Origin: Halobacillus yeomjeoni | GTDB taxonomy: Bacteria; Bacillota; Bacilli; Bacillales; Halobacillaceae | Reading direction: 5' to 3' | Assembly (NCBI RefSeq): GCF_020171525.1 | Contig: NZ_JAIVAI010000001.1 | Coordinates: 1,054,001-1,118,000 of the forward strand | Length of the DNA stretch: 64,000 bases | Shown here: piece by piece, positions 1 to 64,000 of the stretch | Layout: each line of letters starts with the position of its first letter | Numbering within the stretch: the stretch's first letter is position 1 | Position numbers and translations under genes: made by a program | Notes under the pieces: generated by a model | The model's input: the letters and a program-made list of their open reading frames with translations, nothing else | What the model was told of the DNA's origin: nothing | The model's database searches: none

Positions 1-475
<475 letters not shown>

Positions 476-554
476 GGCTGTCTCCTCCTTCTACTTCCAA
501 ACCACTATATTCGCTACCTCTATTATATGAAAAAACAGGGGTCAAACACAATTG

Positions 555-1436
555 TTATTCGACATTTTGTACTTGTTCTTTGATTTTTTCGATTTCGCTC
601 TTCAAATCGACAACCCATTTCGTCACTTCCGAATCGTTGGATTTCGACCCGATGGTATTCACTTCACGGTGCATTTCCTGAACGATGAAATCCAGACGCC
701 GGCCGACAGGCTCTTGTTTGGAAAGCGTTTTGGAGAACTGGGACGTATGGGAATGGAGGCGGGTGATCTCTTCTGTCACATCCCCTTTTTCAGCGAGGAC
801 CCCGACTTCCTGAAGGATTCTCGCATCATCCGGCTGGATGACCCCCTGCGTATACTCCTCGATCCTTGCACGGATCCGGTCCTTATACTCCTGTACGACT
901 TCTGGACGCCGCTCTTCCAATTTTGCCAGAATGGTTTCAATCGTTTTTATCCGATTTTGAAGGTCCTCCAGGAGACGTTTCCCTTCCTGGGCACGCATTT
1001 GAACCAGCTGGTCCAATGACGCAGCAAAAGCGGACTGGAAAGCCTGTTGAAGTTCATTCGTATCCTCTTCTATTTCCTGTATGGAAAAAACGTTCTCTAA
1101 CCTAGAAACCATATCAATTGAGAGGTCTCCAGTCAAATTGTAACGGGCCTTCATCTCTTTCAAACGCTCAAAATATTGATCGGCGACTGTCCAGTCGACA
1201 TCCACCTTTTTATCAAACAATCCATGACCTTCGATGGTCACATATACGTCGACTCTTCCTCTCGACAAGGATTCCCGGAGCTTGCTTTTCACCTGATCCT
1301 CGAGGAATAATAAAGAGCGTGGCATTTTCGAGGAAATATCCAGAAAACGGTGATTGACGGACCTCAGTTCTACATGCAGCTCTGTATCATCGACGGCTGC
1401 ACTTCCCTTGCCATATCCCGTCATACTATTTACCAT
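555..1436 (-). CDS. yicC: YicC/YloC family endoribonuclease
   Basis: This 293-residue protein belongs to the YicC family; the E. coli member is an endoribonuclease involved in RNA turnover. It opens MVNSMTGYGKGSA, the nearly invariant family start, and has the LRSVNHRFLDISSKMPR segment at about residues 25-42 and the C-terminal VQEMHREVNTIGSKSND motif. Both the YicC_N domain and the C-terminal DUF1732 region appear complete. It is divergent from rqcH and heads the yicC-remA-gmk set. B. subtilis calls the orthologue yloC. Function in Gram-positives is inferred from the family. Confidence 0.93.
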   Translation of the reverse strand: MVNSMTGYGKGSAAVDDTELHVELRSVNHRFLDISSKMPRSLLFLEDQVKSKLRESLSRGRVDVYVTIEGHGLFDKKVDVDWTVADQYFERLKEMKARYNLTGDLSIDMVSRLENVFSIQEIEEDTNELQQAFQSAFAASLDQLVQMRAQEGKRLLEDLQNRIKTIETILAKLEERRPEVVQEYKDRIRARIEEYTQGVIQPDDARILQEVGVLAEKGDVTEEITRLHSHTSQFSKTLSKQEPVGRRLDFIVQEMHREVNTIGSKSNDSEVTKWVVDLKSEIEKIKEQVQNVE

Positions 1437-1533
1437 TGAACATCACATCCATGTCTTTGAGAAGTTTATGCTTTTTAGATTTTACCAAAAACTCTTGAAA
1501 AATTGCGAATCATTGATTTCCTTGTACATATAT

Positions 1534-1562
1534 TTAGAGATTAATGAGAAAAATGCTATACT
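1534..1562 (+). promoter_or_regulatory. Probable sigma-A promoter of rqcH
   Basis: A perfect -10 hexamer TATACT lies at 1557-1562, with TTAGAG at 1534-1539 as a weak -35 at 17-base spacing. It is 24 bases upstream of the rqcH start codon. Only the -10 is strong. Confidence 0.5.
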
Positions 1563-1586
1563 GTCAACATTAGAGAGGTGAAGACG

Positions 1587-3299
1587 ATGTCTTTTGACGG
1601 AATTGTAACCCGGGCGATCACTCATGAATTGAATGAGACGATCCAGTCCGGACGAATCATGAAAATCTATCAACCTACCGATACAGAACTAGTATTCACA
1701 GTAAGAGCCCAGCGGAAAAACCATACGCTGTTATTATCTGCTCACCCGAGCTATGCCCGTTTTCATTTGACGGACGACCAATATCACAACCCGAAAGAAC
1801 CTCCGATGCTGTGCATGCTTCTGCGTAAGCACCTGGTCGGCGGTTTTATCGAGAACATCGAACAAGTGAGTATGGAACGAATCGTCAAGTTCCAGGTGCG
1901 TACCCGAAACGAGATCGGTGATGAAACGTTGAAGACGTTGATCATCGAAGTGATGGGCAAACACTCGAATATCCTTTTGGTCGATGAAGAACAAGGCCAC
2001 ATTTTGGACAGCATCAAACATCTACCCCCATCACAAAACCGTCATAGGACGATCATGCCGGGACAGCCGTACAAACTCCCACCGGAGCAGGGGAAAATCA
2101 ATCCGCTGGAATTGGAACCGGAAGCCTTGGTAAAGAAACTCGATTTCAACTCCGGAAAAATGGATAAGCAGATCCTCGGCATCGTCATGGGATTCTCACC
2201 GATGGTTACGAAGGAAATCGCCCATCAGGCGAGGCTCGGCGGACCGAAAGAATACCAGCAGGCCTATGCCGATGTACGAAAACGACTGATCGACCACGAG
2301 TATGACCCACAAGTCCATACCGGTGAACGCGATCAATTTTATGTCATGCCGCTGAATGCTTTCGACGGAAACGTAGACCATTACTCGACCGTGAGTGAAA
2401 TGCTCGATGCGTATTATTCCGGAAAAGCAGAACGGGACCGCGTCAAACAGCAAGCCGGTGATTTGTACCGGTTCTTGAAAAATGAACGCGATAAGAACGT
2501 TAGAAAAATCAAGAAACACCACCATACATTGAAAAAATCAGAATCCGCCGAAGAGTACCAGCGCCTCGGTGAGCTTTTGACCGCCCACATGCACACGGTC
2601 AAACAAGGCGACTCTGAAGCGAAAGTGATCGACTATTACGATCCGAATCAATCGGAAATCACGATCGAGCTGAACCCGAACAAAACACCGAGCGAAAATG
2701 CGCAAAGCTACTTCCAGCAATACCAGAAGCTGAAAAAGTCGAAGCAGGTGGTTCAGGAAGAAATCAAAAAAGCGGAGGATGAAATCCTGTACTTTGAGCG
2801 CTTGATTCAACAGGTGGAAAGTGCACGTGAGGAAGATATCGAAGAAATCCGTGAAGAATTACGGGAAGAAGGTTATATGAAGAAGAAAGCCCCTTCCAAA
2901 GGGAAAAAGAAGAACAAACCTTCAAAACCTGCACCGGAGAAGTTTGAATCCACCGACGGCACCCTGATTTATGTCGGCCGGAACAATAAGCAGAACGAAT
3001 ACCTGACCAACCGTATGGCCCAGAAATCTGATATATGGCTGCACGCGAAGGATATTCCTGGTTCCCACGTCGTCATCCGGGATGATGACCCGTCCGAGGA
3101 TACGTTGTTCGAAGCCGCCCAGCTGGCCGCCAATTTCAGTAAGTCCAGCAAATCATCAACGGTACCCGTAGACTACACGCAAATCCGTCATGTAAAAAAA
3201 CCATCCGGCGCAAAACCCGGATATGTGATTTATGATCATCAGCAGACATTGTTCGTGACGCCGGACGACTCGTTCGTGAAGCGGCTGCGCGTTCGCTGA
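1587..3299 (+). CDS. rqcH: Rqc2 homologue RqcH (NFACT protein)
   Basis: RqcH binds obstructed 50S subunits carrying peptidyl-tRNA and recruits tRNA-Ala to add C-terminal alanine tails, marking the nascent chain for degradation. The 570-residue protein has the NFACT-N/FbpA region (starting MSFDGIVTRAITHEL), a central lysine-rich coiled coil at about residues 290-420, a short basic linker, and the C-terminal NFACT-R domain with NDWLHAKD-like SDIWLHAKDIPGSHVVI. ATG 1587 was chosen over the in-frame GTG 1578 because that GTG forms part of the ribosome binding site AGAGGTG. Residues 97-98 are Glu-Arg, where B. subtilis has the functional Asp-Arg pair. Older databases call this family fibronectin-binding protein. 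A terminator follows. Confidence 0.95.
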   Translation: MSFDGIVTRAITHELNETIQSGRIMKIYQPTDTELVFTVRAQRKNHTLLLSAHPSYARFHLTDDQYHNPKEPPMLCMLLRKHLVGGFIENIEQVSMERIVKFQVRTRNEIGDETLKTLIIEVMGKHSNILLVDEEQGHILDSIKHLPPSQNRHRTIMPGQPYKLPPEQGKINPLELEPEALVKKLDFNSGKMDKQILGIVMGFSPMVTKEIAHQARLGGPKEYQQAYADVRKRLIDHEYDPQVHTGERDQFYVMPLNAFDGNVDHYSTVSEMLDAYYSGKAERDRVKQQAGDLYRFLKNERDKNVRKIKKHHHTLKKSESAEEYQRLGELLTAHMHTVKQGDSEAKVIDYYDPNQSEITIELNPNKTPSENAQSYFQQYQKLKKSKQVVQEEIKKAEDEILYFERLIQQVESAREEDIEEIREELREEGYMKKKAPSKGKKKNKPSKPAPEKFESTDGTLIYVGRNNKQNEYLTNRMAQKSDIWLHAKDIPGSHVVIRDDDPSEDTLFEAAQLAANFSKSSKSSTVPVDYTQIRHVKKPSGAKPGYVIYDHQQTLFVTPDDSFVKRLRVR

Positions 3300-3323
3300 T
3301 AAATCGTGGTTTTCGCTGATAAA
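3294..3323. repeat. Two CGCTGATAAA units, 20-bp period
   Basis: CGCTGATAAA occurs at 3294-3303 and again at 3314-3323. The first copy overlaps the rqcH stop codon. The core and the exact 20-base period match the longer array at 55647-55732. Confidence 0.6.
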
Positions 3324-3327
3324 ACGC

Positions 3328-3355
3328 AAACCCCCGTCCTCGACGGGGGTTTTTT
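3328..3355 (+). terminator. Rho-independent terminator of rqcH
   Basis: The stem CCCCCGTC (3331-3338) pairs with GACGGGGG (3342-3349) around a 3-base loop and is followed by six T residues. Confidence 0.9.
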
Positions 3356-3495
3356 CATGCGCACATTAATTCTATTAAATACTCCGGCTGCTATCTGGAA
3401 TAAAATGGTTCAAATGTAATGGTTTAGCATTGGAAGAAAATGTCTATATAACCTATGTAGCAAGAAATACTATTAAAAGGAGAGGATTTTTCAAG

Positions 3496-3681
3496 ATGGA
3501 ACGTTACAAGACTGGCGAAAATGTACCTGAAAGCGGCACGTACGAATTTGATGGTTTAGCTGATAATCGTAAGAACGCTAACCCAACAGAAGATGAAAAG
3601 CAAGTGAAGCTTGAAAGTGGCGAAACCTTCCCACCTCTTCGCTCCAGCAAAGAAGCGGCATATTGGAAGAAAGCTAAGTAA
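3496..3681 (+). CDS. YjzC-like small protein
   Basis: This 61-residue hydrophilic protein starts MERYKTGENVPESGTYEFDG and ends PPLRSSKEAAYWKKAK. The GENxPExGxYxxDG opening and the C-terminal FPPLRSxKxAxWxK pattern are those of the small YjzC family of Bacillus, whose function is unknown. The start ATG 3496 is preceded by AAAGGAGAGG about 10 bases upstream. It is a single gene flanked by terminators on both sides, so it is likely monocistronic. Confidence 0.8.
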   Translation: MERYKTGENVPESGTYEFDGLADNRKNANPTEDEKQVKLESGETFPPLRSSKEAAYWKKAK

Positions 3682-3685
3682 ACAA

Positions 3686-3725
3686 CCAAAAACCCCGTGT
3701 CTACTGGTAGGGACACGGGGTTTCT
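3686..3725. terminator. Bidirectional terminator between convergent genes
   Basis: AAACCCCGTGTC and GACACGGGGTTT form a 12-base stem with A-rich and T-rich flanks. It can serve the plus-strand yjzC-like gene and the minus-strand gene that ends at 3730. Confidence 0.88.
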
Positions 3726-3729
3726 TTAT

Positions 3730-3951
3730 TCATTTTCCACCTTTGAGGACTTTGAACCTTTGTCCCGATTTCTTTCCCGGCTCAGTCGGAAAGGCTTTGA
3801 TAGTAGCTCGAGCACCGACCTTCAACGAACCATCCGCTTCGACTTGAAATAAAATTCCGGACTCCTTCACTTCGATCGATTGGACATTGTGTTTAGCAAG
3901 TACCGCCTGCAGGTCCTGAATCAGCTCTGTTTTGCTGTAGGTGAAGGCCAC
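3730..3951 (-). CDS. Small hypothetical protein, 73 aa
   Basis: I do not recognise this family. The product is a basic, soluble-looking protein of 73 residues with a predicted helix (SKTELIQDLQAVLAKHNV) followed by beta-rich sequence ending KSGQRFKVLKGGK. No catalytic motif or membrane segment is visible. The start is uncertain: ATG 3960 directly abuts the ribosome binding site AAGGAG, whereas GTG 3951 lies 9 bases after it, so GTG is preferred. It is convergent with the yjzC-like gene and shares its terminator. Confidence 0.65.
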   Translation of the reverse strand: MAFTYSKTELIQDLQAVLAKHNVQSIEVKESGILFQVEADGSLKVGARATIKAFPTEPGKKSGQRFKVLKGGK

Positions 3952-4047
3952 ATTGTACATCTCCTTAATGAAAATAGGTTTTGGTTTAGGATATGTACGT
4001 CTCTGAAAATCATTCTTAATTATCTGTATATAACAAAAGAACTTGGA

Positions 4048-4281
4048 TCAATGAAAAAAGAGCCCCTGCAAAGATACACATAAAAGAAACGCGAATATCA
4101 CCAGTCCCATATAGCCATACGCTTTTATTCCTTTTTGAAACCCTTCTACTCCAATAGTCAACATCAAAAAGCTTGAGAAAAGCAGCATATATTCCAATAA
4201 ATTATGGTTATCTGTCATGAACCCTATCGTAGAAATGATGAGAACGATTGCTGCCAAAATTTTTTTAAGAACAGTTATCAT
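4048..4281 (-). CDS. DUF3953 family membrane protein
   Basis: This 77-residue protein consists of three hydrophobic segments: LKKILAAIVLIISTIGFM, LLEYMLLFSSFLMLTIGVEG and GYMGLVIFAFLLCVSLQGL. The conserved loop GVEGFQKGIKAYGYM between segments two and three is typical of DUF3953, a Bacillus family of unknown function. It lies 21 bases downstream of an unusual small reading frame (4303-4425), and its own ribosome binding site is weak (GGTGG), which suggests translational coupling to that frame. Confidence 0.75.
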   Translation of the reverse strand: MITVLKKILAAIVLIISTIGFMTDNHNLLEYMLLFSSFLMLTIGVEGFQKGIKAYGYMGLVIFAFLLCVSLQGLFFH

Positions 4282-4302
4282 TGAAAAACCACCAACTTTT
4301 GA

Positions 4303-4425
4303 TCATTTTGACCTCACCCTCTTCAATTGCTCTTCCAAGTCTTCAATTTTTTCTTCCAGCCTTTTAAATTTTTCAGAAACTATACCTACGATGAGTAAAA
4401 TGAAAAAAATAACTGCAAATACGAT
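4303..4425 (-). CDS. Possible small membrane/coiled-coil protein without a standard start codon
   Basis: The minus strand has an open frame of about 40 codons encoding a hydrophobic segment (VFAVIFFILLIVGIVSE) followed by a heptad-like helix (KFKRLEEKIEDLEEQLKRV). This is the classic layout of a small single-pass coiled-coil membrane protein. AGGAGGG lies just upstream, and the only codon at correct spacing is ATC (4425-4423); no ATG, GTG or TTG is in frame. Either a non-standard start is used, the frame has lost its start, or there is a sequencing error. It sits directly upstream of the DUF3953 gene. Confidence 0.5.
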   Translation of the reverse strand: MVFAVIFFILLIVGIVSEKFKRLEEKIEDLEEQLKRVRSK

Positions 4426-4488
4426 AAGATCCCTCCTGACATATATTCAGATGAAACCATCACTTCCTTAACGAGTGTCGTAGAAAAA

Positions 4489-5316
4489 TCACTTCCACCT
4501 TTCTCTGATTTCTTCAATCACAACTGCTGGATTGTCCCAATGCAACATGTGTGAAGTATGTGGAATACGCTTTACCACTGCTCCCGTTTTTTCTTGAAAA
4601 ATGCCTGCAGTCAAATTCCTGTAAGCAATATCCGATTGAGGTCTCAGCAATAAGAGGTCCATATCACTTGGAAGTTGTTCATAAATATCTTCCGTTTCAT
4701 ACTTGTGCATTCCTCTGATTATTTTCGCGGCCGTTGCTCCTCTTGCATGCCAGTAGTATTTTCCGTTTTTCTCAAGAGACAAGTCTTTTGCAGCGACATC
4801 TAATAAATGTGTCCTTCTTGAATTTCCATACACGGCGGTGTCTAAAAATTCATCCCAAGTCTCTACACAACCTTCAAAGTCTTTTTCATAATGGGCAGCC
4901 TCTTCATCCACAGTCTTATCCATTCTCCGCTTTGTCTGATAGCCCCCATCTATTAAGATCGTTCCCTTTACCTTTTCCGAGTTATGAAGCAGATAATATA
5001 AAGCTACAAAACCTCCCCAGGAGTGCGCCAAAAAATAAAACTCTTCAATCCCCAATTTATCGAGGATTGTGTTCAACCAACTCGATAAGGCAGGGGTATC
5101 ATACATCTCCTGGCTTTCATATGTACCCGTTTTCCCATGCCCTGGAGCATCGACGCTTATGATTCTAAATTCATTTTTCAACTCTTCAGCTATTTCGATA
5201 AAGCTCAGGCTCGTGCTTCCTAAGCCATGCAGGCAGAACATCACGGGGGCTTGCTCCCTTCCCCACTCTGTTATATGCACATCCAACTGTCCATCATTGA
5301 TAAAATATCGTTTCAT
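4489..5316 (-). CDS. Alpha/beta hydrolase
   Basis: The 275-residue product is an alpha/beta hydrolase. It shows the oxyanion segment FCLHGLGSTSLSF at about residues 28-40, the nucleophile elbow AHSWGG (Ser about 98), and a C-terminal HTSHMLHW with the catalytic His. No signal peptide is seen, so it is cytoplasmic; the substrate is unknown. ATG 5316 was chosen because AAAGGAG precedes it. It is divergent from an ArsR-type regulator across a promoter containing a palindromic operator, so it is a plausible regulatory target of that protein. Confidence 0.85.
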   Translation of the reverse strand: MKRYFINDGQLDVHITEWGREQAPVMFCLHGLGSTSLSFIEIAEELKNEFRIISVDAPGHGKTGTYESQEMYDTPALSSWLNTILDKLGIEEFYFLAHSWGGFVALYYLLHNSEKVKGTILIDGGYQTKRRMDKTVDEEAAHYEKDFEGCVETWDEFLDTAVYGNSRRTHLLDVAAKDLSLEKNGKYYWHARGATAAKIIRGMHKYETEDIYEQLPSDMDLLLLRPQSDIAYRNLTAGIFQEKTGAVVKRIPHTSHMLHWDNPAVVIEEIRERWK

Positions 5317-5383
5317 AATAAATGCTCCTTTTGTTTGGCGGGAATGCCATTTGCTGATAAACAAGCGCATCTAACATTTTTAA

Positions 5384-5422
5384 TTGACACCACCATCTAA
5401 TTCGACTAATATCTAATTAGAT
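5384..5422 (+). promoter_or_regulatory. Promoter with palindromic operator for the ArsR-type regulator
   Basis: TTGACA (5384-5389) and TAATAT (5407-5412) are spaced by 17 bases, a near-consensus sigma-A promoter. The perfect 12-base palindrome ATCTAATTAGAT (5411-5422) overlaps the -10 and the expected start point, with a partial copy (ATCTAATT) at 5395-5402. This is the position expected for autorepression by the downstream winged-helix protein. Confidence 0.75.
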
Positions 5423-5450
5423 GAACATCAAATTATAAGGAGGGATAAAC

Positions 5451-6020
5451 ATGCAACTGGACAAACTGGTGAACTTTCATAAAGCAGTGGGTGACCCTAC
5501 ACGCATCAAGATCATCATACTCTTGAAAGAAGGTCCCCTTCATGGTCAGGCAATCTCTCATAAACTTGGCTTGAAGCCACCGACGATCACCCACCACATA
5601 AGCAAACTGAGGGATATCGGCTTGGTATACCAACGGCGAGAAGGAAATACCATCTATTTTCATCTACATAAAAAGATGCTTGAGTTCAGTGCTAAAGGAA
5701 TCTTGAATCTTGGAGAGGAGACGATGATGGAGATTACAGAGAAAGAAAAACTATCAATAATCAAAAACTTTTTCGATGGTGATGGAAGATTGACAAACAT
5801 CCCGAGTAAAAGAAAGAAAAAGATTGTCATATTGGCCTACTTGGTACGGAATTTAAGTACCGGAAAGAACTATACAGAGAAAGAAATCAACGAGTATATA
5901 AAAAAATATCATGAAGACTTTGCAACCATCCGCAGGGAATGGATTATGCATCAATTCATGTTCAGACAAGACAATGTCTACGAGTTGAACCCGAAAGTGA
6001 TGTGGCCGATGGTTTTTTAA
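5451..6020 (+). CDS. ArsR-family regulator with DUF2087 domain
   Basis: The first 80 residues form a winged helix-turn-helix (VGDPTRIKIIILLKEGPLHG, then LKPPTITHHISKLRDIG as recognition helix). Residues of about 105-185 form a DUF2087 domain (FFDGDGRLTNIPSKRKKKI, ending NPKVMWP). The combination is a known ArsR subgroup in Firmicutes; no metal-binding cysteines are present, so the signal is probably not a metal. AGGAGGG precedes ATG 5451. It is divergent from the alpha/beta hydrolase and likely controls both promoters through the ATCTAATTAGAT palindrome; this is inferred from position. Confidence 0.88.
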   Translation: MQLDKLVNFHKAVGDPTRIKIIILLKEGPLHGQAISHKLGLKPPTITHHISKLRDIGLVYQRREGNTIYFHLHKKMLEFSAKGILNLGEETMMEITEKEKLSIIKNFFDGDGRLTNIPSKRKKKIVILAYLVRNLSTGKNYTEKEINEYIKKYHEDFATIRREWIMHQFMFRQDNVYELNPKVMWPMVF

Positions 6021-6040
6021 TCAACAGATGAAAAAGCGAC

Positions 6041-6553
6041 TTACTCAGCAGCGTTCTCTACTTGAAATTTATAAAAGAACTTATCCACTTTTACAATCGG
6101 AAAAGTACTGGGTAACTCCTTTTGATCTATTTTGATAAACCCATTCTTTTGATAGAACCTGTGTGCTGCAAGAAATTGTGGAGTCGTCCCAAGGAAAATC
6201 GTCTTTATCGAGTGATCAGCTGCCCAGCTGATCGCTCTGTTTAATAACCGGAGAGCAATTTTGAATGACGAACCCCGATATTCTTCGGCTACAAACATTT
6301 TCCTTAAAGCAACTTCGTTATTTCCAATATCCAATAAGCTTATCGTTCCAACTACCCTGCCCCCAATTTCAGCTACCCAAAAGTTTCCTTTCCTGACTTG
6401 ATAAAACGCAGGAATATTCATCAAATCGGGCTGATCATCTTTAGTAATTTCGATATTATACTCTTCTTGCTGGATGTGCAGGATCAGTTCTGACACCTGT
6501 TTTTCATATGCTTCGGAAAATTCGCAAATGCTTACATGACTCAAAACGTTCAA
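6041..6553 (-). CDS. GNAT family N-acetyltransferase
   Basis: This 170-residue protein has the GNAT fold: the beta-4 segment VALRKMFVAEEYRGSSFKIA at about residues 92-111 holds a degenerate acetyl-CoA loop (RGSSFKIA, not Q/RxxGxG/A), and FYQKNGFIKIDQ is the usual C-terminal beta-6/7 motif. Its substrate is unknown. It is the first gene in a run of minus-strand single-domain genes with short gaps (acetyltransferase, Nudix, HNH, VOC). Confidence 0.85.
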   Translation of the reverse strand: MNVLSHVSICEFSEAYEKQVSELILHIQQEEYNIEITKDDQPDLMNIPAFYQVRKGNFWVAEIGGRVVGTISLLDIGNNEVALRKMFVAEEYRGSSFKIALRLLNRAISWAADHSIKTIFLGTTPQFLAAHRFYQKNGFIKIDQKELPSTFPIVKVDKFFYKFQVENAAE

Positions 6554-6584
6554 CTCCTGGATTCGTATTGATTAACTTTAAGTT

Positions 6585-6992
6585 TTAAAAAGCAACATAA
6601 AATGGATGTTCTTTTTCATTTAGAATCTTAATGATTCTTTCTCTGAAATTGGACCAGGTGACCTTCTTTAATGCTTCTTCTAAAGGGAAAAATCCAACCT
6701 CTAAACTTTCGCTGCTTGTCTGCATATCCCCACCTACCGCTTTTGCCAGCCAGCAAGTGGCACATACACCAGCTTCAGTGTTTTGATAGATTCCACAGAA
6801 CTTTACGACCTCAATGTCAATTCCTGTTTCCTCTTTCACTTCTCTTATGATCCCGTCGTGGATGGTCTCTCCTAACTCTACAATCCCACCAGGAAATTCC
6901 CACCCTCTTCGTGGGCCTTTAATAAGCAGGATCTCACCCTGATCATTCAGAACGACAGCTCCTGCCGATAGTGAGTGTTTAGGTAATGTCAT
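6585..6992 (-). CDS. Nudix hydrolase
   Basis: The 135-residue product contains a complete Nudix box, GIVELGETIHDGIIREVKEETGIDI, at about residues 36-60 (shown here by its ends GIVELGE and REVKEETG), preceded by GPRRGWEFPGG. Such enzymes hydrolyse a nucleoside diphosphate linked to another group; the exact substrate cannot be read from sequence. It lies 32 bases upstream of the acetyltransferase at 6041-6553 on the same strand. The start ATG 6992 follows AGGGGGAAAAGGGGAGA. Confidence 0.9.
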   Translation of the reverse strand: MTLPKHSLSAGAVVLNDQGEILLIKGPRRGWEFPGGIVELGETIHDGIIREVKEETGIDIEVVKFCGIYQNTEAGVCATCWLAKAVGGDMQTSSESLEVGFFPLEEALKKVTWSNFRERIIKILNEKEHPFYVAF

Positions 6993-7022
6993 TAGTAAGT
7001 CTCCCCTTTTCCCCCTGATAAT

Positions 7023-7601
7023 TTATCTTTCATAAAGCAAACCTTTCTTACTAAGATGCGATTTGATTTCTTGTTCGTATGGGAGATTCTCAGCAATTAC
7101 GAACCGCCAATCCTGTTCCAAAAGGAATGCTTCTCTTTCCAGGTCCTCCCTTTGTTCGATCAGGTCGTCCAGAGATCTGTTGACTTGGCTGGCTTTATTC
7201 TTCGCTGACTGATTTCGATAATGCATTCTGAATTCATTCTCCGTACATCCATTTACCCTCATGAAATGCTTCATCAGATTCTTCATGACAAAATTTCTTT
7301 TTTGGCGATCTTTGATTCTGTGTTCGACATGCCGGATGTGCTTCAAGTCGTGGCATGGTTTACACAACGCCTGTACATCCTTAAGAATCAACAGAAACTT
7401 TTCCTCGTCATACTCCCACACTTCATGAGCCTGGAGCTTTTCTCCACCGGTAAACCCGCATATCTGGCATTTGTAATCACTTTTCTCCAGCACATGATTT
7501 CTCAAAGCTTTCCATAGAGAACGAGGGATTGAATTTCTAACAGTTTTATTTTGAGCATATGCAGGCTTTCCGAGCTCGATCGTCAGCTTTAAATCAGACA
7601 T
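7023..7601 (-). CDS. HNH endonuclease family protein
   Basis: This 192-residue protein has an HNH nuclease module: CQICGF at about residue 44 and CKPCHDLKHIRH at about residue 82 supply two CxxC zinc-holding pairs, with LQAHEVWEYDEE between them giving the catalytic His. The C-terminal half is a charged helical region without a known domain. It resembles the HNH family found singly in many Bacillaceae genomes and is not linked here to a restriction methylase, phage terminase or intron. Function is unknown; a stand-alone nuclease or nucleic-acid repair role is possible. Confidence 0.82.
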   Translation of the reverse strand: MSDLKLTIELGKPAYAQNKTVRNSIPRSLWKALRNHVLEKSDYKCQICGFTGGEKLQAHEVWEYDEEKFLLILKDVQALCKPCHDLKHIRHVEHRIKDRQKRNFVMKNLMKHFMRVNGCTENEFRMHYRNQSAKNKASQVNRSLDDLIEQREDLEREAFLLEQDWRFVIAENLPYEQEIKSHLSKKGLLYER

Positions 7602-7663
7602 AACATCCTCCGTGTTTCATATGTATAATCTTCTATTTTAATGGTTATTTTTTCAAATGTTTT

Positions 7664-8041
7664 TCACCAATGTACTTGAAGCTTATTACCGCTGGGGTCG
7701 AAAAAGTGGAAATAGGAGTGACCTTCATCCTGTTTAATATCGTCCACTTCAACTCCATTTTCTCTAAGATGTTGATGGAAATCGACTAAATCAGGACTGG
7801 TAAAACCAATACTGAAAGCTGGCTCGCCATCCTTTGTAAAATGGGCAAATGTGTCATCTTCCGTAGGAACTAAAATCAGTAAAAAAGACCCTTCCCCCAC
7901 CTTGATGATTGCATACGGATCCTCGGTCATGGTTACCAATTCAAGACCTAACACCTCTGTATACCATTGGGCAGAAGCGCCTAAGTCTTTAACAGGGATT
8001 CTAATATAATGAACTTGGTTAATAAATGATTTTTTCATCAT
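7664..8041 (-). CDS. VOC family (glyoxalase/dioxygenase superfamily) protein
   Basis: A 125-residue single VOC module with paired beta-alpha-beta-beta-beta units: INQVHYIRIPVKDLGASAQW at the start and HSYFHFFDPSGNKLQVHW at the end. Metal-ligand positions are partly kept (His in VHYIRIP, Glu/His near the end). Members include glyoxalases, fosfomycin and bleomycin resistance proteins. The start is set at ATG 8041, preceded by AAAGGA. Context gives no substrate. Confidence 0.85.
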   Translation of the reverse strand: MMKKSFINQVHYIRIPVKDLGASAQWYTEVLGLELVTMTEDPYAIIKVGEGSFLLILVPTEDDTFAHFTKDGEPAFSIGFTSPDLVDFHQHLRENGVEVDDIKQDEGHSYFHFFDPSGNKLQVHW

Positions 8042-8123
8042 CTCATTCCTTTTTATGAAGTTAAGACACACTTTTCTCCAACGATTGGTTTCATGAAGTA
8101 TACTTCACCCTAAAATAAACTTC

Positions 8124-8338
8124 TTATCTTCTTACTGGTATTTTACTAGATTTGCTGTAATGCTTCTCATTTTTATGACCATTCTTCAAATGTGCATGAA
8201 TCTTAGTAAGCTGATGGAAAATACCAATTAACACGCCTACGACTGCTCCCAACAAGAATGTATTTCCAAATCCGTCAGGCATAATTCCGAGAAAATAGCA
8301 ATGCCCATGCTGATTACCACGTAAAGGAAAATAACCAT
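8124..8338 (-). pseudogene. Small two-segment membrane protein with a one-base frameshift
   Basis: ATG 8338 is preceded by a strong AGGAGGTC site and encodes MVIFLYVVISMGIAIFS. The frame then shifts: the next frame continues GIMPDGFGNTFLLGAVVG and VLIGIFHQLTKIHAHLKNGH to a stop at 8124. Restoring one G at about 8289 (TCGGAA to TCGGGAA) gives a coherent 71-residue protein with two hydrophobic segments and a basic tail. The 215-base length is one short of a multiple of three, as expected. It may be a real pseudogene or a sequence error. It follows the small gene at 8364-8495 by 25 bases. Confidence 0.65.
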
Positions 8339-8363
8339 ACCCGACCTCCTGCTTCACAACTAT

Positions 8364-8495
8364 TTACTCTTCATCATCACCCTTTTTCCGATCTTCCTCA
8401 AAGGTTCCCCAGTCATACCCCGACCTGCCCCAGCTGATCAGAAAAAGTGCAGGGGCTGCGATCATCAATATAGCGATTATCAAATTCATTATCAT
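8364..8495 (-). CDS. Small single-pass membrane protein, 43 aa
   Basis: The frame encodes MIMNLIIAILMIAAPALFLI followed by SWGRSGYDWGTFEEDRKKGDDEE, one N-terminal membrane segment and an acidic tail. AAAGGGGA sits at ideal spacing before ATG 8495. I do not recognise a family. It is the first gene of a two-gene unit with the frameshifted membrane protein at 8124-8338. Confidence 0.6.
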   Translation of the reverse strand: MIMNLIIAILMIAAPALFLISWGRSGYDWGTFEEDRKKGDDEE

Positions 8496-8759
8496 TCCCC
8501 TTTCTTTGACTGATAGTACGTATACTTACGGTGATTCGTTTCACTTTCTGCTTAGATAAAAAAACGAATATCACCTAAAAAAGCCAGCATAGGATGCGTA
8601 CTTCACATGAAACCTCTTTTCTATACTTTCTTTGAATCTTGAATACATCTACTGTATCAACATGTTCCTCAGTTCCAATAAAAGTCCATTTTATTTTATA
8701 TATTTCATACAAGCACCATCTCTATTAATTCATATACTGTTAAAAAGGAGGTGATAGAT

Positions 8760-9152
8760 TTGACTCTATATAGACCCACTTGCGGAATCCATCAACCCTC
8801 CATGCCAATTAATTTTTCTCAATCAAGTCAAAAGTGTTTAGGACAAACACTTCAAGTATATAAAGCGTTTACGAAATGCCTGCCTACCATAACTTTAGTT
8901 GTTTCAGGCGGGGATAGCACACCTAATTGCCCGTATACCTTATTAGTTAGTACAAATAATCAATTACATCAAATAGAAATACCACCAAGAAGGCGTTTTA
9001 CCTTCACTTTTGATTGTGTAGAGGAAATAGGAGTAAAATGCGCAGATAATCGAGATAGTTTCTGCAACATAAACATCCAAATGTTTATTACTAGTTGTAT
9101 CTCGTGTTGTCAAAGATGTGACTATAAAGGTTATGAAGACTATAAACAATAA
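8760..9152 (+). CDS. Cysteine-rich beta protein, possibly an endospore-appendage (Ena/DUF3992)-like subunit
   Basis: The 130-residue product has 11 cysteines and a beta-rich middle (CLPTITLVVSGGDSTPNC, then LHQIEIPPRRRFTFTFDC), ending in SCISCCQRC. The layout, a Cys-flanked jelly-roll-like domain with an FTFTF strand, recalls the S-Ena spore-appendage proteins of Bacillus, but similarity is weak and by eye only. TTG 8760 is chosen because AAAGGAGG ends 8 bases before it; GTG 8751 overlaps that site. A CATATACT box at 8731-8738 resembles a mother-cell sigma-E -10, but it lies very close to the ribosome binding site. A terminator follows. Confidence 0.6.
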   Translation: MTLYRPTCGIHQPSMPINFSQSSQKCLGQTLQVYKAFTKCLPTITLVVSGGDSTPNCPYTLLVSTNNQLHQIEIPPRRRFTFTFDCVEEIGVKCADNRDSFCNINIQMFITSCISCCQRCDYKGYEDYKQ

Positions 9153-9164
9153 TTCTTTTTGAGT

Positions 9165-9198
9165 AAGAACCCTTATTGAAGTATGAGGGTTCTTTTTC
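9165..9198 (+). terminator. Rho-independent terminator after the cysteine-rich gene
   Basis: AAGAACCCT (9165-9173) pairs with AGGGTTCTT (9186-9194), followed by a T run. Confidence 0.88.
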
Positions 9199-9254
9199 AG
9201 TTGCCCTTAATAGACGTTTATATAAGGACATTTATGTTTGCAAAGGAAAATCAA

Positions 9255-9584
9255 TTACTTGAAGACTTCCGCTTCCGTTTCTGTCAGCCACTTATCAATG
9301 GCTTTAACTGGAAAGTAGTATTCATAACCGATTTTTACATAAGGAAGCTTACTTTTAACTACATCCCCATCTTTCTTCGGTAAAATCTTGGCCAATTGAT
9401 CATCGCGTATTCCTAAATATTGTTGCAGCTCTCCAGGGCTCATCAATTGCTGGTCCTTCGCTGGATTCACTGTAACTTCTTTTACAGCTGTTTGTGCTTC
9501 TGTATTGTTTAATGCACTTGTAACCATCCAGGATCCTGTCAAAATGCTTGCTGCTAAAATCAACAGATAAGTATTCATTCTCAT
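9255..9584 (-). CDS. Membrane-anchored or secreted protein with excisionase-like HTH fold
   Basis: The 109-residue protein begins with a hydrophobic signal-anchor (MNTYLLILAASILTGSWMVT). After a linker comes MSPGELQQYLGIRDDQLAKI and YVKIGYEYYFPVKAIDKWL, the pattern of the HTH_17/excisionase domain (LS.eE.a.yLgvs..tv..l ... kvG.r.rf....l..Wl). A DNA-binding-type fold placed outside or against the membrane is unusual; the domain may bind something other than DNA here. GAGGAG precedes the ATG. It is a single gene. Confidence 0.65.
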   Translation of the reverse strand: MRMNTYLLILAASILTGSWMVTSALNNTEAQTAVKEVTVNPAKDQQLMSPGELQQYLGIRDDQLAKILPKKDGDVVKSKLPYVKIGYEYYFPVKAIDKWLTETEAEVFK

Positions 9585-9884
9585 TTGTCTCCTCCTCTCA
9601 CTTTGATGAATTGCTATTCAATACAAATACCAATTATTTCAAACCTTACGTATGGACACAATCAATTTTCACAAAAAAGTGTTTAGTTTTTAATGATAAA
9701 TCCTCTTCTATGTAAAACCAAATCCTCTCCTCTGTATAGAAAATTATTTCCTAACCAAGCTAGATAAGGAAGTCATAATATGAGGACCTTACATAACAAC
9801 TTATAATAAATGGCACACAACTTAGGATTCGAAGGTAAAACATGAATTCGAAAAACATGGAAAGAGTGAAGTGAGGAATCGGAA

Positions 9885-11195
9885 ATGGATAAAAAACAAA
9901 AGTACATACACTTTTTCTCGCTTATCGCTCAATGGGTGTTGTTTGGCAGCCTGATTGGTGTGGTTGTGGGGGCATTCACTACTTTCCTTTTAACAACGAA
10001 CGATTTCTTAGGCGAAGTCAGAGAAGGTACTGGATGGCTCATCTTCCTGCTTCCTTTAGGCGGAATCGTTATCGGTTACATCTATATGAATTTTGGAAAG
10101 GTTATTATGAATCACACGCTGCATGACGCAGCAGAATTGAATAACTTGATCATCGAAGGAGCGCAGGGAAAGAAAAAAGTCCTGTCGAGAATGGGGCCCA
10201 TCGTCTATTTAGGAACCTTTATCACGGTCATTTTCGGCGGGTCAACGGGAAGAGAAGGGGCAGCGATCCAGATGGGTGGCAGCGTAGCTCAAGCCGTGAA
10301 CAAGTTTTTCAAAAAAAATAAAACGGATACAAAAATATTTGTGATGAGTGGGATCAGCGCAGGGTTCGGTTCGGCCTTCGGCGCGCCTATCACAGGTGCG
10401 GTTTTCGGTATGGAAATGGCTGCTTTAGGAAAAATGAAATTTGAGGCGCTGGTCCCCTGCCTCGTCGCTAGTTTTACCGGGCATTATGTAACAACATCTT
10501 TCTTTGGATTCCAACATGAATCCTTCATCATCCAAGCTCTACCGGAAGCGTCTATGGTTACATTTGCTAAAGTCATTGCAGCAGCTGTTTTGTTCAGCTT
10601 ATTAAGTGTTTCGTACTGTCAGTTAAGGCACAAAATCCAAACGATATCTGAAAAAGTTTTCAAGAAAAATCATATGAAAAGAGCTTTCGTCGGAGGGTTG
10701 ATCATAGTCGTGTTGACACTGATCGCAGGTTCACAAGACTATAACGGTCGAGGTTTAGAGATGCTTGAACAATCCTTCGAAGAAGAAGTACCTCGCTTCG
10801 CTTTTCTTGCAAAACTGATATTCACAGCCATCACACTCGGGACCGGCTTTGTTGGTGGAGAAGCCATCCCTTTATTTTTTATGGGGGCGACACTCGGCAA
10901 TGCTCTGCATGACTTCATGAATTTGCCGCTCTCATTTCTCGCTGCCCTCGGAATGATCGCTGCATTCAGTGCGGGCACGAATACACCAATCGCCGCTTTC
11001 CTTTTGGCCATGGAGTTGTTTGACGGCAAAGGTGCAGAGTTCTTTTTCGTTGCTTGCCTCGTAAGCTTCATCTTTTCGGGTCATCACGGATTATGGCCTG
11101 CTCAGGAAATATATCAACCTAAAAGCAGAATGTATAAGATTCATGAGGGAGATACCATTGAACAAGTTGAAAAACAGAAGAAATCTACAGAATAA
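9885..11195 (+). CDS. CLC-family anion channel/transporter
   Basis: A 436-residue membrane protein of the CLC family with about ten hydrophobic segments. The gating-Glu motif GGSTGREGAAIQMGGS lies at about residues 115-130, GEAIPLFFMGATLGN at about 325-339 and AGTNTPIAAFLLAMELF at about 363-379. LNNLIIEGAQ and RMGPIVYLGTFIT upstream of the motif recall the CLC-F branch of fluoride/proton antiporters more than chloride channels; this sub-assignment is by eye. GAAGTGAGG precedes ATG 9885. It is convergent with an acetyltransferase gene that ends only 4 bases away. Confidence 0.88.
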   Translation: MDKKQKYIHFFSLIAQWVLFGSLIGVVVGAFTTFLLTTNDFLGEVREGTGWLIFLLPLGGIVIGYIYMNFGKVIMNHTLHDAAELNNLIIEGAQGKKKVLSRMGPIVYLGTFITVIFGGSTGREGAAIQMGGSVAQAVNKFFKKNKTDTKIFVMSGISAGFGSAFGAPITGAVFGMEMAALGKMKFEALVPCLVASFTGHYVTTSFFGFQHESFIIQALPEASMVTFAKVIAAAVLFSLLSVSYCQLRHKIQTISEKVFKKNHMKRAFVGGLIIVVLTLIAGSQDYNGRGLEMLEQSFEEEVPRFAFLAKLIFTAITLGTGFVGGEAIPLFFMGATLGNALHDFMNLPLSFLAALGMIAAFSAGTNTPIAAFLLAMELFDGKGAEFFFVACLVSFIFSGHHGLWPAQEIYQPKSRMYKIHEGDTIEQVEKQKKSTE

Positions 11196-11199
11196 CCTT

Positions 11200-11679
11200 C
11201 TAGCTTAACCTTTTTGCAAGTTCAATTTCGTCTCTGATTGGAATACCATCGTTCCCTACAAAAGGAATTTCAGGTTTCATCTCACGCGCTTTTTCAACTG
11301 CATTTCTATGTAGACTGGCTAAGAAATATCCACGTTTTTGATAAAACTTCAGTGCTGATAAATTATCATTCGTGGTGATTAAGCTGATGTATTTACATTT
11401 TTCCTTACACGCCATCTCCTCCACTGCTTTTACAAGAGAAGACCCTATCCCTTTATTTTCTTCTTTACTATCCAAGGAGATAATTTCGCATTCATCACCG
11501 GAAATGATGTATGTAATTAAGCCAGTGATTTCTCCATTATGATTTATTTTCACAAATCCACTTAACTTACTACAATCATAGACACCTGAAGAAATGACCA
11601 TTTTTGTACTTCCCCAATGTTCAATAAAGAACTCAGCCACATTAGATTGGGTCGTTTCATTTATTGATATGAGTTCCAA
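11200..11679 (-). CDS. GNAT family N-acetyltransferase
   Basis: The 159-residue protein has the acetyl-CoA motif ENKGIGSSLVKAVEEMA at about residues 75-91 and the following LSALKFYQKRGYFLASLHRN strand-helix-strand typical of GNATs. The C-terminal KPEIPFVGNDGIPIRDEIEL extension occurs in a Bacillus subgroup of unknown substrate. It overlaps the upstream acetyltransferase by 19 bases, so the two are probably translated from one message. Confidence 0.88.
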   Translation of the reverse strand: MELISINETTQSNVAEFFIEHWGSTKMVISSGVYDCSKLSGFVKINHNGEITGLITYIISGDECEIISLDSKEENKGIGSSLVKAVEEMACKEKCKYISLITTNDNLSALKFYQKRGYFLASLHRNAVEKAREMKPEIPFVGNDGIPIRDEIELAKRLS

Positions 11680-12215
11680 ATTTCCACCTCCAACGGCTTA
11701 CAAATAGAGTAAACTTCTACTCTTCGGCCACCTGATACAACCTCCTTCTCAAAATCCATCCCTATTTTACCTGCCACCCTTTTCGAGGCAATGTTATTCG
11801 GCTGGATTAAAGAAATCAGTCGGTCTTCCCCCAAATGATCAAGTCCATGGACTTTTAACGCTTTTGCTGCTTCCGTAGCATAACCTTTTCCCCAATGGCT
11901 CCGTGAAACCCAATATCCTATTTCAAGTTCTTCAACTCCGTCAATGAACTGTGGTACCAGTCCAGCATGTCCGATCGGGGTATGGTCGTCTTTCCTTTCT
12001 AACACCATTAACCCCCGATCAGCTCCAGCTTGATAGGTACGATAAATCCACTCCAGAAAGTTTTGAGCCTCTTTTCTATCTTTCGTCTTCCCCTCTCCTA
12101 TATGTCTAACCATCTCTCCATTTGATAATAAAGAATATAAGAAATCAAAATCGTCATCGTTGTACTTACGAAGGTTTATTCTCTCGGTTTCAAATTGCAC
12201 TTTCAACCTCCTCAA
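11661..12215 (-). CDS. GNAT acetyltransferase, RimJ/RimL type
   Basis: This 184-residue protein starts FETERINLRKYNDDDFDFL and carries HWGKGYATEAAKALKVHGL and NIASKRVAGKIGMDFEKEV, the standard RimJ/RimL-type (Acetyltransf_3) layout of enzymes that acetylate protein N-termini or small amines. The true substrate is unknown. Its 3' end overlaps the next acetyltransferase gene. Confidence 0.88.
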   Translation of the reverse strand: MRRLKVQFETERINLRKYNDDDFDFLYSLLSNGEMVRHIGEGKTKDRKEAQNFLEWIYRTYQAGADRGLMVLERKDDHTPIGHAGLVPQFIDGVEELEIGYWVSRSHWGKGYATEAAKALKVHGLDHLGEDRLISLIQPNNIASKRVAGKIGMDFEKEVVSGGRRVEVYSICKPLEVEIWNSYQ

Positions 12216-12248
12216 GAAGTATTATTCAATTGTGGTAAAGAGACTCTC

Positions 12249-12758
12249 TTATGTATTCGTAGGATCAGTTAACTTTTTCAGGAATTCGATCTTCTCAAAA
12301 TCCTTATTATTGTTGTTTTCTGCGCGATAACTATCCTTGGAGGAAGCTTCGTAAACACTCAAATATTGGTACTCATTCAGCAGATAATACTTTATCCCTT
12401 TCCACATATGCAGCTCTAAATCATTCAACTGAACCCCTGCGAAACTTGGCAAAGTATCTATGATACCAAACTCGACGGATAACCCTTCTTTTGAAAAATT
12501 ATGTTCATGTAAATCGATCAACTCATATTCCATTGAAGCCATGATATTTACGATCTCATTCCAGTTATGTATATTTAATTCAGCCGGTACCTCCCAGCCC
12601 ATTTCATCACCCGGAACATGAATATCCAGATCCTGTGCATTCCATTTCTTCCTTGTCACGACTTCTAAACCAACTGACCCCATTAACAATGGAATAATAT
12701 CATTGTCATTTAACTTGCTTGCAATCTCTAAAAACTCATCAAACTTATGGTTTTCCAT
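12249..12758 (-). CDS. Nucleotidyltransferase-like protein
   Basis: A 169-residue protein with IPLLMGSVGLEVVTRKKW and AQDLDIHVPGD, resembling the GS...DxD core of minimal nucleotidyltransferases, followed later by LSVEFGIIDTLPSFAG. Related Bacillus proteins are unnamed or misannotated. ATG 12758 is chosen because GGAGGAGAAA directly precedes it. No antitoxin or HEPN partner is adjacent. The activity is inferred only from the motif pattern. Confidence 0.6.
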   Translation of the reverse strand: MENHKFDEFLEIASKLNDNDIIPLLMGSVGLEVVTRKKWNAQDLDIHVPGDEMGWEVPAELNIHNWNEIVNIMASMEYELIDLHEHNFSKEGLSVEFGIIDTLPSFAGVQLNDLELHMWKGIKYYLLNEYQYLSVYEASSKDSYRAENNNNKDFEKIEFLKKLTDPTNT

Positions 12759-12778
12759 TTTCTCCTCCAATTCTAAAA

Positions 12779-12810
12779 TGCCCCACAAAGAGACTTATAT
12801 GCTCTCATAA
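12779..12810. repeat. Possible degenerate palindromic-element arm
   Basis: TGCCCCACAAAGAGACTTAT and GCTCTCATAA partly match the right arm (GCCCC...AAGACT...GAGA) of the accessory-region element. It lies directly 3' of the acetyltransferase gene that ends at 12814. Confidence 0.3.
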
Positions 12811-12813
12811 AAC

Positions 12814-13356
12814 TTATAAGTCATCCTTCAAAATTGAATACATGAATAAATCATCAAATTTACCATTTGTATATTCATAGTGCCTCAGTAATCCTTCTTT
12901 TTGAAAACCCAGTTTCTCTACCATTCTCTGCGAAGGAAGATTTTCAGGAACAATCAGCGCTTCAATTCTTTCCAACTGGAGTTGTGAAAACCCGTATTGA
13001 ACGACTGCCTCTAATGCTTCAGATGCAATTCCTTGTCCCCAATGCGTTCTACTTAACTCAAAACCGACTTCCGCTCTGAAATGCTTGGGCTGCCTATTCA
13101 GGAAGCCACAGCTCCCTATCACCTGGTCGTTTTCTTTAAGTGTAATGCCCCAGCGGATGCCCGTACCTTCTTGATAGATAGAAGAATACCAGTTTATCTC
13201 ATCGTAAGCATCATCCACTGATTGGAAAGGAGGCAGCCCCATATGTTTGACGATTTCTTCATCAGTCAGATAACGTAATAGATCACTGGCGTCCTCCTTT
13301 GTAACTTCCCTCAATTTTAATCGCTCAGTTTCAATTACAGGAAATTTTTCAATCAT
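12814..13356 (-). CDS. GNAT acetyltransferase, RimJ/RimL type
   Basis: The 180-residue product starts IETERLKLREVTKEDASDLL and has HWGQGIASEALEAVVQYGF and NLPSQRMVEKLGFQKEGLL, a complete Acetyltransf_3 domain like that of ribosomal-protein-alanine acetyltransferases. Substrate unknown. It stands alone with about 55-base gaps on both sides. Confidence 0.88.
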   Translation of the reverse strand: MIEKFPVIETERLKLREVTKEDASDLLRYLTDEEIVKHMGLPPFQSVDDAYDEINWYSSIYQEGTGIRWGITLKENDQVIGSCGFLNRQPKHFRAEVGFELSRTHWGQGIASEALEAVVQYGFSQLQLERIEALIVPENLPSQRMVEKLGFQKEGLLRHYEYTNGKFDDLFMYSILKDDL

Positions 13357-13415
13357 TGACGTGCCTCCTCTCCACTTACCTTAGTTTACAAACCATATGA
13401 CTTCTTCAATGAATT

Positions 13416-13700
13416 CTATTTCATAAAATAAAAGCCTGTTCCATCTTCCTGTTTAACAAATCCAGATGGAGCTGATGAATTTTCTACTCTATTTTGTTCT
13501 TCTGCTGTTATAACTGTAGTAACGCTTTTATCTTCAACAGTTTTGTTTTCTACCTTATTTTGTTCCTCTGCGGTTACAACTCTGTTTGTATCTCCCAATT
13601 GATCATTAGTTTCTCCTTTTGCAAGCACGTTTGAAAAACCAATCGAAACTGAAAGAATACCTACAACACCAAAAGCAAGAATTATTGATTTTCGTTCCAT
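13416..13700 (-). CDS. Small secreted protein with internal TAEEQN repeats
   Basis: A 94-residue protein with an N-terminal hydrophobic signal (IILAFGVVGILSVSIGFSNVLA). The mature part has two copies of TAEEQN(K/R)VEN separated by about 20 residues, then ends APSGFVKQEDGTGFYFMK. No known domain is recognised; it is probably exported. A good ribosome binding site (GGAGG) precedes ATG 13700. Confidence 0.65.
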   Translation of the reverse strand: MERKSIILAFGVVGILSVSIGFSNVLAKGETNDQLGDTNRVVTAEEQNKVENKTVEDKSVTTVITAEEQNRVENSSAPSGFVKQEDGTGFYFMK

Positions 13701-13796
13701 AAAATTAAACCTCCATTGTTTTGCGATCTTTTTTATATTTTGTAGTGTAATTAAATTTAATGGCTTTCTTTTATAGTCTTACTACAAATCTTCTGT

Positions 13797-14039
13797 TCAG
13801 CTATCACCTCCTGTAATTGGTGAGGTATGTCTTCTCCTCTGTATGATAAGATAAACACCCGCACATACAACCATGAAAATATAAGATATATTTTTAGCAA
13901 GCCCGACAATATGGCACTTTAAATATGTCCTCAACATAGTAACAGCCAAATGATCTCTCAATATCATGACGTTTCCGGAAGGGAATTCGTTTCTTTTTTT
14001 AGCGGTAATTGTAAAAAAACTCATCCACTGTAATATCAT
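13797..14039 (-). CDS. Doubtful hypothetical reading frame
   Basis: An 80-codon open frame with one hydrophobic stretch (YIFMVVCAGVYLIIQ). It lacks a convincing ribosome binding site and any recognisable family, and may be a remnant or chance frame in the gap between the repeat protein and the kinase-like gene. Confidence 0.25.
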   Translation of the reverse strand: MILQWMSFFTITAKKRNEFPSGNVMILRDHLAVTMLRTYLKCHIVGLAKNISYIFMVVCAGVYLIIQRRRHTSPITGGDS

Positions 14040-14065
14040 TTGCCCGAAAAATAAACGACACGGTG

Positions 14066-15142
14066 CTACCTACTTTTGTATTGTTCCATACGAGAAAACG
14101 CAGTAACAAAACTCTCTGCCATATACCCCGGCGTGGACTTCTCCCACCCTACTTGTTCAAGGAAGAACGTACTTAGATAGCCGTATAACAATGGCGAAAT
14201 CATCATCGCCAAATCGAACTTTTTTAATTTCAACGATTCATCAATACAAGTGAACTCTTTAAGATATGCATCCCTGAGTTCTCTTTGGGCTTGTGTCCAT
14301 GGAATATGTAAGGTTTCATGATCGGTTTCCTCCACACACTCTGAAACTTCGTCTAACAACTTATCCAAAACAAAGAAAGGATGAGAAATCACTGCCTCCT
14401 CAAAATCATAAAGTAAAATGTCCTGCTGCTCTGTGACTGATGCATTATTTGTATGAAAATCGATATGATAGATCGACAGAGGGGCATTCATCCGGGACAG
14501 CTCATCGCAGATCTCATGAGTAACTTCTATCATGTTCTTTAAATTCTCCGGGTTCGAAATGGCTTCCAAGTTTTCGTAAGATAAATCAAATTCCTCATTT
14601 AATTTTTGAGCCTCAGACTTCCATGCTGGAACATATTCTACAATTGCTCGGGAAATATAATTTTCTAGAGTGTCTTTCAACCCCTGAAAATCATACACAG
14701 GAATACCTTTCATTTCTGGTTCACTCAAATTCATGAAATCCATTTGTAAACGAGCCATTGTGACTGCCATTTCGTGTATGTATTCAACGCGATTGAATTC
14801 TCTCAATTGTATCCCTTCAAACTTTTCAAATAGAAGCCACGTTTGAGATTGTTTAACCTCACCCGTTATAAGAGATACGACATGCTCAGAATTTAACTTA
14901 TTCAAAGTCCGGTATATGGATGGGGATGTTTTGAATAGAGGTAAGAATCCAATCTTTAAAACTACTTCCTTGTATTCACCAGCTAGATCAACTTCAAAAG
15001 AAGCTGTCATCCCCCAGTCATTGGACCTGAATACCTCCACGGGACCTTCTACTTTTTTGGCATCTGGAATATTTGAAACCAACCACCGTTTTGCATCTGC
15101 TACCTTTACTAAATCTTCTCTCCACGATTTTTCAGTATGCAT
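14066..15142 (-). CDS. Aminoglycoside phosphotransferase-like kinase (APH family)
   Basis: The 358-residue protein has the APH/choline-kinase fold: a lid with VVLKIGFLPLFKTSPSIY, the hinge LLFEKFEG, the catalytic-loop YHIDFHTNNASV (Asp general base, Asn metal ligand) and the metal-binding DFEEAV in place of DFG. The Brenner-type motif is intact, so it is likely an active small-molecule kinase, but the substrate is unknown and need not be an antibiotic. It belongs to the minus-strand accessory run. Confidence 0.8.
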   Translation of the reverse strand: MHTEKSWREDLVKVADAKRWLVSNIPDAKKVEGPVEVFRSNDWGMTASFEVDLAGEYKEVVLKIGFLPLFKTSPSIYRTLNKLNSEHVVSLITGEVKQSQTWLLFEKFEGIQLREFNRVEYIHEMAVTMARLQMDFMNLSEPEMKGIPVYDFQGLKDTLENYISRAIVEYVPAWKSEAQKLNEEFDLSYENLEAISNPENLKNMIEVTHEICDELSRMNAPLSIYHIDFHTNNASVTEQQDILLYDFEEAVISHPFFVLDKLLDEVSECVEETDHETLHIPWTQAQRELRDAYLKEFTCIDESLKLKKFDLAMMISPLLYGYLSTFFLEQVGWEKSTPGYMAESFVTAFSRMEQYKSR

Positions 15143-15187
15143 TAGATCGACTTCCTTAATACTTAATTTATTTTCAGACCAAATACA

Positions 15188-16015
15188 TCAATCCATCGGA
15201 AATATGTACACTAAATAATTCAAATGATTCTGCAAGCCCATATTTTGAGCAACGGCATTAGAAGGTTTATTCGCTTCATCACAATCCCAGTATGGAATTA
15301 TGCCCTCCCTCACCATCTCATTCACAACACAATGGGCTGCCTTCTGACCTAATTTATTCCCCCGGTGATCCTCTATTGTCTCTATATCCAAAGCGTGGAC
15401 ATTTTCAGCGACAAAACTTGAAAAACATAAACTTACAATCTTATTTTGGTGGACAATACAGTACCCCAGCCCCATTACAAAGAAATCCTCTGGAGAAGAC
15501 CAGAACTCGGATATTTTCGAGTGCAGAAACCCAATGTTATCAATAACATCGCTCTCATTAATATAAAATTCTTTATCTATCTTCAACACCTTATAATCTT
15601 CTTGAATGAAAGGGACATTGTTATTTTTATAATTGGTACTCAATGTATAAACCTTTTGATTTGACACCTGCATTTCACGGTTAACAAAAACCTTTTCTAT
15701 AGTCCCCTCCCACTTAGAATGATTACCAATCGCTATAAAGTTACTTAAGCCAAGTTTCTTTGCTTCAGGAAATATAACTCCGTTAAGGAACTCATTTATC
15801 TGGTTATTGAACACCTCATTTTCTTCATCTCCAATAAAGAAAAAACCATCATGATTCCCCAGCCAAATCAGTCCTGTTCTCGGAGAATCGATGCAATCTA
15901 CAAAAACCCGGCCTGGATTATTCCCTTCAATTACAGCTTTGACTTCCAAGTGCCCCTCATCATTGATCAACGGTTCGCATTTATGAAATGCAGCTTTATC
16001 CAGTTCATGAATCAT
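15188..16015 (-). CDS. GNAT acetyltransferase of the ZmaR-like (PF12746) group
   Basis: The 275-residue product has an N-terminal helper domain (LIWLGNHDGFFFIGDEEN) and a C-terminal GNAT domain with VHALDIETIEDHRGNKLGQ and YWDCDEANKPSNAVAQNMGL. This two-part layout matches the Bacillus family that includes the zwittermicin A resistance acetyltransferase ZmaR; that link is from memory of the family and does not prove the same substrate. It lies 45 bases upstream of the APH-like gene on the same strand. Confidence 0.75.
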   Translation of the reverse strand: MIHELDKAAFHKCEPLINDEGHLEVKAVIEGNNPGRVFVDCIDSPRTGLIWLGNHDGFFFIGDEENEVFNNQINEFLNGVIFPEAKKLGLSNFIAIGNHSKWEGTIEKVFVNREMQVSNQKVYTLSTNYKNNNVPFIQEDYKVLKIDKEFYINESDVIDNIGFLHSKISEFWSSPEDFFVMGLGYCIVHQNKIVSLCFSSFVAENVHALDIETIEDHRGNKLGQKAAHCVVNEMVREGIIPYWDCDEANKPSNAVAQNMGLQNHLNYLVYIFPMD

Positions 16016-16065
16016 TTTTATCCCCCCTGACGACTTTTTAAATTACTTATTATGAAGACATTTCA

Positions 16066-16083
16066 GAAGTCCAACTAACTATC
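16066..16083. repeat. Degenerate left arm of the palindromic element
   Basis: AGAAGTCCAACTAACTATC resembles the left arm AAGTCTTCAACTAACCTGCC seen intact at 34205-34222. It lies in the gap between two minus-strand genes. Confidence 0.35.
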
Positions 16084-16171
16084 AACACTCGTCATATAAG
16101 TAAATATTGTCTCTCCTTCAGTTCAAGATAGCACTATGTAATTTGACAATTTATTCCCCAATAACTAAGAT

Positions 16172-16453
16172 TTATCCACCGAAGGAAAAGCCGAAAAAGA
16201 ATAGCAGCAATGTTAAAAAATAAACTATGCTGACGGTAAGTGTAGTTATTATGACTATCCTCTTTTCCTTTTCTTTTTTCAAGCTCATCACCGACAATAT
16301 AATGCCAGCTATGCTTGTAAAGGGAGTGAAACTAAACCATTGAACTATAGCCCCTAAAAAGTTAATAGACGCCATTCTAAGAAAAGAAACAAACTGAACG
16401 AAAAATATACCTAACATCACCAAACAAAACTTTCCTAAAATAGATTTTGGCAT
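16172..16453 (-). CDS. Small membrane protein, 93 aa
   Basis: Three hydrophobic segments (CLVMLGIFFVQFVSFL, FTSIAGIILSVMSL and a C-terminal IITTLTVSIVYFLTLLLFFF) with a KKEKEKR loop between the last two. No known family is recognised. It is a single gene flanked by remnants of the palindromic element. Confidence 0.6.
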   Translation of the reverse strand: MPKSILGKFCLVMLGIFFVQFVSFLRMASINFLGAIVQWFSFTPFTSIAGIILSVMSLKKEKEKRIVIITTLTVSIVYFLTLLLFFFGFSFGG

Positions 16454-16507
16454 AAGAACTCTCCCAACTTACATCGCTGAACTATCAGCCACTATGAAAC
16501 CAATCCA

Positions 16508-16530
16508 GGAAGTCTAGTTAAAACTCCTGC
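16508..16530. repeat. Degenerate left arm of the palindromic element
   Basis: AAGTCTAGTTAAAACTCCTGC aligns with AAGTCTTCAACTAACCTGCC in the same orientation. It is 15 bases 3' of the gene that ends at 16545. Confidence 0.4.
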
Positions 16531-16544
16531 ATGTTCCTTTCATT

Positions 16545-17012
16545 TTAAGTATTAAATTTTTGAATATACACCCCATCCGTATACTCTTCACTAAAGTGTC
16601 CACCACTTACTTCGTTAATCAACCTTCTCCAAAAAGCTTGCGCAGGTTTATTCTTTTCTATCTGGGTGATCTCCCATGCTCCAGGGAACATTGAAAAAAG
16701 TTGTTTCGCACCTTCTTTTCCGAAACCACAACCCTGATATTTTGCTAAAATAAAGTACTCCTGGATTGTGTTGGGACTTGGAAAAGCTGCACTTTCCACA
16801 AGGGCAAATCCAATCAATTCACCTTTATTTTCAATGAAATAAGCATGGAAGTTATTATTAGTCCAATACTTCTCTAAATCAAAAGGCTTGTACGATCCAT
16901 TGTCTTCTAATTTAATCTCCGGTATGTATTTACTAAATTCATAAATATAAAATTGCATTATATTATGAAGTTTTGGCGCATCTTTTTCATGGACATGTTG
17001 GAAGGAAACCAT
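16545..17012 (-). CDS. GNAT family N-acetyltransferase
   Basis: The 155-residue protein shows YQGCGFGKEGAKQLF at about residues 100-114 as the acetyl-CoA loop and AFWRRLINEVSGGHFSEEY at the C-terminus. This YQGxGxGxxAxxxLF pattern with FxGxWxI (FPGAWEIT) is a distinct GNAT subgroup annotated only as putative acetyltransferases. Substrate unknown. Palindromic-element arms lie on both sides. Confidence 0.85.
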   Translation of the reverse strand: MVSFQHVHEKDAPKLHNIMQFYIYEFSKYIPEIKLEDNGSYKPFDLEKYWTNNNFHAYFIENKGELIGFALVESAAFPSPNTIQEYFILAKYQGCGFGKEGAKQLFSMFPGAWEITQIEKNKPAQAFWRRLINEVSGGHFSEEYTDGVYIQKFNT

Positions 17013-17060
17013 AAAATCACCTCTTATATAAGTTCATAGATTTTCTCCTAAATTTAGTAA

Positions 17061-17097
17061 CGCCCCTTACTTGAAGACTCTGTCTTGAGATACTTTC
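17061..17097. repeat. Palindromic element, right arm
   Basis: CGCCCCTTACTTGAAGACTC then TGTCTTGAGATAC fits the right-arm consensus GCCCC...AAGACTC...GAGATA. It lies 14 bases 3' of the stop of the gene at 17111-17620. Confidence 0.65.
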
Positions 17098-17110
17098 TTC
17101 TATACTCTCC

Positions 17111-17620
17111 TCACTTAGTCCATAAATAATGTACAAACGACAACTTTTCACCATTCATTATAAAATCATCATCACTTTGCCCTAACTTTTGAAAGTCATT
17201 TTTCTCCAGGACTTTTTGTGAAGCAAGGTTATTATTTGTTGTCTTGGCAAAAATTTTGGTGAAACCATCTTTACTTAAATTATCAATTAATATATGAAGA
17301 GCTTTGCAGGCTACCCCCTGACCCGTATGCTTTTCACCTACTCTATAACCTATGTGACCTGATTTTTGGGATCTGTCTATGTCTATTAAGTTAACCCTCC
17401 CTAAAACCTCGCCATTCGTTTCCCTTATCAAGTAAAAGTAAGATAACCCTTTACTCTGTTCATTTAATAATTGTTCGTGGCGCAAGATGAAATTATCAAA
17501 GTAATAGTAATCATCACCCCGACTTGGTACCATTCTTTCAAAATAGGCTCTATTTTCTTTTTCAAAGTCGATCACTGCTCTCGCATCTTCAAATCTTAAT
17601 TTCTCAACTGTAATATTCAT
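17111..17620 (-). CDS. GNAT acetyltransferase, RimJ/RimL type
   Basis: A 169-residue Acetyltransf_3-type protein with HTGQGVACKALHILIDNL at about residues 100-117 and NNLASQKVLEKNDFQKLG near the C-terminus. It is complete, with GGAGG before ATG 17620. Substrate unknown. It is one of several paralogue-like but clearly divergent acetyltransferases of this region. Confidence 0.87.
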   Translation of the reverse strand: MNITVEKLRFEDARAVIDFEKENRAYFERMVPSRGDDYYYFDNFILRHEQLLNEQSKGLSYFYLIRETNGEVLGRVNLIDIDRSQKSGHIGYRVGEKHTGQGVACKALHILIDNLSKDGFTKIFAKTTNNNLASQKVLEKNDFQKLGQSDDDFIMNGEKLSFVHYLWTK

Positions 17621-17640
17621 TTATTCCTCCAATTTTTTAT

Positions 17641-17666
17641 ACCTGCTAACAGACTCTGATATTTGT
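17641..17666. repeat. Shortened palindromic-element arm
   Basis: CCTGCTAACAGACTCTGATA keeps AGACTC and the ATA end of the right arm. It touches the stop codon of the gene at 17667-18095. Confidence 0.4.
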
Positions 17667-18095
17667 TTAGATGATTAATAGATAAATTACAAAAATGGAT
17701 ATGTATATCGCATCAATAACTGCCAGGTACAAGGCAATATTCGATTTTTTCACTTTTGTAAGACTATAATTAAAGATGCTGTCGTATAAACTTACTACAA
17801 ATAAAATGAATGAAATAACAATAACGAGTATGTTCTCTGTAATTAACACAGCAAGTAAATAAATGAACCACCTTCGAAAGAAGTTAAATATCAATACAAT
17901 AATAAGCAAGGACATTGATTTCGGGTCAACTTCCAACTCTTCATCAGACGAGATATCACTTAGTCCTTTTTTTATTTTTTTGAAGTCCCTTAAGTAATCA
18001 AGGTTGATGATCAATACAATTAGAGAGTAAGTAATAATATAGAAATACTCATTCCCTCTGATAATCTCCCACAATGGTAACCGCCTCTCTTTCAA
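17667..18095 (-). CDS. Membrane protein, 142 aa
   Basis: Four hydrophobic segments can be drawn: YFYIITYSLIVLIINL, SMSLLIIVLIFNFF with YLLAVLITENILVIVISFIL, and ALYLAVIDAIYISIFVIYLL. A charged loop, DFKKIKKGLSDISSDEELEV, follows the first. No family is recognised. Codon use is strongly AT-rich like the rest of the accessory region. Confidence 0.6.
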   Translation of the reverse strand: MKERRLPLWEIIRGNEYFYIITYSLIVLIINLDYLRDFKKIKKGLSDISSDEELEVDPKSMSLLIIVLIFNFFRRWFIYLLAVLITENILVIVISFILFVVSLYDSIFNYSLTKVKKSNIALYLAVIDAIYISIFVIYLLII

Positions 18096-18202
18096 GTTCC
18101 ATTGTAATCCTCCACCAAATTTATTATGACATCATATCGTTATTTTACATAATTTTCAATACATTCCAATAAACTCTCCCTATCTTCTATTCTCAAAAAA
18201 AA

Positions 18203-18268
18203 GAGGACGATTATTCTTATTGAATAATTGCCCCCTTTAGTTTAAGAATTGAATTCAAGATAATTTCT
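18203..18268. repeat. Palindromic element with inner hairpin
   Basis: The inner stem GATTATTC (18209-18216) pairs with GAATAATT (18222-18229), followed by GCCCCC and the decayed right arm TTTAAGAATTGAATTCAAGA-TAATT. It lies 3' of the acetyltransferase remnant at 18363-18660. Confidence 0.55.
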
Positions 18269-18331
18269 CTTTAGTGGAATCTGTCTTTCAATGGCAGTTT
18301 TTGCGTAAGATCCAAAGTATTCCATTACAAA

Positions 18332-18356
18332 AAAAGGACCATTATTAGGTCCTTTT
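18332..18356. terminator. Hairpin terminator
   Basis: AAAAGGACC (18332-18340) pairs with GGTCCTTTT (18348-18356) around a 7-base loop. In the minus direction it lies just after the stop of the acetyltransferase remnant. Confidence 0.75.
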
Positions 18357-18362
18357 GATTAA

Positions 18363-18660
18363 TTAATTGTTTATATATTTAATAACATCCATTTCATTAC
18401 CAAACCTACCTCTATTATCCAAGAACCCTAAGCTAGAATAAAGCTGATGGGCACCTGTATTCATAGGATAATAACCTACAACATTTTTTTGCATTCGGTA
18501 ATTTCTCCATTTCGAAAACCATTAAATTAGTTGCTGCTCGGCCTATACCCATAATTTTTTATCAACCATTATTCTATAAACTCAATAACCATCAAGTTCT
18601 TCTTGAACCGAGGTATACATCATAAGGCGCGTGGCTTTTTTATCATTTCTTAGCACTTTT
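18363..18660 (-). pseudogene. GNAT acetyltransferase remnant
   Basis: Translation of the minus strand gives typical GNAT pieces broken by stops and frameshifts: KATRLMMYTSVQEELDGY, then in another frame GIGRAATNLMVFEMEKLPN (the acetyl-CoA loop), then VVGYYPMNTGAHQLYSSLGF with DNRGRFGNEMDVIKYINN to the stop at 18363. At least two frameshifts and several stops are present, so it is inactive. It keeps its own terminator and palindromic element 3', as the intact units do. Confidence 0.7.
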
Positions 18661-18834
18661 ATAACACTCTGTCTACCATTTGTGGTTAATCAACACTCCT
18701 GCGGCACTTTAAAAATTTAGTTTCAAAACTGGATGTATTACCGAAATTGAAAAGCAAGAATTATAACCACCTAAACTTATAAAGTGGCATACAATGGTGG
18801 GGCGTAGCAGAAGATACATAATGTTTTTGCAAAC

Positions 18835-18870
18835 ATAAAAACCCTCTCATTTCTAAAGATATGAGAGGGA
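18835..18870 (-). terminator. Rho-independent terminator after doxX-like gene
   Basis: Reading the minus strand, CCCTCTCAT pairs with ATGAGAGGG (stem 18842-18850 with 18861-18869), followed by a T run. It lies 7 bases after the stop at 18877. Confidence 0.85.
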
Positions 18871-18876
18871 GAGAGA

Positions 18877-19227
18877 TTAAATTAATCGTCCAATTACTAA
18901 AAACAATGCTAGTGCTAATATGATGATATTCGTTACCACAGACTGCATTTCTTTACTTTTGGCATGATGAAAAGCTGCTAATATCATGATAATCGAAATA
19001 CCGATTCCAGCAAGCGGTGTTAAGATAGGAACAATGTTAAGTAACCAAGGTAAGATTAACCCAACTGCTCCTAAGATTTCAACAATTCCAATAAAAACAA
19101 ACAAATGTTTTTGGGAGCCATCCCCGGTTTTATCAATCTCTTTATTTGCCGAAATGATTTTTTGGCTTCCCACTATTAAAAATAAAAATGATAGAATTAT
19201 CTGTACAATCCATAATGATATATTCAT
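18877..19227 (-). CDS. DoxX-like membrane protein
   Basis: A 116-residue protein with four membrane segments: LWIVQIILSFLFLIVGSQKI, LFVFIGIVEILGAVGLILP, PLAGIGISIIMILAAFHH and VVTNIIILALALFLVIGRL. The GxxKI and IGxxEilGaxgLilP patterns are those of the DoxX family (B. subtilis CatD type). It follows an FMN reductase gene by 26 bases and is divergent from an HxlR regulator. In B. subtilis, HxlR-type YodB and CatR control the DoxX protein CatD and quinone or azo reductases, so a role in quinone or electrophile defence is inferred. Confidence 0.82.
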   Translation of the reverse strand: MNISLWIVQIILSFLFLIVGSQKIISANKEIDKTGDGSQKHLFVFIGIVEILGAVGLILPWLLNIVPILTPLAGIGISIIMILAAFHHAKSKEMQSVVTNIIILALALFLVIGRLI

Positions 19228-19253
19228 GACTACATACACTTCTCCTTTATTTT

Positions 19254-19802
19254 TTATCTCAGGGTTTTTAATGCCCCACTCCAAGATATAACTTGGTCAA
19301 GCATTGCGTTTACGTTATTAAAGTGTAATTCAGCGGGTTTAAATGTAGTGTAATTTTCAAAATCAGTAAATAAGGACAATGTAGGGTGTACTCGAACATC
19401 AGCAATAAGTAATTCACCTAATATCCCTCGAAGGTGTTCAGCTGCACGTGCGCCTCCTGTTGAACCATAACTTACAATACCTGCTGCTTTGTTATTCCAA
19501 GGTTCTCGAGCTAAATCAAGGGCGTTTTTCAGAGCACCTGTAATACTGTGGTTGTATTCTTGAACAATGAAAACGAATCCGTCCAAGCTGTCAATTTTCT
19601 CATTCCATGCAGCGATTCCAGGTTCAGATCCATCAGTTGTTCCTAAAAAGGGAAGATTATAATCAGCAATATCTACAACTTCGTAATTAGCATCTCCACG
19701 TTTTTCCGCAATTTCTTTTACCCATTTTCCAATTTGAGGACTAACTCGCCCCACCCGTGTACTTCCTAAAATAATACCTATGTTGAAACTTCCGTTCGTC
19801 AT
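19254..19802 (-). CDS. NAD(P)H-dependent FMN reductase family oxidoreductase
   Basis: The 182-residue flavodoxin-fold protein begins with IGIILGSTRVGRVSPQIG, the FMN-phosphate loop (GSTRxGR), and contains VFIVQEYNHSITGALKNALD and GIVSYGSTGGARAAEHLR, all conserved in the FMN_red family that reduces FMN, azo dyes or quinones. ATG 19802 is chosen because AGGGGGAAAC precedes it. It is co-directional with the DoxX gene and divergent from hxlR, a stress-module arrangement. Confidence 0.88.
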   Translation of the reverse strand: MTNGSFNIGIILGSTRVGRVSPQIGKWVKEIAEKRGDANYEVVDIADYNLPFLGTTDGSEPGIAAWNEKIDSLDGFVFIVQEYNHSITGALKNALDLAREPWNNKAAGIVSYGSTGGARAAEHLRGILGELLIADVRVHPTLSLFTDFENYTTFKPAELHFNNVNAMLDQVISWSGALKTLR

Positions 19803-19845
19803 TCTTTGTTTCCCCCTAGTGTTGTTGTTTTGCTTTAACCATATA

Positions 19846-19858
19846 GTTATAATATAAC
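19846..19858. promoter_or_regulatory. Candidate HxlR operator between the reductase and hxlR genes
   Basis: GTTATA-A-TATAAC is a 13-base inverted repeat in the 131-base divergent intergenic region. AT-rich short palindromes of this kind are bound by HxlR/YodB proteins. The assignment rests on position. Confidence 0.5.
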
Positions 19859-19933
19859 CAAAGTTTATCTTTGAGAAGTAGGCACTAAAATGTGACATAG
19901 TATAAAAAAAGATACCTAGGGGGAGACCACTAA

Positions 19934-20284
19934 ATGGCTCATGAATGTAAAGTAGAAACAGCATTAGATATACTCGTTGGAAAATGGAAACCTGTCATTC
20001 TTTTTCATATCTTTCAAAAAGAAACGTTACGTTTTGGTGAATTACATCGTTTGGTACCTGATATAACAAAAAAAATGCTTACCACTCAATTAAGAGAATT
20101 AGAATATCATGATATTATCAATCGTAAAGTCTATGCCCAAGTCCCACCAAAGGTTGAATATTCTATAACTGAATACGGAAAAAGCTTAACTCCACTATTG
20201 GAGTCCATGCATCAATGGGGAGTGTCACATATAGAGCACTTAGATGAAATATACGGGGAGGATCAAATGGAAAATAATAAATAA
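19934..20284 (+). CDS. HxlR family winged-helix regulator
   Basis: The 116-residue protein starts MAHECKVETALDILVGKWKP, the HxlR signature, with a single conserved N-terminal Cys (Cys5) that in YodB, CatR and HypR senses quinones or diamide by thiol oxidation. RFGELHRLVPDITKKMLTTQ is the recognition helix and KVEYSITEYGKSLTPLLESM the dimer helix region. It likely represses the divergent reductase-DoxX operon and itself. GGGGGAG lies upstream of ATG 19934. Confidence 0.9.
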   Translation: MAHECKVETALDILVGKWKPVILFHIFQKETLRFGELHRLVPDITKKMLTTQLRELEYHDIINRKVYAQVPPKVEYSITEYGKSLTPLLESMHQWGVSHIEHLDEIYGEDQMENNK

Positions 20285-20450
20285 AACAAGGCTCAGTGCA
20301 GCTCTATATCTACTTTAGTTTGAACAGAATCTTTTACGCTGATTTGTTAATGGGTATCCATTTCATACCTTCCTTTCTTTCAGTTAATTTACTTCAACCC
20401 TTTTTATTCCAAATATTTCAATTTTTTCTTGCAAGAACATCAATATATAT

Positions 20451-20520
20451 AAAAAAGGCTTATCCCATTATTAAGGATAAGCCCCCTTTATTTAAAGACT
20501 CGAAAACGAGTTATATACTA
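20451..20520. repeat. Palindromic element with perfect inner hairpin
   Basis: GGCTTATCC (20457-20465) pairs perfectly with GGATAAGCC (20475-20483); the right arm CCCCTTTATTTAAAGACTCG then AAAACGAGTTATA follows, where CTCG and CGAG also pair. It is one of the best copies and lies in the gap after hxlR. The gap 20285-20654 otherwise holds only the terminator at 20555. Confidence 0.7.
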
Positions 20521-20554
20521 TTAAAGTTTATTAAGAAGCTCATTTAACAAAAAA

Positions 20555-20586
20555 GCAAAACCGCTCTACATCCAGAGCGGTTTTGC
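20555..20586. terminator. Strong bidirectional terminator
   Basis: GCAAAACCGCTCT pairs perfectly with AGAGCGGTTTTGC around a 6-base loop. It serves the minus-strand flavoprotein operon and could stop transcripts from hxlR. Confidence 0.88.
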
Positions 20587-20654
20587 CTTTTATTCTACCT
20601 GAAAGTGCTTTGTCTGCACCACATTCACCCCCCTTCATAGAGGAGCATCATGAG

Positions 20655-21806
20655 TCAGGCAGATGCTGTGATTCGTTCTGCTGCTTTTCTAGCACCTGCT
20701 ATATTCCGGGATACGGGCCCAATCTCCAATTCCGCAAGAGCTCCTGCAACGAAAAGCCCTTGTGACCACTCCAAGTTTGGTTGGACGATTGGAAAACCAC
20801 ACGGCGCACATGGAAGATCGAGTGTATCGATTGCCGGCTTGAGCCATTCTTTCCCGGGCAGTCCGGATTGAGCACCTGTTGCCAAGACGAGGGAGTCGCC
20901 TGTTACGGTTGTATGGTTTCTAATACTGAGCTGGATTCGGTCATCATCAGTCCTACCACGCAGGATGTCTCCTGTGCAGATCTTTAACTTCCCCGCCTTG
21001 ACTTGCCTTAGGAGTTTAACTCGCAGTTCTCTTGTGATAGAGCCTTTATGCCTTGCTTCTTGTATGATGCGACGCCGCTCTATGTAGCAGTTCACTTTCC
21101 GATAACCGTTCAGGAATTTAGGGCCAAGCCACCCGGGATCACTGTCAAAATCGTGAACTCTGAAGGGGTGACGTTTCACTACTGTCACCTGCTCGATCAT
21201 TTCTGAAGCAGCCAGGGTGTTAGCGGTATGAGCCGCTGTCATCCCTCCCCCGACGATGATGACCTCACCTTGTGCCGGAAGGGGTCGGTTGAAATCGAAC
21301 AGATGCGAGACGGAAGGATGGCCTGACAGCTCTTTTGACCATAACGGATCGTGAGGAACATGATTCACACCCATAGCCAGGACAACACGCTCCGCCTCAA
21401 TGGTTTCCCCTGAAACTTCAACTCTCCAGCCTTTGTCTGTTTTGGTTAATCCATTCACCCATCCCTGCTTCCAACAGCCATGAACTCCTGCCTTTTTCAT
21501 TTCATCAAAGGTATGCTGATTGAACATATCCAGACGTGGCCGCGAGTACTTCCCTTTAAAAGGCGTTGTATAATCTTGCGAGCGGGAATACTTCTTTAAA
21601 CTGTATGGGTCCTCTGCCAAGTGATGTACAGACGGAGACCTCAGGTATGACATTCCAGTTTTGTCCGTCAATGTCCGCCAGATATGCATCGGTTGTGGGT
21701 GAGGGTCGATGATGAGCAGTTCTTCTCTACTTACCTTTTTCTCGAGCAGACGGGTGGCTGTACAGCAACCTTGCACGCCACCTCCAATCACCACCCAAGC
21801 ATACAC
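20655..21806 (-). CDS. FAD/NAD(P)-binding oxidoreductase in a Zur-type operon
   Basis: The 383-residue flavoprotein has an N-terminal dinucleotide fold (WVVIGGGVQGCCTATRLLE), a second fold at about residues 185-200 (VIIVGGGMTAAHTANTLAAS) and the C-terminal ATG motif LVLATGAQSG with VAGALAELEIGPVSRNIAGA. It resembles the FAD/NAD(P)-binding group near lysine/ornithine hydroxylases; the substrate is unknown. GTG 21806 is preceded by GAGGAGG at 7-base spacing. It lies 16 bases after rpsN2, whose Zur box implies induction on zinc starvation. Confidence 0.85.
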   Translation of the reverse strand: MYAWVVIGGGVQGCCTATRLLEKKVSREELLIIDPHPQPMHIWRTLTDKTGMSYLRSPSVHHLAEDPYSLKKYSRSQDYTTPFKGKYSRPRLDMFNQHTFDEMKKAGVHGCWKQGWVNGLTKTDKGWRVEVSGETIEAERVVLAMGVNHVPHDPLWSKELSGHPSVSHLFDFNRPLPAQGEVIIVGGGMTAAHTANTLAASEMIEQVTVVKRHPFRVHDFDSDPGWLGPKFLNGYRKVNCYIERRRIIQEARHKGSITRELRVKLLRQVKAGKLKICTGDILRGRTDDDRIQLSIRNHTTVTGDSLVLATGAQSGLPGKEWLKPAIDTLDLPCAPCGFPIVQPNLEWSQGLFVAGALAELEIGPVSRNIAGARKAAERITASA

Positions 21807-21822
21807 GGATTGACCTCCTCTC

Positions 21823-22092
21823 CTACCAGCTGGCTTTCTTCACGCCGGGAACCTGCCCTTTATGAGCATACTCACGAAGAGCGATACGGGACATCTTGAA
21901 CTTTCTCATATACCCCCGCGGTCGTCCTGTCACTTCACATCTTCCCGTCAGACGGGTGGGTGAGGAATCTCGAGGGAGCTTTCTCAAAGCTTCATAGTCC
22001 CCTTTCGCCTTCAGTTCCCTTCTAAGATCAGCATACTTTGCCACCATTTCCTGCCTTTTTTTCTCTTTTACTACTTTTGACTTCTTAGCCAT
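21823..22092 (-). CDS. rpsN: 30S ribosomal protein S14, zinc-independent paralogue
   Basis: The 89-residue S14 starts [20 protein letters not shown] and ends [18 protein letters not shown]. It is the long form that lacks the CxxC...CxxC zinc ribbon of the 61-residue housekeeping S14. In Bacillus this C-minus paralogue (YhzA) replaces the zinc form when zinc is scarce and is repressed by Zur. A Zur box lies 22 bases upstream of the start, supporting the same control here. Confidence 0.93.
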
Positions 22093-22113
22093 TTTGAATT
22101 CCCCTTATCTAAT

Positions 22114-22128
22114 TCGTATTGATTACGA
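22114..22128. promoter_or_regulatory. Zur box upstream of rpsN paralogue
   Basis: TCGTATTGATTACGA matches the Bacillus Zur consensus TCGTAATNATTACGA with TCGTA/TACGA arms intact. It lies between the 22168-22530 gene and rpsN2. Confidence 0.85.
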
Positions 22129-22167
22129 TTTAATTTATTCAAAAAATTTTTGAGCCCTTATTGACTC

Positions 22168-22530
22168 CTAACTTGTCGGATGATTTATGCGTGGAAAATC
22201 CACGTAAAACAATTGCTGTCCCTCTTTATTGATCAGATGGGTACAGTCGGTCCAGCTGACCTCATTCACCATGCGTTCTAAGCCATCCGCAATGTGCTCT
22301 TCTATTTTTTTCAAGGATTGCAATAGTTCCAACCATGTCATTCCGAAATGGTCAGCCGCCTTCTGGTAAGTTTGATCCGTTTCCAGAAGCGACATAAATT
22401 CACCCGGAGTTGTGACCTTATCCGCCAGAAGGTCCTCTCTGTCAACGACATACTTATACAACGCACGCTGTTGTTCAGGTAAAGACTGGACAATGCATCT
22501 TGTGATATGTTCAATAAGATATTCACTCAC
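22168..22530 (-). CDS. Unknown protein with its own Zur-type box, 120 aa
   Basis: I do not recognise this family. The 120-residue protein is helical in its first two thirds (YLIEHITRCIVQSLPEQQRA; MTWLELLQSLKKIEEHI) and ends with a beta-like LINKEGQQLFYVDFPRIN. It has no CxxC, DxD or membrane segment, but contains scattered His and Cys. GTG 22530 is preferred because GAGGGG lies 8 bases before it. A near-perfect Zur box lies 25 bases upstream, so expression under zinc limitation is inferred; it may help zinc sparing or uptake. Confidence 0.65.
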   Translation of the reverse strand: MSEYLIEHITRCIVQSLPEQQRALYKYVVDREDLLADKVTTPGEFMSLLETDQTYQKAADHFGMTWLELLQSLKKIEEHIADGLERMVNEVSWTDCTHLINKEGQQLFYVDFPRINHPTS

Positions 22531-22554
22531 CCTGACCACCCCTCAATTCGTAAA

Positions 22555-22569
22555 TCGTAATCATTACAC
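22555..22569. promoter_or_regulatory. Zur box upstream of the unknown 120-aa protein
   Basis: TCGTAATCATTACAC matches TCGTAATNATTACGA at 13 of the 14 defined positions, the only change being C for G at position 14... the final A is also C here, so 12 of 14. It is the first regulatory site of the putative zinc-starvation unit. Confidence 0.8.
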
Positions 22570-22726
22570 TTTGTCGAGTGAAAATTTACTTTACCATCCT
22601 TTCGAATAAAAAGCAACCTACACATTTGCAGACATACCCCCTACCATTGATGGCGGTCACAGGGTAGAGGTTTTCTGTTCCCTCTCGCAAAAAGAGCCAG
22701 AGGTGTTTTAGATCCAAAACCTTTTA

Positions 22727-22759
22727 AACTCTAATACAAGTCTTCAATTAACCTGAAAG
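22727..22759. repeat. Left arm of the palindromic element
   Basis: CAAGTCTTCAATTAACCTG closely matches the left arm CAAGTCTTCAACTAACCTG at 34203-34221, in the same orientation. The inner hairpin and right arm are lost. The rest of the 22570-22991 gap shows no gene. Confidence 0.6.
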
Positions 22760-22991
22760 TACACAAAAAAGCTTTATTATGGGTGTCATTCATGATTATA
22801 ATCCAAAATTTATATATATATGTGACAGAATAATTTTGATAAAATAAACTTATAGAACCCTTAGAGCAATGAGATAGTGAAATGTTAAATAAAACGCAGT
22901 ATTGGTGTAAGACGTTTTTATGAGAATAAACGTTTTCTCTGTTTTTTTAAGCTGTATTATTAATAATACTTCTCTAAAGGGGCGAAAATTA

Positions 22992-23417
22992 ATGTCACAA
23001 AAAATTTTAGTGCCGATTGATGGTTCAGATTTTTCGCTAAGAGCTTTAAATCATGCAATGGAATTAGCAAAAGCAATGGATGCTGAGATTCTTCTTTTAA
23101 ATGTTCAATATAATTACAACACGCTTAATATCAATCGCTTTATAAGCAAAGAACAAGTGCGTAGATACCAGCAAGAAAATGCGAAAGAAGTAATTGATGA
23201 TGCACTAAAAGTCATAGAGAATCAAGATGTAACTGTCCACACAAAAATCAGAATTGGTTCACCAGACTATGAAATTGCTAAAGAAGCAAAAGAATCGAAT
23301 GTATATAGTATTGTAATGGGCTCCCGGGGGTTAGGTGCTTTAAAGAGTAAGATTCTCGGAAGTGTTAGTTTTAATGTCCTGCATGTAGCGTCATGTCCAG
23401 TGACTATGGTTAAATGA
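22992..23417 (+). CDS. Universal stress protein (UspA family)
   Basis: The 141-residue single-domain protein begins MSQKILVPIDGSDFSLRALN and ends with the ATP-binding signature GSRGLGALKSKILGSVSFNV followed by LHVASCPVTMVK (GxxG-x9-GS). USPs are cytoplasmic nucleotide-binding proteins induced by stress. ATG 22992 is preceded by AAAGGGGCG; an upstream in-frame ATG at 22920 lacks a ribosome binding site. It is a single gene. Confidence 0.9.
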   Translation: MSQKILVPIDGSDFSLRALNHAMELAKAMDAEILLLNVQYNYNTLNINRFISKEQVRRYQQENAKEVIDDALKVIENQDVTVHTKIRIGSPDYEIAKEAKESNVYSIVMGSRGLGALKSKILGSVSFNVLHVASCPVTMVK

Positions 23418-23433
23418 GTAAAAAAATTAAAAG

Positions 23434-23580
23434 TCAAGCTCTGCTTCTGAAACTACGATACGAATGATTTCCGTCACCTGTATCTATTTTTGGAGTACCA
23501 GGTATTCCATTATACCCCTTCGTAATCTTCGAAGGCGTCAGCTCTTCAGCAACCTCTGTCCAAAAGCCCCCAACCGGGTA
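23434..23580 (-). pseudogene. Possible gene remnant
   Basis: An open stretch of 48 codons between two stops has no start codon or ribosome binding site but reads like protein: YPVGGFWTEVAEELTPSK, then GIPGTPKIDTGDGNHSYR to the stop. I do not recognise the family. GCCCCC at 23566-23571 may be a trace of the palindromic element. The rest of the gap 23418-23945 holds only the terminator at 23744. Confidence 0.3.
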
Positions 23581-23743
23581 TTACTTTAATCCATTTACAT
23601 TTTCAAATACTTTAGAACGTATAGTGTGCCACCTCCAATGTAAATACAGCGACCACCTATTGATTTCCCAATAAAACCCAGGAAAAACCTCGTCTTCTAC
23701 GGTTTTGACATTAGTAGATGCTTAAATCATCCAGCATGATATA

Positions 23744-23774
23744 AAAACAACCCTCTATAGAGGGTTGTTTTTTG
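23744..23774. terminator. Perfectly palindromic terminator
   Basis: AACAACCCTCTA and TAGAGGGTTGTT (23746-23769) form a perfect stem with flanking A and T runs. It may serve uspA or the minus-strand gene beginning its 3' end at 23946. Confidence 0.75.
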
Positions 23775-23945
23775 GTAAAGGTAATAGTTTTTATTCTTAA
23801 ACTGCACATTGTTCAAAAACGTGAGATCATAGGTATATGGAATCGCTAGCGGCTAACCCCTAATCTTCATTCGCTAAAATAATGCTGTGCACTTTGTTTT
23901 CAATTTAACTAGCACTAAATAATCCAACTTTAAATTGTAATTGAT

Positions 23946-25199
23946 TTAGAATTGGAAATCTCCATCCTTCATTAGCAGGACTTCAGTTCCATCTTCTTTA
24001 ATACCCTCTACTTTCATATCTTCTGTACCAAAGGTTACATTGACTGACAAAAGTGAAGTGTTCAGCCCCGCTGCCTTCATCTCTTCCTCAGAATGGTCAT
24101 TGCCATTTTGAATATTGGAAGGAGATGCATTTCCAATTCCAATTTGACAGGATGTATTTTCATCAAACAATGTATTGTAAAAAAGAGTATCTGTCTGAGC
24201 AAGAGGAGATTTATGAGATACCAAGGCAATTTCACCTAGAAAATGTGATCCTTCGTCTGTTTCGATGAGATTTCGTAATACTTCCTGTCCCTTTGCTGCA
24301 TAATAGTCGGTTATCCGTCCATCTTTAAAGATCAGATAAAATTCATCGATGACACTTCCTCCATAGATAAGAGGTTTCGTACCTATCAATGTACCATTGA
24401 CCTTATTTTTATGAGGAGCAGTAAATATTTCTTCCGTAGGAATGTTCGGAAAGAATGGTATTCCCTCTTTGTCTATAACTCCCCCACCAATATAGAGATG
24501 ATTTTTAGGGAGACCAACTAATAAATCAGTTCCACAGCTATTTGTAAAACGCAGAGCATCAAATTGGCTCTCGTTTAAGATTTTCTTTCGAGACTCAAAG
24601 GATTTATTGTGATTCTCCCAATCTTTAATAGGGTTTTTCCCATCTGCCCGAGTCCCTTTTAAAATTAATTCCCATAGTGATTGTAAAGCCTCTTCTTTAC
24701 TTAGGCCGTGAAATACTTTCGTTGCCCATTCAACGCTCGGGACAGTTAGAAGACACCAACGCACCTCGTGGGATCTAATTTTTGCATGATAATCCTTCAA
24801 TTTGGTACGAGAGGCTTTTTCGAAACGATTTATTCTTTCTGGGGAAACCTCCTTAAAGACATCTATGTTTTCAGAAATAATATGTATGTAAGCAGCACCT
24901 TGATCGTCCCACTCCTCAAAACGTGCAGCCTGCCAATCAGGAAAATGATCGATGACTTTATCTGCTGCATGTAAGTAAAATTCTTTGGTAGACTGTTCAT
25001 CTTTCCAATCTATAAATACATTTGAAGCCCCTGCTTCGTAGGCTACCGATTGGACTAGACGTGCAAACGCAGCATTTTGTATATCACTATGAATAATCAA
25101 TAATTGATTTTTTTGCAGATTGACGCCAGCTCGTACAGCAAGTTCTGCATACTTTTTCAACTGTGCTTCACTTACCAAATCATATATTCCTTTAAGCAT
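23946..25199 (-). CDS. M29 aminopeptidase homologue, probably catalytically impaired
   Basis: The 417-residue protein aligns end to end with thermophilic M29 aminopeptidases (AmpS/AmpT). The two Glu ligand motifs are kept: PTEEIFTAP (Glu256/257) and DEGSHFLGEIALVS (Glu316/323). The three others are changed: the usual C/SHIALG motif reads SCQIGIG (Gln352), and the usual HVDFMIG motif reads SVNVTFG (Ser385, Asn387). Loss of His, His and Asp suggests it does not bind the two-metal centre. It lies 204 bases after an MFS transporter gene on the same strand. It could be a binding protein or have another activity. Confidence 0.8.
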   Translation of the reverse strand: MLKGIYDLVSEAQLKKYAELAVRAGVNLQKNQLLIIHSDIQNAAFARLVQSVAYEAGASNVFIDWKDEQSTKEFYLHAADKVIDHFPDWQAARFEEWDDQGAAYIHIISENIDVFKEVSPERINRFEKASRTKLKDYHAKIRSHEVRWCLLTVPSVEWATKVFHGLSKEEALQSLWELILKGTRADGKNPIKDWENHNKSFESRKKILNESQFDALRFTNSCGTDLLVGLPKNHLYIGGGVIDKEGIPFFPNIPTEEIFTAPHKNKVNGTLIGTKPLIYGGSVIDEFYLIFKDGRITDYYAAKGQEVLRNLIETDEGSHFLGEIALVSHKSPLAQTDTLFYNTLFDENTSCQIGIGNASPSNIQNGNDHSEEEMKAAGLNTSLLSVNVTFGTEDMKVEGIKEDGTEVLLMKDGDFQF

Positions 25200-25386
25200 T
25201 TTATCCCTCCTGTGATGTTATTGTATAATTTTATTGCAGAAACCTGATCTACTTTTACTAACCGGCATCGATAGTACCACAAGTTATAACAAGAGTGGAG
25301 CTATCGCCAATGCTTCTGTGAGACTTGATTTGAAGAGCATTTATCATAACGAAGCACATTTCTCAGATGTTCTAACATTGATAAAC

Positions 25387-25421
25387 AAAAAGACTGCACA
25401 ATTTTACGGTGCAGTCTTTTC
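25387..25421 (-). terminator. Terminator overlapping the 3' end of the MFS gene
   Basis: AAAAGACTGCAC pairs with GTGCAGTCTTTT. One arm lies within the last codons of the MFS gene. Confidence 0.8.
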
Positions 25422-26648
25422 TTTTTGCTCAGTTTTACAATCATTGTAATAATTTGTTGGGAATATTTGTTTAGAAGCCAAAATGTAAACAGCAGCCGCC
25501 GCTAATAAAGTTCCCGCAAATAAAAAAACATATTGTACACCAATAACGTCCGCCATTCCTCCTAGTAATAAAGAAGCGACGCCAAACGTTAAAGAAGTTA
25601 ATGCTCCTTGAGCTCCATAAATTTTTGGCAAGTTACCGGAAGAAGCTTTATTTTGAATAATAGTTTCCATGGTTATGGACTTTATTTGCTCAACTATGCC
25701 AAATAACACAGATAAAACTAAAGCGATCCAGGCGATACTATTATAACCAAAAAGTAAAGTAGCAGCACTTACACTGAAAGAAGTGATCATCAGTATCTTT
25801 CTCAAGTTTTTCTCAATGAACGAGGAATACTTCGTACAAAACAATCCACCAATGAGAAGGCCTATAAAGAAAGTTGTGTTGATATAGCCCCACCATGCTT
25901 CACTTTTCTGAAGAACTTCAGAAACAAAAACATAAATGATGGCGGCAATCCATACCACATTCGCTATGGATTCAATAAAGATCACCACATGTATTTTTCT
26001 AAGTACAGGTGTGTGCCAAATGATTTTCCAACCTTCTTTTAAAACTGTCCCGATAGAATTCTTTTCCTGCGGAAGATGAAACTCTGTTGAATCTTGAATC
26101 AGCATCATCAAACAAGAGGATATGACAAATAAAATAAACGTCAGCCATATGACGGCCTGACCCCCGATCAAGGCTACCAGTATACCTCCTAATGCCCATC
26201 CACCAAGCTGAATGATTTGTGATATAACTGAGAAGAAACTATTCGCTTTTACAATTTCATCTTTATGAACTAATCTGGGAAGCATCGCACGGCTCGCAGG
26301 TGCTGCCAAACCATCCAGGAAGGCTATTAAGAAAATAAACATAAGGATTATCATTATGGAACCTTTAGATTGTAGAGTGATCAAAGACGCTAAAACAAAC
26401 AAGAGAACGGTTTTACTACTTTGTGACCCAGATAAAAGTGTTTTTAGTGGGTATTTATTAAACAATAATGGTGATAAATACCCACTGATAAACCGACCAA
26501 ATGTATTAATGAATGGTAGCAAAGCTAAGTAAAATGCTGACTGTGAATCTGTGTACATTATAGAGATTAGGCCGACGATATAAAACACATCACCAAGATT
26601 GGCCGATGCTTGCCCGATCCATAAAAACCGAAAGGATGAAGACTTCAT
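25404..26648 (-). CDS. MFS transporter (MFS_3/EntS-like)
   Basis: A 414-residue permease with about 12 hydrophobic segments. FRFLWIGQASANLGDVFYIV at the N-terminus and LDGLAAPASRAMLPRLVHKD at about residues 110-130 (the A-type DGxxxPaxxaxlPrLV motif) are typical of the MFS_3 group that includes enterobactin exporter EntS and macrolide efflux proteins. It probably exports a small molecule. It is followed by the M29-like gene on the same strand but a terminator lies between them, so co-expression is doubtful. Confidence 0.85.
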   Translation of the reverse strand: MKSSSFRFLWIGQASANLGDVFYIVGLISIMYTDSQSAFYLALLPFINTFGRFISGYLSPLLFNKYPLKTLLSGSQSSKTVLLFVLASLITLQSKGSIMIILMFIFLIAFLDGLAAPASRAMLPRLVHKDEIVKANSFFSVISQIIQLGGWALGGILVALIGGQAVIWLTFILFVISSCLMMLIQDSTEFHLPQEKNSIGTVLKEGWKIIWHTPVLRKIHVVIFIESIANVVWIAAIIYVFVSEVLQKSEAWWGYINTTFFIGLLIGGLFCTKYSSFIEKNLRKILMITSFSVSAATLLFGYNSIAWIALVLSVLFGIVEQIKSITMETIIQNKASSGNLPKIYGAQGALTSLTFGVASLLLGGMADVIGVQYVFLFAGTLLAAAAVYILASKQIFPTNYYNDCKTEQKEKTAP

Positions 26649-27050
26649 TTTATACTACCCCTTTTTTATCGTTTCCTTTACATATTCGATGAAAAAAAGG
26701 GTGTATTTACATTAAGGTTGAACCTCCTGTTTTAACTTTTTTATAATTCGTTTGTTATGTTCAAAGCAAATCTAAAAAATACTGCTATTACTCTAAATCT
26801 ATGGGGTAGTAAAAACATTCCTAACGGTAAGTCTGTTTCTAACTATAAGTTTGTATTTATTTTACAAACCAACTATGCACGATTTTATCATAAAGGACAA
26901 AAATAAACTTGCTCTAGAATAAAAGTCTTCTATCAATTTACTAATCCGAAACCTCTATTGAAAATGATACAATCCCTACAAATGAAGATCCACCTTAAGT
27001 TCCTGTTCCTACAGATCCAACAGTAAAAGAGTATTAATGGGGGAAAAGGC

Positions 27051-27485
27051 ATGAAAATGGTTTGCCCTAATATTAATGACTTAGCAAATTGGAAGAACAT
27101 TTTTGAGTATGCAGTCAAAAACTCCACAAGGTTCAGCATCGTTTTTCCTGAAGGGGATCCTGACGATGAAAACCCCTTGTTAACTGGAAAAAATGATTTT
27201 TTAAACCTAGAAAACATAAGTATATCATCTTGGTATGGAATGGATAATTCCGTAAAAATTTCAGGTGAATTATGTAATGAATCATTAAATACATTTTATA
27301 AGTATATTACCCCTTCCTTTACAAATGAAGGTTCGTCTTTATGGCATTTCGAATTATGGGACGATAGCCAACCAATTCTAAGTATTTCTGACTTTAATGT
27401 ATGTATTTTAAATCTCGATAACCAAGCTCTAAATGCAATAAAAAAAGAAAGAATTTCATTACACCAATTTGATGTAATCCAATAA
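27051..27485 (+). CDS. Hypothetical protein, 144 aa
   Basis: I do not recognise this family. The soluble 144-residue protein starts MKMVCPNINDLANWKNIFEY and has a beta-rich second half (SSLWHFELWDDSQPILSISD). No catalytic motif or export signal is seen. GGGGGAAAAGG precedes ATG 27051. It is the only plus-strand gene between 23.4 and 34.6 kb, opposite to the surrounding single-gene units. The 400 bases upstream (26649-27050) contain no other gene. Confidence 0.6.
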   Translation: MKMVCPNINDLANWKNIFEYAVKNSTRFSIVFPEGDPDDENPLLTGKNDFLNLENISISSWYGMDNSVKISGELCNESLNTFYKYITPSFTNEGSSLWHFELWDDSQPILSISDFNVCILNLDNQALNAIKKERISLHQFDVIQ

Positions 27486-27661
27486 GGTTAACCTCACCCC
27501 AACTGAAAAATCCTAAACACGATAGGGATTACACACACTGAACACCCATTATGCATACCTTTTTGTCAATTAACACTTCGATTATAGAAAATCCTAACAA
27601 AATATAAAATTCATCATTCCATTAAAACACTTACATTTGTCAGAAAAGCTTGTTAAAGTAA

Positions 27662-27700
27662 AGCCCCCGTTAGTTAAAGACTCGAAACTGAGATAATTAG
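27662..27700. repeat. Palindromic element, right arm
   Basis: GCCCCCGTTAGTTAAAGACTCG then AAACTGAGATAATT is close to the family consensus. It ends 5 bases before the stop codon of the kinase remnant at 27706. Confidence 0.7.
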
Positions 27701-27705
27701 TGAAA

Positions 27706-28055
27706 TTATACTGTTAATGGAGTTATCATATTTTCCTTAATTCCATTTTCAATTGCCTCTAAATCATTATTTTCGATTCCATGAAGAGTTTCTTGCAAAA
27801 CATATGTACTTTTATAAAAGTTTTCGAGAACGTTCGTGCCTTCTGGATATTGACTTAGACACCTTTCAACAAAAGGTTGACCATAACTTCTTTTTCTAAT
27901 TTTTTTATACCTTTTATGTATTTAGGGAACCTGAAAACCAGCGTATCATTAACGATTAGAACATCATTGTACTGTCCAATATCATTCACTTGGATTTGAT
28001 TTAATTCTAAATAAGCATAAAGCTCTCTCATTCTTTCTACATAAATAATCTTCAC
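27706..28055 (-). pseudogene. APH-family kinase with a large internal deletion
   Basis: The first 66 codons encode an APH N-lobe (IGQYNDVLIVNDTLVFRFPK, then KLEKEVMVNLLLKGV). After a frameshift the sequence continues as an APH C-terminus, YPEGTNVLENFYKSTYVLQE and TLHGIENNDLEAIENGI, to the stop at 27706. About 170-200 residues, including the catalytic HGD/HxDxxxxN and DFG regions, are missing. It is therefore a dead remnant of an aminoglycoside phosphotransferase-like gene, retaining a palindromic element at its 3' end. Confidence 0.75.
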
Positions 28056-28168
28056 TCAACAACCTCCAATCAGTAACGTTTTTTAAGAGGGGGTGCTAAG
28101 TAAAAAGGTAAATGAGGGGATGCTACTAACTCCCGCTATACTGGAATTGCGTGTAATGCTAATAATCT

Positions 28169-28645
28169 TTACTCAAGCAAAAGAACAAACTCCTCTACAT
28201 ATCCACCACGTGCGTTAGAATACCCACTGTCTTCACCAGAGATTGTAAAACCACATTTATCCAGAACCTTTAGCGACCTAACATTGTCCTTGGCAGCACG
28301 GGCATAAAGTGGACGAATGGTAACGTGTTTTACAAATTCCCTTAAAGCATTAGTGGCTATTCCTCTGCCCCAGTATTCTTTTCCTATCCAATAGCTAACC
28401 CCTGGTACGCCGAACTGCTCGAAACATAGAATATTTCCAGCAACATCATTTTTAACAGTGATCGTTTGCTTAATGATGTCTTTATCCGCCAAGATTTTAT
28501 TCCAATGGTTTAAGAAGCTGTGCCAATCCTCCGGATCCTTACTTGTAAACGCCGCCATATGATTTGCTTCCCGATCCTGTTGGTGTTTGAAGAAAACAGG
28601 AAGATCATCTTCAATTACATTTCGTAACATTATATTACTCACCAA
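28169..28645 (-). CDS. GNAT acetyltransferase, RimJ/RimL type
   Basis: A 158-residue Acetyltransf_3 protein with SYWIGKEYWGRGIATNALRE at about residues 84-103 and DNVRSLKVLDKCGFTISGED at the C-terminus. The N-terminal EDDLPVFFKHQQDREANHMA is typical of a Bacillus subgroup with an unknown substrate. It is a single gene of the cassette-like array. Confidence 0.87.
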   Translation of the reverse strand: MVSNIMLRNVIEDDLPVFFKHQQDREANHMAAFTSKDPEDWHSFLNHWNKILADKDIIKQTITVKNDVAGNILCFEQFGVPGVSYWIGKEYWGRGIATNALREFVKHVTIRPLYARAAKDNVRSLKVLDKCGFTISGEDSGYSNARGGYVEEFVLLLE

Positions 28646-28708
28646 AATTCCTCCTTTTGGTAAACGTATTTCACGTTATCCCATAAATTAAATGGTCCTT
28701 ATTATGAA

Positions 28709-28772
28709 AAGAGTACGAACCCTACTCTTGAAAATCCCCCGTTTCTATAAGACTCTATTTCAAGATGTTCTA
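28709..28772. repeat. Palindromic element with inner hairpin
   Basis: AAGAGTA (28709-28715) pairs with TACTCTT (28723-28729); then ATCCCCCGTTTCTATAAGACTC and TATTTCAAGATGTT form the right arm. It ends 12 bases from the stop at 28785. Confidence 0.65.
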
Positions 28773-28784
28773 ACAGTAGAGTAC

Positions 28785-29222
28785 TTAAATTTCTAAACTC
28801 ATTGTTACAGTTTTTTTGTTAAAACCCATTCCCTCGTATAATTCAATAGCTTTATTTCCAGAAAATACGCTTAGTCGGACTTCAAAGTACCCTTCATCCT
28901 TAAGATGACCAATGCCAGCTCTCATTAGCTTCTTAGAAATTCCCTTTCCTCTGAATGCTTCTAAAACAAATAACTCATAAATAAATCCGTTTGTTTTATC
29001 TGTAAATTGGTTTTTTCTACTGCCTAAAAGTATCCAGCCCATCAATTCATGACCATCTGTCGCAATTAAATAATAACTTCCTCTTTCTAAAAGGGACTCC
29101 ACAAGTTGAGTGACTTTTTCAGTAGTAGGTCTTACTTCACCTAATGTTCCCTCGAACATTGCTTTGGGAGATAGAGATATAACTTTTTCAAGCTCATTAT
29201 CATTAGGTTTTCTTATTATCAT
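28785..29222 (-). CDS. GNAT family N-acetyltransferase
   Basis: The 145-residue protein has the acetyl-CoA motif VLEAFRGKGISKKLMRAGIG at about residues 87-106 and GNKAIELYEGMGFNKKTVTM at the end. It is complete and has a typical single GNAT domain; the substrate is unknown. GGGGGGAAG precedes ATG 29222. It stands as one unit between two palindromic elements. Confidence 0.87.
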   Translation of the reverse strand: MIIRKPNDNELEKVISLSPKAMFEGTLGEVRPTTEKVTQLVESLLERGSYYLIATDGHELMGWILLGSRKNQFTDKTNGFIYELFVLEAFRGKGISKKLMRAGIGHLKDEGYFEVRLSVFSGNKAIELYEGMGFNKKTVTMSLEI

Positions 29223-29292
29223 TGAACTTCCCCCCTCTTAACTATATGGTAATCCTGTACTCCTGACTAAATCCTCAGAATGTAAATAAGCT

Positions 29293-29346
29293 AGGGGCTT
29301 ATTTTGCAAATGCCCCAGTTACCGGAAGACTCGATTTAGAGACACC
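29293..29346. repeat. Palindromic element with inner hairpin
   Basis: GGGGC..ATTT (29294-29304) pairs with AAATGCCCC (29308-29316); the right arm AGTTACCGGAAGACTCGATT then TAGAGACACC follows. It lies 3' of the gene ending at 29417. Confidence 0.65.
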
Positions 29347-29416
29347 TTAATTTCTCACACTTGTTTACCTAACGGGTGTTTCAATCCATCATAATTCCGC
29401 ATTCAAATGCCACAAT

Positions 29417-29596
29417 TTAATCGAAACCTTTCTTATTTCGCTTAAGGAAGTAATGAGATACAATTACCGCAATAACACCCACTATAATAAAAATGCCACT
29501 ATACGGAAACTCTCCCTCAGTGATAAAAGTGACCAATCCTACAACCACTAGAGCTAATGCAAAGGATCGGCTTAACTTCCAAGTGATTAAAAACAC
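29417..29596 (-). CDS. Small two-segment membrane protein, 59 aa
   Basis: GTG 29596 follows AAAGGAGGGGA at ideal spacing and gives a 59-residue protein with two hydrophobic segments (SFALALVVVGLVTFI and GIFIIVGVIAVIVSHYFL) and a basic tail. An open frame extends 48 codons further upstream to 29740, but that part overlaps a palindromic-element arm (29616-29650) and reads like the remnant of another unit. No family is recognised. Confidence 0.6.
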   Translation of the reverse strand: MFLITWKLSRSFALALVVVGLVTFITEGEFPYSGIFIIVGVIAVIVSHYFLKRNKKGFD

Positions 29597-29615
29597 AATT
29601 TCCCCTCCTTTAGAT

Positions 29616-29650
29616 TCCCTTTTAGTTGAGGATTTGAAATAGAGATGTCT
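29616..29650. repeat. Degenerate palindromic-element arm
   Basis: CCCTTTTAGTTGAGGATTTG then AAATAGAGATGTCTT aligns with CCCCGTTAGTTAAAGACTCG-AAACTGAGATAATT. To its right, 29651-29740 may be the decayed rest of a gene. Confidence 0.5.
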
Positions 29651-29916
29651 TGTTAAGCTATTATTCACCGCGCTACCCTCTCCAACCGATTTAAATAAAG
29701 AAAGAAATTCTGAGTAACTTATCGACTCGAACCTTTTCACTTTGTTTTTTTGTTAAAGGTGCGTTCCAGTATGATTAACCCCGTTCCCAAAACAGAGTTT
29801 GTAAGGAATACTCTTGCAAAGTAACATTACCTGACTGGATTAGGTCCACTAGAAGAAGGACAGAAAATAGAAAAATATACAATGAGGAATATAATAAGAT
29901 TTTTATAAAAGGTTCA

Positions 29917-29950
29917 TCCCCCGTTTCTTAAAGACTTGTAATCGAGAGAA
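29917..29950. repeat. Palindromic element, right arm
   Basis: TCCCCCGTTTCTTAAAGACT then TGTAATCGAGAGAAATT is a clear copy 35 bases from the stop at 29985. Confidence 0.65.
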
Positions 29951-29984
29951 ATTGAACAGATCTTTCACTAATGCCCCTGTAAGC

Positions 29985-30518
29985 TCAATTATCTTCCTTC
30001 CAACCAATTTTCTTAATAATAACAGCTATAACTTTACTTTCATTAAACCCAAACTCTATATTTATCATATTTTCCTTATCAAAATATCCAAGGGTATCTA
30101 AGCCACTTTCAACCCTTTCATAATAGTTCTCACCGTATTCTTTAATTACTTGTTCTTTTTTATCCCCGGTTTTAATTTCTTTTGCAGTTTCAAATATTTT
30201 GGAGTTTTCGTGTGTTCTTCGAATGAATAATCGAATAACCTTGTCCTCTACAAAACCAAACTCCACACCATCGTAACTTAAATATTTTGACTTTGGATCT
30301 TCTATTTCTTCGATTTCAGTTGGTTTTCCAAAAGTGTTTATTACATCGTTCTCGGTTGAATTTAATGAGATAGAATTGATATTTTCACCAGAGAGGTCAA
30401 CACTCTCTGTCCTTTTATAAAAATCCATCGTATCCTTCGCTAATGGTTCACACCCGATTAAAAATAAAAACATGATTATAGTTGAAATTACTGTTGATTT
30501 TTTTAGGTTTACTCTCAA
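29985..30518 (-). CDS. Lipoprotein with two SmpA/BamE-like repeats
   Basis: TTG 30518 follows GAGGG at 7-base spacing and gives a 177-residue protein with a lipobox (MFLFLIGCEP), so it is membrane-anchored outside the cell. The mature part has two related modules: INSISLNSTENDVINTFGKP with KVIRLFIRR, and KEIKTGDKKEQVIKEYGENY with KVIAVIIKK. Each has the (T/S)xxxVixxfGxp helix-turn start and the strand end of small SmpA/BamE-like folds. The role is unknown; such folds often bind other envelope proteins. Confidence 0.7.
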   Translation of the reverse strand: MRVNLKKSTVISTIIMFLFLIGCEPLAKDTMDFYKRTESVDLSGENINSISLNSTENDVINTFGKPTEIEEIEDPKSKYLSYDGVEFGFVEDKVIRLFIRRTHENSKIFETAKEIKTGDKKEQVIKEYGENYYERVESGLDTLGYFDKENMINIEFGFNESKVIAVIIKKIGWKEDN

Positions 30519-30612
30519 AATAATTCCCTCATTTTTTCCACTAGAATACTTCACCATAAAATAAAAAATCCTTATCCACGTTAGCACAATAAGAGGTAGG
30601 AGCTGTGCAATA

Positions 30613-30648
30613 TCGCCCCCGATTTTGGAAAAAACGATTTAAAGACAT
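30613..30648. repeat. Palindromic element, partly deleted
   Basis: TCGCCCCCGATTTTGG followed by CGATTTAAAGACA keeps the GCCCCC and the CGATTTAgAGACA end known from 29331-29343. It lies 3' of the lipoprotein gene ending at 30692. Confidence 0.5.
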
Positions 30649-30691
30649 ATGGGATTAAAACTTATTTCGTATCCTCCTGTTCAATAACACT

Positions 30692-31234
30692 TTAAGAAGA
30701 AGTATTTGGCTCTGCAATCACCTCTGTTGATTGAATAACACTCTCAGGAAGTGTAGCACCATCATTATTTTTGATATGTCCTTTGTTTAAAGCTATCTCT
30801 GCATCACCCATATATAACGGTGAAAACGAATACTTTCTGCTTGAATAATCAAGCTCGTCTATCTTACCTTTCTTTACTACTAGGAACGTGTAATCATTCC
30901 CTTCAGTTGTTGTGAATTCACTAGAACCTGCGATTGTATTATGAAGAGCCAACGTACCCGTAAGTTTAACAACTATGTAGCCTTGGTTTACTCGCTTCAT
31001 TCCATATGCACTGTACTGGTGGTTGCCTGAACGAACTATAAATATTTCATCATTATCAGTAGTATTAATTTGTTCCACGTAGCTTCTAGGATTTTTTTCA
31101 AGAAACTGGTGCAGAGCTTCTTCTTTTGTAGCGAAGGTTTTTTCTATGTCAGAACTATTATATTCATTATTACTGCAACCAGCTAATATTAAGAGAAACA
31201 TAAATAATAAAACTGAAAGATACCTCAACTTCAC
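30692..31234 (-). CDS. Hypothetical lipoprotein, 180 aa
   Basis: The signal MKLRYLSVLLFMFLLILAGC ends in a perfect lipobox (LAGC), so the protein is a lipoprotein at the outer face of the membrane. The mature part starts with ATKEEALHQFLEKNPRSYVE and is otherwise beta-rich (EIFIVRSGNHQYSAYGMKRV). I do not recognise a family beyond a general Bacillus lipoprotein type. It is a single unit of the array. Confidence 0.75.
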   Translation of the reverse strand: MKLRYLSVLLFMFLLILAGCSNNEYNSSDIEKTFATKEEALHQFLEKNPRSYVEQINTTDNDEIFIVRSGNHQYSAYGMKRVNQGYIVVKLTGTLALHNTIAGSSEFTTTEGNDYTFLVVKKGKIDELDYSSRKYSFSPLYMGDAEIALNKGHIKNNDGATLPESVIQSTEVIAEPNTSS

Positions 31235-31308
31235 ATCTCCCTTTTTAAGCTCAAAAAAACCTATTTAATTTTACTGTCTCTAAGTGAAAAAGCAAACATT
31301 TATATTGA

Positions 31309-31352
31309 GCAATCCCCTCCCGATACATGAACACTCAAACTCGAGGCATTTA
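31309..31352. repeat. Palindromic element, degenerate
   Basis: GCAATCCCCTCCCGATACAT then GAACACTCAAACTCGAGGCA keeps the GCAAT-CCCC core and the ACTC...CTCGAG arm. It is 3' of the gene ending at 31365. Confidence 0.5.
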
Positions 31353-31364
31353 GAGTATCGCCCT

Positions 31365-32225
31365 TTAATTAATAAAGGATTGATTTTCCTTTAAGAATAA
31401 GTCAACCACTTCATTAAAACCCTTTGCTTCCTCTAAAAATGGGTAATGGTTACTTTTCTCAAAGATAACTAATTTCGAATTAGGAATACCTTCATTCATT
31501 TCAATTGAGTAACTCAGTGGGCACTGAACATCATGCCTACCACATATAATTAAAGTAGGTGTTGATATAAACTCTAACTTTCTAGTTACATCATAGACCT
31601 GTAATTCACGGTTGAAGAAATTCATTCGAATAGTTGATATTCCTTTATGAATGTTAAGAGAAAATAGCTGCTCATATTTTTCAGGCATATATAAAGATAG
31701 TTTAGTTCTTTTAACCTTTAATTCAGTTCTGTTTTCTGGTGGTAGATCCGAACGTTTTAAAGCTTCAATTAGTTTTTGCATTATATGAAAATCAGGATGT
31801 TCTGAATTGTAAATACACTCTTTCGAAAATGTCATATATTCTCTTGCTGCTGCTCCTACAATTACATTAAAATCTAGACGTTCTGAAAAGTATATACCGT
31901 AAATTACTCCCAGCATCCCTCCAGTCGAATGTCCAGCAAATCCCCATTTACTAAAGCCTAATTCTTCTCTGATAGCTTCTAAATCGAATATGGATTCCAA
32001 CATGCTTAATTGGTACGGTTCCTTCGCTTCATCTGAATGCCCTGCTTCTCTTAAATTAACTAAGAATACCTTGTTCGTGCTTGTAAAGGACTTTGCAAAG
32101 TAATCTCCTGTTTGATTAAATTCAGAATAATGGTGGGTTACACAAATTGGATCCCCCTCCCCCTTTATAAATATCTCAAATACACCGCGATCCGTATGTA
32201 TTAATTTCCTTTCCCAATTAACCAA
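31365..32225 (-). CDS. Alpha/beta hydrolase
   Basis: The 286-residue hydrolase has the nucleophile elbow GFAGHSTGGMLGVIYG (Ser about 101), the acid-bearing strand LIICGRHDVQCPLSYS and the catalytic His in FEKSNHYPFLEE. The first loop, VTHHYSEFNQTG, replaces the usual HGxPG, seen in proline-iminopeptidase-like members. TTG 32225 is chosen because GGAGGGGGG precedes it; the upstream ATG 32243 overlaps that site. Substrate unknown. It is a single unit between palindromic elements. Confidence 0.82.
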   Translation of the reverse strand: MVNWERKLIHTDRGVFEIFIKGEGDPICVTHHYSEFNQTGDYFAKSFTSTNKVFLVNLREAGHSDEAKEPYQLSMLESIFDLEAIREELGFSKWGFAGHSTGGMLGVIYGIYFSERLDFNVIVGAAAREYMTFSKECIYNSEHPDFHIMQKLIEALKRSDLPPENRTELKVKRTKLSLYMPEKYEQLFSLNIHKGISTIRMNFFNRELQVYDVTRKLEFISTPTLIICGRHDVQCPLSYSIEMNEGIPNSKLVIFEKSNHYPFLEEAKGFNEVVDLFLKENQSFIN

Positions 32226-32283
32226 TACTAGCCCCCCCTCCATACATGTATTAATGTGAATTTTAACACAACATTTTACAGCA

Positions 32284-32392
32284 ATATCTCAAAACTGAGT
32301 CTTCAAATAAACCTGCCCTAAACGTATGAAGGGGACAATTCCTCTATTTCAGAATTGCCCCCAATACACGAAGACTGTATTTCAAGAGACCT
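32284..32392. repeat. Palindromic element, full-length copy 1
   Basis: The left arm (ATATCTCAAAACTGAGTCTTC, 32284-32304) and right arm (GAAGACTGTATTTCAAGAGA, 32370-32389) are roughly inverted copies. The inner stem GGGGACAATTC (32331-32341) pairs with GAATTGCCCC (32352-32361). About 109 bases in all, it is one of two nearly complete copies and sits directly 3' of the gene ending at 32411. Confidence 0.75.
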
Positions 32393-32410
32393 ATTATTAA
32401 TTAGAAATTT

Positions 32411-32782
32411 TTAAACTACACCCCTGTTTTTCTTAATTAATTTAAGTTGTAGAATTGTTTTGATGACAAGTGCTCCAAGCAATACCCAATAGACAATACT
32501 ATCAAAGGATACTGGAGAATTTACATTGGGTTCTAGGACATTTAGTATTGTGGAAATACCTAAAAAAACAGCTAACGATACTATATATGAGATACCTTTA
32601 AATTCAGTATCTTTCTTTAGGACAACATTTAAGATAAATAACGCAAAAAGTATTAGAAGCAAAACTACATTATTTGATGTTGCTATAAAAAAAGAGTCTG
32701 GATAATAAAAGGAAATAGCAAAAGTAAACAGGAAAATTAAAAATATAACACTTGTCAAATTAGAAATAATTGCTTTTTTCAC
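32411..32782 (-). CDS. Membrane protein, 123 aa
   Basis: Four hydrophobic segments: SVIFLIFLFTFAISFYYPD, NNVVLLLILFALFILNVVL, YIVSLAVFLGISTILNVL and SIVYWVLLGALVIKTILQL, then a basic KLIKKNRG tail. No known family is recognised. GGAGG precedes ATG 32782. It is flanked on both sides by the two full-length palindromic elements. Confidence 0.65.
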   Translation of the reverse strand: MKKAIISNLTSVIFLIFLFTFAISFYYPDSFFIATSNNVVLLLILFALFILNVVLKKDTEFKGISYIVSLAVFLGISTILNVLEPNVNSPVSFDSIVYWVLLGALVIKTILQLKLIKKNRGVV

Positions 32783-32828
32783 AAGCTATCCTCCTTTCCT
32801 TATAAACATACGAAATCCCCTACAATTT

Positions 32829-32950
32829 AGTTTCAAACTGTTTATTATCTTCCGATTATTCAAGAATCCTGCCTTAAACGTATGAAGGGGACAATTCTTC
32901 TATTTCTGAATTGCCCCCTATTGCGGAAGACTTGAATCCGAGATATCTTC
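32829..32950. repeat. Palindromic element, full-length copy 2
   Basis: The inner 50 bases (32869-32919) are nearly identical to copy 1, including AAACGTATGAAGGGGACAAT and TCTATTTC. GGGGACAATTC pairs with GAATTGCCCC, and the right arm reads GGAAGACTTGAATCCGAGAT. It lies 3' of the gene ending at 33023. Confidence 0.75.
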
Positions 32951-33022
32951 CGGTAGATTTGCCAATAATACATTCAATAGTTGAAAACTTGAAGTGAAGA
33001 TAATAGGTTTAATTTCTGTATC

Positions 33023-33397
33023 CTAATGTAGAGTACTCAAATGCTCATGAACTACTTTCCATCCCTGACCATCCTTTTTAAATACATTTGTCCCTCTTCC
33101 TTGACCTTCCTTTAGTATACCGTCTATTTTTCCTGCCCAGTGAAATTTGTAAATGCATACGGCAACTGTATCACTTGTACTTATCCAATTTACATCATAT
33201 ATTTGATATTCTTCATCACGGATATGCTCCCACGTTTTTTCAAAGTAACTTTTAAGATTTTCATGTCCATAGACAATTTCATCAGAAAAGTAATATACAG
33301 CTTCTTCACTTATTAACTCAGACACATTTTTGAAATTATGAGTGTTTGTTGCTTCTTCTAACAACTTCAATGCTTCTTGTGGAGTTGATGCAAACAT
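33023..33397 (-). CDS. NTF2-like/SnoaL-fold protein (DUF4440 type)
   Basis: A 124-residue protein with the cone-shaped NTF2-like pattern: ALKLLEEATNTHNFKNVSEL, VYYFSDEIVYGHENLKSYFE, DVNWISTSDTVAVCIYKFHW and RGTNVFKKDGQGWKVVHEHL. The final WKVVHEHLS is typical of the SgcJ/YybH group. ATG 33397 follows GGGAGGG. These proteins bind small hydrophobic ligands or act as small enzymes; the role here is unknown. Confidence 0.85.
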   Translation of the reverse strand: MFASTPQEALKLLEEATNTHNFKNVSELISEEAVYYFSDEIVYGHENLKSYFEKTWEHIRDEEYQIYDVNWISTSDTVAVCIYKFHWAGKIDGILKEGQGRGTNVFKKDGQGWKVVHEHLSTLH

Positions 33398-33687
33398 CGA
33401 AAGCCCTCCCAATTTTAAATTAATTTTAAATTAATTTTTTATACTCTCGAATCTCATCCCTTAATTCTCTCTTTTATTAATAAGATATCAATATTGATAA
33501 ACTTAACATATCATAAGTCCTTAATTATGAGAACGATGACCATTGTTAAAGCACACCATCAAGAGCACTTGTTCTGGTAAGCTCCTACATTAAAGGGATA
33601 ACCTTACAAAACATAAATTACATCCTCCTTTTTCAAGCAAAAAAGCCAGCATTAGATGACTGACTTTTCAATTTTCTTATTCAACTA

Positions 33688-33727
33688 AAGCCCCCGTTTC
33701 TTTAGGAGTCGAATTCGCGGTAACTAT
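33688..33727. repeat. Palindromic element, right arm
   Basis: AAGCCCCCGTTTCTTTAGGA then GTCGAATTCGCGGTAACTA; the CGAATTCG centre is itself palindromic. It ends 5 bases before the stop at 33732. Confidence 0.65.
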
Positions 33728-33731
33728 ATAA

Positions 33732-34076
33732 TTATTCAAAAAAACACACCTGCATTTTGTTACCATCCAAGTCGTAAAAGTCAAAGAAGTTATTTACTCC
33801 ATCGTTATGTAGTTGATCAATTTGTACTCCCTGACTATTTAAATTTTCATGTGCTTCTTTTATATCCTTGGTAAAGAATATAGGATAACTATTATTACTG
33901 TCACTATCAGTATTGCCCTCTTCGATTGTCAACGGGACACTACTATTACCAACACTTAAAACCCGGTAGCCCTCCCCACTAAATGAAACTGTAAGACCCA
34001 ATACATTTTGATACCAATTACTAGCCTTTTCAACGTTACTCACTGTTAAACACATTGTATCAATTCTCTCAAACAT
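33732..34076 (-). CDS. VOC family protein
   Basis: A 114-residue single VOC module: RIDTMCLTVSNVEKASNWYQ at the N-terminus and NNFFDFYDLDGNKMQVCFFE at the C-terminus, with the internal VLGLTVSFSGEGYRVLSVG. The family includes glyoxalases and drug-binding resistance proteins; ligands cannot be inferred. AGGAGGATAC precedes ATG 34076. It is a single unit with palindromic-element arms on both sides. Confidence 0.85.
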   Translation of the reverse strand: MFERIDTMCLTVSNVEKASNWYQNVLGLTVSFSGEGYRVLSVGNSSVPLTIEEGNTDSDSNNSYPIFFTKDIKEAHENLNSQGVQIDQLHNDGVNNFFDFYDLDGNKMQVCFFE

Positions 34077-34190
34077 AAGTATCCTCCTAAAATTTTATTA
34101 TTTATTTTGTTAATCCTCCGTTCCACTGGTAAAACTTCACATAATTCAAATTATTTCAAAATATTGTTAAAAAAGCAATGTTCGGGTCTT

Positions 34191-34254
34191 ATATCTCGAA
34201 TTCAAGTCTTCAACTAACCTGCCCTATTCTTGAATACCCAGAATTCCCCCCTAC
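34191..34254. repeat. Palindromic element, left arm and inner stem
   Basis: ATATCTCGAATTCAAGTCTT then CAACTAACCTGCCC is the best-preserved left arm; ATTCT (34226-34230) pairs with AGAAT (34240-34244), followed by CCCCCC. The right arm is lost. It is the rightmost copy found. Confidence 0.65.
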
Positions 34255-34264
34255 CCAAAAGCAC

Positions 34265-34299
34265 AAAAAAAAGAAAGCCCAATCCAAAATTGAACTTTC
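34265..34299 (-). terminator. Rho-independent terminator
   Basis: On the minus strand GAAAGTTCAAT pairs with ATTGGGCTTTC and is followed by eight T residues. It would stop transcripts of the gene at 34335-34613 and possibly read-through from pyrE. Confidence 0.75.
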
Positions 34300-34334
34300 C
34301 TTAATGTAAACATCTTTTACTATTGTCCTGTGAT

Positions 34335-34613
34335 CTAAGTAAGAAAATACACGAAAATGGCGATGGAACCGATGTATGAAAATATCGCCTGAGCCCAGTA
34401 TTTTTTCTTTTCATTTTTCAACATATAAAAGTTATAGAGGATAAATGCGGAAATCGATACCAGGAGGCTCAAGACCGGTTCAATCGACAGCATGGGTTCC
34501 TGGAATGCGAAAGAGAGCCATGTATACAAATATACAAAGCAGGTCAATAATCCCAGGGATGCGTTCATAATGATAAAAAACGAATGTTTCTTTGACTTCA
34601 TCCAAATCACCAA
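34335..34613 (-). CDS. Small membrane protein downstream of pyrE
   Basis: The 92-residue protein has three hydrophobic segments (IIMNASLGLLTCFVYLYTWL, LSLLVSISAFILYNFYML and IFSYIGSIAIFVYFLT) with a KNEKKKYW loop. No family is recognised. It lies 56 bases after pyrE on the same strand with no terminator between, so it could be expressed from the pyr operon. The start may be ATG 34613 or ATG 34601 (MKSKKHS). Confidence 0.6.
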   Translation of the reverse strand: MVIWMKSKKHSFFIIMNASLGLLTCFVYLYTWLSFAFQEPMLSIEPVLSLLVSISAFILYNFYMLKNEKKKYWAQAIFSYIGSIAIFVYFLT

Positions 34614-34669
34614 AACTTTCTGATGATTCCATCCTACTAGGATTGTCTATGAATAGCAACTTCACCTTG

Positions 34670-35273
34670 TTAATTCATTGTAAAAACCGTCGGGTCCTCT
34701 TTCCACTGGGACAGCGACTTCTCTTGTTCTTCGCTCAACTGCCCCTCTTCAACCATCACCTCCAACAGCTGATCATAGCTTGCGAGCGCCTGGTAAGGGA
34801 GGTCATGCTTTCGGAACGCTTCTACGGATTCTTTTAAATTATAAGTGAAGATGGAGAGGACTTGGACGACTTCCACCCCTGATTCTCTTAACGCTTCTGC
34901 AGCCTGGATTGATGATTTCCCCGTCGAAACTAAATCTTCGATGACGACGGCTTTCTGCCCTTGATGGAAATGGCCTTCGATTTGATTGCCTTTGCCATGT
35001 TTCTTCGCTGAGGAGCGTACATACACCATCGGTTTGTCGAGAATGTCTGCCACCCATGCGGCATGAGGGATCCCAGCCGTTGCACAGCCCGCAATCAGGT
35101 CGACATCGGAAGAGAGCCTTTTGATTTTATCAGTAAAAGCATAAGCGATATTGCTGCGAATGTCCGGATAAGACATCGTCAGACGGTTGTCACAATAGAT
35201 TGGAGACCGCAGTCCGGACGTCCATGTGAAAAGGTCTTCGGTTTCTACTTTCACCGCTCCGATTTGAAGCAGA

Positions 35274-35296
<23 letters not shown>
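34670..35296 (-). CDS. pyrE: Orotate phosphoribosyltransferase
   Basis: PyrE joins orotate and PRPP to give OMP, the fifth step of pyrimidine synthesis. The 208-residue protein has the PRPP-binding motif AVVIEDLVSTGKSSIQAAEA at about residues 113-132 and the orotate-site segment SGLRSPIYCDNRLTMSYPDI. It is the last gene of the pyr operon and overlaps the end of pyrF by 23 bases. Confidence 0.97.
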
Positions 35297-37646
<2,350 letters not shown>

Positions 37647-37657
37647 CCATTCGCGCC

Positions 37658-40600
37658 TCATTGGAATTGGACCGCTCCCTTCTGCGGGATGGAACGAGCG
37701 GTGAAGGACATCGCATTGATGACATCGACGATGGTCTTCGCTGTATCGAGACTCGTCAAGCACGCGATGCCGTGTTCGACCGCAGTCCGGCGGATTCTGA
37801 ATCCGTCCGATCTTGCCTGCATCCCTTTGTTGAGCGTATTGATGACGAACTGGACATGGTCGTTTTGAATCAAGTCGAGGACATCTCTTTGATCCGATCC
37901 GACTTTGCCGACGGCTTCGACCGGGATGCCGGCTTCCTCGATGACCCGGGCTGTCCCTTCCGTCGCGAAAAGCTGGAATCCGAGTTCAAAGAATGTGTTG
38001 GCGATGGTCAGCATTTCCGTTTTGTCTTTATCTGCGACAGTCAATAGCACCGCTCCCTGGGTCGGAATTTTGAGACCTGCTGAGGTCATGCCTTTATAGA
38101 GGGCTTTTTCCAACGTCTGATCATAGCCGATAACTTCACCCGTCGATTTCATTTCCGGTCCGAGTGTCGTATCGACGCTTCTCAGTTTTTCAAATGAGAA
38201 GACTGGAACTTTGACATACACCCCTTCCGGCTTTTCAGCCACCCCTGATGGATACCCGAGAACGGCAAGTTTTTCCCCTAGAATGGCTCTTGTTGCGAGC
38301 TGTGCCATTTGGACGCCGGTGATTTTACTCAAGAACGGAACCGTCCGGCTCGCACGTGGATTCACTTCCAGCACATAAGCCGTGTCTTTATGGATGACGA
38401 ACTGGATATTGATCAGGCCTTTCATGTTCAGTTCCGTTGCTATTTTCTTCGTCGCATCGATGCACTGCAGTTCGACTTCCGGTTTCAAACGCTGGGTCGG
38501 GTAGACCGCCATCGAGTCTCCTGAGTGGACGCCGGCGCGTTCGATATGTTCCATGATTCCCGGAATGAACACATCTTTACCATCCGTGATTGCATCGACT
38601 TCGATTTCCATCCCGGTCATATATTTATCGATCAGGATCGGGTGTCCGTTATGCACAGTGACATTGTTCTCTAAGTAGGCGATGAGCTCCTCTTTGGAAT
38701 AGACGATCGCCATAGCGCGTCCACCGAGGACGTAAGATGGTCTTACTACGAGCGGGTAGCCGATGTGTTCCGCTGCCTGCAGGGCTTCCTGTTCACTCGT
38801 GACACTTTCACCACCAGGCTTAGGGATGTCGAGTTTATTCATCAATTGCTCGAAGAGGTCGCGGTCTTCCGTCTCGTTGATGGCTTCCATCGTCGTTCCT
38901 AAAATATTCACGCCGTGACGATTCAAACCATCCACTAGGTTGATGGCCGTCTGTCCGCCGAATTGGACGATGACGCCTTCCGGCTGTTCCAAATCGATCA
39001 CGTTCAAGACATCCTCAAGCGTCAACGGTTCGAAATACAGTTTATCCGATACGCTGAAGTCCGTGGAGACCGTTTCCGGGTTGTTGTTCATGATGATCGC
39101 TTCATACCCCATCTCTTTCAAGGCAAGCACCGAGTGGACGGTGGCGTAATCGAACTCGACGCCCTGCCCGATCCGGATTGGCCCGGAACCGATGACGAGC
39201 ACTTTTTTGCTGGAGGACGGCAGTGATTCATTCTCTTCCTCATAACTACTGTAGAAGTACGGTGTTTCTGAGACGAACTCGCCGGCACACGTGTCGACCA
39301 TTTTATAAACCGGTTGAATGCTGTGTTCCCTCCTGTAATTCAGTACGGTATCCAGGTCGCTTCCTATCACCCTTGCAATCTGCAAGTCTGAGAATCCAGC
39401 CTCTTTCGCAGTTCTTATTAGTTCTGGATGGAGACCTTCATGAAGGAGCGACCGTTCCAAATCGATGATTCTTTTCATTTTGTTCAGGAAAAAGTAATCG
39501 ATGCCGGTGACCTCATGAATTTCATCGATCGTATGCGCGCGGCGCAGAGCTTCAGCCAGAATGAAAATCCTCTCATCATCGGCGGACTTCATCCGCTGGA
39601 ACAATTCATCCGTCCGCAAATGGGTGATCGAGGAAAGGTACAGTTCCTCCGTCTCCCCTTCCAGGGAACGTACCCCTTTCAGCAATGATTCTTCCATGGT
39701 CCGTCCAATCGACATCACTTCACCGGTCGCTTTCATCTGTGTACCCAGATGGCGGTTTCCCTTGGCGAATTTGTCAAAAGGCCAGCGTGGAATTTTTGTG
39801 ACGACATAATCGAGTGCCGGTTCGAAACAGGCATACGTCGTTCCGGTAATCGGGTTTCTTATTTCATCCAGCGTCATGCCGATGGCGATTTTGGCAGCCA
39901 TTTTGGCAATCGGGTAGCCGGTCGCTTTGGATGCCAGTGCAGACGAACGGCTCACTCTCGGGTTCACTTCGATCACATAATATTGGAAGCTGTCCGGGTC
40001 GAGTGCGAGCTGGACGTTACACCCACCTTCGATGTCGAGGGCGCGGATGATTTCAAGCGATGCGTTCCTGAGCATCTGGTACTCACGATCGCTTAGTGTC
40101 TGCGATGGAGCGACGACGATCGAATCCCCTGTGTGAATGCCGACAGGATCGAAGTTTTCCATATTACAGACGACGATGGCATGGTTGCTTTTATCGCGCA
40201 TCACCTCGTATTCGACTTCTTTGAATCCGGCGATGTTTTTCTCAATCAGGCATTGGTTGACCGGGGACATCGACAGTCCGCTGCGGGCAGTTTCTCTTAA
40301 TTCCGCTTCATTGTCACACATGCCTCCGCCGGCGCCGCCCATCGTATAAGCAGGACGAACGATGACCGGATAGCCGATCGTCTCGGCAAAGTCGACCGCT
40401 GCATCGACCGAGCTGATGATTTCACTTTCCGGAACCGGCTGTCCGAGTTCGTGCATGAGGGAACGGAATTTCTCACGGTCTTCCGCTCGCTGGATCGCTT
40501 CCAGCGGAGAGCCGAGCAGTTCGACTGCGAACTCTTCCAAGATGCCCGATTCGCTCAAACCGACCGCCATGTTCAAGCCGGTCTGACCGCCTAACGTTGG

Positions 40601-40861
40601 AAGGATGGCATCCGGTTTTTCTTTACGGATGATTTTTTGGAGGAATTCCACCGTCAATGGTTCCATGTACACTTCATCCGCAAACGTGTGGTCGGTCATG
40701 ATCGTCGCAGGGTTGGAGTTGGCGAGGATCACTTCATACCCTTCTTCTTTCAATGACTGACAGGCTTGAGTTCCTGAATAATCGAACTCTGCGGCCTGCC
40801 CGATAACAATCGGTCCGGATCCGATCACTAAAATTTTATTTATATCTGTACGTTTTGGCAT
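37658..40861 (-). CDS. pyrAB: Carbamoyl-phosphate synthase, pyrimidine-specific large chain
   Basis: The 1067-residue chain makes carbamoyl phosphate from ammonia (delivered by PyrAA), bicarbonate and two ATP. It shows the duplicated ATP-grasp halves: [20 protein letters not shown] in the first and [20 protein letters not shown] in the second, with metal-ligand segments [20 protein letters not shown] and [20 protein letters not shown]. The C-terminal MGS-like allosteric domain (from about residue 930) would bind the pyrimidine effector. Length agrees with B. subtilis PyrAB. It overlaps pyrAA by 22 bases. Confidence 0.98.
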
Positions 40862-41949
40862 GCGAATTCCTCCTTCATCGTCGTTTCATGCTCCTTGATG
40901 CGTCGTAAAAATTCATCGAACAAATGGGATGTATCTTCAGGTCCAGGTGAACTCTCCGGGTGGTACTGTACCGAGAACATCGGGTGGACACTGTGTTCCA
41001 ACCCTTCGACCGAATCATCGTTCAAGGAAATCTGGGTAAGGTTCAACTCCGTCCTTGCAAGCGTCCGCTGCTCTACGGCATAGCCATGGTTTTGGGAAGT
41101 AATATACGTGCGTCCACTCTCCAGGTCTTTGACCGGCTGATTCACACCCCGGTGTCCGAATTTCATCTTGGCGGTATCGGCGCCGCAGGCAAGAGCGATC
41201 AACTGATGGCCGAGGCAGATACCGAAGATCGGAACCCTGCCTTTCAAATGCCGGATTGTTTCAATCGCTTCCGGTACATCTTTTGGATCTCCCGGGCCAT
41301 TGGAGAGCATGACGCCGTCGGGTTTCAAGCGCATGATTTCCTCCGCTGTCGTATCATAAGGGACGACAGTGACATGGCAGTTGCGTTTCGTGAACTCCCG
41401 CAATATGCCGTGTTTCATGCCGAAGTCCATCAACACGATGCGGTCTCCTCTTCCCGGTACCACATAAGGCTTGACGGTCGATACACGCTCGACCTGGTCG
41501 GTCATGAGCGGCGTATTTTGAAGCAGGTCCACCACTTCTTCCGGGGTACGGTCCATCGATGCGATCATCGCTTTCATCGTTCCGTGTGTACGTATGATTT
41601 TCGTCAGCTTCCGCGTATCTATCCCGCTGATGCCGGGAATCCGTTTCGCTTTCAAAAATTCGTCCAGCGTCTCTTCATTCCTGAAGTTCGATGGATTTTC
41701 ACAATGCTCTTTCACGACTACTCCGAAAACGGCAGGGTCTACAGTTTCAAAATCATCCCTGTTGATGCCGTAATTTCCGATCAACGGGTACGTGAACGTG
41801 ATGATCTGACCGCAGTACGAAGGGTCGGAGATCACCTCCTGGTATCCTGTCATTCCGGTGTTAAATACGATCTCACCGATTTTTTCCTCTTCACTTCCGA
41901 ATCCCTGACCTACAAAAACCGTTCCATCTTCAAGCACGAGCTGTTTCAT
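40840..41949 (-). CDS. pyrAA: Carbamoyl-phosphate synthase, pyrimidine-specific small chain
   Basis: This glutaminase subunit supplies ammonia to PyrAB. The 369-residue protein has an N-terminal small-chain domain ([20 protein letters not shown]) and a class I glutamine amidotransferase domain with nucleophile Cys in [15 protein letters not shown] and the His-Glu of [14 protein letters not shown]. It overlaps pyrC by 20 bases and pyrAB by 22 bases. Confidence 0.97.
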
Positions 41950-43222
41950 ATTTAGCCTCCTCCCAAATGATTTCGCCTTCGACCATCGTCATGACCGGCC
42001 ATCCTTTCACTGCCCAGCCATCAAAAGGACTGTTCTTCCCTTTCGAGATCAGTTTCCGGCGGTCAATCGGCTTTTTCGTTTCGAGATCAATCAGTGTCAT
42101 ATCAGCAGGAGCCCCTGCTTCCAAGTGACCGAAAGGCAGTTGGAAAATCCGTGACGGATGCACCGTCAGCCATGCAATCAGCTGCTGCAGGGTGGCCGTT
42201 CCTTTTTCAACAAAATAAGTGTAAAGCAGTGGAAAGGCTGTTTCTAATCCTGTGATTCCGAACGGTGATCCAAGGAACCCTTGCTGCTTTTCTTCTTCTG
42301 TGTGTGGAGCGTGATCGGTCGCAATACAGTCGATCGTTCCGTCCAAGAGACCATCGATCAGCGCCTGCTGGTCTTCTTTCGAGCGAAGCGGCGGATTCAT
42401 CTTGAACAATGCATCATCTTCCTGTACAGATCTTTCATTCAATAACAGGTGGTGAGGCGTCACTTCCGCTGTCACGTTGATGCCCGCGCGTTTCGCATCC
42501 CGGATGACCCGGACGGACTCCTTCGTAGAGACGTGACAGACATGGTAATGACAGCCGGCCGCTTCTGCAAGAAGCACATCCCGGGCGATCTGCACGGATT
42601 CCGCTGCATTCATGATCCCCGGCAGGTTCAATCGCCTGCTGACCTCCCCTTCGTGAGACACGCCGCCATATACGAGCGAATTGTCTTCACAATGGGCGAC
42701 GATCGCTTTTCCGAGCCGAGCTGCTTCCTGCATCGCTTCGTACATCGTTCCGGCGCTCTGGACACCGACGCCGTCATCCGTGAAAGCGAAAGCCCCATGG
42801 CTGCTGAGCGTTTCCATATCGACAAGCTCTTCGCCGAGCTGGCGTGTCGTGATCGATGCATAAGGCAGCACACGGACGTTGGCCGTCGTTTCTATTTTTT
42901 CCAGCAGACTGTTCAAATGTTCTTCAGAATCCGGGACCGGACGTGTATTCGGCATGGCACAGACCGTCGTGAACCCGCCTTTCGCAGCAGCCATTGTTCC
43001 AGTCTCAATGGTTTCCTTCGCTTCTCCGCCGGGCTCCCTCAAATGGACGTGCACATCGACGAACCCTGCTGAGATCAGATGGCCTTGTGCGTCGATCGTC
43101 TCATCGGCTTGTGATGAGATCCTCTTTTCGACTGCCTGGATGGTGCTGTCTTCGATCAAAACCTCACAGGACTCCAGTTTTCCATTTAGTAACCGCTTCG
43201 CGTTGATGATTTTGCGCTTCAT
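41930..43222 (-). CDS. pyrC: Dihydroorotase
   Basis: PyrC cyclises carbamoyl aspartate to dihydroorotate. The 430-residue class I amidohydrolase has the metal motif [20 protein letters not shown] at about residues 53-72, the second metal region with [16 protein letters not shown], and the catalytic Asp in [14 protein letters not shown]. It abuts pyrB (1-base gap) and overlaps pyrAA. Confidence 0.97.
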
Positions 43223-44101
43223 TTAAAGCTCCCCTTTCAAAAGTGTTTGCAGAACTGCCATTCGGATCGTCACTCCATTCGTCATTTGCCTGAAGATTCT
43301 TGACTTTGGTGACTCTACCAGACTTCCATCCATTTCTACTCCCCGGTTCACAGGTGCTGGGTGCATGATGATGGCGTGATCTTTCATTTTCGCCTCTCTC
43401 TGTTTCGTCAGTCCGTATTCTTCCAGATAAGTTGTTTGAGAGGATCGATCATTGTGCCGTTCATGTTGAATCCTGAGCAGCATGAGCACGTCGCATTGCT
43501 CAACGGCTTCGTCCATAGTTATGTAGTGATTCGTGATGGAATCGTCCTGCCATTCAGGCTTGGTTATGAAAGAAACGCGCGCTCCGAGCTGGGTCAACGC
43601 ATGAGCGTTCGACCTCGCGACCCGGCTGTGCTTCAAATCTCCCGCGATGGCGACGTGAACATTTTCGAACGTATGGAAGTGTTCCTGAATCGTATATAAA
43701 TCAAGCAGTGATTGAGTCGGATGTTCGCCGCACCCATCTCCTGCGTTGATGAGGGATAGATTGAGATCTTCGGTGCAATCATTCAGAACGCCGACTTCGG
43801 ATTGTCGGACGACGGCTACATCAACGCCGATCGCTTCTAAGGTTTTCAACGTATCGGACAAGCTTTCCCCTTTGGTCATACTTGAGTCGTTCTCACCGAG
43901 ATGCAGCACATCCAGACCGAGTTTCCTTTCTGCGATATGGAAACTGCTTTTCGTTCGTGTGCTTGGTTCAAGGAATAGATTGGCTGCAAACTTATCGGTA
44001 TGCATGGCGGAACGCTGTCCATGCTCCATCGCCCGTGCCACATTGAAAATATGGAGAATCTGGTCATTGGTCAGTTGTTTCATGGAGAGTAAGTGTTTCA
44101 T
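43223..44101 (-). CDS. pyrB: Aspartate carbamoyltransferase, catalytic chain
   Basis: PyrB condenses carbamoyl phosphate and aspartate. The 292-residue chain has the carbamoyl-phosphate motif EPSTRTKSSFHIAERKLG at about residues 47-64, the HPTQSLLDLYTI segment and IMHPAPVNRGVEMDGSLVES near the C-terminus. No regulatory chain gene is present, as usual in Bacillus. Its 5' leader is unusual: more than 500 bases separate it from the attenuator, with two repeated elements inserted between. Confidence 0.97.
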   Translation of the reverse strand: MKHLLSMKQLTNDQILHIFNVARAMEHGQRSAMHTDKFAANLFLEPSTRTKSSFHIAERKLGLDVLHLGENDSSMTKGESLSDTLKTLEAIGVDVAVVRQSEVGVLNDCTEDLNLSLINAGDGCGEHPTQSLLDLYTIQEHFHTFENVHVAIAGDLKHSRVARSNAHALTQLGARVSFITKPEWQDDSITNHYITMDEAVEQCDVLMLLRIQHERHNDRSSQTTYLEEYGLTKQREAKMKDHAIIMHPAPVNRGVEMDGSLVESPKSRIFRQMTNGVTIRMAVLQTLLKGEL

Positions 44102-44250
44102 AGATTCATCCTCCTCTTTTTTCAGGAGTCTTTCCTACTCCCTTCGAGATGCAAGGGGGAAAGTTCCTTTGTAAGTAATGTAAAAATTTGTATTTTCTTC
44201 TTATGCGAGCGTGTTTCAGCTCTTCCCGTCGCAGAATTCGTGTGAGGCGT

Positions 44251-44359
44251 CCTTGGGAATAACTCGCTTTCCGTGGGGTACCGTGAGCCTCCTCAGGCTT
44301 GCGCCTTCCGGGGTCTCACGATGTACCTTTATCCCATAGGAGTCTCATCATTCCCAAGG
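44251..44359 (-). repeat. GC-rich repeated element with terminal inverted repeats, copy 1
   Basis: The 109-base element is bounded by CCTTGGGAAT and ATTCCCAAGG. On the minus strand it contains GACTCCTATGGGA, GTGAGACCCCGG, GAGGCTCACGG and CCACGGAAAGCG in that order. This internal pattern is a common intergenic repeat in Bacillaceae genomes; its function is unknown. It lies between the pyrB attenuator and pyrB. Confidence 0.75.
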
Positions 44360-44435
44360 CCGCCTCTTCAATAAAAGGTGGGACGGAAAGGTTTGATTTT
44401 GAAATTAAGCAAAGTCCTTTACACCAACTACGATT

Positions 44436-44554
44436 GGGAAGGTAAGGCAAACAGGTAGACTCCTGCGGGAAAAAGGAACAAGGTGAGACCCCGGAGAACG
44501 GAGTTCGAAGAGGCTCAAGCGTCCCCCGCGGAAAGCGGACTGTTTGCCCTTCCC
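44436..44554 (+). repeat. GC-rich repeated element with terminal inverted repeats, copy 2
   Basis: The 119-base element lies in the opposite orientation to copy 1. It has the same internal motif order (GACTCCTGCGGGA, GTGAGACCCCGG, GAGGCTCA, CCGCGGAAAGCG) but different ends: GGGAAGG...GGCAAACAG pairs with CTGTTTGCC.TTCCC. Self-complementary but non-identical ends point to a conserved structure. Confidence 0.75.
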
Positions 44555-44625
44555 TCCCAGCCTCTAGTTAATAAAACGGACTTCAAACGCACACTCAAAA
44601 AGATTAGCACTTAAGATTTTTTCTA

Positions 44626-44714
44626 TAAAAAAAGCACCCCCAAGGTGTGGGGGTGCTCGACTCGCATGCTAAACGAGCCAAACCCTTCTACACCTTTCTG
44701 AGCCTCACGGGACT
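44626..44714 (-). promoter_or_regulatory. PyrR attenuator upstream of pyrB
   Basis: On the minus strand the PyrR-binding loop AGTCCCGTGAGGCT (44701-44714) fits ARUCCNGNGAGGYU. It is followed by a strong terminator, AGCACCCCC pairing with GGGGGTGCT (44633-44657), and a T run. UMP-bound PyrR would favour termination before pyrB. Confidence 0.93.
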
Positions 44715-44745
44715 CGGTTAAAACGTGTCAGAAACTAGGTTTCGG

Positions 44746-46137
44746 CTAAGCGACGCCATCTTTTCTATTTTCATTTTCATCCAATTGTTCAGGAGCTTCG
44801 AACATGTTCCCGTTGCCCTTCCCTTTTTCTTTACCAGGAAGGATCAGGTTCAATAAGACTCCGATGATTGCTGCAAGCGCCATTCCGGCGATTTGGATGT
44901 CTGCGTTGACTTGGATATAAGCCCCGCCGACTCCGATGACCAGGATGACAGAGGAGATGATCAAGTTCCGTTTTTCACCAAAGTCGATTTGGTTGTCAAT
45001 CAACATGCGCAGCCCGCTTGAAGCGATGATTCCGAATAGAAGGATCGATACGCCTCCCATGACTGCCGTCGGTATAGAGCTGATGACAGCTGTGATCATG
45101 CCGACGAATCCGAAGATGATGGCAATGACGGCTGCCCCTCCGATGACGAACACACTGAATACTCTCGTAATGGCCAGGACACCGATGTTTTCGCCGTAAG
45201 TCGTATTCGGTGGTCCACCGAGGAAGGAAGCGATCACTGTCGCGACTCCGTCTCCGAGGATGGAACGGTTCAAGCCTGGCTCTCTCAAGAAGTTTTTCCC
45301 GACGACCTTGGATAGCACCATTTGGTCACCTGTGTGCTCCGTGATGGTTACGAGTGCAAATGGAACCATCAGGAAGGCGATCTCCCAGCTGATGACTTCA
45401 AGTGGAGAAAAATCAACGAATGGAACGGTGAAGTTCGGCATGTGGAAGATCGCATTCAGTACGCCTCCGAAAGATTCAGCCGATGTGATGTTCGTCCATT
45501 CTTCCTGAATTCCACTTGTGTCTACGATCCCCTGGGTCATGGCGAACAAGTATCCGCCTACGATTCCGAACAGAATCGGGACGAGGGAGAAAAACCCTCG
45601 GAAGAACACGGATGCGATGACCGTGATTGCAAGCGTGACTAACGCGACCATGAAGTGTGTACCGCTGTACACTTGGTCGGAGCCCGGTTCATACATCGCC
45701 ATATCGATGGCTGTGGATGCAAGCCCGAGACCGATGACGATGATGACTGGTCCGACGACGATCGGCGGCAGGATATTCATCAGCCATTTGGTTCCGAACA
45801 TCGTGATCAACAGAGCCACCAATCCGTACACCAGACCGGCCATGAAACTTCCCATCATGGCACCGGGGATCCCGCTTGATTTTGATACTTCTACGATTGG
45901 ATAAATGAATGCGAAGCTGGAACCAAGATAAGCAGGAACTTTACCTCGTGTGATCAGAATGTAAGCGAGTGTTCCGAACCCGCTTGATACGAGTGCGACT
46001 GCTGGTTCAAGACCAGTCAGGAACGGTACGAGAATTGTCGCTCCGAACATGGCGAATAAGTGTTGCAGGCTCAGTGTCAGCCATTTGTGCATTTTAGGAA
46101 CTTCGTTGACTTCTAAAGCAGCGTTATGTTGTTTCAT
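44746..46137 (-). CDS. pyrP: Uracil permease
   Basis: A 463-residue nucleobase:cation symporter (NCS2/UraA type) with 14 hydrophobic segments. MHKWLTLSLQHLFAMFGATI at the N-terminus, the central TYGENIGVLAITRVFSVFVI substrate-site motif and LRMLIDNQIDFGEKRNLIIS match the UraA/PyrP family. ATG 46137 was chosen because the ribosome binding site GGAGGAGG lies before it. It is the second pyr gene, between two PyrR attenuators. Confidence 0.96.
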   Translation of the reverse strand: MKQHNAALEVNEVPKMHKWLTLSLQHLFAMFGATILVPFLTGLEPAVALVSSGFGTLAYILITRGKVPAYLGSSFAFIYPIVEVSKSSGIPGAMMGSFMAGLVYGLVALLITMFGTKWLMNILPPIVVGPVIIVIGLGLASTAIDMAMYEPGSDQVYSGTHFMVALVTLAITVIASVFFRGFFSLVPILFGIVGGYLFAMTQGIVDTSGIQEEWTNITSAESFGGVLNAIFHMPNFTVPFVDFSPLEVISWEIAFLMVPFALVTITEHTGDQMVLSKVVGKNFLREPGLNRSILGDGVATVIASFLGGPPNTTYGENIGVLAITRVFSVFVIGGAAVIAIIFGFVGMITAVISSIPTAVMGGVSILLFGIIASSGLRMLIDNQIDFGEKRNLIISSVILVIGVGGAYIQVNADIQIAGMALAAIIGVLLNLILPGKEKGKGNGNMFEAPEQLDENENRKDGVA

Positions 46138-46170
46138 CTTGTTTTCCTCCTCCAATTAGCTTGTTTTCCA

Positions 46171-46262
46171 TAAAAAAACCTCTTTGCGGAAGGTACGCAA
46201 AGAGGTAGACGTGCCCATAGACACGCTTCATCCATTACGAACCTTTCCAGTCTCACAGGACT
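46171..46262 (-). promoter_or_regulatory. PyrR attenuator upstream of pyrP
   Basis: The binding loop AGTCCTGTGAGACT (minus strand, 46249-46262) is followed by a terminator stem CCTCTTTGCG/CGCAAAGAGG (46180-46205) with a long T run. Confidence 0.93.
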
Positions 46263-46278
46263 AAATTAAAGGTTGCAG

Positions 46279-46952
<674 letters not shown>

Positions 46953-46955
46953 GCT

Positions 46956-46984
46956 TTTAAAGGACAATTAAATTCTATTGACAA
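46956..46984 (-). promoter_or_regulatory. Probable sigma-A promoter of the pyr operon
   Basis: On the minus strand TTGTCA (46984-46979) and TTTAAA (46961-46956) are 17 bases apart, placing the start point just before the first PyrR loop. Confidence 0.6.
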
Positions 46985-47034
46985 GTATCGCAAAGGCGGG
47001 TGGTTTTGTCAACCATCCGACAGAAACTTTTCCT

Positions 47035-47946
47035 TTACCCTTCCCGTTTTTCCAAAAAGTCCAGGAAAGACGCGAACTCTTCAGGAGGTTCCACTTCGAA
47101 ACTCATCCATTCGCCGGTACGGGGGTGTTCAAAGCCAAGCGATTTCGCGTGCAGCGCCTGTCCATCCAGCCCCCATGTCTTACGCGGACCGTATTTCGGA
47201 TCGCCGACAAGCGGGTGGTTGATGTAGCGCATATGGACACGGATCTGGTGGGTACGGCCCGTTTCCAATTTGCATTCCACAAGGGTGAAGTCCTGGAAAG
47301 ATCGAAGGACACGGAAATGAGTGACCGCATCTCTCCCCCCTTCGACTACAGCCATACGCTGACGGTCTTTCGGATCGCGCCCGATCGGTGCATCGATCGT
47401 CCCGTATTCGTGGGCAATCATCCCATGGGCGATCGCTTCGTATTTACGTTCCACCGACTTTTCAGACAGCTGCTGGGCGAGCGACTTATGGGCCAGGTCG
47501 TTCTTCGCAACCATCAGAAGGCCGCTCGTATCTTTATCGATACGGTGCACGATTCCCGGACGCTCCACTCCATTGATGCCAGATAAATCATCACAATGGT
47601 ATAGAAGCGCATTGACAAGCGTTCCCGACGCGTGTCCGGCGGAAGGATGGATGACCATTCCGGAAGGCTTGTTCACGACGATGACATCCGCATCTTCGTA
47701 CACGATGTCCAGATCGATGTTTTCAGGAGTGATTTCAAGCGGTTCCGGTTCCGGAACGCTCCACGTAATGACGTCTTCCTCCTGCACTTTATAATTGCTT
47801 TTGACGGCTTCTCCGTTCACCAAAACAAGGTCTGCTTTTAACCAGCTTTGGATTTGGGACCTTGATGCATCTTCGACGACCTCTGTCAAAAGTTTATCGA
47901 TTCGTTTTGACTGATCGGTTTCTTGCACATGATATTGTTCACTCAC
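47035..47946 (-). CDS. rluD: RluA-family 23S rRNA pseudouridine synthase
   Basis: The 303-residue enzyme has an N-terminal S4 domain ([20 protein letters not shown]) and the RluA catalytic core with the active-site Asp in [20 protein letters not shown], plus the [10 protein letters not shown]-type motif [20 protein letters not shown]. It corresponds to B. subtilis YlyB, next to lspA and pyrR. The exact uridine targets (rluD-type positions) are inferred from the family. It overlaps lspA by 4 bases. Confidence 0.93.
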
Positions 47947-48416
47947 GCTTCCAAACTTCCTTTCTTCTTACGCTCATCTAAAAATGTCGCGATCATCACC
48001 AGGATGACTCCGATGACAAGAGCTGAATCGGCCACATTGAATATCGGAAAATTGTAGCTGAAGATGTACGTATCCACGAAATCTACGACTTCTTTACGGA
48101 ACAGACGATCGATGAAATTCCCGATCGCTCCCGCAAGAATCAGGGATAAGGCTACACCTGACAATCGACTTTCTTTTCCGTACTGCTGGATATAGTAAAC
48201 GACGACACCGATGACGATGACCGTAATGATATAGAAGAACATCATCTGTCCCTGAAGAATCCCCCATGCGGCACCCTGGTTACGGTGCGAGGTCAAATAA
48301 AGGAAATCTTCCACGACAGGGATGCTCTCCCCTAAGTTCATATTCATGACGACCAGCCACTTCGTAAGCTGGTCTAGGATAATGACTCCGATTGCTAATA
48401 AATAATACCAAAACAT
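47943..48416 (-). CDS. lspA: Lipoprotein signal peptidase II
   Basis: LspA cleaves prolipoprotein signal peptides after diacylglyceryl transfer. The 157-residue protein has four membrane segments and the catalytic Asp regions [20 protein letters not shown] and [16 protein letters not shown]. The conserved NQGAAWG (residues about 52-58) is also present. It is translationally coupled to rluD by ATGA-type overlap. The lipoproteins at 29985 and 30692 in this window would be substrates. Confidence 0.97.
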
Positions 48417-48480
48417 AAGCGGCCTCCATGAAACATATTCCTTCGCTATTGTACCATAAAAAAGGGAAGAAAAAGTACAA

Positions 48481-48524
48481 ACGACAAAGGTGTCGTCCTA
48501 TTTTTACGGAACGACACCTTTTGA
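48481..48524 (-). terminator. Terminator after divIVA
   Basis: AAAGGTGTCGTTCCG and GGACGACACCTTT form a long stem. It separates divIVA from lspA, where B. subtilis has ileS and ylyA. Confidence 0.88.
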
Positions 48525-48563
48525 AATGTATGCAATAAGTGCACGATATGTACTCACGTGACC

Positions 48564-49091
48564 TTATGAATTTTGAGAAGTCAGTTCTTTCTCCATCTCT
48601 TCTTTAACATCTTCTTCGTTCGGCAGTTCTGTATCAAACAAATGATCCCAATCGTCGTTTTCGATCATATCGATCTGAGCCTCTACAAGCATACGCAGCC
48701 TCATTTTGAACACTTTCGCCTGCTTCTTCATATCTTCGACTTCGATCGCGATCCGACGGGATTTCTCCAACGCTTCATTGATGATGCGGTCGGCATTCTT
48801 CTCCGCCTCTTTGATGATCAGCTTCGACTCTTTATTCGCATTGCTCTTCACGTCTTCAGCTGTTTCCTGTGCGACTAGAATCGATTTGTTCAACGTCGTT
48901 TCGATGTTGTTGAAATGACTCAATCGTTCATTCAACTGATCGACTTCACGCTCCAACTCTTTTTTCTGGCGGATGACGATTTCATAATCTTTGATGACTT
49001 GATCAAGAAATTCGTTCACCTCATCTTCATCGTACCCTCTAAAGCCTCGTGTGAACTCTTTGTTATGAATATCCAACGGTGTTAAAGGCAC
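48564..49091 (-). CDS. divIVA: Cell division/polarity protein DivIVA
   Basis: DivIVA binds negatively curved membrane at septa and poles and positions Min and sporulation proteins. The 175-residue protein begins MPLTPLDIHNKEFTRGFRGY (the lipid-binding N-domain with Phe and Arg) and continues as a long coiled coil. GTG 49091 is used because GGAGGTGG ends 8 bases before it and it yields the family N-terminus. It is the last gene of the sepF-ylmG-ylmH-divIVA run and is followed by a terminator. Confidence 0.95.
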   Translation of the reverse strand: MPLTPLDIHNKEFTRGFRGYDEDEVNEFLDQVIKDYEIVIRQKKELEREVDQLNERLSHFNNIETTLNKSILVAQETAEDVKSNANKESKLIIKEAEKNADRIINEALEKSRRIAIEVEDMKKQAKVFKMRLRMLVEAQIDMIENDDWDHLFDTELPNEEDVKEEMEKELTSQNS

Positions 49092-49167
49092 ACCAGCCAC
49101 CTCCTCATCATGTTCCATTACGTATAGATTTCGACACATCCCTACGTAATCCTGCTATATTCTTGAA

Positions 49168-49941
49168 TTAATTTAATTTCGCTGTCGACACTTTGAATTT
49201 TTCTTTTTTCGTCTGTCCGTGAATTTCATCAAGACGACTTCTCCCCTTGCCCCGCAAGGATATCATATCTCCTGACTCCAATGTGAAGGAAGGATCCTCT
49301 ACGACCCGGAAATTGACTTTCACGTGTCCGGCATCAATGTGCATCCCCGCTTTTTTCCTCGACATGCCGTAAATTTCCTTCACCAGCACATCAAGACGAA
49401 GAGACGATACGGTCGTGTCTCTGATTGTCCATGTTTCGTCGTTTTCGAGCATTCTCTCAAGCGGCTTTTCTTTGAATTCAACCGTTGCTTTCTTGACCCC
49501 GGTCAAATTCATCCGGATATAATCGCTGATTTCAGAGGCACATACGATTTGAATCGTTCCATCACGGACGATCAAATCCCCCAGCTTCTCTCTACGAATA
49601 CCAAGGGACATGAAAGCTCCCAGCACGTCACGGTGTTCAAGCGTTACGAACTTATCAGGATATGAAGCTTCGAGAAGTGTCAATTGATAGTCTTCCTCCT
49701 CGATCACCTCATACTCCGGTGCGATAATCGCCCTCATCCGTTCCACCTGGTCAGTTCCACCGTACAGCCCATGGATGAGATCCGCGTCGTTTCCAAGTAC
49801 AGCTTTCAATATCATCTGTTCCCTCGGATTAAGAAAATCAGTGAGCTTCCGCTGATACTTCATCTCGACGTCCTCACGCCATGATAACACCTGGTCGATG
49901 AAAGGCCTCTCTTCTTTTCTGAAGTGCTGATAGATTTCCAC
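49168..49941 (-). CDS. ylmH: S4-domain RNA-binding protein YlmH
   Basis: The 257-residue protein ends in an S4 RNA-binding domain (VSSLRLDVLVKEIYGMSRKK, then VEDPSFTLESGDMISLRGKG). In B. subtilis, YlmH binds 50S-peptidyl-tRNA complexes and can replace RqcP in ribosome quality control; rqcH is also in this window. The N-terminal two thirds (EICASEI-like IVCASEISDYIRMNLTGVKK) match the family. It lies between ylmG and divIVA. Confidence 0.93.
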   Translation of the reverse strand: MEIYQHFRKEERPFIDQVLSWREDVEMKYQRKLTDFLNPREQMILKAVLGNDADLIHGLYGGTDQVERMRAIIAPEYEVIEEEDYQLTLLEASYPDKFVTLEHRDVLGAFMSLGIRREKLGDLIVRDGTIQIVCASEISDYIRMNLTGVKKATVEFKEKPLERMLENDETWTIRDTTVSSLRLDVLVKEIYGMSRKKAGMHIDAGHVKVNFRVVEDPSFTLESGDMISLRGKGRSRLDEIHGQTKKEKFKVSTAKLN

Positions 49942-49965
49942 TTAAGTAACCTCCAAATATCATAA

Positions 49966-50024
49966 AAGGAACAGAAGAAAGCATGAGATTGTGAGATCCG
50001 CATGCTCTCTGACCTGTTCCCTTT
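49966..50024 (-). terminator. Long imperfect hairpin between ylmG and ylmH
   Basis: On the minus strand GGGAACAG...AGAGCATG pairs with CATGCTTTCT...CTGTTCC, followed by TTTTATG. It may be a partial terminator or processing site. Confidence 0.6.
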
Positions 50025-50031
50025 TCTTCCT

Positions 50032-50295
50032 TTATAAAAGCATTTGCGCTAATTCTCTAAGGCCGTTGGCAGCGAAACGTAAAACAAGAATCGCTACGAT
50101 CGGTGAAATGTCAATCATGCCTAGTGGCGGGATGAATTTACGGAAAGGCTCCAGGAACGGTTCAGCCAATTTGGCCATCACTTCACCGAATCTGGATTCC
50201 CTTGCTCCCGGGAACCAGGACATCAAAATATAAATGATCAGGATCCAGCTATAAATCTGCATAGCTGTCAAAAGAATTTCAAACAAAAAAAGCAT
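50032..50295 (-). CDS. ylmG: YggT-family membrane protein YlmG
   Basis: The 87-residue protein has two hydrophobic segments (LLTAMQIYSWILIIYILMSW and a C-terminal IVAILVLRFAANGLRELAQM) around the conserved AEPFLEPFRKFIPPLGMIDI. This is the YggT/YlmG family linked to cell division clusters in Gram-positives; its molecular role is not settled. It lies 3 bases after sepF. Confidence 0.92.
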   Translation of the reverse strand: MLFLFEILLTAMQIYSWILIIYILMSWFPGARESRFGEVMAKLAEPFLEPFRKFIPPLGMIDISPIVAILVLRFAANGLRELAQMLL

Positions 50296-50298
50296 GAG

Positions 50299-50754
50299 TT
50301 ACCACCTTCTGTAGGGTTGTTCTTCCTCTTCTTGTGCCATCATTTCAGAAATCGATCCGGAAATCTCAACGTTATCCGGCGTGCATAAGAAGGTTTGAGT
50401 CCCTAATTTTTGAATATCTCCACCTATAGCATATACGGTTCCACTTAAAAAATCTACAATCCTTTTTGCTTGATGATGATCGACACGCTGAAGATTGATG
50501 ACAACCGCCCGCCGGTTTACAAGCTGATCGGCGATTTCCTGAGCTTCATTGTAGCTGCTCGGTTCACTCAGGACCATTTTCGAAGATGATTTAGCACTTT
50601 TCAGACTCACCACGTTATGGGAATCCTGTTTACGTTTGCTTCGCTGCTTCGGCTCATATTCATCTTCTTCTACGGCATCATCCATATCTTCCTCGATGTA
50701 CTCATATTCATCATCCAGTGTGAAAAAAGAACGGAATTTATTTTTCATGCTCAC
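50299..50754 (-). CDS. sepF: Cell division protein SepF
   Basis: SepF anchors and bundles FtsZ at the membrane. The 151-residue protein has an N-terminal amphipathic start ([13 protein letters not shown]), an acidic linker and the C-terminal SepF domain ([20 protein letters not shown], then [20 protein letters not shown]). GTG 50754 is chosen since GAGGTG lies 6 bases upstream. It lies between ylmE and ylmG as in B. subtilis. Confidence 0.95.
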
Positions 50755-50769
50755 CTTGATCACCTCAAT

Positions 50770-51447
50770 TTAGTTTTGGTCTCCGACAAGGCTGGAACCG
50801 ATTCTTACGTGGGTCGCCCCTTCTTCGATCGCAATCGCATAATCATTGCTCATCCCCATGGATAGATATTCACATGGAGCGTGCGGAAGGTTCTTATCCC
50901 TTATACGGTCTCTTGTAGCCCGGAGCTGTCTGAATATGCCTCGAAGTTTTTCTTCGTCATCTGTGTACGGGGCCATGGTCATAAGACCTACGACACGTAC
51001 GTTTTCATAATTCTGAAGCATGTCCACAAAATCTTCGACGTCTTCATTTTTCAATCCATGCTTGGAGTCTTCCTGACTGACATTGACTTGCACGAAACAA
51101 TCCACCGGTTCATCCGCCCGTTTGTTGATTTCTTTCGCCAATGACTTCCGATCCAGGGAATGGATCATCGAGACTTGTCCAATCACGTCTTTCACTTTTC
51201 TCGACTGCAGAGATCCGATGAAGTGCCAGCGAGCATCTGCGCCGATTGCTTCATATTTTTCCAGGAGACCTTCTTTCCGGTTTTCTCCCAAGTCTTTGAT
51301 ACCTGCTTCCAACGCTTCCTGAGCCCGTTCGATGGAAACATACTTGGTGACCGCAATAACCGTGATTTCTTCTGGAGAACGGCCGCAATTGTCGCAGGCC
51401 GCTTCTATCGTCTCATTAATTTTGGCCAATTGTTCTCGAACTGTCAT
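50770..51447 (-). CDS. ylmE: PLP homeostasis protein (YggS/YlmE family)
   Basis: The 225-residue TIM-barrel protein binds pyridoxal phosphate without known catalysis and helps vitamin B6 balance. The Schiff-base Lys lies in [20 protein letters not shown], and the phosphate site is STMGMSND-like [20 protein letters not shown] with VRIGSSLVG. It lies 15 bases upstream of sepF and 21 bases downstream of pgeF. Confidence 0.95.
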
Positions 51448-51468
51448 GCAACTTCTCCTTCCCGATCA

Positions 51469-52269
51469 TCAACTTTTCCAACCAATGAACCCAAGCATCC
51501 GCCCGGTTTTTCCTTGGTCCCGTCGATGGGAGAAAAATAATTCTTCTTTCTCGTATGTACAAAATCTTGTTTGTTTAATTTGTGATTCAGCCAATCCAGC
51601 TTGTACAGCGAATCGTTCATTCAACTTTTTCAGGTCCAATAAAAATTGACCTGCACCTAAATCAGTGACTGTAAGGGAACGCTGTGATTCAGGAATTTGA
51701 TCGATGACCTTTTGATCGACTTTGTAATGATTCTGACTGATACAAGGTCCAATCACCATTTCAATATCTGTCCGCTTACACCCTTGATGGACGAGTTGAC
51801 GGATCATTTCCCCCGCCATGTCGCCGACGGTCCCTTTCCAGCCAGCATGGGCAATACCTACCCATCCCGCATGAGGGTCGACAAACAATAAAGGAACACA
51901 GTCTGCATAAAACGCGCCCAGAAGGACATCTTTTTCATTCGTAATCAGACCATCTACGTCTGCAACAGCCGTATCATGGGAGCGCACACCTTTTCCTTTA
52001 TCAGCGCGAGTGACGACGTGGACTTCGGTCCCGTGGACTTGTTCACCTATCACCCAGTCTTCCAGAGGAATCCTCAGTTCATCGGCAAGTTCCTGACGGT
52101 TGTTGATTACATGTTCCCCTTGATCCGGGACATGCAAACCCATATTCAAAGAATCGAAGGGCTTACTGCTGTGGCCCCCTTGTCGAGTCGTGACACCGGC
52201 CACGAGCGATTTATGATCCTGGAAACAACGTATTTGTCGTAAAGACTCGTGTTTGAAGGGTTCTACCAT
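51469..52269 (-). CDS. pgeF: Peptidoglycan editing factor PgeF (YlmD, laccase-domain)
   Basis: The 266-residue protein is a Cu/Zn-binding DUF152 enzyme; homologues remove wrongly added L-Ser from peptidoglycan precursors. The ligand motifs are present: MGLHVPDQGEHVINNRQEL (His), ADCVPLLFVDPHAGWVGIAH (Cys and His) and GPCISQNHYKV. ATG 52269 is preceded by GGGGTG. It opens the ylmD-ylmE-sepF-ylmG-ylmH-divIVA run. Confidence 0.93.
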   Translation of the reverse strand: MVEPFKHESLRQIRCFQDHKSLVAGVTTRQGGHSSKPFDSLNMGLHVPDQGEHVINNRQELADELRIPLEDWVIGEQVHGTEVHVVTRADKGKGVRSHDTAVADVDGLITNEKDVLLGAFYADCVPLLFVDPHAGWVGIAHAGWKGTVGDMAGEMIRQLVHQGCKRTDIEMVIGPCISQNHYKVDQKVIDQIPESQRSLTVTDLGAGQFLLDLKKLNERFAVQAGLAESQIKQTRFCTYEKEELFFSHRRDQGKTGRMLGFIGWKS

Positions 52270-52323
52270 TTTATCACCCCAATTTCCCTTCATTTTAACA
52301 CAATCTTCATCTTTTTTCTTGCT

Positions 52324-52599
52324 TTATTCTTCTGTTTTTGTCTTTTGTTGATTAGAAATTTTATTATAGCCGGATTTCTTTACGAGTATCACATCTGTAC
52401 CGATATTGACGATTTGATCCCATGGGATGATCAGCTCTTCTTCCTTGCCGAAAAGTCCCATCGCTTTCCCTTTCAATTGGAGTACCAGCCCTTGCAGCCT
52501 GCCTCTTTGTGTGTCGATATCCAAATCGGAAATATATCCGAGGCGTTCGCCCGTTTCCATAGCTATGACGTCTTTCATCTGTAGTTCAGTAATTTTCAT
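52324..52599 (-). CDS. ylmC: PRC-barrel protein YlmC/YmxH family
   Basis: The 91-residue protein is a PRC-barrel of the YlmC/YmxH family: MKDVIAMETGERLGYISDLD and LVLQLKGKAMGLFGKEEELI, then IPWDQIVNIGTDVILVKKS. B. subtilis ylmC follows sigG in the same place and is linked to sporulation. ATG 52599 is preceded by AAGGAG. A 21-base-period repeat array lies directly upstream. Confidence 0.88.
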   Translation of the reverse strand: MKITELQMKDVIAMETGERLGYISDLDIDTQRGRLQGLVLQLKGKAMGLFGKEEELIIPWDQIVNIGTDVILVKKSGYNKISNQQKTKTEE

Positions 52600-52740
52600 C
52601 TTCGTTTTCACTCCTTTTTACACTATATGCAGCAGCCGCCTAAGAATTGTATGGAATTGGATGAGGGGGACGGTGCGTTGGAGGTGGTTTTGTGTGGGGT
52701 TGGGTGTGTTGCTGGTGGGGGTTCGTGTGTTGAGAGCGGC

Positions 52741-52955
52741 ATTGCGTATTTAGCTGGCTGGATTGCGTATATTCAGTCCATCATTGCGTGTTTTCCGGCT
52801 GGTATTGCGTATGTTCAGCCCATTATTGCGTATTTTCCACTGGATTGCGGAGTTTCAACTCTACATTGCGGGTGTTCACCGCTTTATTGCAGGATTCCAA
52901 CCCTACATTGCGGGTTTTCAACACCACATTGCAGAATTTCACCACCCCACTGCCG
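52741..52955. repeat. Eleven-unit tandem array with 21-bp period (ATTGCG)
   Basis: ATTGC(G/A) or a close variant starts at 52741, 52762, 52783, 52804, 52825, 52844, 52865, 52886, 52907, 52928 and 52949: ten steps, nine of exactly 21 bases and one of 19. The other positions of each unit vary, often TATTTTC or GGTTTTCA. It lies between ylmC and the sigG terminator. No convincing gene is present in 52600-53009. Confidence 0.85.
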
Positions 52956-52971
52956 ATTTACATCAAACCAC

Positions 52972-53003
52972 AAAAAAAGCGCCCCTGCGTTATGCAGAAG
53001 CGC
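52972..53003 (-). terminator. Terminator of sigG
   Basis: On the minus strand GCGC..CTGC pairs with GCAG..GCGC around a 5-base loop, followed by TTTTTTT. It is 7 bases after the sigG stop. Confidence 0.82.
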
Positions 53004-53009
53004 ACCATT

Positions 53010-53789
53010 TTATTGAAACATCGAAGAATTCATCTCTTTGATCGCCGCTTTTTCAAGACGGGACACTTGCGCTTGTGAAATACCGATCTCCTCAGCGACC
53101 TCCATCTGCGTTTTACCCTGGAAGAACCGCTTCGTCAAAATCATCTTTTCACGGTCGTTCAACTTTTTCATACCTTCTCTGAGTGACAGCTCATCCAGCC
53201 AGATCGAATCTTTTTCCCGGTCATCCTTCAACTGGTCGACGACAAAAATCGGATCGCCTCCATCGTTGTAGATCGGTTCAAACAAGGAAACGGGATCCTG
53301 TATGGCATCCATTGCGAAAACGACATCTTCATGGGGGACTCCCATGCGTTCGGCGATTTCATGTGGCGCGGGATCTTTACTGGTCTCTGCAATGATTTTT
53401 TCTCTCATCTGCAGAGCTTTGTAAGCAGTATCTCTCAAGGACCTGGAAACACGAATCGGGTTATTATCTCTCAAATACCTGCGAATCTCACCTATGATCA
53501 TCGGTACTGCGTAAGTAGAAAATTTAACATTGTGGCTTAGATCGAAATTATCGATTGATTTCATCAAACCGATACACCCTACCTGGAATAGATCATCTCC
53601 ATACTCTCCACGATTGTTGAAGCGCTGGATGACGGACAGGACTAATCGCAGGTTGCCGTTGACCAGCACCTCGCGCGCTTCCGTTTCACCGCTCTGCAAT
53701 CGTTCGAACAGGGCCCTCATCTCTGTATTTTTCAGCACAGGAAGTTTTGATGTATCTACACCGCATATCTCTACTTTATGTCGTGTCAA
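53010..53789 (-). CDS. sigG: RNA polymerase sporulation sigma factor SigG
   Basis: Sigma-G directs late forespore transcription. The 259-residue protein starts MTRHKVEICGVDTSKLPVLK, the SigG-specific N-terminus, followed by region 2 (DDLFQVGCIGLMKSIDNFDL), region 3 and region 4 (GKTQMEVAEEIGISQAQVSR). It follows sigE and is preceded by a near-perfect sigma-F promoter, consistent with forespore expression. The product is full length. Confidence 0.97.
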   Translation of the reverse strand: MTRHKVEICGVDTSKLPVLKNTEMRALFERLQSGETEAREVLVNGNLRLVLSVIQRFNNRGEYGDDLFQVGCIGLMKSIDNFDLSHNVKFSTYAVPMIIGEIRRYLRDNNPIRVSRSLRDTAYKALQMREKIIAETSKDPAPHEIAERMGVPHEDVVFAMDAIQDPVSLFEPIYNDGGDPIFVVDQLKDDREKDSIWLDELSLREGMKKLNDREKMILTKRFFQGKTQMEVAEEIGISQAQVSRLEKAAIKEMNSSMFQ

Positions 53790-53822
53790 TGTAAGACCCT
53801 CCCAAGAAGCTATAATCGTTTT

Positions 53823-53851
53823 CAGTATCTCCCTGGGAGGAAAAATTATGC
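53823..53851 (-). promoter_or_regulatory. Sigma-F promoter of sigG
   Basis: On the minus strand GCATA (53851-53847) is followed after 14 bases by GGAGATACTG (53832-53823), matching the sigma-F pattern GYATA and GGNNANAHTR. It lies 34 bases before the sigG start. Confidence 0.8.
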
Positions 53852-53871
53852 ATCGTTATAAATTTATAAAA

Positions 53872-54591
53872 TTAGACCATCTTATCGAACTCACGCTGCA
53901 GTCTGCGGATGATTTTCTTCTCCAAACGACTGATGTAGGACTGCGAAATCCCCATCATATCCGCGACATCCTTCTGAGTTTTCTCTTTCTTACCGATCAG
54001 TCCGAAACGCAGTTCCATGATTTGTTTTTCCCTGTCGTTCAACTGTTCGAGAGCTGTTTTCAATAATTTTTTGTCGATTTTCTTCTCGATGCCTTTGGTG
54101 ATCAAATCTTCTTCCGTACCAAGAATATCCGACAGCAGCAGCTCATTCCCGTCCCAATCGACATTCAACGGTTCATCAAAAGAGACTTCAGTTTTAAGCT
54201 TGTTGCTTTTTCTCAAGTGCATCAAAATTTCATTTTCAATACAGCGGGATGCGTAAGTCGCGAGTTTGATCTTTTTCTCAGGATCGAAAGTGTTGACGGC
54301 TTTGATCAATCCGATCGTTCCGATACTGATCAAATCCTCGATATTCAACCCGGTATTCTCAAATTTCCTGGCGATATAGACAACGAGACGCAGGTTGCGT
54401 TCAATGAGCATGGCACGGGCGGCCTTGTCCCCTTTCGGAAGACGTTCCAGGAGCTCTTTTTCTTCCTCTCTCGAGAGAGGCGGCGGCAGAGCTTCACTAC
54501 CTCCGATGTAATAAATTTCATCCTGTTTGATCCCGAGTTTGATCATCAATCTGTAAAAATTCAGCCTCAGCTTGAAGAACCACTTGAACAT
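53872..54591 (-). CDS. sigE: RNA polymerase sporulation sigma factor SigE (pro-sigma-E)
   Basis: Sigma-E controls early mother-cell genes and is made as a membrane-bound precursor cleaved by SpoIIGA. The 239-residue product has the hydrophobic/basic pro-sequence [20 protein letters not shown], then [20 protein letters not shown], region 2 ([20 protein letters not shown]) and region 4 ([20 protein letters not shown]). ATG 54591 gives the same 239-residue length as B. subtilis SigE. It follows spoIIGA by 22 bases. Confidence 0.96.
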
Positions 54592-54613
54592 ATACTCCAT
54601 CTCCCCCTCATGG

Positions 54614-55522
54614 TTACGCTGATTTTCCTTTTACCATAATGTGAGGGTGGATGAGCATTTGATAGAGCTGATCGTGTGTAAGATCATGATGCTGGACCCC
54701 CACTAATGGCTGTTTCATTTCAAGCTTTCCTTCTGGTGTGTCGATTGTGATGCGGTCGACAAGCAGCGTGACCAACAACTGTCCCGCCATGCCCGCTGCC
54801 TGGTAGGGTACGAGTCGGACGGCTTTCTGCACGTGTTCCGGCAACTCATCCAAAGATGTCACCACTTGTTCGACTTGAAGCTTCTCCAGTTCGTTCTTAT
54901 TTAAAAAATGTCCCAATACATTTTCATCCGCCAAAAACACCATCTTACGACTGACTGGATCGACCAGCTGATTTCCGCTATCCACAAGTCCTTTACACTG
55001 GGCTGTCTGTCCACGCCATTCCAATGTGACATCATAAATATTCTCAAGCTTCATATGATGGACCTGTACTTGTTCCAACCGCCATTTAGTAAACAAATAA
55101 GAGCAAGGAAACCCTATCACGACGAACAACCAACTCACTGGATCTCCGTATCCACCTGTGAATGTGACGATCGATCCTCCTTGAACGGTGATTTCTGTGG
55201 CAAGAAAATAGTGGACACCCAGCATGCTTCCTCCGATGGCGAAGGTGATGAAATAAAAGCTGACCCATTGAAGAAAAAAAGCCCGAAGTGAGGAATACGA
55301 AAAGGCGACCCAGATGATGAACAATGAAAAAATCACCTTTCCGATGCTGCTGGTCAACCAAAAGCCCGGCATATAAATGGAAATCGGAACGATCGTTGAT
55401 GCGATGAAAGCAGCCGCTGCCATTTTTATTTTTGTGGACTTCGCTCGTGTGACCCCCTGCGTCAGATAAAGAATCATCGCATCCATCAACAGATTCAGCA
55501 GCCAAACAGCATCGAGATAAAT
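54614..55522 (-). CDS. spoIIGA: Sigma-E processing peptidase SpoIIGA, apparent ATT start
   Basis: SpoIIGA is a membrane-bound aspartic protease that cleaves pro-sigma-E after a signal from SpoIIR. The protein has five N-terminal membrane segments and a C-terminal protease domain with the catalytic Asp in [20 protein letters not shown]. Homology requires the N-terminus [16 protein letters not shown], as in B. subtilis (IYLDVIWLLN). In that frame the first codon after the ribosome binding site GGAGAGGGG is ATT (55522-55520); no ATG, GTG or TTG precedes it. From ATT the protein has 302 residues. A downstream TTG/ATG start (about 55489) would lose most of the first membrane segment. Confidence 0.93.
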
Positions 55523-55555
55523 ATTCCCCTCTCCTTCCTTTTCTTGTTATACATG

Positions 55556-55588
55556 AGTATAAGCCTGTCTCCATGAAAAGTCTGTCAC
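55556..55588 (-). promoter_or_regulatory. Candidate spoIIG promoter
   Basis: On the minus strand TATACT (55561-55556) lies about 21-22 bases from TGTGACA. Wide spacing of about 22 bases is a feature of the Spo0A-dependent B. subtilis spoIIG promoter. A TGTAGAA sequence resembling the 0A box TGTCGAA lies at 55615-55621. Confidence 0.45.
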
Positions 55589-55646
55589 AATCTGAATGGG
55601 TTTCCGGCAACTTTTGTAGAATTTGGGTGGGAGGGTTGGTTTGGTC

Positions 55647-55732
55647 GATAAAATCCGTTTTCCGCTGATAAATGGAAATTTCCGTTGATAAACAGGGGAT
55701 TTCACTGATAAACCAAATATCCCGCTGATCAC
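55647..55732. repeat. Five-unit array with exact 20-bp period (GATAAA)
   Basis: GATAAA starts at 55647, 55667, 55687 and 55707, with a decayed GATC at 55727. The longer unit is near TTTCCGCTGATAAA. It lies between the ftsZ terminator and the spoIIG promoter region. Two further copies with the same period occur after rqcH. Confidence 0.8.
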
Positions 55733-55742
55733 CACACAACAC

Positions 55743-55776
55743 AAAAAAGCCCCGCTGCATCAAGCAGCGGGGCTTT
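55743..55776 (-). terminator. Terminator of ftsZ
   Basis: AAAGCCCCGCTGC pairs perfectly with GCAGCGGGGCTTT around a 5-base loop, with a T run on the minus strand. Confidence 0.92.
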
Positions 55777-55794
55777 CCCACTATCATTCACCGA

Positions 55795-56943
55795 TTAACG
55801 ACGGCGGTTACGATTTCTTAAGAACGTCGGAATATCCAGCGTGTCTTCCTCTTGATTCGGCATTTTCTGCTGAGGTTGAGGAGATTCACGACGAGGTGCC
55901 TGCTCTTCGCGCATACCACGTTGTTCCGGCTGGTTCTGTTTCACCTGGTTCATATTCGGGCGCTTCTGTTTTTGACCCTGTGCCAGTTGTGACTCGTCAA
56001 AACCTGTCGCGATGACGGTTACAACGATTTCATCTTTCAAGTTCTCGTTGATGACGGAACCGAAGATGACGTTCACTTCCTGGTCAGCCGCAGAAGTAAC
56101 GATGTCTGCAGCTTCTTGAACTTCATACAAGCTCAAGTTCGCGCCGCCACTGATGTTCATCAACACGCCATGGGCGCCGTCGATGGACGTTTCAAGAAGC
56201 GGTGAGGAAATAGCTTTCTTCGCAGCTTCAGCTGCACGGCTTTCTCCTGTCGCGATTCCGATACCCATCAATGCCGATCCTTTGTCGACCATGATTGTCT
56301 TCACGTCGGCGAAGTCGACGTTGATCAGTCCTGGAACAGCGATCAAGTCGGAAATACCTTGTACACCTTGACGAAGCACGTTATCCGCTTCGCGGAACGC
56401 TTCAAGCATCGGCGTGTTTTTGTCTACGATTTCTAATAGACGGTCGTTAGGGATCACGATCAGTGTATCGACAGCGCCTTTCAGCCCTTCGATACCACCA
56501 GTCGCTTGAGTGGAACGCTTACGTCCTTCGAATGTGAATGGACGGGTAACGACACCGACTGTCAATGCGCCAAGCTCTTTCGCCACTTGTGCAATGACAG
56601 GAGCAGCACCTGTACCAGTTCCGCCGCCCATACCAGCGGTTACGAAGACCATGTCCGCGCCTTGTAGAGCTTCTTCCAACTGCTCTTTACTTTCTTCAGC
56701 AGCTTTGCGACCTACTTCCGGATTCGCACCTGCTCCAAGACCACGTGTCAGTTTGCCTCCGATTTGCATTTTTACTTCCGCTTTGGAAAGGTTCAATGCC
56801 TGGGCGTCTGTGTTCACTGCAATAAATTCGACACCCTGTACTCCGTGTTCAATCATGCGGTTGACAGCATTACTGCCGCCACCGCCAACTCCGATTACTT
56901 TAATGGTTGCCAATTGGTCCATGCTTGTATCAAAATCTAACAT
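55795..56943 (-). CDS. ftsZ: Cell division protein FtsZ
   Basis: FtsZ is the tubulin-like GTPase that forms the division ring. The 382-residue protein has the GTP signature [20 protein letters not shown], the T7-loop [14 protein letters not shown] with catalytic Asp, a proline/glutamine-rich linker (about residues 315-365) and the C-terminal peptide [16 protein letters not shown] that binds FtsA and SepF. It follows ftsA by 76 bases. Confidence 0.98.
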
Positions 56944-57019
56944 CTTCCGTTCCTCCTAATACGCGAGATTACAAGTTTTATTGTATGATCTGTCCTGTTT
57001 ACCGATTTCAAACCCGAGT

Positions 57020-58306
57020 TCAATCAAAGAAATATTTTAATAGATTTGAGAGGCTTGAATCTTTCTTCTTCTCTTGCTTCGGTTTGTCTTCTTTCGGTTG
57101 CTTGGATACGCGTTTTTGTTTTTTAGGTGCTTTTTGTTCGAAATCAGCGGATACCGATGGGAATATCTCTTTTCCTTGTATTTTCGCATTACGATAGGCG
57201 AATTGCAAGATGCCTACCCCACTTGTGAACTGTGGTTCTCTAACACCGATATAATCAGGGATGGCTAAGCGAACGTTCGAATGGAAAACATCCTGTGCCA
57301 ATTCAAGGACGCCAGGCATATTCATCGTTCCACCTGTAAGAACGAAACCTCCCGGCAGTTCCCGGACACCCATGCGTTGAATTTCCTGTGCAACCAAGAC
57401 GAAAATCTCTTCCAGTCTAGCTTCAATCATATCAGAGATTTGCAATTGATTGAATGCCTGTTCCCGATTACTTCCTATAATTGTGACAGAAAATGTTTCC
57501 TCTTCGTTGGCATCATCAAAAAATCCATGTCCATGTTCTATTTTCACCTGCTCTGCTTCTTCTGTGGATGTACGTAATCCGATAGAGAGGTCTTTCGTAA
57601 GATTGTCTCCACCCAGAGGAATCAAGCTTGTCCCTTTCAAGTTTCCATCTTCAAAAACAGAGACGGTCGTGGAGCCTCCTCCAACGTCTACGAGAGCGAC
57701 TCCGAGGTTCGTTTCGTCTTCGGATAGAGAGACGGTCCCTGAAGCGAGAGGTTGTAAGCAAACATCAAGCACTTCAAGGCCTGCTCTCTCCACACATTTC
57801 AATGTATTATGTAGAACCGTCTTCGCGCAGGTGATGATCATTCCTTCCATCTCCAGACGCACACCGATCATTCCGCGTGGATCCGTAATTTCATCCTGGC
57901 CATCCACGATGAACTGTCTTGGGATGACATCGATGATTTCCCTTTCTGGAGGGATGGATACGACTTGAGCGCCGTCAATGACTCTCGTAATGTCTTCATC
58001 TCCGATTTCCCTGCTTTCACTCGACACCGCTACCACGCCGTGGCATGGCTGCAGTTGAATATGGTTGCCATTGACACCGACGACAACGCGGTCAATTTTC
58101 ATATCAACCATCCGTTCCGCCTGCTCAACTGCAGATCGTATGGACTGGACAGTTTGATCTATATCAACGATCGCCCCTTTTTTCATACCATTGGATTTGG
58201 CAGTACCTACTCCGATGATATTGAGCGTATCGTTCATGATTTCTCCAATGATCACTTTGATTCGACTTGTGCCTATATCTAAACTCACTAATATTTCGTT
58301 TTGTTT
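57020..58306 (-). CDS. ftsA: Cell division protein FtsA
   Basis: FtsA is an actin-like ATPase that tethers FtsZ to the membrane. The 428-residue protein starts MKQNEILVSLDIGTSRIKVI (phosphate 1 loop) and shows VALVDVGGGSTTVSVFEDG and GGFVLTGGTMNMPGVLELAQ. The C-terminus ends in a basic amphipathic helix, LSNLLKYFFD, for membrane attachment. GTG 58306 is chosen because GGAGG lies 10 bases upstream and it gives the family N-terminus. Confidence 0.97.
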   Translation of the reverse strand, partial: KQNEILVSLDIGTSRIKVIIGEIMNDTLNIIGVGTAKSNGMKKGAIVDIDQTVQSIRSAVEQAERMVDMKIDRVVVGVNGNHIQLQPCHGVVAVSSESREIGDEDITRVIDGAQVVSIPPEREIIDVIPRQFIVDGQDEITDPRGMIGVRLEMEGMIITCAKTVLHNTLKCVERAGLEVLDVCLQPLASGTVSLSEDETNLGVALVDVGGGSTTVSVFEDGNLKGTSLIPLGGDNLTKDLSIGLRTSTEEAEQVKIEHGHGFFDDANEEETFSVTIIGSNREQAFNQLQISDMIEARLEEIFVLVAQEIQRMGVRELPGGFVLTGGTMNMPGVLELAQDVFHSNVRLAIPDYIGVREPQFTSGVGILQFAYRNAKIQGKEIFPSVSADFEQKAPKKQKRVSKQPKEDKPKQEKKKDSSLSNLLKYFFD

Positions 58307-58499
58307 CACCAGTGACGCACCTCCTGTTACAAGCCATAAGTAGTACAAAGCATATCGAACTCACGTTAAAAATACAATCGTTGAAATATAAACGTAAATG
58401 AATTGATATAATTCACCGAACGTATTCATTGATAAAGTAAGGAAAACTCGTATATTAGTTGTTTTCCACAGAGTTTCGTAAATATCCTCTTAATTATAC

Positions 58500-58856
58500 T
58501 TATTTTTTTCTGATTTTTATTAGTAATTTTTGGTCAATGATCAACCGGCGGATGATTGCTAAATTTTGGAACAACCTTATTCCAAAGGCGAACACAGCCG
58601 CTAAGTAGAGATCAACGCCTAATTGAACTCCGATGAATGCAAGTACCGCAGCCAGGGAAACGTTGAAAAAGAACCCTGTGATAAAAACAATGTCATCGAA
58701 GTTTTTCTCCAACTGAGCCCGGATTCCTCCGAACAATGTGTCAAAAGCAGCTAAAACGGCAATAGACAAATAGTTGGAATAAGCATCAGGAATCTGAATA
58801 TCTGACAGAAAGCCTAAGGCGAGACCAATGATCAAAAATAAAAGCGGTAACCACAT
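58500..58856 (-). CDS. sbp: Small basic protein Sbp (DUF1290)
   Basis: The 118-residue membrane protein starts MWLPLLFLIIGLALGFLSDI and contains YSNYLSIAVLAAFDTLFGGI and AAVFAFGIRLFQNLAIIRRL, closely following B. subtilis Sbp. It has about three or four membrane segments and an unknown function near cell-division genes. ATG 58856 is used over the upstream GTG because it matches the family start. It lies directly after a DUF881 gene (stop at 58858). Confidence 0.92.
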   Translation of the reverse strand: MWLPLLFLIIGLALGFLSDIQIPDAYSNYLSIAVLAAFDTLFGGIRAQLEKNFDDIVFITGFFFNVSLAAVLAFIGVQLGVDLYLAAVFAFGIRLFQNLAIIRRLIIDQKLLIKIRKK

Positions 58857-58857
58857 T

Positions 58858-59565
58858 TCATTCACCAATTTCTTTGAAGATTTTCAAATGGAGCGGGTCA
58901 TCGTATTTGGGCAGAGTCAGCTCTTCTTTCACTTCCGCCTGCAAATCCAGGTTCTCGATATTGAAGATTTCCTTTGATTGACTGGCATGGATATAATCCC
59001 GCAGTTTCTCAGGCTGATCGGTCAATACTTTGATCTGGACCGGTAACGGAGGAAATGGACGGTTATTTACATATGTCGAACCGTTGACATCCCGCACCGG
59101 GGACAAGCTGGTGATCCGTTCGTTCCCGATGGAGATTTCATCCGCTCCGAACGTATTCAATTCATTCAATAACCGGCTCAAAAGCTGAGGAGTGACAGCA
59201 GGGTACGCTTGGACCCCTTCGATATTTTCAATGAATATCGCTGAGATTTCAATGCTTACTCCTTCCCCTTCGACCTCAGTCAAACCCACTTTCTTCTCTA
59301 ACTTTTCTATGGATTTTTTTAATGCAGCTACTTGTTCTGCAGAAGATTTCTCCTCATAATTTTCGATGGTTTGGTCCGCTTCAGATATTTTTTGTAGAAG
59401 CTCTTGCTGCACATCCTGCTGTTTAACGAGAGCTTCTCTCACTTCCCACTCGTCACGTGTATCTCTGATTTCCGGCTCTCCAGCTGTCGTTTGGAATTGT
59501 ACAGCCACCATAAAACCCGCAAACAAACAGACGAGTCCAACCATCCACTTTGATTGTTTCTTCAT
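58858..59565 (-). CDS. DUF881 family protein (YlxX-type)
   Basis: The 235-residue protein has one N-terminal membrane segment (WMVGLVCLFAGFMVAVQF), a coiled-coil section at about residues 45-95 and an extracellular DUF881 domain (EISIGNERITSLSPVRDVNG, then LPVQIKVLTDQPEKLRDYIH). B. subtilis has two such genes, ylxW and ylxX, between divIB and sbp. The function is unknown, presumably linked to division or cell wall synthesis. It lies 5 bases after its paralogue. Confidence 0.9.
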   Translation of the reverse strand: MKKQSKWMVGLVCLFAGFMVAVQFQTTAGEPEIRDTRDEWEVREALVKQQDVQQELLQKISEADQTIENYEEKSSAEQVAALKKSIEKLEKKVGLTEVEGEGVSIEISAIFIENIEGVQAYPAVTPQLLSRLLNELNTFGADEISIGNERITSLSPVRDVNGSTYVNNRPFPPLPVQIKVLTDQPEKLRDYIHASQSKEIFNIENLDLQAEVKEELTLPKYDDPLHLKIFKEIGE

Positions 59566-59570
59566 CTAAA

Positions 59571-60272
59571 TCACCTTCCAGCGGATAGCCTGGCCTTCAT
59601 TTCAATCTTATCTTCCTTGGACAGTTCAACGTCTACATTTTCACTGACCAGTTGATCGACAACTCCTCTTGTCAGTTCCATGCTCGCATGAAGCACGTCG
59701 GTATCCCCGATCGCCGTTACGACAAACGGGGCGGGATGCTGGATGCCATCTACTGTGATGACGGGTCCTGTACAAGCAATATAGCTGTCTTTGAAAATCC
59801 TCTGCCCATTGACCGCGACCGCTTTCGCACCTGCACTCAACAACTCATTGATGACCATATGCATATGCCGCTCGTGGACAATGTATTGATTGACTTGATC
59901 ATCGTCTGGTATGTATTCGGCATCTCTCAATACCACTTCGACCCCTTCTCCCTGGACAGGAAGTTCACCTGCGAGCATTTGGAGATTCTTCTTTCGGGAG
60001 ACGAAATCGGATACCGCTTGTTCATTGGCTGCTAAATTCGATTCATAGTCTTGGACAGCTTCCCGCTTCTTCTTAAGCTCTTCCCTTAACTGTTTATTCT
60101 TTTCTTCAATTTCCAAGAGCTGTTTTTTATAATAATACTCCTGCTTCCATTGTGAATCATTCAACTGGACGATTTTCGGCCGTTCATTCGTTTGCTGGTA
60201 ACTGAAAGAAATCAAAAAGCCGGATACGAGCAGAACGAGTGATAGAATCATAGGTTTACCCTTGAGTCTCAT
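59571..60272 (-). CDS. DUF881 family protein (YlxW-type)
   Basis: A 233-residue paralogue of the next gene: membrane segment MILSLVLLVSGFLISFSY, coiled coil EIEEKNKQLREELKKKREAV, and DUF881 domain with AKAVAVNGQRIFKDSYIACT and FVVTAIGDTDVLHASMELTR. ATG 60272 is preceded by GAGGAG and overlaps the end of divIB by 17 bases, so translation is coupled. It corresponds to ylxW by position. Confidence 0.9.
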   Translation of the reverse strand: MRLKGKPMILSLVLLVSGFLISFSYQQTNERPKIVQLNDSQWKQEYYYKKQLLEIEEKNKQLREELKKKREAVQDYESNLAANEQAVSDFVSRKKNLQMLAGELPVQGEGVEVVLRDAEYIPDDDQVNQYIVHERHMHMVINELLSAGAKAVAVNGQRIFKDSYIACTGPVITVDGIQHPAPFVVTAIGDTDVLHASMELTRGVVDQLVSENVDVELSKEDKIEMKARLSAGR

Positions 60273-61035
60273 CTTCATTCTCCTCTTCTGGATCTTTGAA
60301 TTCCTCGAAGTAAGCACCTACATCAATATGAATGAGACCTTCTGCTCCTTCATCCAATTGAGCTACGATGGACGGGTAAGCAGGCATTTTGCTGGAAAAG
60401 TTCCGAATCGATGCCTGGACTTGAAACCCGTCATTCATATACAAGCGGATTTGATAAGGATTGTCTTCCTGAGGCCTCCAATGGATCTCTGAAATGAGAC
60501 TGGAAACACTCGGCGGCAGGGCTTTCAATTCTTTAGACATTTCTTCCAAATACGTCTTTTTATCGAATCCTACTAAAATCGGGGCGTCTGCGCCCGGATG
60601 AGCTGATGTCTCGTCCAATTCGGTCCCATCTTCTAAAATGGCCCGGAACTCCCCATTCTGCTGGATATACCCGATTCTTTCTGATTCTTCAACCTTAATT
60701 TGCACGGTACTAGGTAAATTTCTCGATACTTCTGCTTGAGCGATTTCTTTGTGCGTTTCAATTTTTTCTTCGACTTGTTTTCGGTCCACTTTCCAAATGT
60801 TCGTTTGATCGGTCACTCCGGAAAGTTCTTTGATCTCATCTTCACTTACATATCGGTCCCCTTCTACTGAAACCGTTCGTACATTGCTCAGAGGGGACTG
60901 CAAGTAGACGACTGTTGCAATCAACAAAAATAAAATCGTCAAATATAAAATCAATCGACGATTGGCTTTTTTACGTCTGGATTGCTTTAATTTCGGTATG
61001 CGATCTTCTATGGAAACAATTTTTCTTTCTTCCAT
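60256..61035 (-). CDS. divIB: Cell division protein DivIB (FtsQ)
   Basis: DivIB is a bitopic division protein that acts with FtsL and DivIC. The 259-residue protein has a cytoplasmic basic start, one membrane segment (LILYLTILFLLIATVVYL), a POTRA domain (VRTVSVEGDRYVSEDEIKEL) and a beta domain followed by an acidic tail (DPEEENEDETQG). It heads the divIB-DUF881-DUF881-sbp-ftsA-ftsZ run. murG and murB, which precede it in B. subtilis, are absent. Confidence 0.94.
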   Translation of the reverse strand: MEERKIVSIEDRIPKLKQSRRKKANRRLILYLTILFLLIATVVYLQSPLSNVRTVSVEGDRYVSEDEIKELSGVTDQTNIWKVDRKQVEEKIETHKEIAQAEVSRNLPSTVQIKVEESERIGYIQQNGEFRAILEDGTELDETSAHPGADAPILVGFDKKTYLEEMSKELKALPPSVSSLISEIHWRPQEDNPYQIRLYMNDGFQVQASIRNFSSKMPAYPSIVAQLDEGAEGLIHIDVGAYFEEFKDPEEENEDETQG

Positions 61036-61313
61036 AATGGGCATTCTCCTAACTGAATTCTCACCCAGTTGATGTTCTTTTCAGCTGGTAGTCGGACAGA
61101 GTTTCTGGTGATAAAATCAACCCTTTTGACACCTAACCGTTTAAATCCCATTATATCACAAATTCAGGTAAATCGATGGTTAGAGTTCAACTTGTTTCCA
61201 ATCCTTTTTCAGGAATTTCCCACCCTTTCCTCACGTTGTTTTCCATATGTACCGCAAATAACTCTTTTCCCTTATATAATCTAATATAAACCTAGTATTC
61301 GACTAAAAACAAC

Positions 61314-61344
61314 AAAAAAGTACAGATCCATGATCTGTACTTTT
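61314..61344 (-). terminator. Terminator of spoVE
   Basis: AAAAGTACAGATC pairs perfectly with GATCTGTACTTTT around a 3-base loop, starting next to the spoVE stop. The gap 61036-61344 contains nothing else recognised apart from room for the divIB promoter. Confidence 0.92.
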
Positions 61345-62445
61345 TTACCGTTGAGAATATCGACTTACACTTAATAAGAGCCCCAGGGAAGCGAGCGTCA
61401 ATGTTAAAGATGAACCGCCATAGCTGACGAGCGGCAGGGTAATCCCTGTCACTGGAATCAAGCCCGTCACTACACTGACGTTGATCATGACCTGGATGGA
61501 AACCATTCCGACTACTCCTAACGCAAGCAGCATGCCGAATAGATCGGGGGCATATAAACTGGCTCGGATTCCCCTCCAAAGTAAGATGAAAAATAAACCG
61601 AGTATGAAAAACCCACCTAAAAACCCCAGCTCCTCAGCCAGTACAGCAAAGATGAAATCCGTTTGAGGCTCAGGAAGATAGAAGAATTTCTGCATGCTGT
61701 TCCCAAGCCCGAGCCCAAGCAGCCCACCCGGACCGATCGCATAAAGGGACTGGATGATTTGGAAACCAGCTCCGAGGGGGTCTTCCCAAGGATGTAAAAA
61801 AGCTGTAATCCTCTTAATCCGATAAGGAGCTGATGCAATCAAACCGACCATACCCGCCATTCCTGCAGCCGCAATCCACATGAAGTGGCTGATCCTTGCC
61901 CCTGCCGTGAACATCATGATGAGGCATGTCCCGACCATGACCACCCCGGTACCAAGGTCCGGCTGCAGCATGATCAAACCGAACGGCACGAGAATCAATG
62001 CGAGTCCCGGCAGGAAACCCTGCTGGAAAGAGTTCATCAACTTCTGCCGTTCCGATAAGAAGCGGGCAAGGAATAAGATCAGCCCAAGCTTCATGAATTC
62101 TGAGGGTTGAATACTGAACATCCCTACGCCGATCCAGCTTCTTGCTCCCCCACGTACCATCCCTACGCCTGGTATGAGAACGGCGACCAGAAAGATCAGG
62201 CAGAGAATCAAGATCCACTTCGCGTGCTGAAACCAAAAGTAATAAGGAATTCTTGACAAGATCACCATCGCAATCAGCCCTGCCGTCGCAAACAACATCT
62301 GCCGTTTGGCATAGAACCATGGGTCATCAAACTTGTATTGAGACCAAATACTAGAAGAACTATAGACCATCACGACTCCGATGATGAGAATTCCAAGTAT
62401 TGCTGCCGTCAACCATAAATCCGGCTTCTTAAGGTTGTCCCCCAT
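61345..62445 (-). CDS. spoVE: SEDS-family protein SpoVE (FtsW-like)
   Basis: SEDS proteins polymerise peptidoglycan glycan strands; SpoVE is needed for spore cortex synthesis. The 366-residue protein has ten hydrophobic segments, the VGMVRGGARSWIGVGMFSIQ and PSEFMKLGLILFLARFL motifs, and TGIPLPLVSYGGSS-type ITLPLVSYGGSSLTLTLASL near the end. ATG 62445 gives 366 residues, the B. subtilis SpoVE length. The position after murD also fits spoVE. Its ribosome binding site lies inside a terminator-like hairpin. Confidence 0.93.
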   Translation of the reverse strand: MGDNLKKPDLWLTAAILGILIIGVVMVYSSSSIWSQYKFDDPWFYAKRQMLFATAGLIAMVILSRIPYYFWFQHAKWILILCLIFLVAVLIPGVGMVRGGARSWIGVGMFSIQPSEFMKLGLILFLARFLSERQKLMNSFQQGFLPGLALILVPFGLIMLQPDLGTGVVMVGTCLIMMFTAGARISHFMWIAAAGMAGMVGLIASAPYRIKRITAFLHPWEDPLGAGFQIIQSLYAIGPGGLLGLGLGNSMQKFFYLPEPQTDFIFAVLAEELGFLGGFFILGLFFILLWRGIRASLYAPDLFGMLLALGVVGMVSIQVMINVSVVTGLIPVTGITLPLVSYGGSSLTLTLASLGLLLSVSRYSQR

Positions 62446-62484
62446 AAAAAAAGCCCTACCTCCCATCTCAATGGAAACCAGGGC
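62446..62484 (-). promoter_or_regulatory. Terminator-like hairpin covering the spoVE ribosome binding site
   Basis: On the minus strand GCCCTGGTTTCC can pair with GGGAGGTAGGGC (three G-U pairs, one mismatch, 8-base loop), followed by seven T residues and then the spoVE ATG. GGAGG of the ribosome binding site is within the stem. Confidence 0.6.
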
Positions 62485-62507
62485 ATTAAGCTGTCCGCAT
62501 TAAGCCC

Positions 62508-63854
62508 TTAATTCAGCTTATGCACAGCTTCTGTAAACATGTGACCTCTTTCTTCAAATGTACGATATTGATCCCAGCTTGCGCAGGCAGGCGATAAAAG
62601 AATCACATCGTCCTCCACAGACATTTGATAAGCTTCCTGGACGGCATCGTCCATGTTCCCTACCTTGACGATTTCTTCCACTCCGGCCTGCTTCCCTGCA
62701 TCCGCAAGCATATCCGCCGTTTCACCGAACACGACCATCCCTTTGACGGATGACATATACGGTGTCAGGCTATCGAAGCTTGTCCCTCGATCAAGCCCGC
62801 CTGCAAGCAGGATGATCGGCTGTTTGAATGACCTCAGCGCATAGGATGTCGCTAAAATATTCGTCGCTTTAGAATCGTTATAGAAGAACCTTCCATTCTT
62901 TTCGGTGACGAACTCAAGACGGTGGGCAACACCTTTGAAGCTCGTCAATACGTCGCGGATGGCTTCGTTTGAGACACCGATTCCTTTGACAGCCGCTACA
63001 GCTGCTAAAATGTTCTGCAGATTCTGCTCACCGACCAGCAGGATGTCGACGATTTTCATGATCGGTTCATCATAGAAGTAAATCCGTTTATCATCGGCCC
63101 AGGCACCATCTACTTTTTCTTGAATAGAAAAAGCGACCTGTTTGGCTTTGACAGATGGCAGATAGCTGCAGATCTTCTGATCGTCTGCATTATAGACGAA
63201 CGTATCTTCTTCGGTTTGATTCTCAAAAATCTTCGCCTTGGCATTATGATAGTTCTGCAGCGTATGGTGATAATCGAGGTGAGCTTCATACAAATTCAGA
63301 AGAACAGCAATATCAGGGCGGAAGTTTTCTGTCCCGAGCAGCTGGAATGAAGACAATTCTGCAACCATCGTTTCTTCCTCGGTCGTCGTCCTCGCCACTT
63401 CACAGGAAACCTCACCTATATTCCCAGCCACTGAAACGGGCTTATGATCGGCTTTGATCATTTCATGAATCAAAGTCGTAGTCGTCGTTTTTCCATTAGA
63501 GCCGGTAATTCCGATCAGCGGTCCATCGTGCAGCATTCCTCCGAGCTCCACTTCCGTGACGACCGGAATCTCACGTTTGACAGCTTCATCTACAATCGGG
63601 TTTTCATAAGGAATTCCCGGGTTTTTCACTACTAAATCAATGTCATCCAAAACCGAAAGGGGATGGGAGCCGACCACGATATCGGCTCCTTTGCTTTTGA
63701 GCTCTTGAACAGGCTCGCTCGCTTCATCCGCTTTCATGTCATTGACACGCACCGTCACCCCACTGTCGAGCAGTAGGTGGGCGGCGGCGGTCCCGCTTTT
63801 GGCAAGCCCCAGAACAAGGACGTGGGTATAAGGGAATGATTGTAAGTTTTTCAT
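62508..63854 (-). CDS. murD: UDP-N-acetylmuramoylalanine--D-glutamate ligase
   Basis: MurD adds D-Glu to UDP-MurNAc-L-Ala. The 448-residue protein has an N-terminal Rossmann-like domain ([20 protein letters not shown]), the ATP motif [20 protein letters not shown] at about residues 112-131, [20 protein letters not shown] and the C-terminal SDSKATN-type [20 protein letters not shown]. Its start overlaps the mraY stop by 4 bases. Confidence 0.97.
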
Positions 63855-64000
63855 CCGAACATCACCTCAATATAAATGCCGATGACGGCAAAGATCAAGC
63901 CGACAGTCCAAAACGTCGTGACGACACGCCACTCGCTCCAGCCCTTCAACTCATAATGGTGATGAAGCGGGCTCATTTTGAAAACACGTTTTCCGGTCGT
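63851..64000 (-). CDS. mraY: Phospho-MurNAc-pentapeptide transferase, C-terminal end (cut by window edge)
   Basis: The last 49 residues read [20 protein letters not shown], then [20 protein letters not shown] to the stop. [14 protein letters not shown] is the conserved MraY motif near the C-terminus. MraY makes lipid I at the membrane. The stop overlaps the murD start (ATGA). The rest lies outside the window. Confidence 0.95.

Follow-up and report, generated by a model that had tools for sequence, protein, structure and literature searches.

Two-helical-turn direct-repeat arrays between genes in Halobacillus yeomjeoni and related Bacilli

Plasmid iterons are direct repeats of ~19–22 bp, set at helical spacing, to which protein binds cooperatively. 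For Escherichia coli gyrase, the excerpted text of PMC6379681 describes a 130-bp degenerate motif with a 10.75-bp GC periodicity, and an enrichment in intergenic BIME-2 elements that is independent of transcription; REP/BIME-2 elements and gyrase sites of this species are also treated in extracts of that source, PMC2817692 and PMC3733652. Direct repeats of the heptamer TAACTGA form many intergenic tandem arrays in Beggiatoaceae, with neighbouring genes that have no theme (PMC4679880, in excerpt), and archaeal Borg elements carry many independent, partly intergenic tandem arrays that turn over quickly (PMC9879509, in excerpt).

Here we describe an array of direct repeats between sigG and ylmC in a 64,000-nucleotide stretch of the Halobacillus yeomjeoni genome (the window; positions are counted from its first base). 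Sequence is the usual basis for grouping short bacterial repeats, whereas here the sequence shifts with lineage and locus and the physical period stays. The unit is fixed at about two helical turns (20–21 bp) and consists of a constrained part of 13–14 bp and a free part of 6–7 bp; the sequence families vary between and within genomes. No description of this repeat class was found in the searched literature, which comprised open-licence PMC papers.

The sigG–ylmC array and its counterparts in the genome

The original prediction of eleven units with a 21-bp period and one 19-base step, lying between the sigG terminator and ylmC, is borne out by the core positions, a shuffle control and the flanking features (Table 1). 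ATTGC cores start at 52741, 52762, 52783, 52804, 52825, 52844, 52865, 52886, 52907 and 52928, followed by an ACTGC core at 52949; nine steps are 21 bp and one is 19 bp (52825 to 52844), and the orientation is identical throughout. Eight of the eleven units carry ATTGCG, two ATTGCA and one ACTGCC. The pattern ATTGCG-N15-ATTGCG (up to one mismatch) has 8 matches in the window, every one inside the array, against a mean of 0.40 and a maximum of 3 in 100 shuffles. All eleven cores lie in the interval first assigned to the array, but self-similarity at 21 and 42 bp runs further, over ~52687–52971, and a 42-bp dimer is visible alongside the 21-bp unit. The order of sigG and ylmC is the same in the B. 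velezensis annotation. Among named organisms, the nearest relatives of a neighbouring protein are Halobacillus in five of eight loci.

Table 1. Positions of the arrays and flanking features in the window
Feature	Position	Strand	Detail
ylmC-type gene, downstream gene	52324..52611	-	
Decayed outer units, 21/42-bp self-similarity without ATTGC	52687..52740	+	self-similarity
Eleven-unit array	52741..52955	+	consensus ATTGCGtatTTTCA followed by 7 free bases; a single 19-bp step (52825-52843)
Self-similar stretch, sigG-side end	52956..52971	+	self-similarity
Terminator-like hairpin plus T run behind sigG, immediately ahead of the array	52979..53003	-	stem
sigG, upstream gene	53010..53789	-	
Second array, TTTATCA(G/A)(C/T)GGAAA-like (TTTATCAGYGGAAA-like) units, 20-bp steps	55643..55732	-	

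The array is not alone. Three ATTGC cores at exact 21-bp steps give 18 matches at six dispersed places in the H. yeomjeoni genome, against none for the reversed control pattern. Steps across the six arrays are 21 bp in 30 of 32 cases; the others are one of 19 bp and one of 42 bp that contains a decayed core. The consensus over the 39 units is ATTGCGtatTTTCA (columns 1–14), with 19 bits in all, and columns 15–21 together hold ~1 bit. ATTGC had been singled out as the part that is kept while the rest drifts; columns 15–21 are indeed nearly free, but the conserved part is wider and takes in columns 1–14. Identity in columns 1–6 is 0.91 within arrays and 0.90 between them, and in columns 14–21 it is 0.36 and 0.33. 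In these last columns a unit resembles the next but one more than its neighbour (0.49 versus 0.35), which is the 42-bp dimer. Exact ATTGCGTATNTTC occurs 11 times in the genome, always inside arrays and in five of the six; with one mismatch there are 31 matches, compared with 15 for the reversed control.

The ten proteins encoded beside the five other ATTGC arrays share no functional theme, which argues against a regulon. Two array queries against plasmids, one relative's array against phages and two exact patterns against viral contigs gave no match, and we rejected a plasmid or phage origin on these queries. The second array of the window lies between the ftsZ terminator, which it follows directly, and spoIIGA, with its first and last units decayed. 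Two TTTATCAGCGAA units of the same family stand 20 bp apart at 3284–3323 (minus strand), beside a terminator-like hairpin. Pairs of TTATCAGC in stretches of two related genomes (G421 and G023) are spaced 20 bp once and 21 bp four times.

Distribution, location and evolution in related genomes

Intergenic arrays of related species have other cores with an unchanged period. Within the family, the ATTGC triple is matched in 5 of 44 genomes, with 18 of its matches in H. yeomjeoni, and the reversed control pattern, the CGTTA triple at 21 bp, proved to be a marker of arrays built on a different core and occurs in 13 of the 44. GAACA triples occur in 17 of 44, some of them coding; several such matches and L028 appear coding and were excluded as arrays. 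With the gap left free at 3–32 bases, GAACAATC pairs in the 44 genomes are spaced 21 bp in 26 of 36 cases, 20 bp in five and otherwise in five. Aligned units of relatives have GTTARG in common, then a lineage-specific stretch and a free part. A profile of GTTARG-type units (R1), which is blind to the core type of the sigG–ylmC array, matches in 19 of 397 genomes of the order, of which G088 and G301 seem coding or chance and G370 has all eight matches in one short stretch; matches per genome are lower bounds because 11 candidates were scored in each. The matching families are f1, f3, f10, f19, f25, f29 and f46, with the f3 and f46 matches seemingly spurious. In a class-wide sample R1 is found in 2 of 398 genomes, which belong to the same order and include the f46 genome.

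Twenty other genomes of the genus were examined at the sigG–ylmC gap itself. A 21-bp array made of GGAACAG units is present there in G019, and G017 carries two of these units at a distance of 21 bp, but the other 18 have no two-turn row. These 18 lack any periodic row of 13–64 bp except one at 38 bp, with the ylmC start beyond the surveyed locus in three of them. At five loci (L058, L059, L061, L062 and L063) the same gap holds, by eye, a longer dispersed-looking repeat (GCTTTCC...GGCGGTGAGCCTCCTCGG) with GC-rich inverted parts.

We also scanned without a seed for periods of 13–64 bp, covering the intergenic DNA of 400 kb each of G012, G421, G010, G023 and H. yeomjeoni and of eight named loci. 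The best period was 20–21 bp in 16 rows (0 in shuffles), 40–42 bp in 17 (0.7; two of the 17 come from Moorella loci and are coding-like) and 61–63 bp in 9 (1.3). Other rows had best periods of 19 or 22 bp (4 versus 0.3), 13–18 bp (4 versus 1.0), 23–38 bp (13 versus 3.3) and 43–60 bp (23 versus 2.3, 14 of them at 52–54 bp and all in G421); a stricter scan left the picture unchanged. The 52–54-bp rows do not fit the two-turn class, and some are high-identity repeats of another kind. Intergenic repeats of 52–53 bp in G421, some of high identity, are at L252:17717–18025, L254:15944–16188, L255:10165–10569 and L249:7408–7598; 52.5 bp would equal five helical turns. The same genome has near-palindromic TTCAAACAAACGTTTG-like pairs 54 bp apart (L261:1714–1791, L265:3245–3317 and L267:10717–10798).

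Array density is very uneven, since two-turn rows range from 20 in G421, through 16 in G023 and 4 in G012, to 0 in G010. H. yeomjeoni has 0 at the scan threshold, and the sigG–ylmC array is missed because open frames of at least 100 codons were masked. In 200 kb of B. velezensis there were two rows, of 13 and 22 bp. Seven of the 40 two-turn rows of G012, G421 and G023 had fewer than three cores, and some of the remaining 33 are weak or pieces of one cluster; the core steps listed for these genomes are no evidence for the period, as the listing was restricted to 19–22 bp. Several different cores occur in each of G421 and G023, and some families step 20 bp or alternate between 20 and 21 bp.

By flanking open frames, 28 of 44 arrays lie in tandem, 11 in convergent and 5 in divergent gaps, in a set that contains orthologous copies of one locus and two arrays (L001 and L084) that overlap an open frame. 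Arrays are mostly past terminators, in either orientation, with terminator-like sites within 150 bp of 33 of the 44 (an uncontrolled count). For the unseeded set in G012, G421 and G023, the 27 gaps of 150 bp or more that hold an array were set against 388 other gaps. Convergent gaps make up 10 of 27 versus 59 of 388 (P = 0.007) and divergent gaps 2 of 27 versus 101 of 388 (P = 0.036); in tandem gaps the array is closer to the upstream stop than to the downstream start in 14 of 17 cases (P = 0.013). This location argues against ordinary promoter sites, and selection against insertion near promoters could be an alternative source of it.

Eight orthologous sets were aligned, of which L025/L026 failed to align at the array. 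At the argC locus G023 and G029 differ by 42 bp, or two units, and L195/L186 show length differences of single 21-bp units; duplication and deletion of whole units is the probable means of gain and loss. Arrays that are nearly perfect at 21 bp, in the variable part too, occur at L084:1423–1747 and L299:5251–5360 (G023) and at L079:1446–1635 (G002), apparently from fresh expansion, and indicate that slippage acts. Variable numbers of identical repeats without conserved phase had been named as the mark of simple slippage: unit numbers do differ between species, but they change in whole 21-bp steps, and core and phase are kept. Across seven pairs from five loci, changes fall in 23 of 234 cells of columns 5–13, which the search seed does not cover, compared with 49 of 177 for columns 14–20 (P = 3e-6). 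Three of these pairs come from one locus; in five independent pairs, columns 1–14 changed in 33 of 280 cells and columns 15–21 in 30 of 134 (P = 0.008). Change is two- to threefold slower in the core than in the variable part, and the mostly coding flanks of the pairs differ by 0.10–0.21.

Helical phasing and candidate roles of the arrays

Phasing and curvature were analysed in 49 arrays: 27 unseeded chains of at least four units, 17 of 34 seeded windows and five of the six H. yeomjeoni arrays (L005, a degenerate one, was dropped). The fraction of the variance of the unit's A/T profile that falls at two cycles per unit is 0.252, against 0.105 for random cores (s.d. 0.014; maximum 0.157 in 5,000 draws). 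With one array per core family (16, picked by the analyst, some probably related) it is 0.300 against 0.106, a value reached in 0 of 20,000 draws. Column permutation gave P < 0.1 in 23 of 49 arrays and P < 0.5 in 45. In most arrays the A/T content rises and falls about once in each turn of the helix; in the GAACAATC family this is weak or absent.

The slow change of the core suggests that something reads the units, and the two-turn period together with the A/T oscillation suggests that helical geometry matters. We favour, tentatively and with somewhat less than even confidence, the reading that the sigG–ylmC array is a member of a class of direct repeats in this order of Bacilli, which are intergenic and often at 3′ ends, and may serve as a double-stranded DNA platform for an oligomerizing or wrapping protein. 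The arrays would most likely act as double-stranded DNA, with a protein that oligomerizes along it or wraps it reading units at two-turn spacing; a complex of ~100–130 bp would form in the space that separates a terminator from the gene beyond it. Its possible role is in local architecture or topology, for example by providing loading sites where supercoils at the ends of genes are absorbed. The observations themselves comprise the anatomy, dispersion and period of the arrays, the slower change of their core, the A/T phasing and the location, whereas the binding, the kind of protein and the topological role are inferred.

The proposal that this is a protein-binding array, not a decaying repeat, holds in part: core and phase are kept in six arrays and between species, the two-turn period persists across cores and A/T is phased in most arrays, but unit number varies and slippage acts. 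Preservation of one helix face agrees with the 21-bp phase shared by the six arrays, but strict one-face phasing is not general, because some families step 20 bp or alternate 20/21. Several points count against the platform reading: a conserved 13-bp core exceeds what wrapping alone needs; there are 20-bp or 20/21-bp families; the GAACAATC family is weakly phased or un-phased in A/T; the species' own cores are replaced quickly, unlike what is usual at sites of a house-keeping protein; and near relatives have few arrays or none (0 rows in 400 kb of G010, and no two-turn row in 18 of the 20 other sigG–ylmC gaps).

The arrays might instead be neutral or selfish satellite DNA, amplified by slippage, occasionally copied to other intergenic sites and persisting after terminators, where it does least harm, with a period inherited from an ancestral 21-bp array. 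We consider this somewhat unlikely. Neutral satellites account for whole-unit gain and loss, for the nearly perfect arrays of relatives and for the avoidance of divergent gaps, and the apparent kinship of several cores (GTTARG) also speaks for them; they do not account for a core that changes more slowly than the variable columns of orthologous arrays, or for the A/T phasing, and equal core likeness between and within arrays and unrelated cores with a common period inside one genome also speak against them. A topological version of the platform reading, by analogy with E. coli, would make the arrays strong wrapping sites for gyrase or a similar topoisomerase, recognized by indirect readout. 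The one-turn A/T oscillation, the length of ~100–130 bp, the 3′-end and convergent location and the parallel with the E. coli gyrase motif and BIME-2 (PMC6379681, in excerpt) would suit this, but the conserved core of ~19 bits and the un-phased GAACAATC arrays make it improbable.

Intrinsically curved DNA that acts without a specific protein is very improbable: the five H. yeomjeoni arrays tested exceed 88–100% of GC-matched intergenic DNA in curvature as predicted with wedge parameters, but at a threshold of 0.1 only 5 of 49 arrays rise above column-permuted controls and 11 above intergenic DNA, so that we rejected static curvature as a general cause. We give the least credence to repeats that are transcribed and either act as RNA or undergo translation. 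A 129-codon open frame spans the sigG–ylmC array, but such frames prove nothing, as at least one is present by chance in each of the six H. yeomjeoni arrays; the 19-bp step shifts the repeat frame and other families step 20 bp, which disfavours a coding repeat. A few arrays of relatives fold better than shuffles, but folding z-scores fall below −2 in 5 of 49 arrays on one strand and 6 of 49 on the other, and the position of most arrays past terminators, in either orientation, also argues against transcribed repeats.

Beyond the platform reading lies a broader proposal, which we regard as unlikely: an undescribed class of bacterial chromosomal element defined by helical period and not by sequence, ~100–130 bp long. 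Its cores would turn over between lineages, with the two-turn unit and the one-turn oscillation of A/T content retained, and at the 3′ ends of genes it would provide nucleosome-like sites of wrapping or topology. Should the cause be a protein that wraps DNA or forms filaments, the arrays would show where the chromosomes of these Bacilli are organized or relaxed at the ends of genes, and their natural differences in spacing could serve to test this. Neutral arrays would be the bacterial counterpart of satellite DNA, with a preferred unit length that is unexplained.

Comparison with described repeat systems

As in a VNTR or minisatellite, copy number varies between relatives, by 21 or 42 bp in orthologous arrays, but drift is not independent of position in the unit, the core columns being slower. 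Plasmid iterons resemble the arrays in being direct repeats of similar length at helical spacing. The arrays differ in that many lie on a chromosome, without an adjacent replication gene and with no plasmid match in two queries; the neighbours here are sigG and ylmC, and the other H. yeomjeoni arrays lie beside unrelated chromosomal genes. The Beggiatoaceae repeats, as excerpts of their description present them, likewise form many intergenic arrays without a neighbour theme, but have a 7-bp unit of one sequence, mostly just upstream of start codons. Borg repeats, again from excerpts, share the many independent and partly intergenic arrays and the quick turnover; they are recent and extrachromosomal, whereas the arrays here are drifted and chromosomal, with one common period.

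The REP/BIME-2 elements, so far as the excerpted sources describe them, are also dispersed, intergenic, often at gene ends and arrayed, and the gene-end location is found here too. REPs are palindromic and alternate in orientation, whereas the arrays here are direct repeats with a fixed two-turn step and no general hairpin signal: the eleven units all point the same way, and the 49 arrays show no excess of folding. Some BIME-2 elements are bound by a wrapping enzyme with a GC periodicity of about one turn, according to the same excerpts; a possible counterpart in the arrays, over ~100–130 bp, is the A/T oscillation, which most of them show but the GAACAATC family does not. By structure, then, the arrays are not REP/BIME elements; in their working they may, by analogy, come closest to the BIME-2/gyrase sites.
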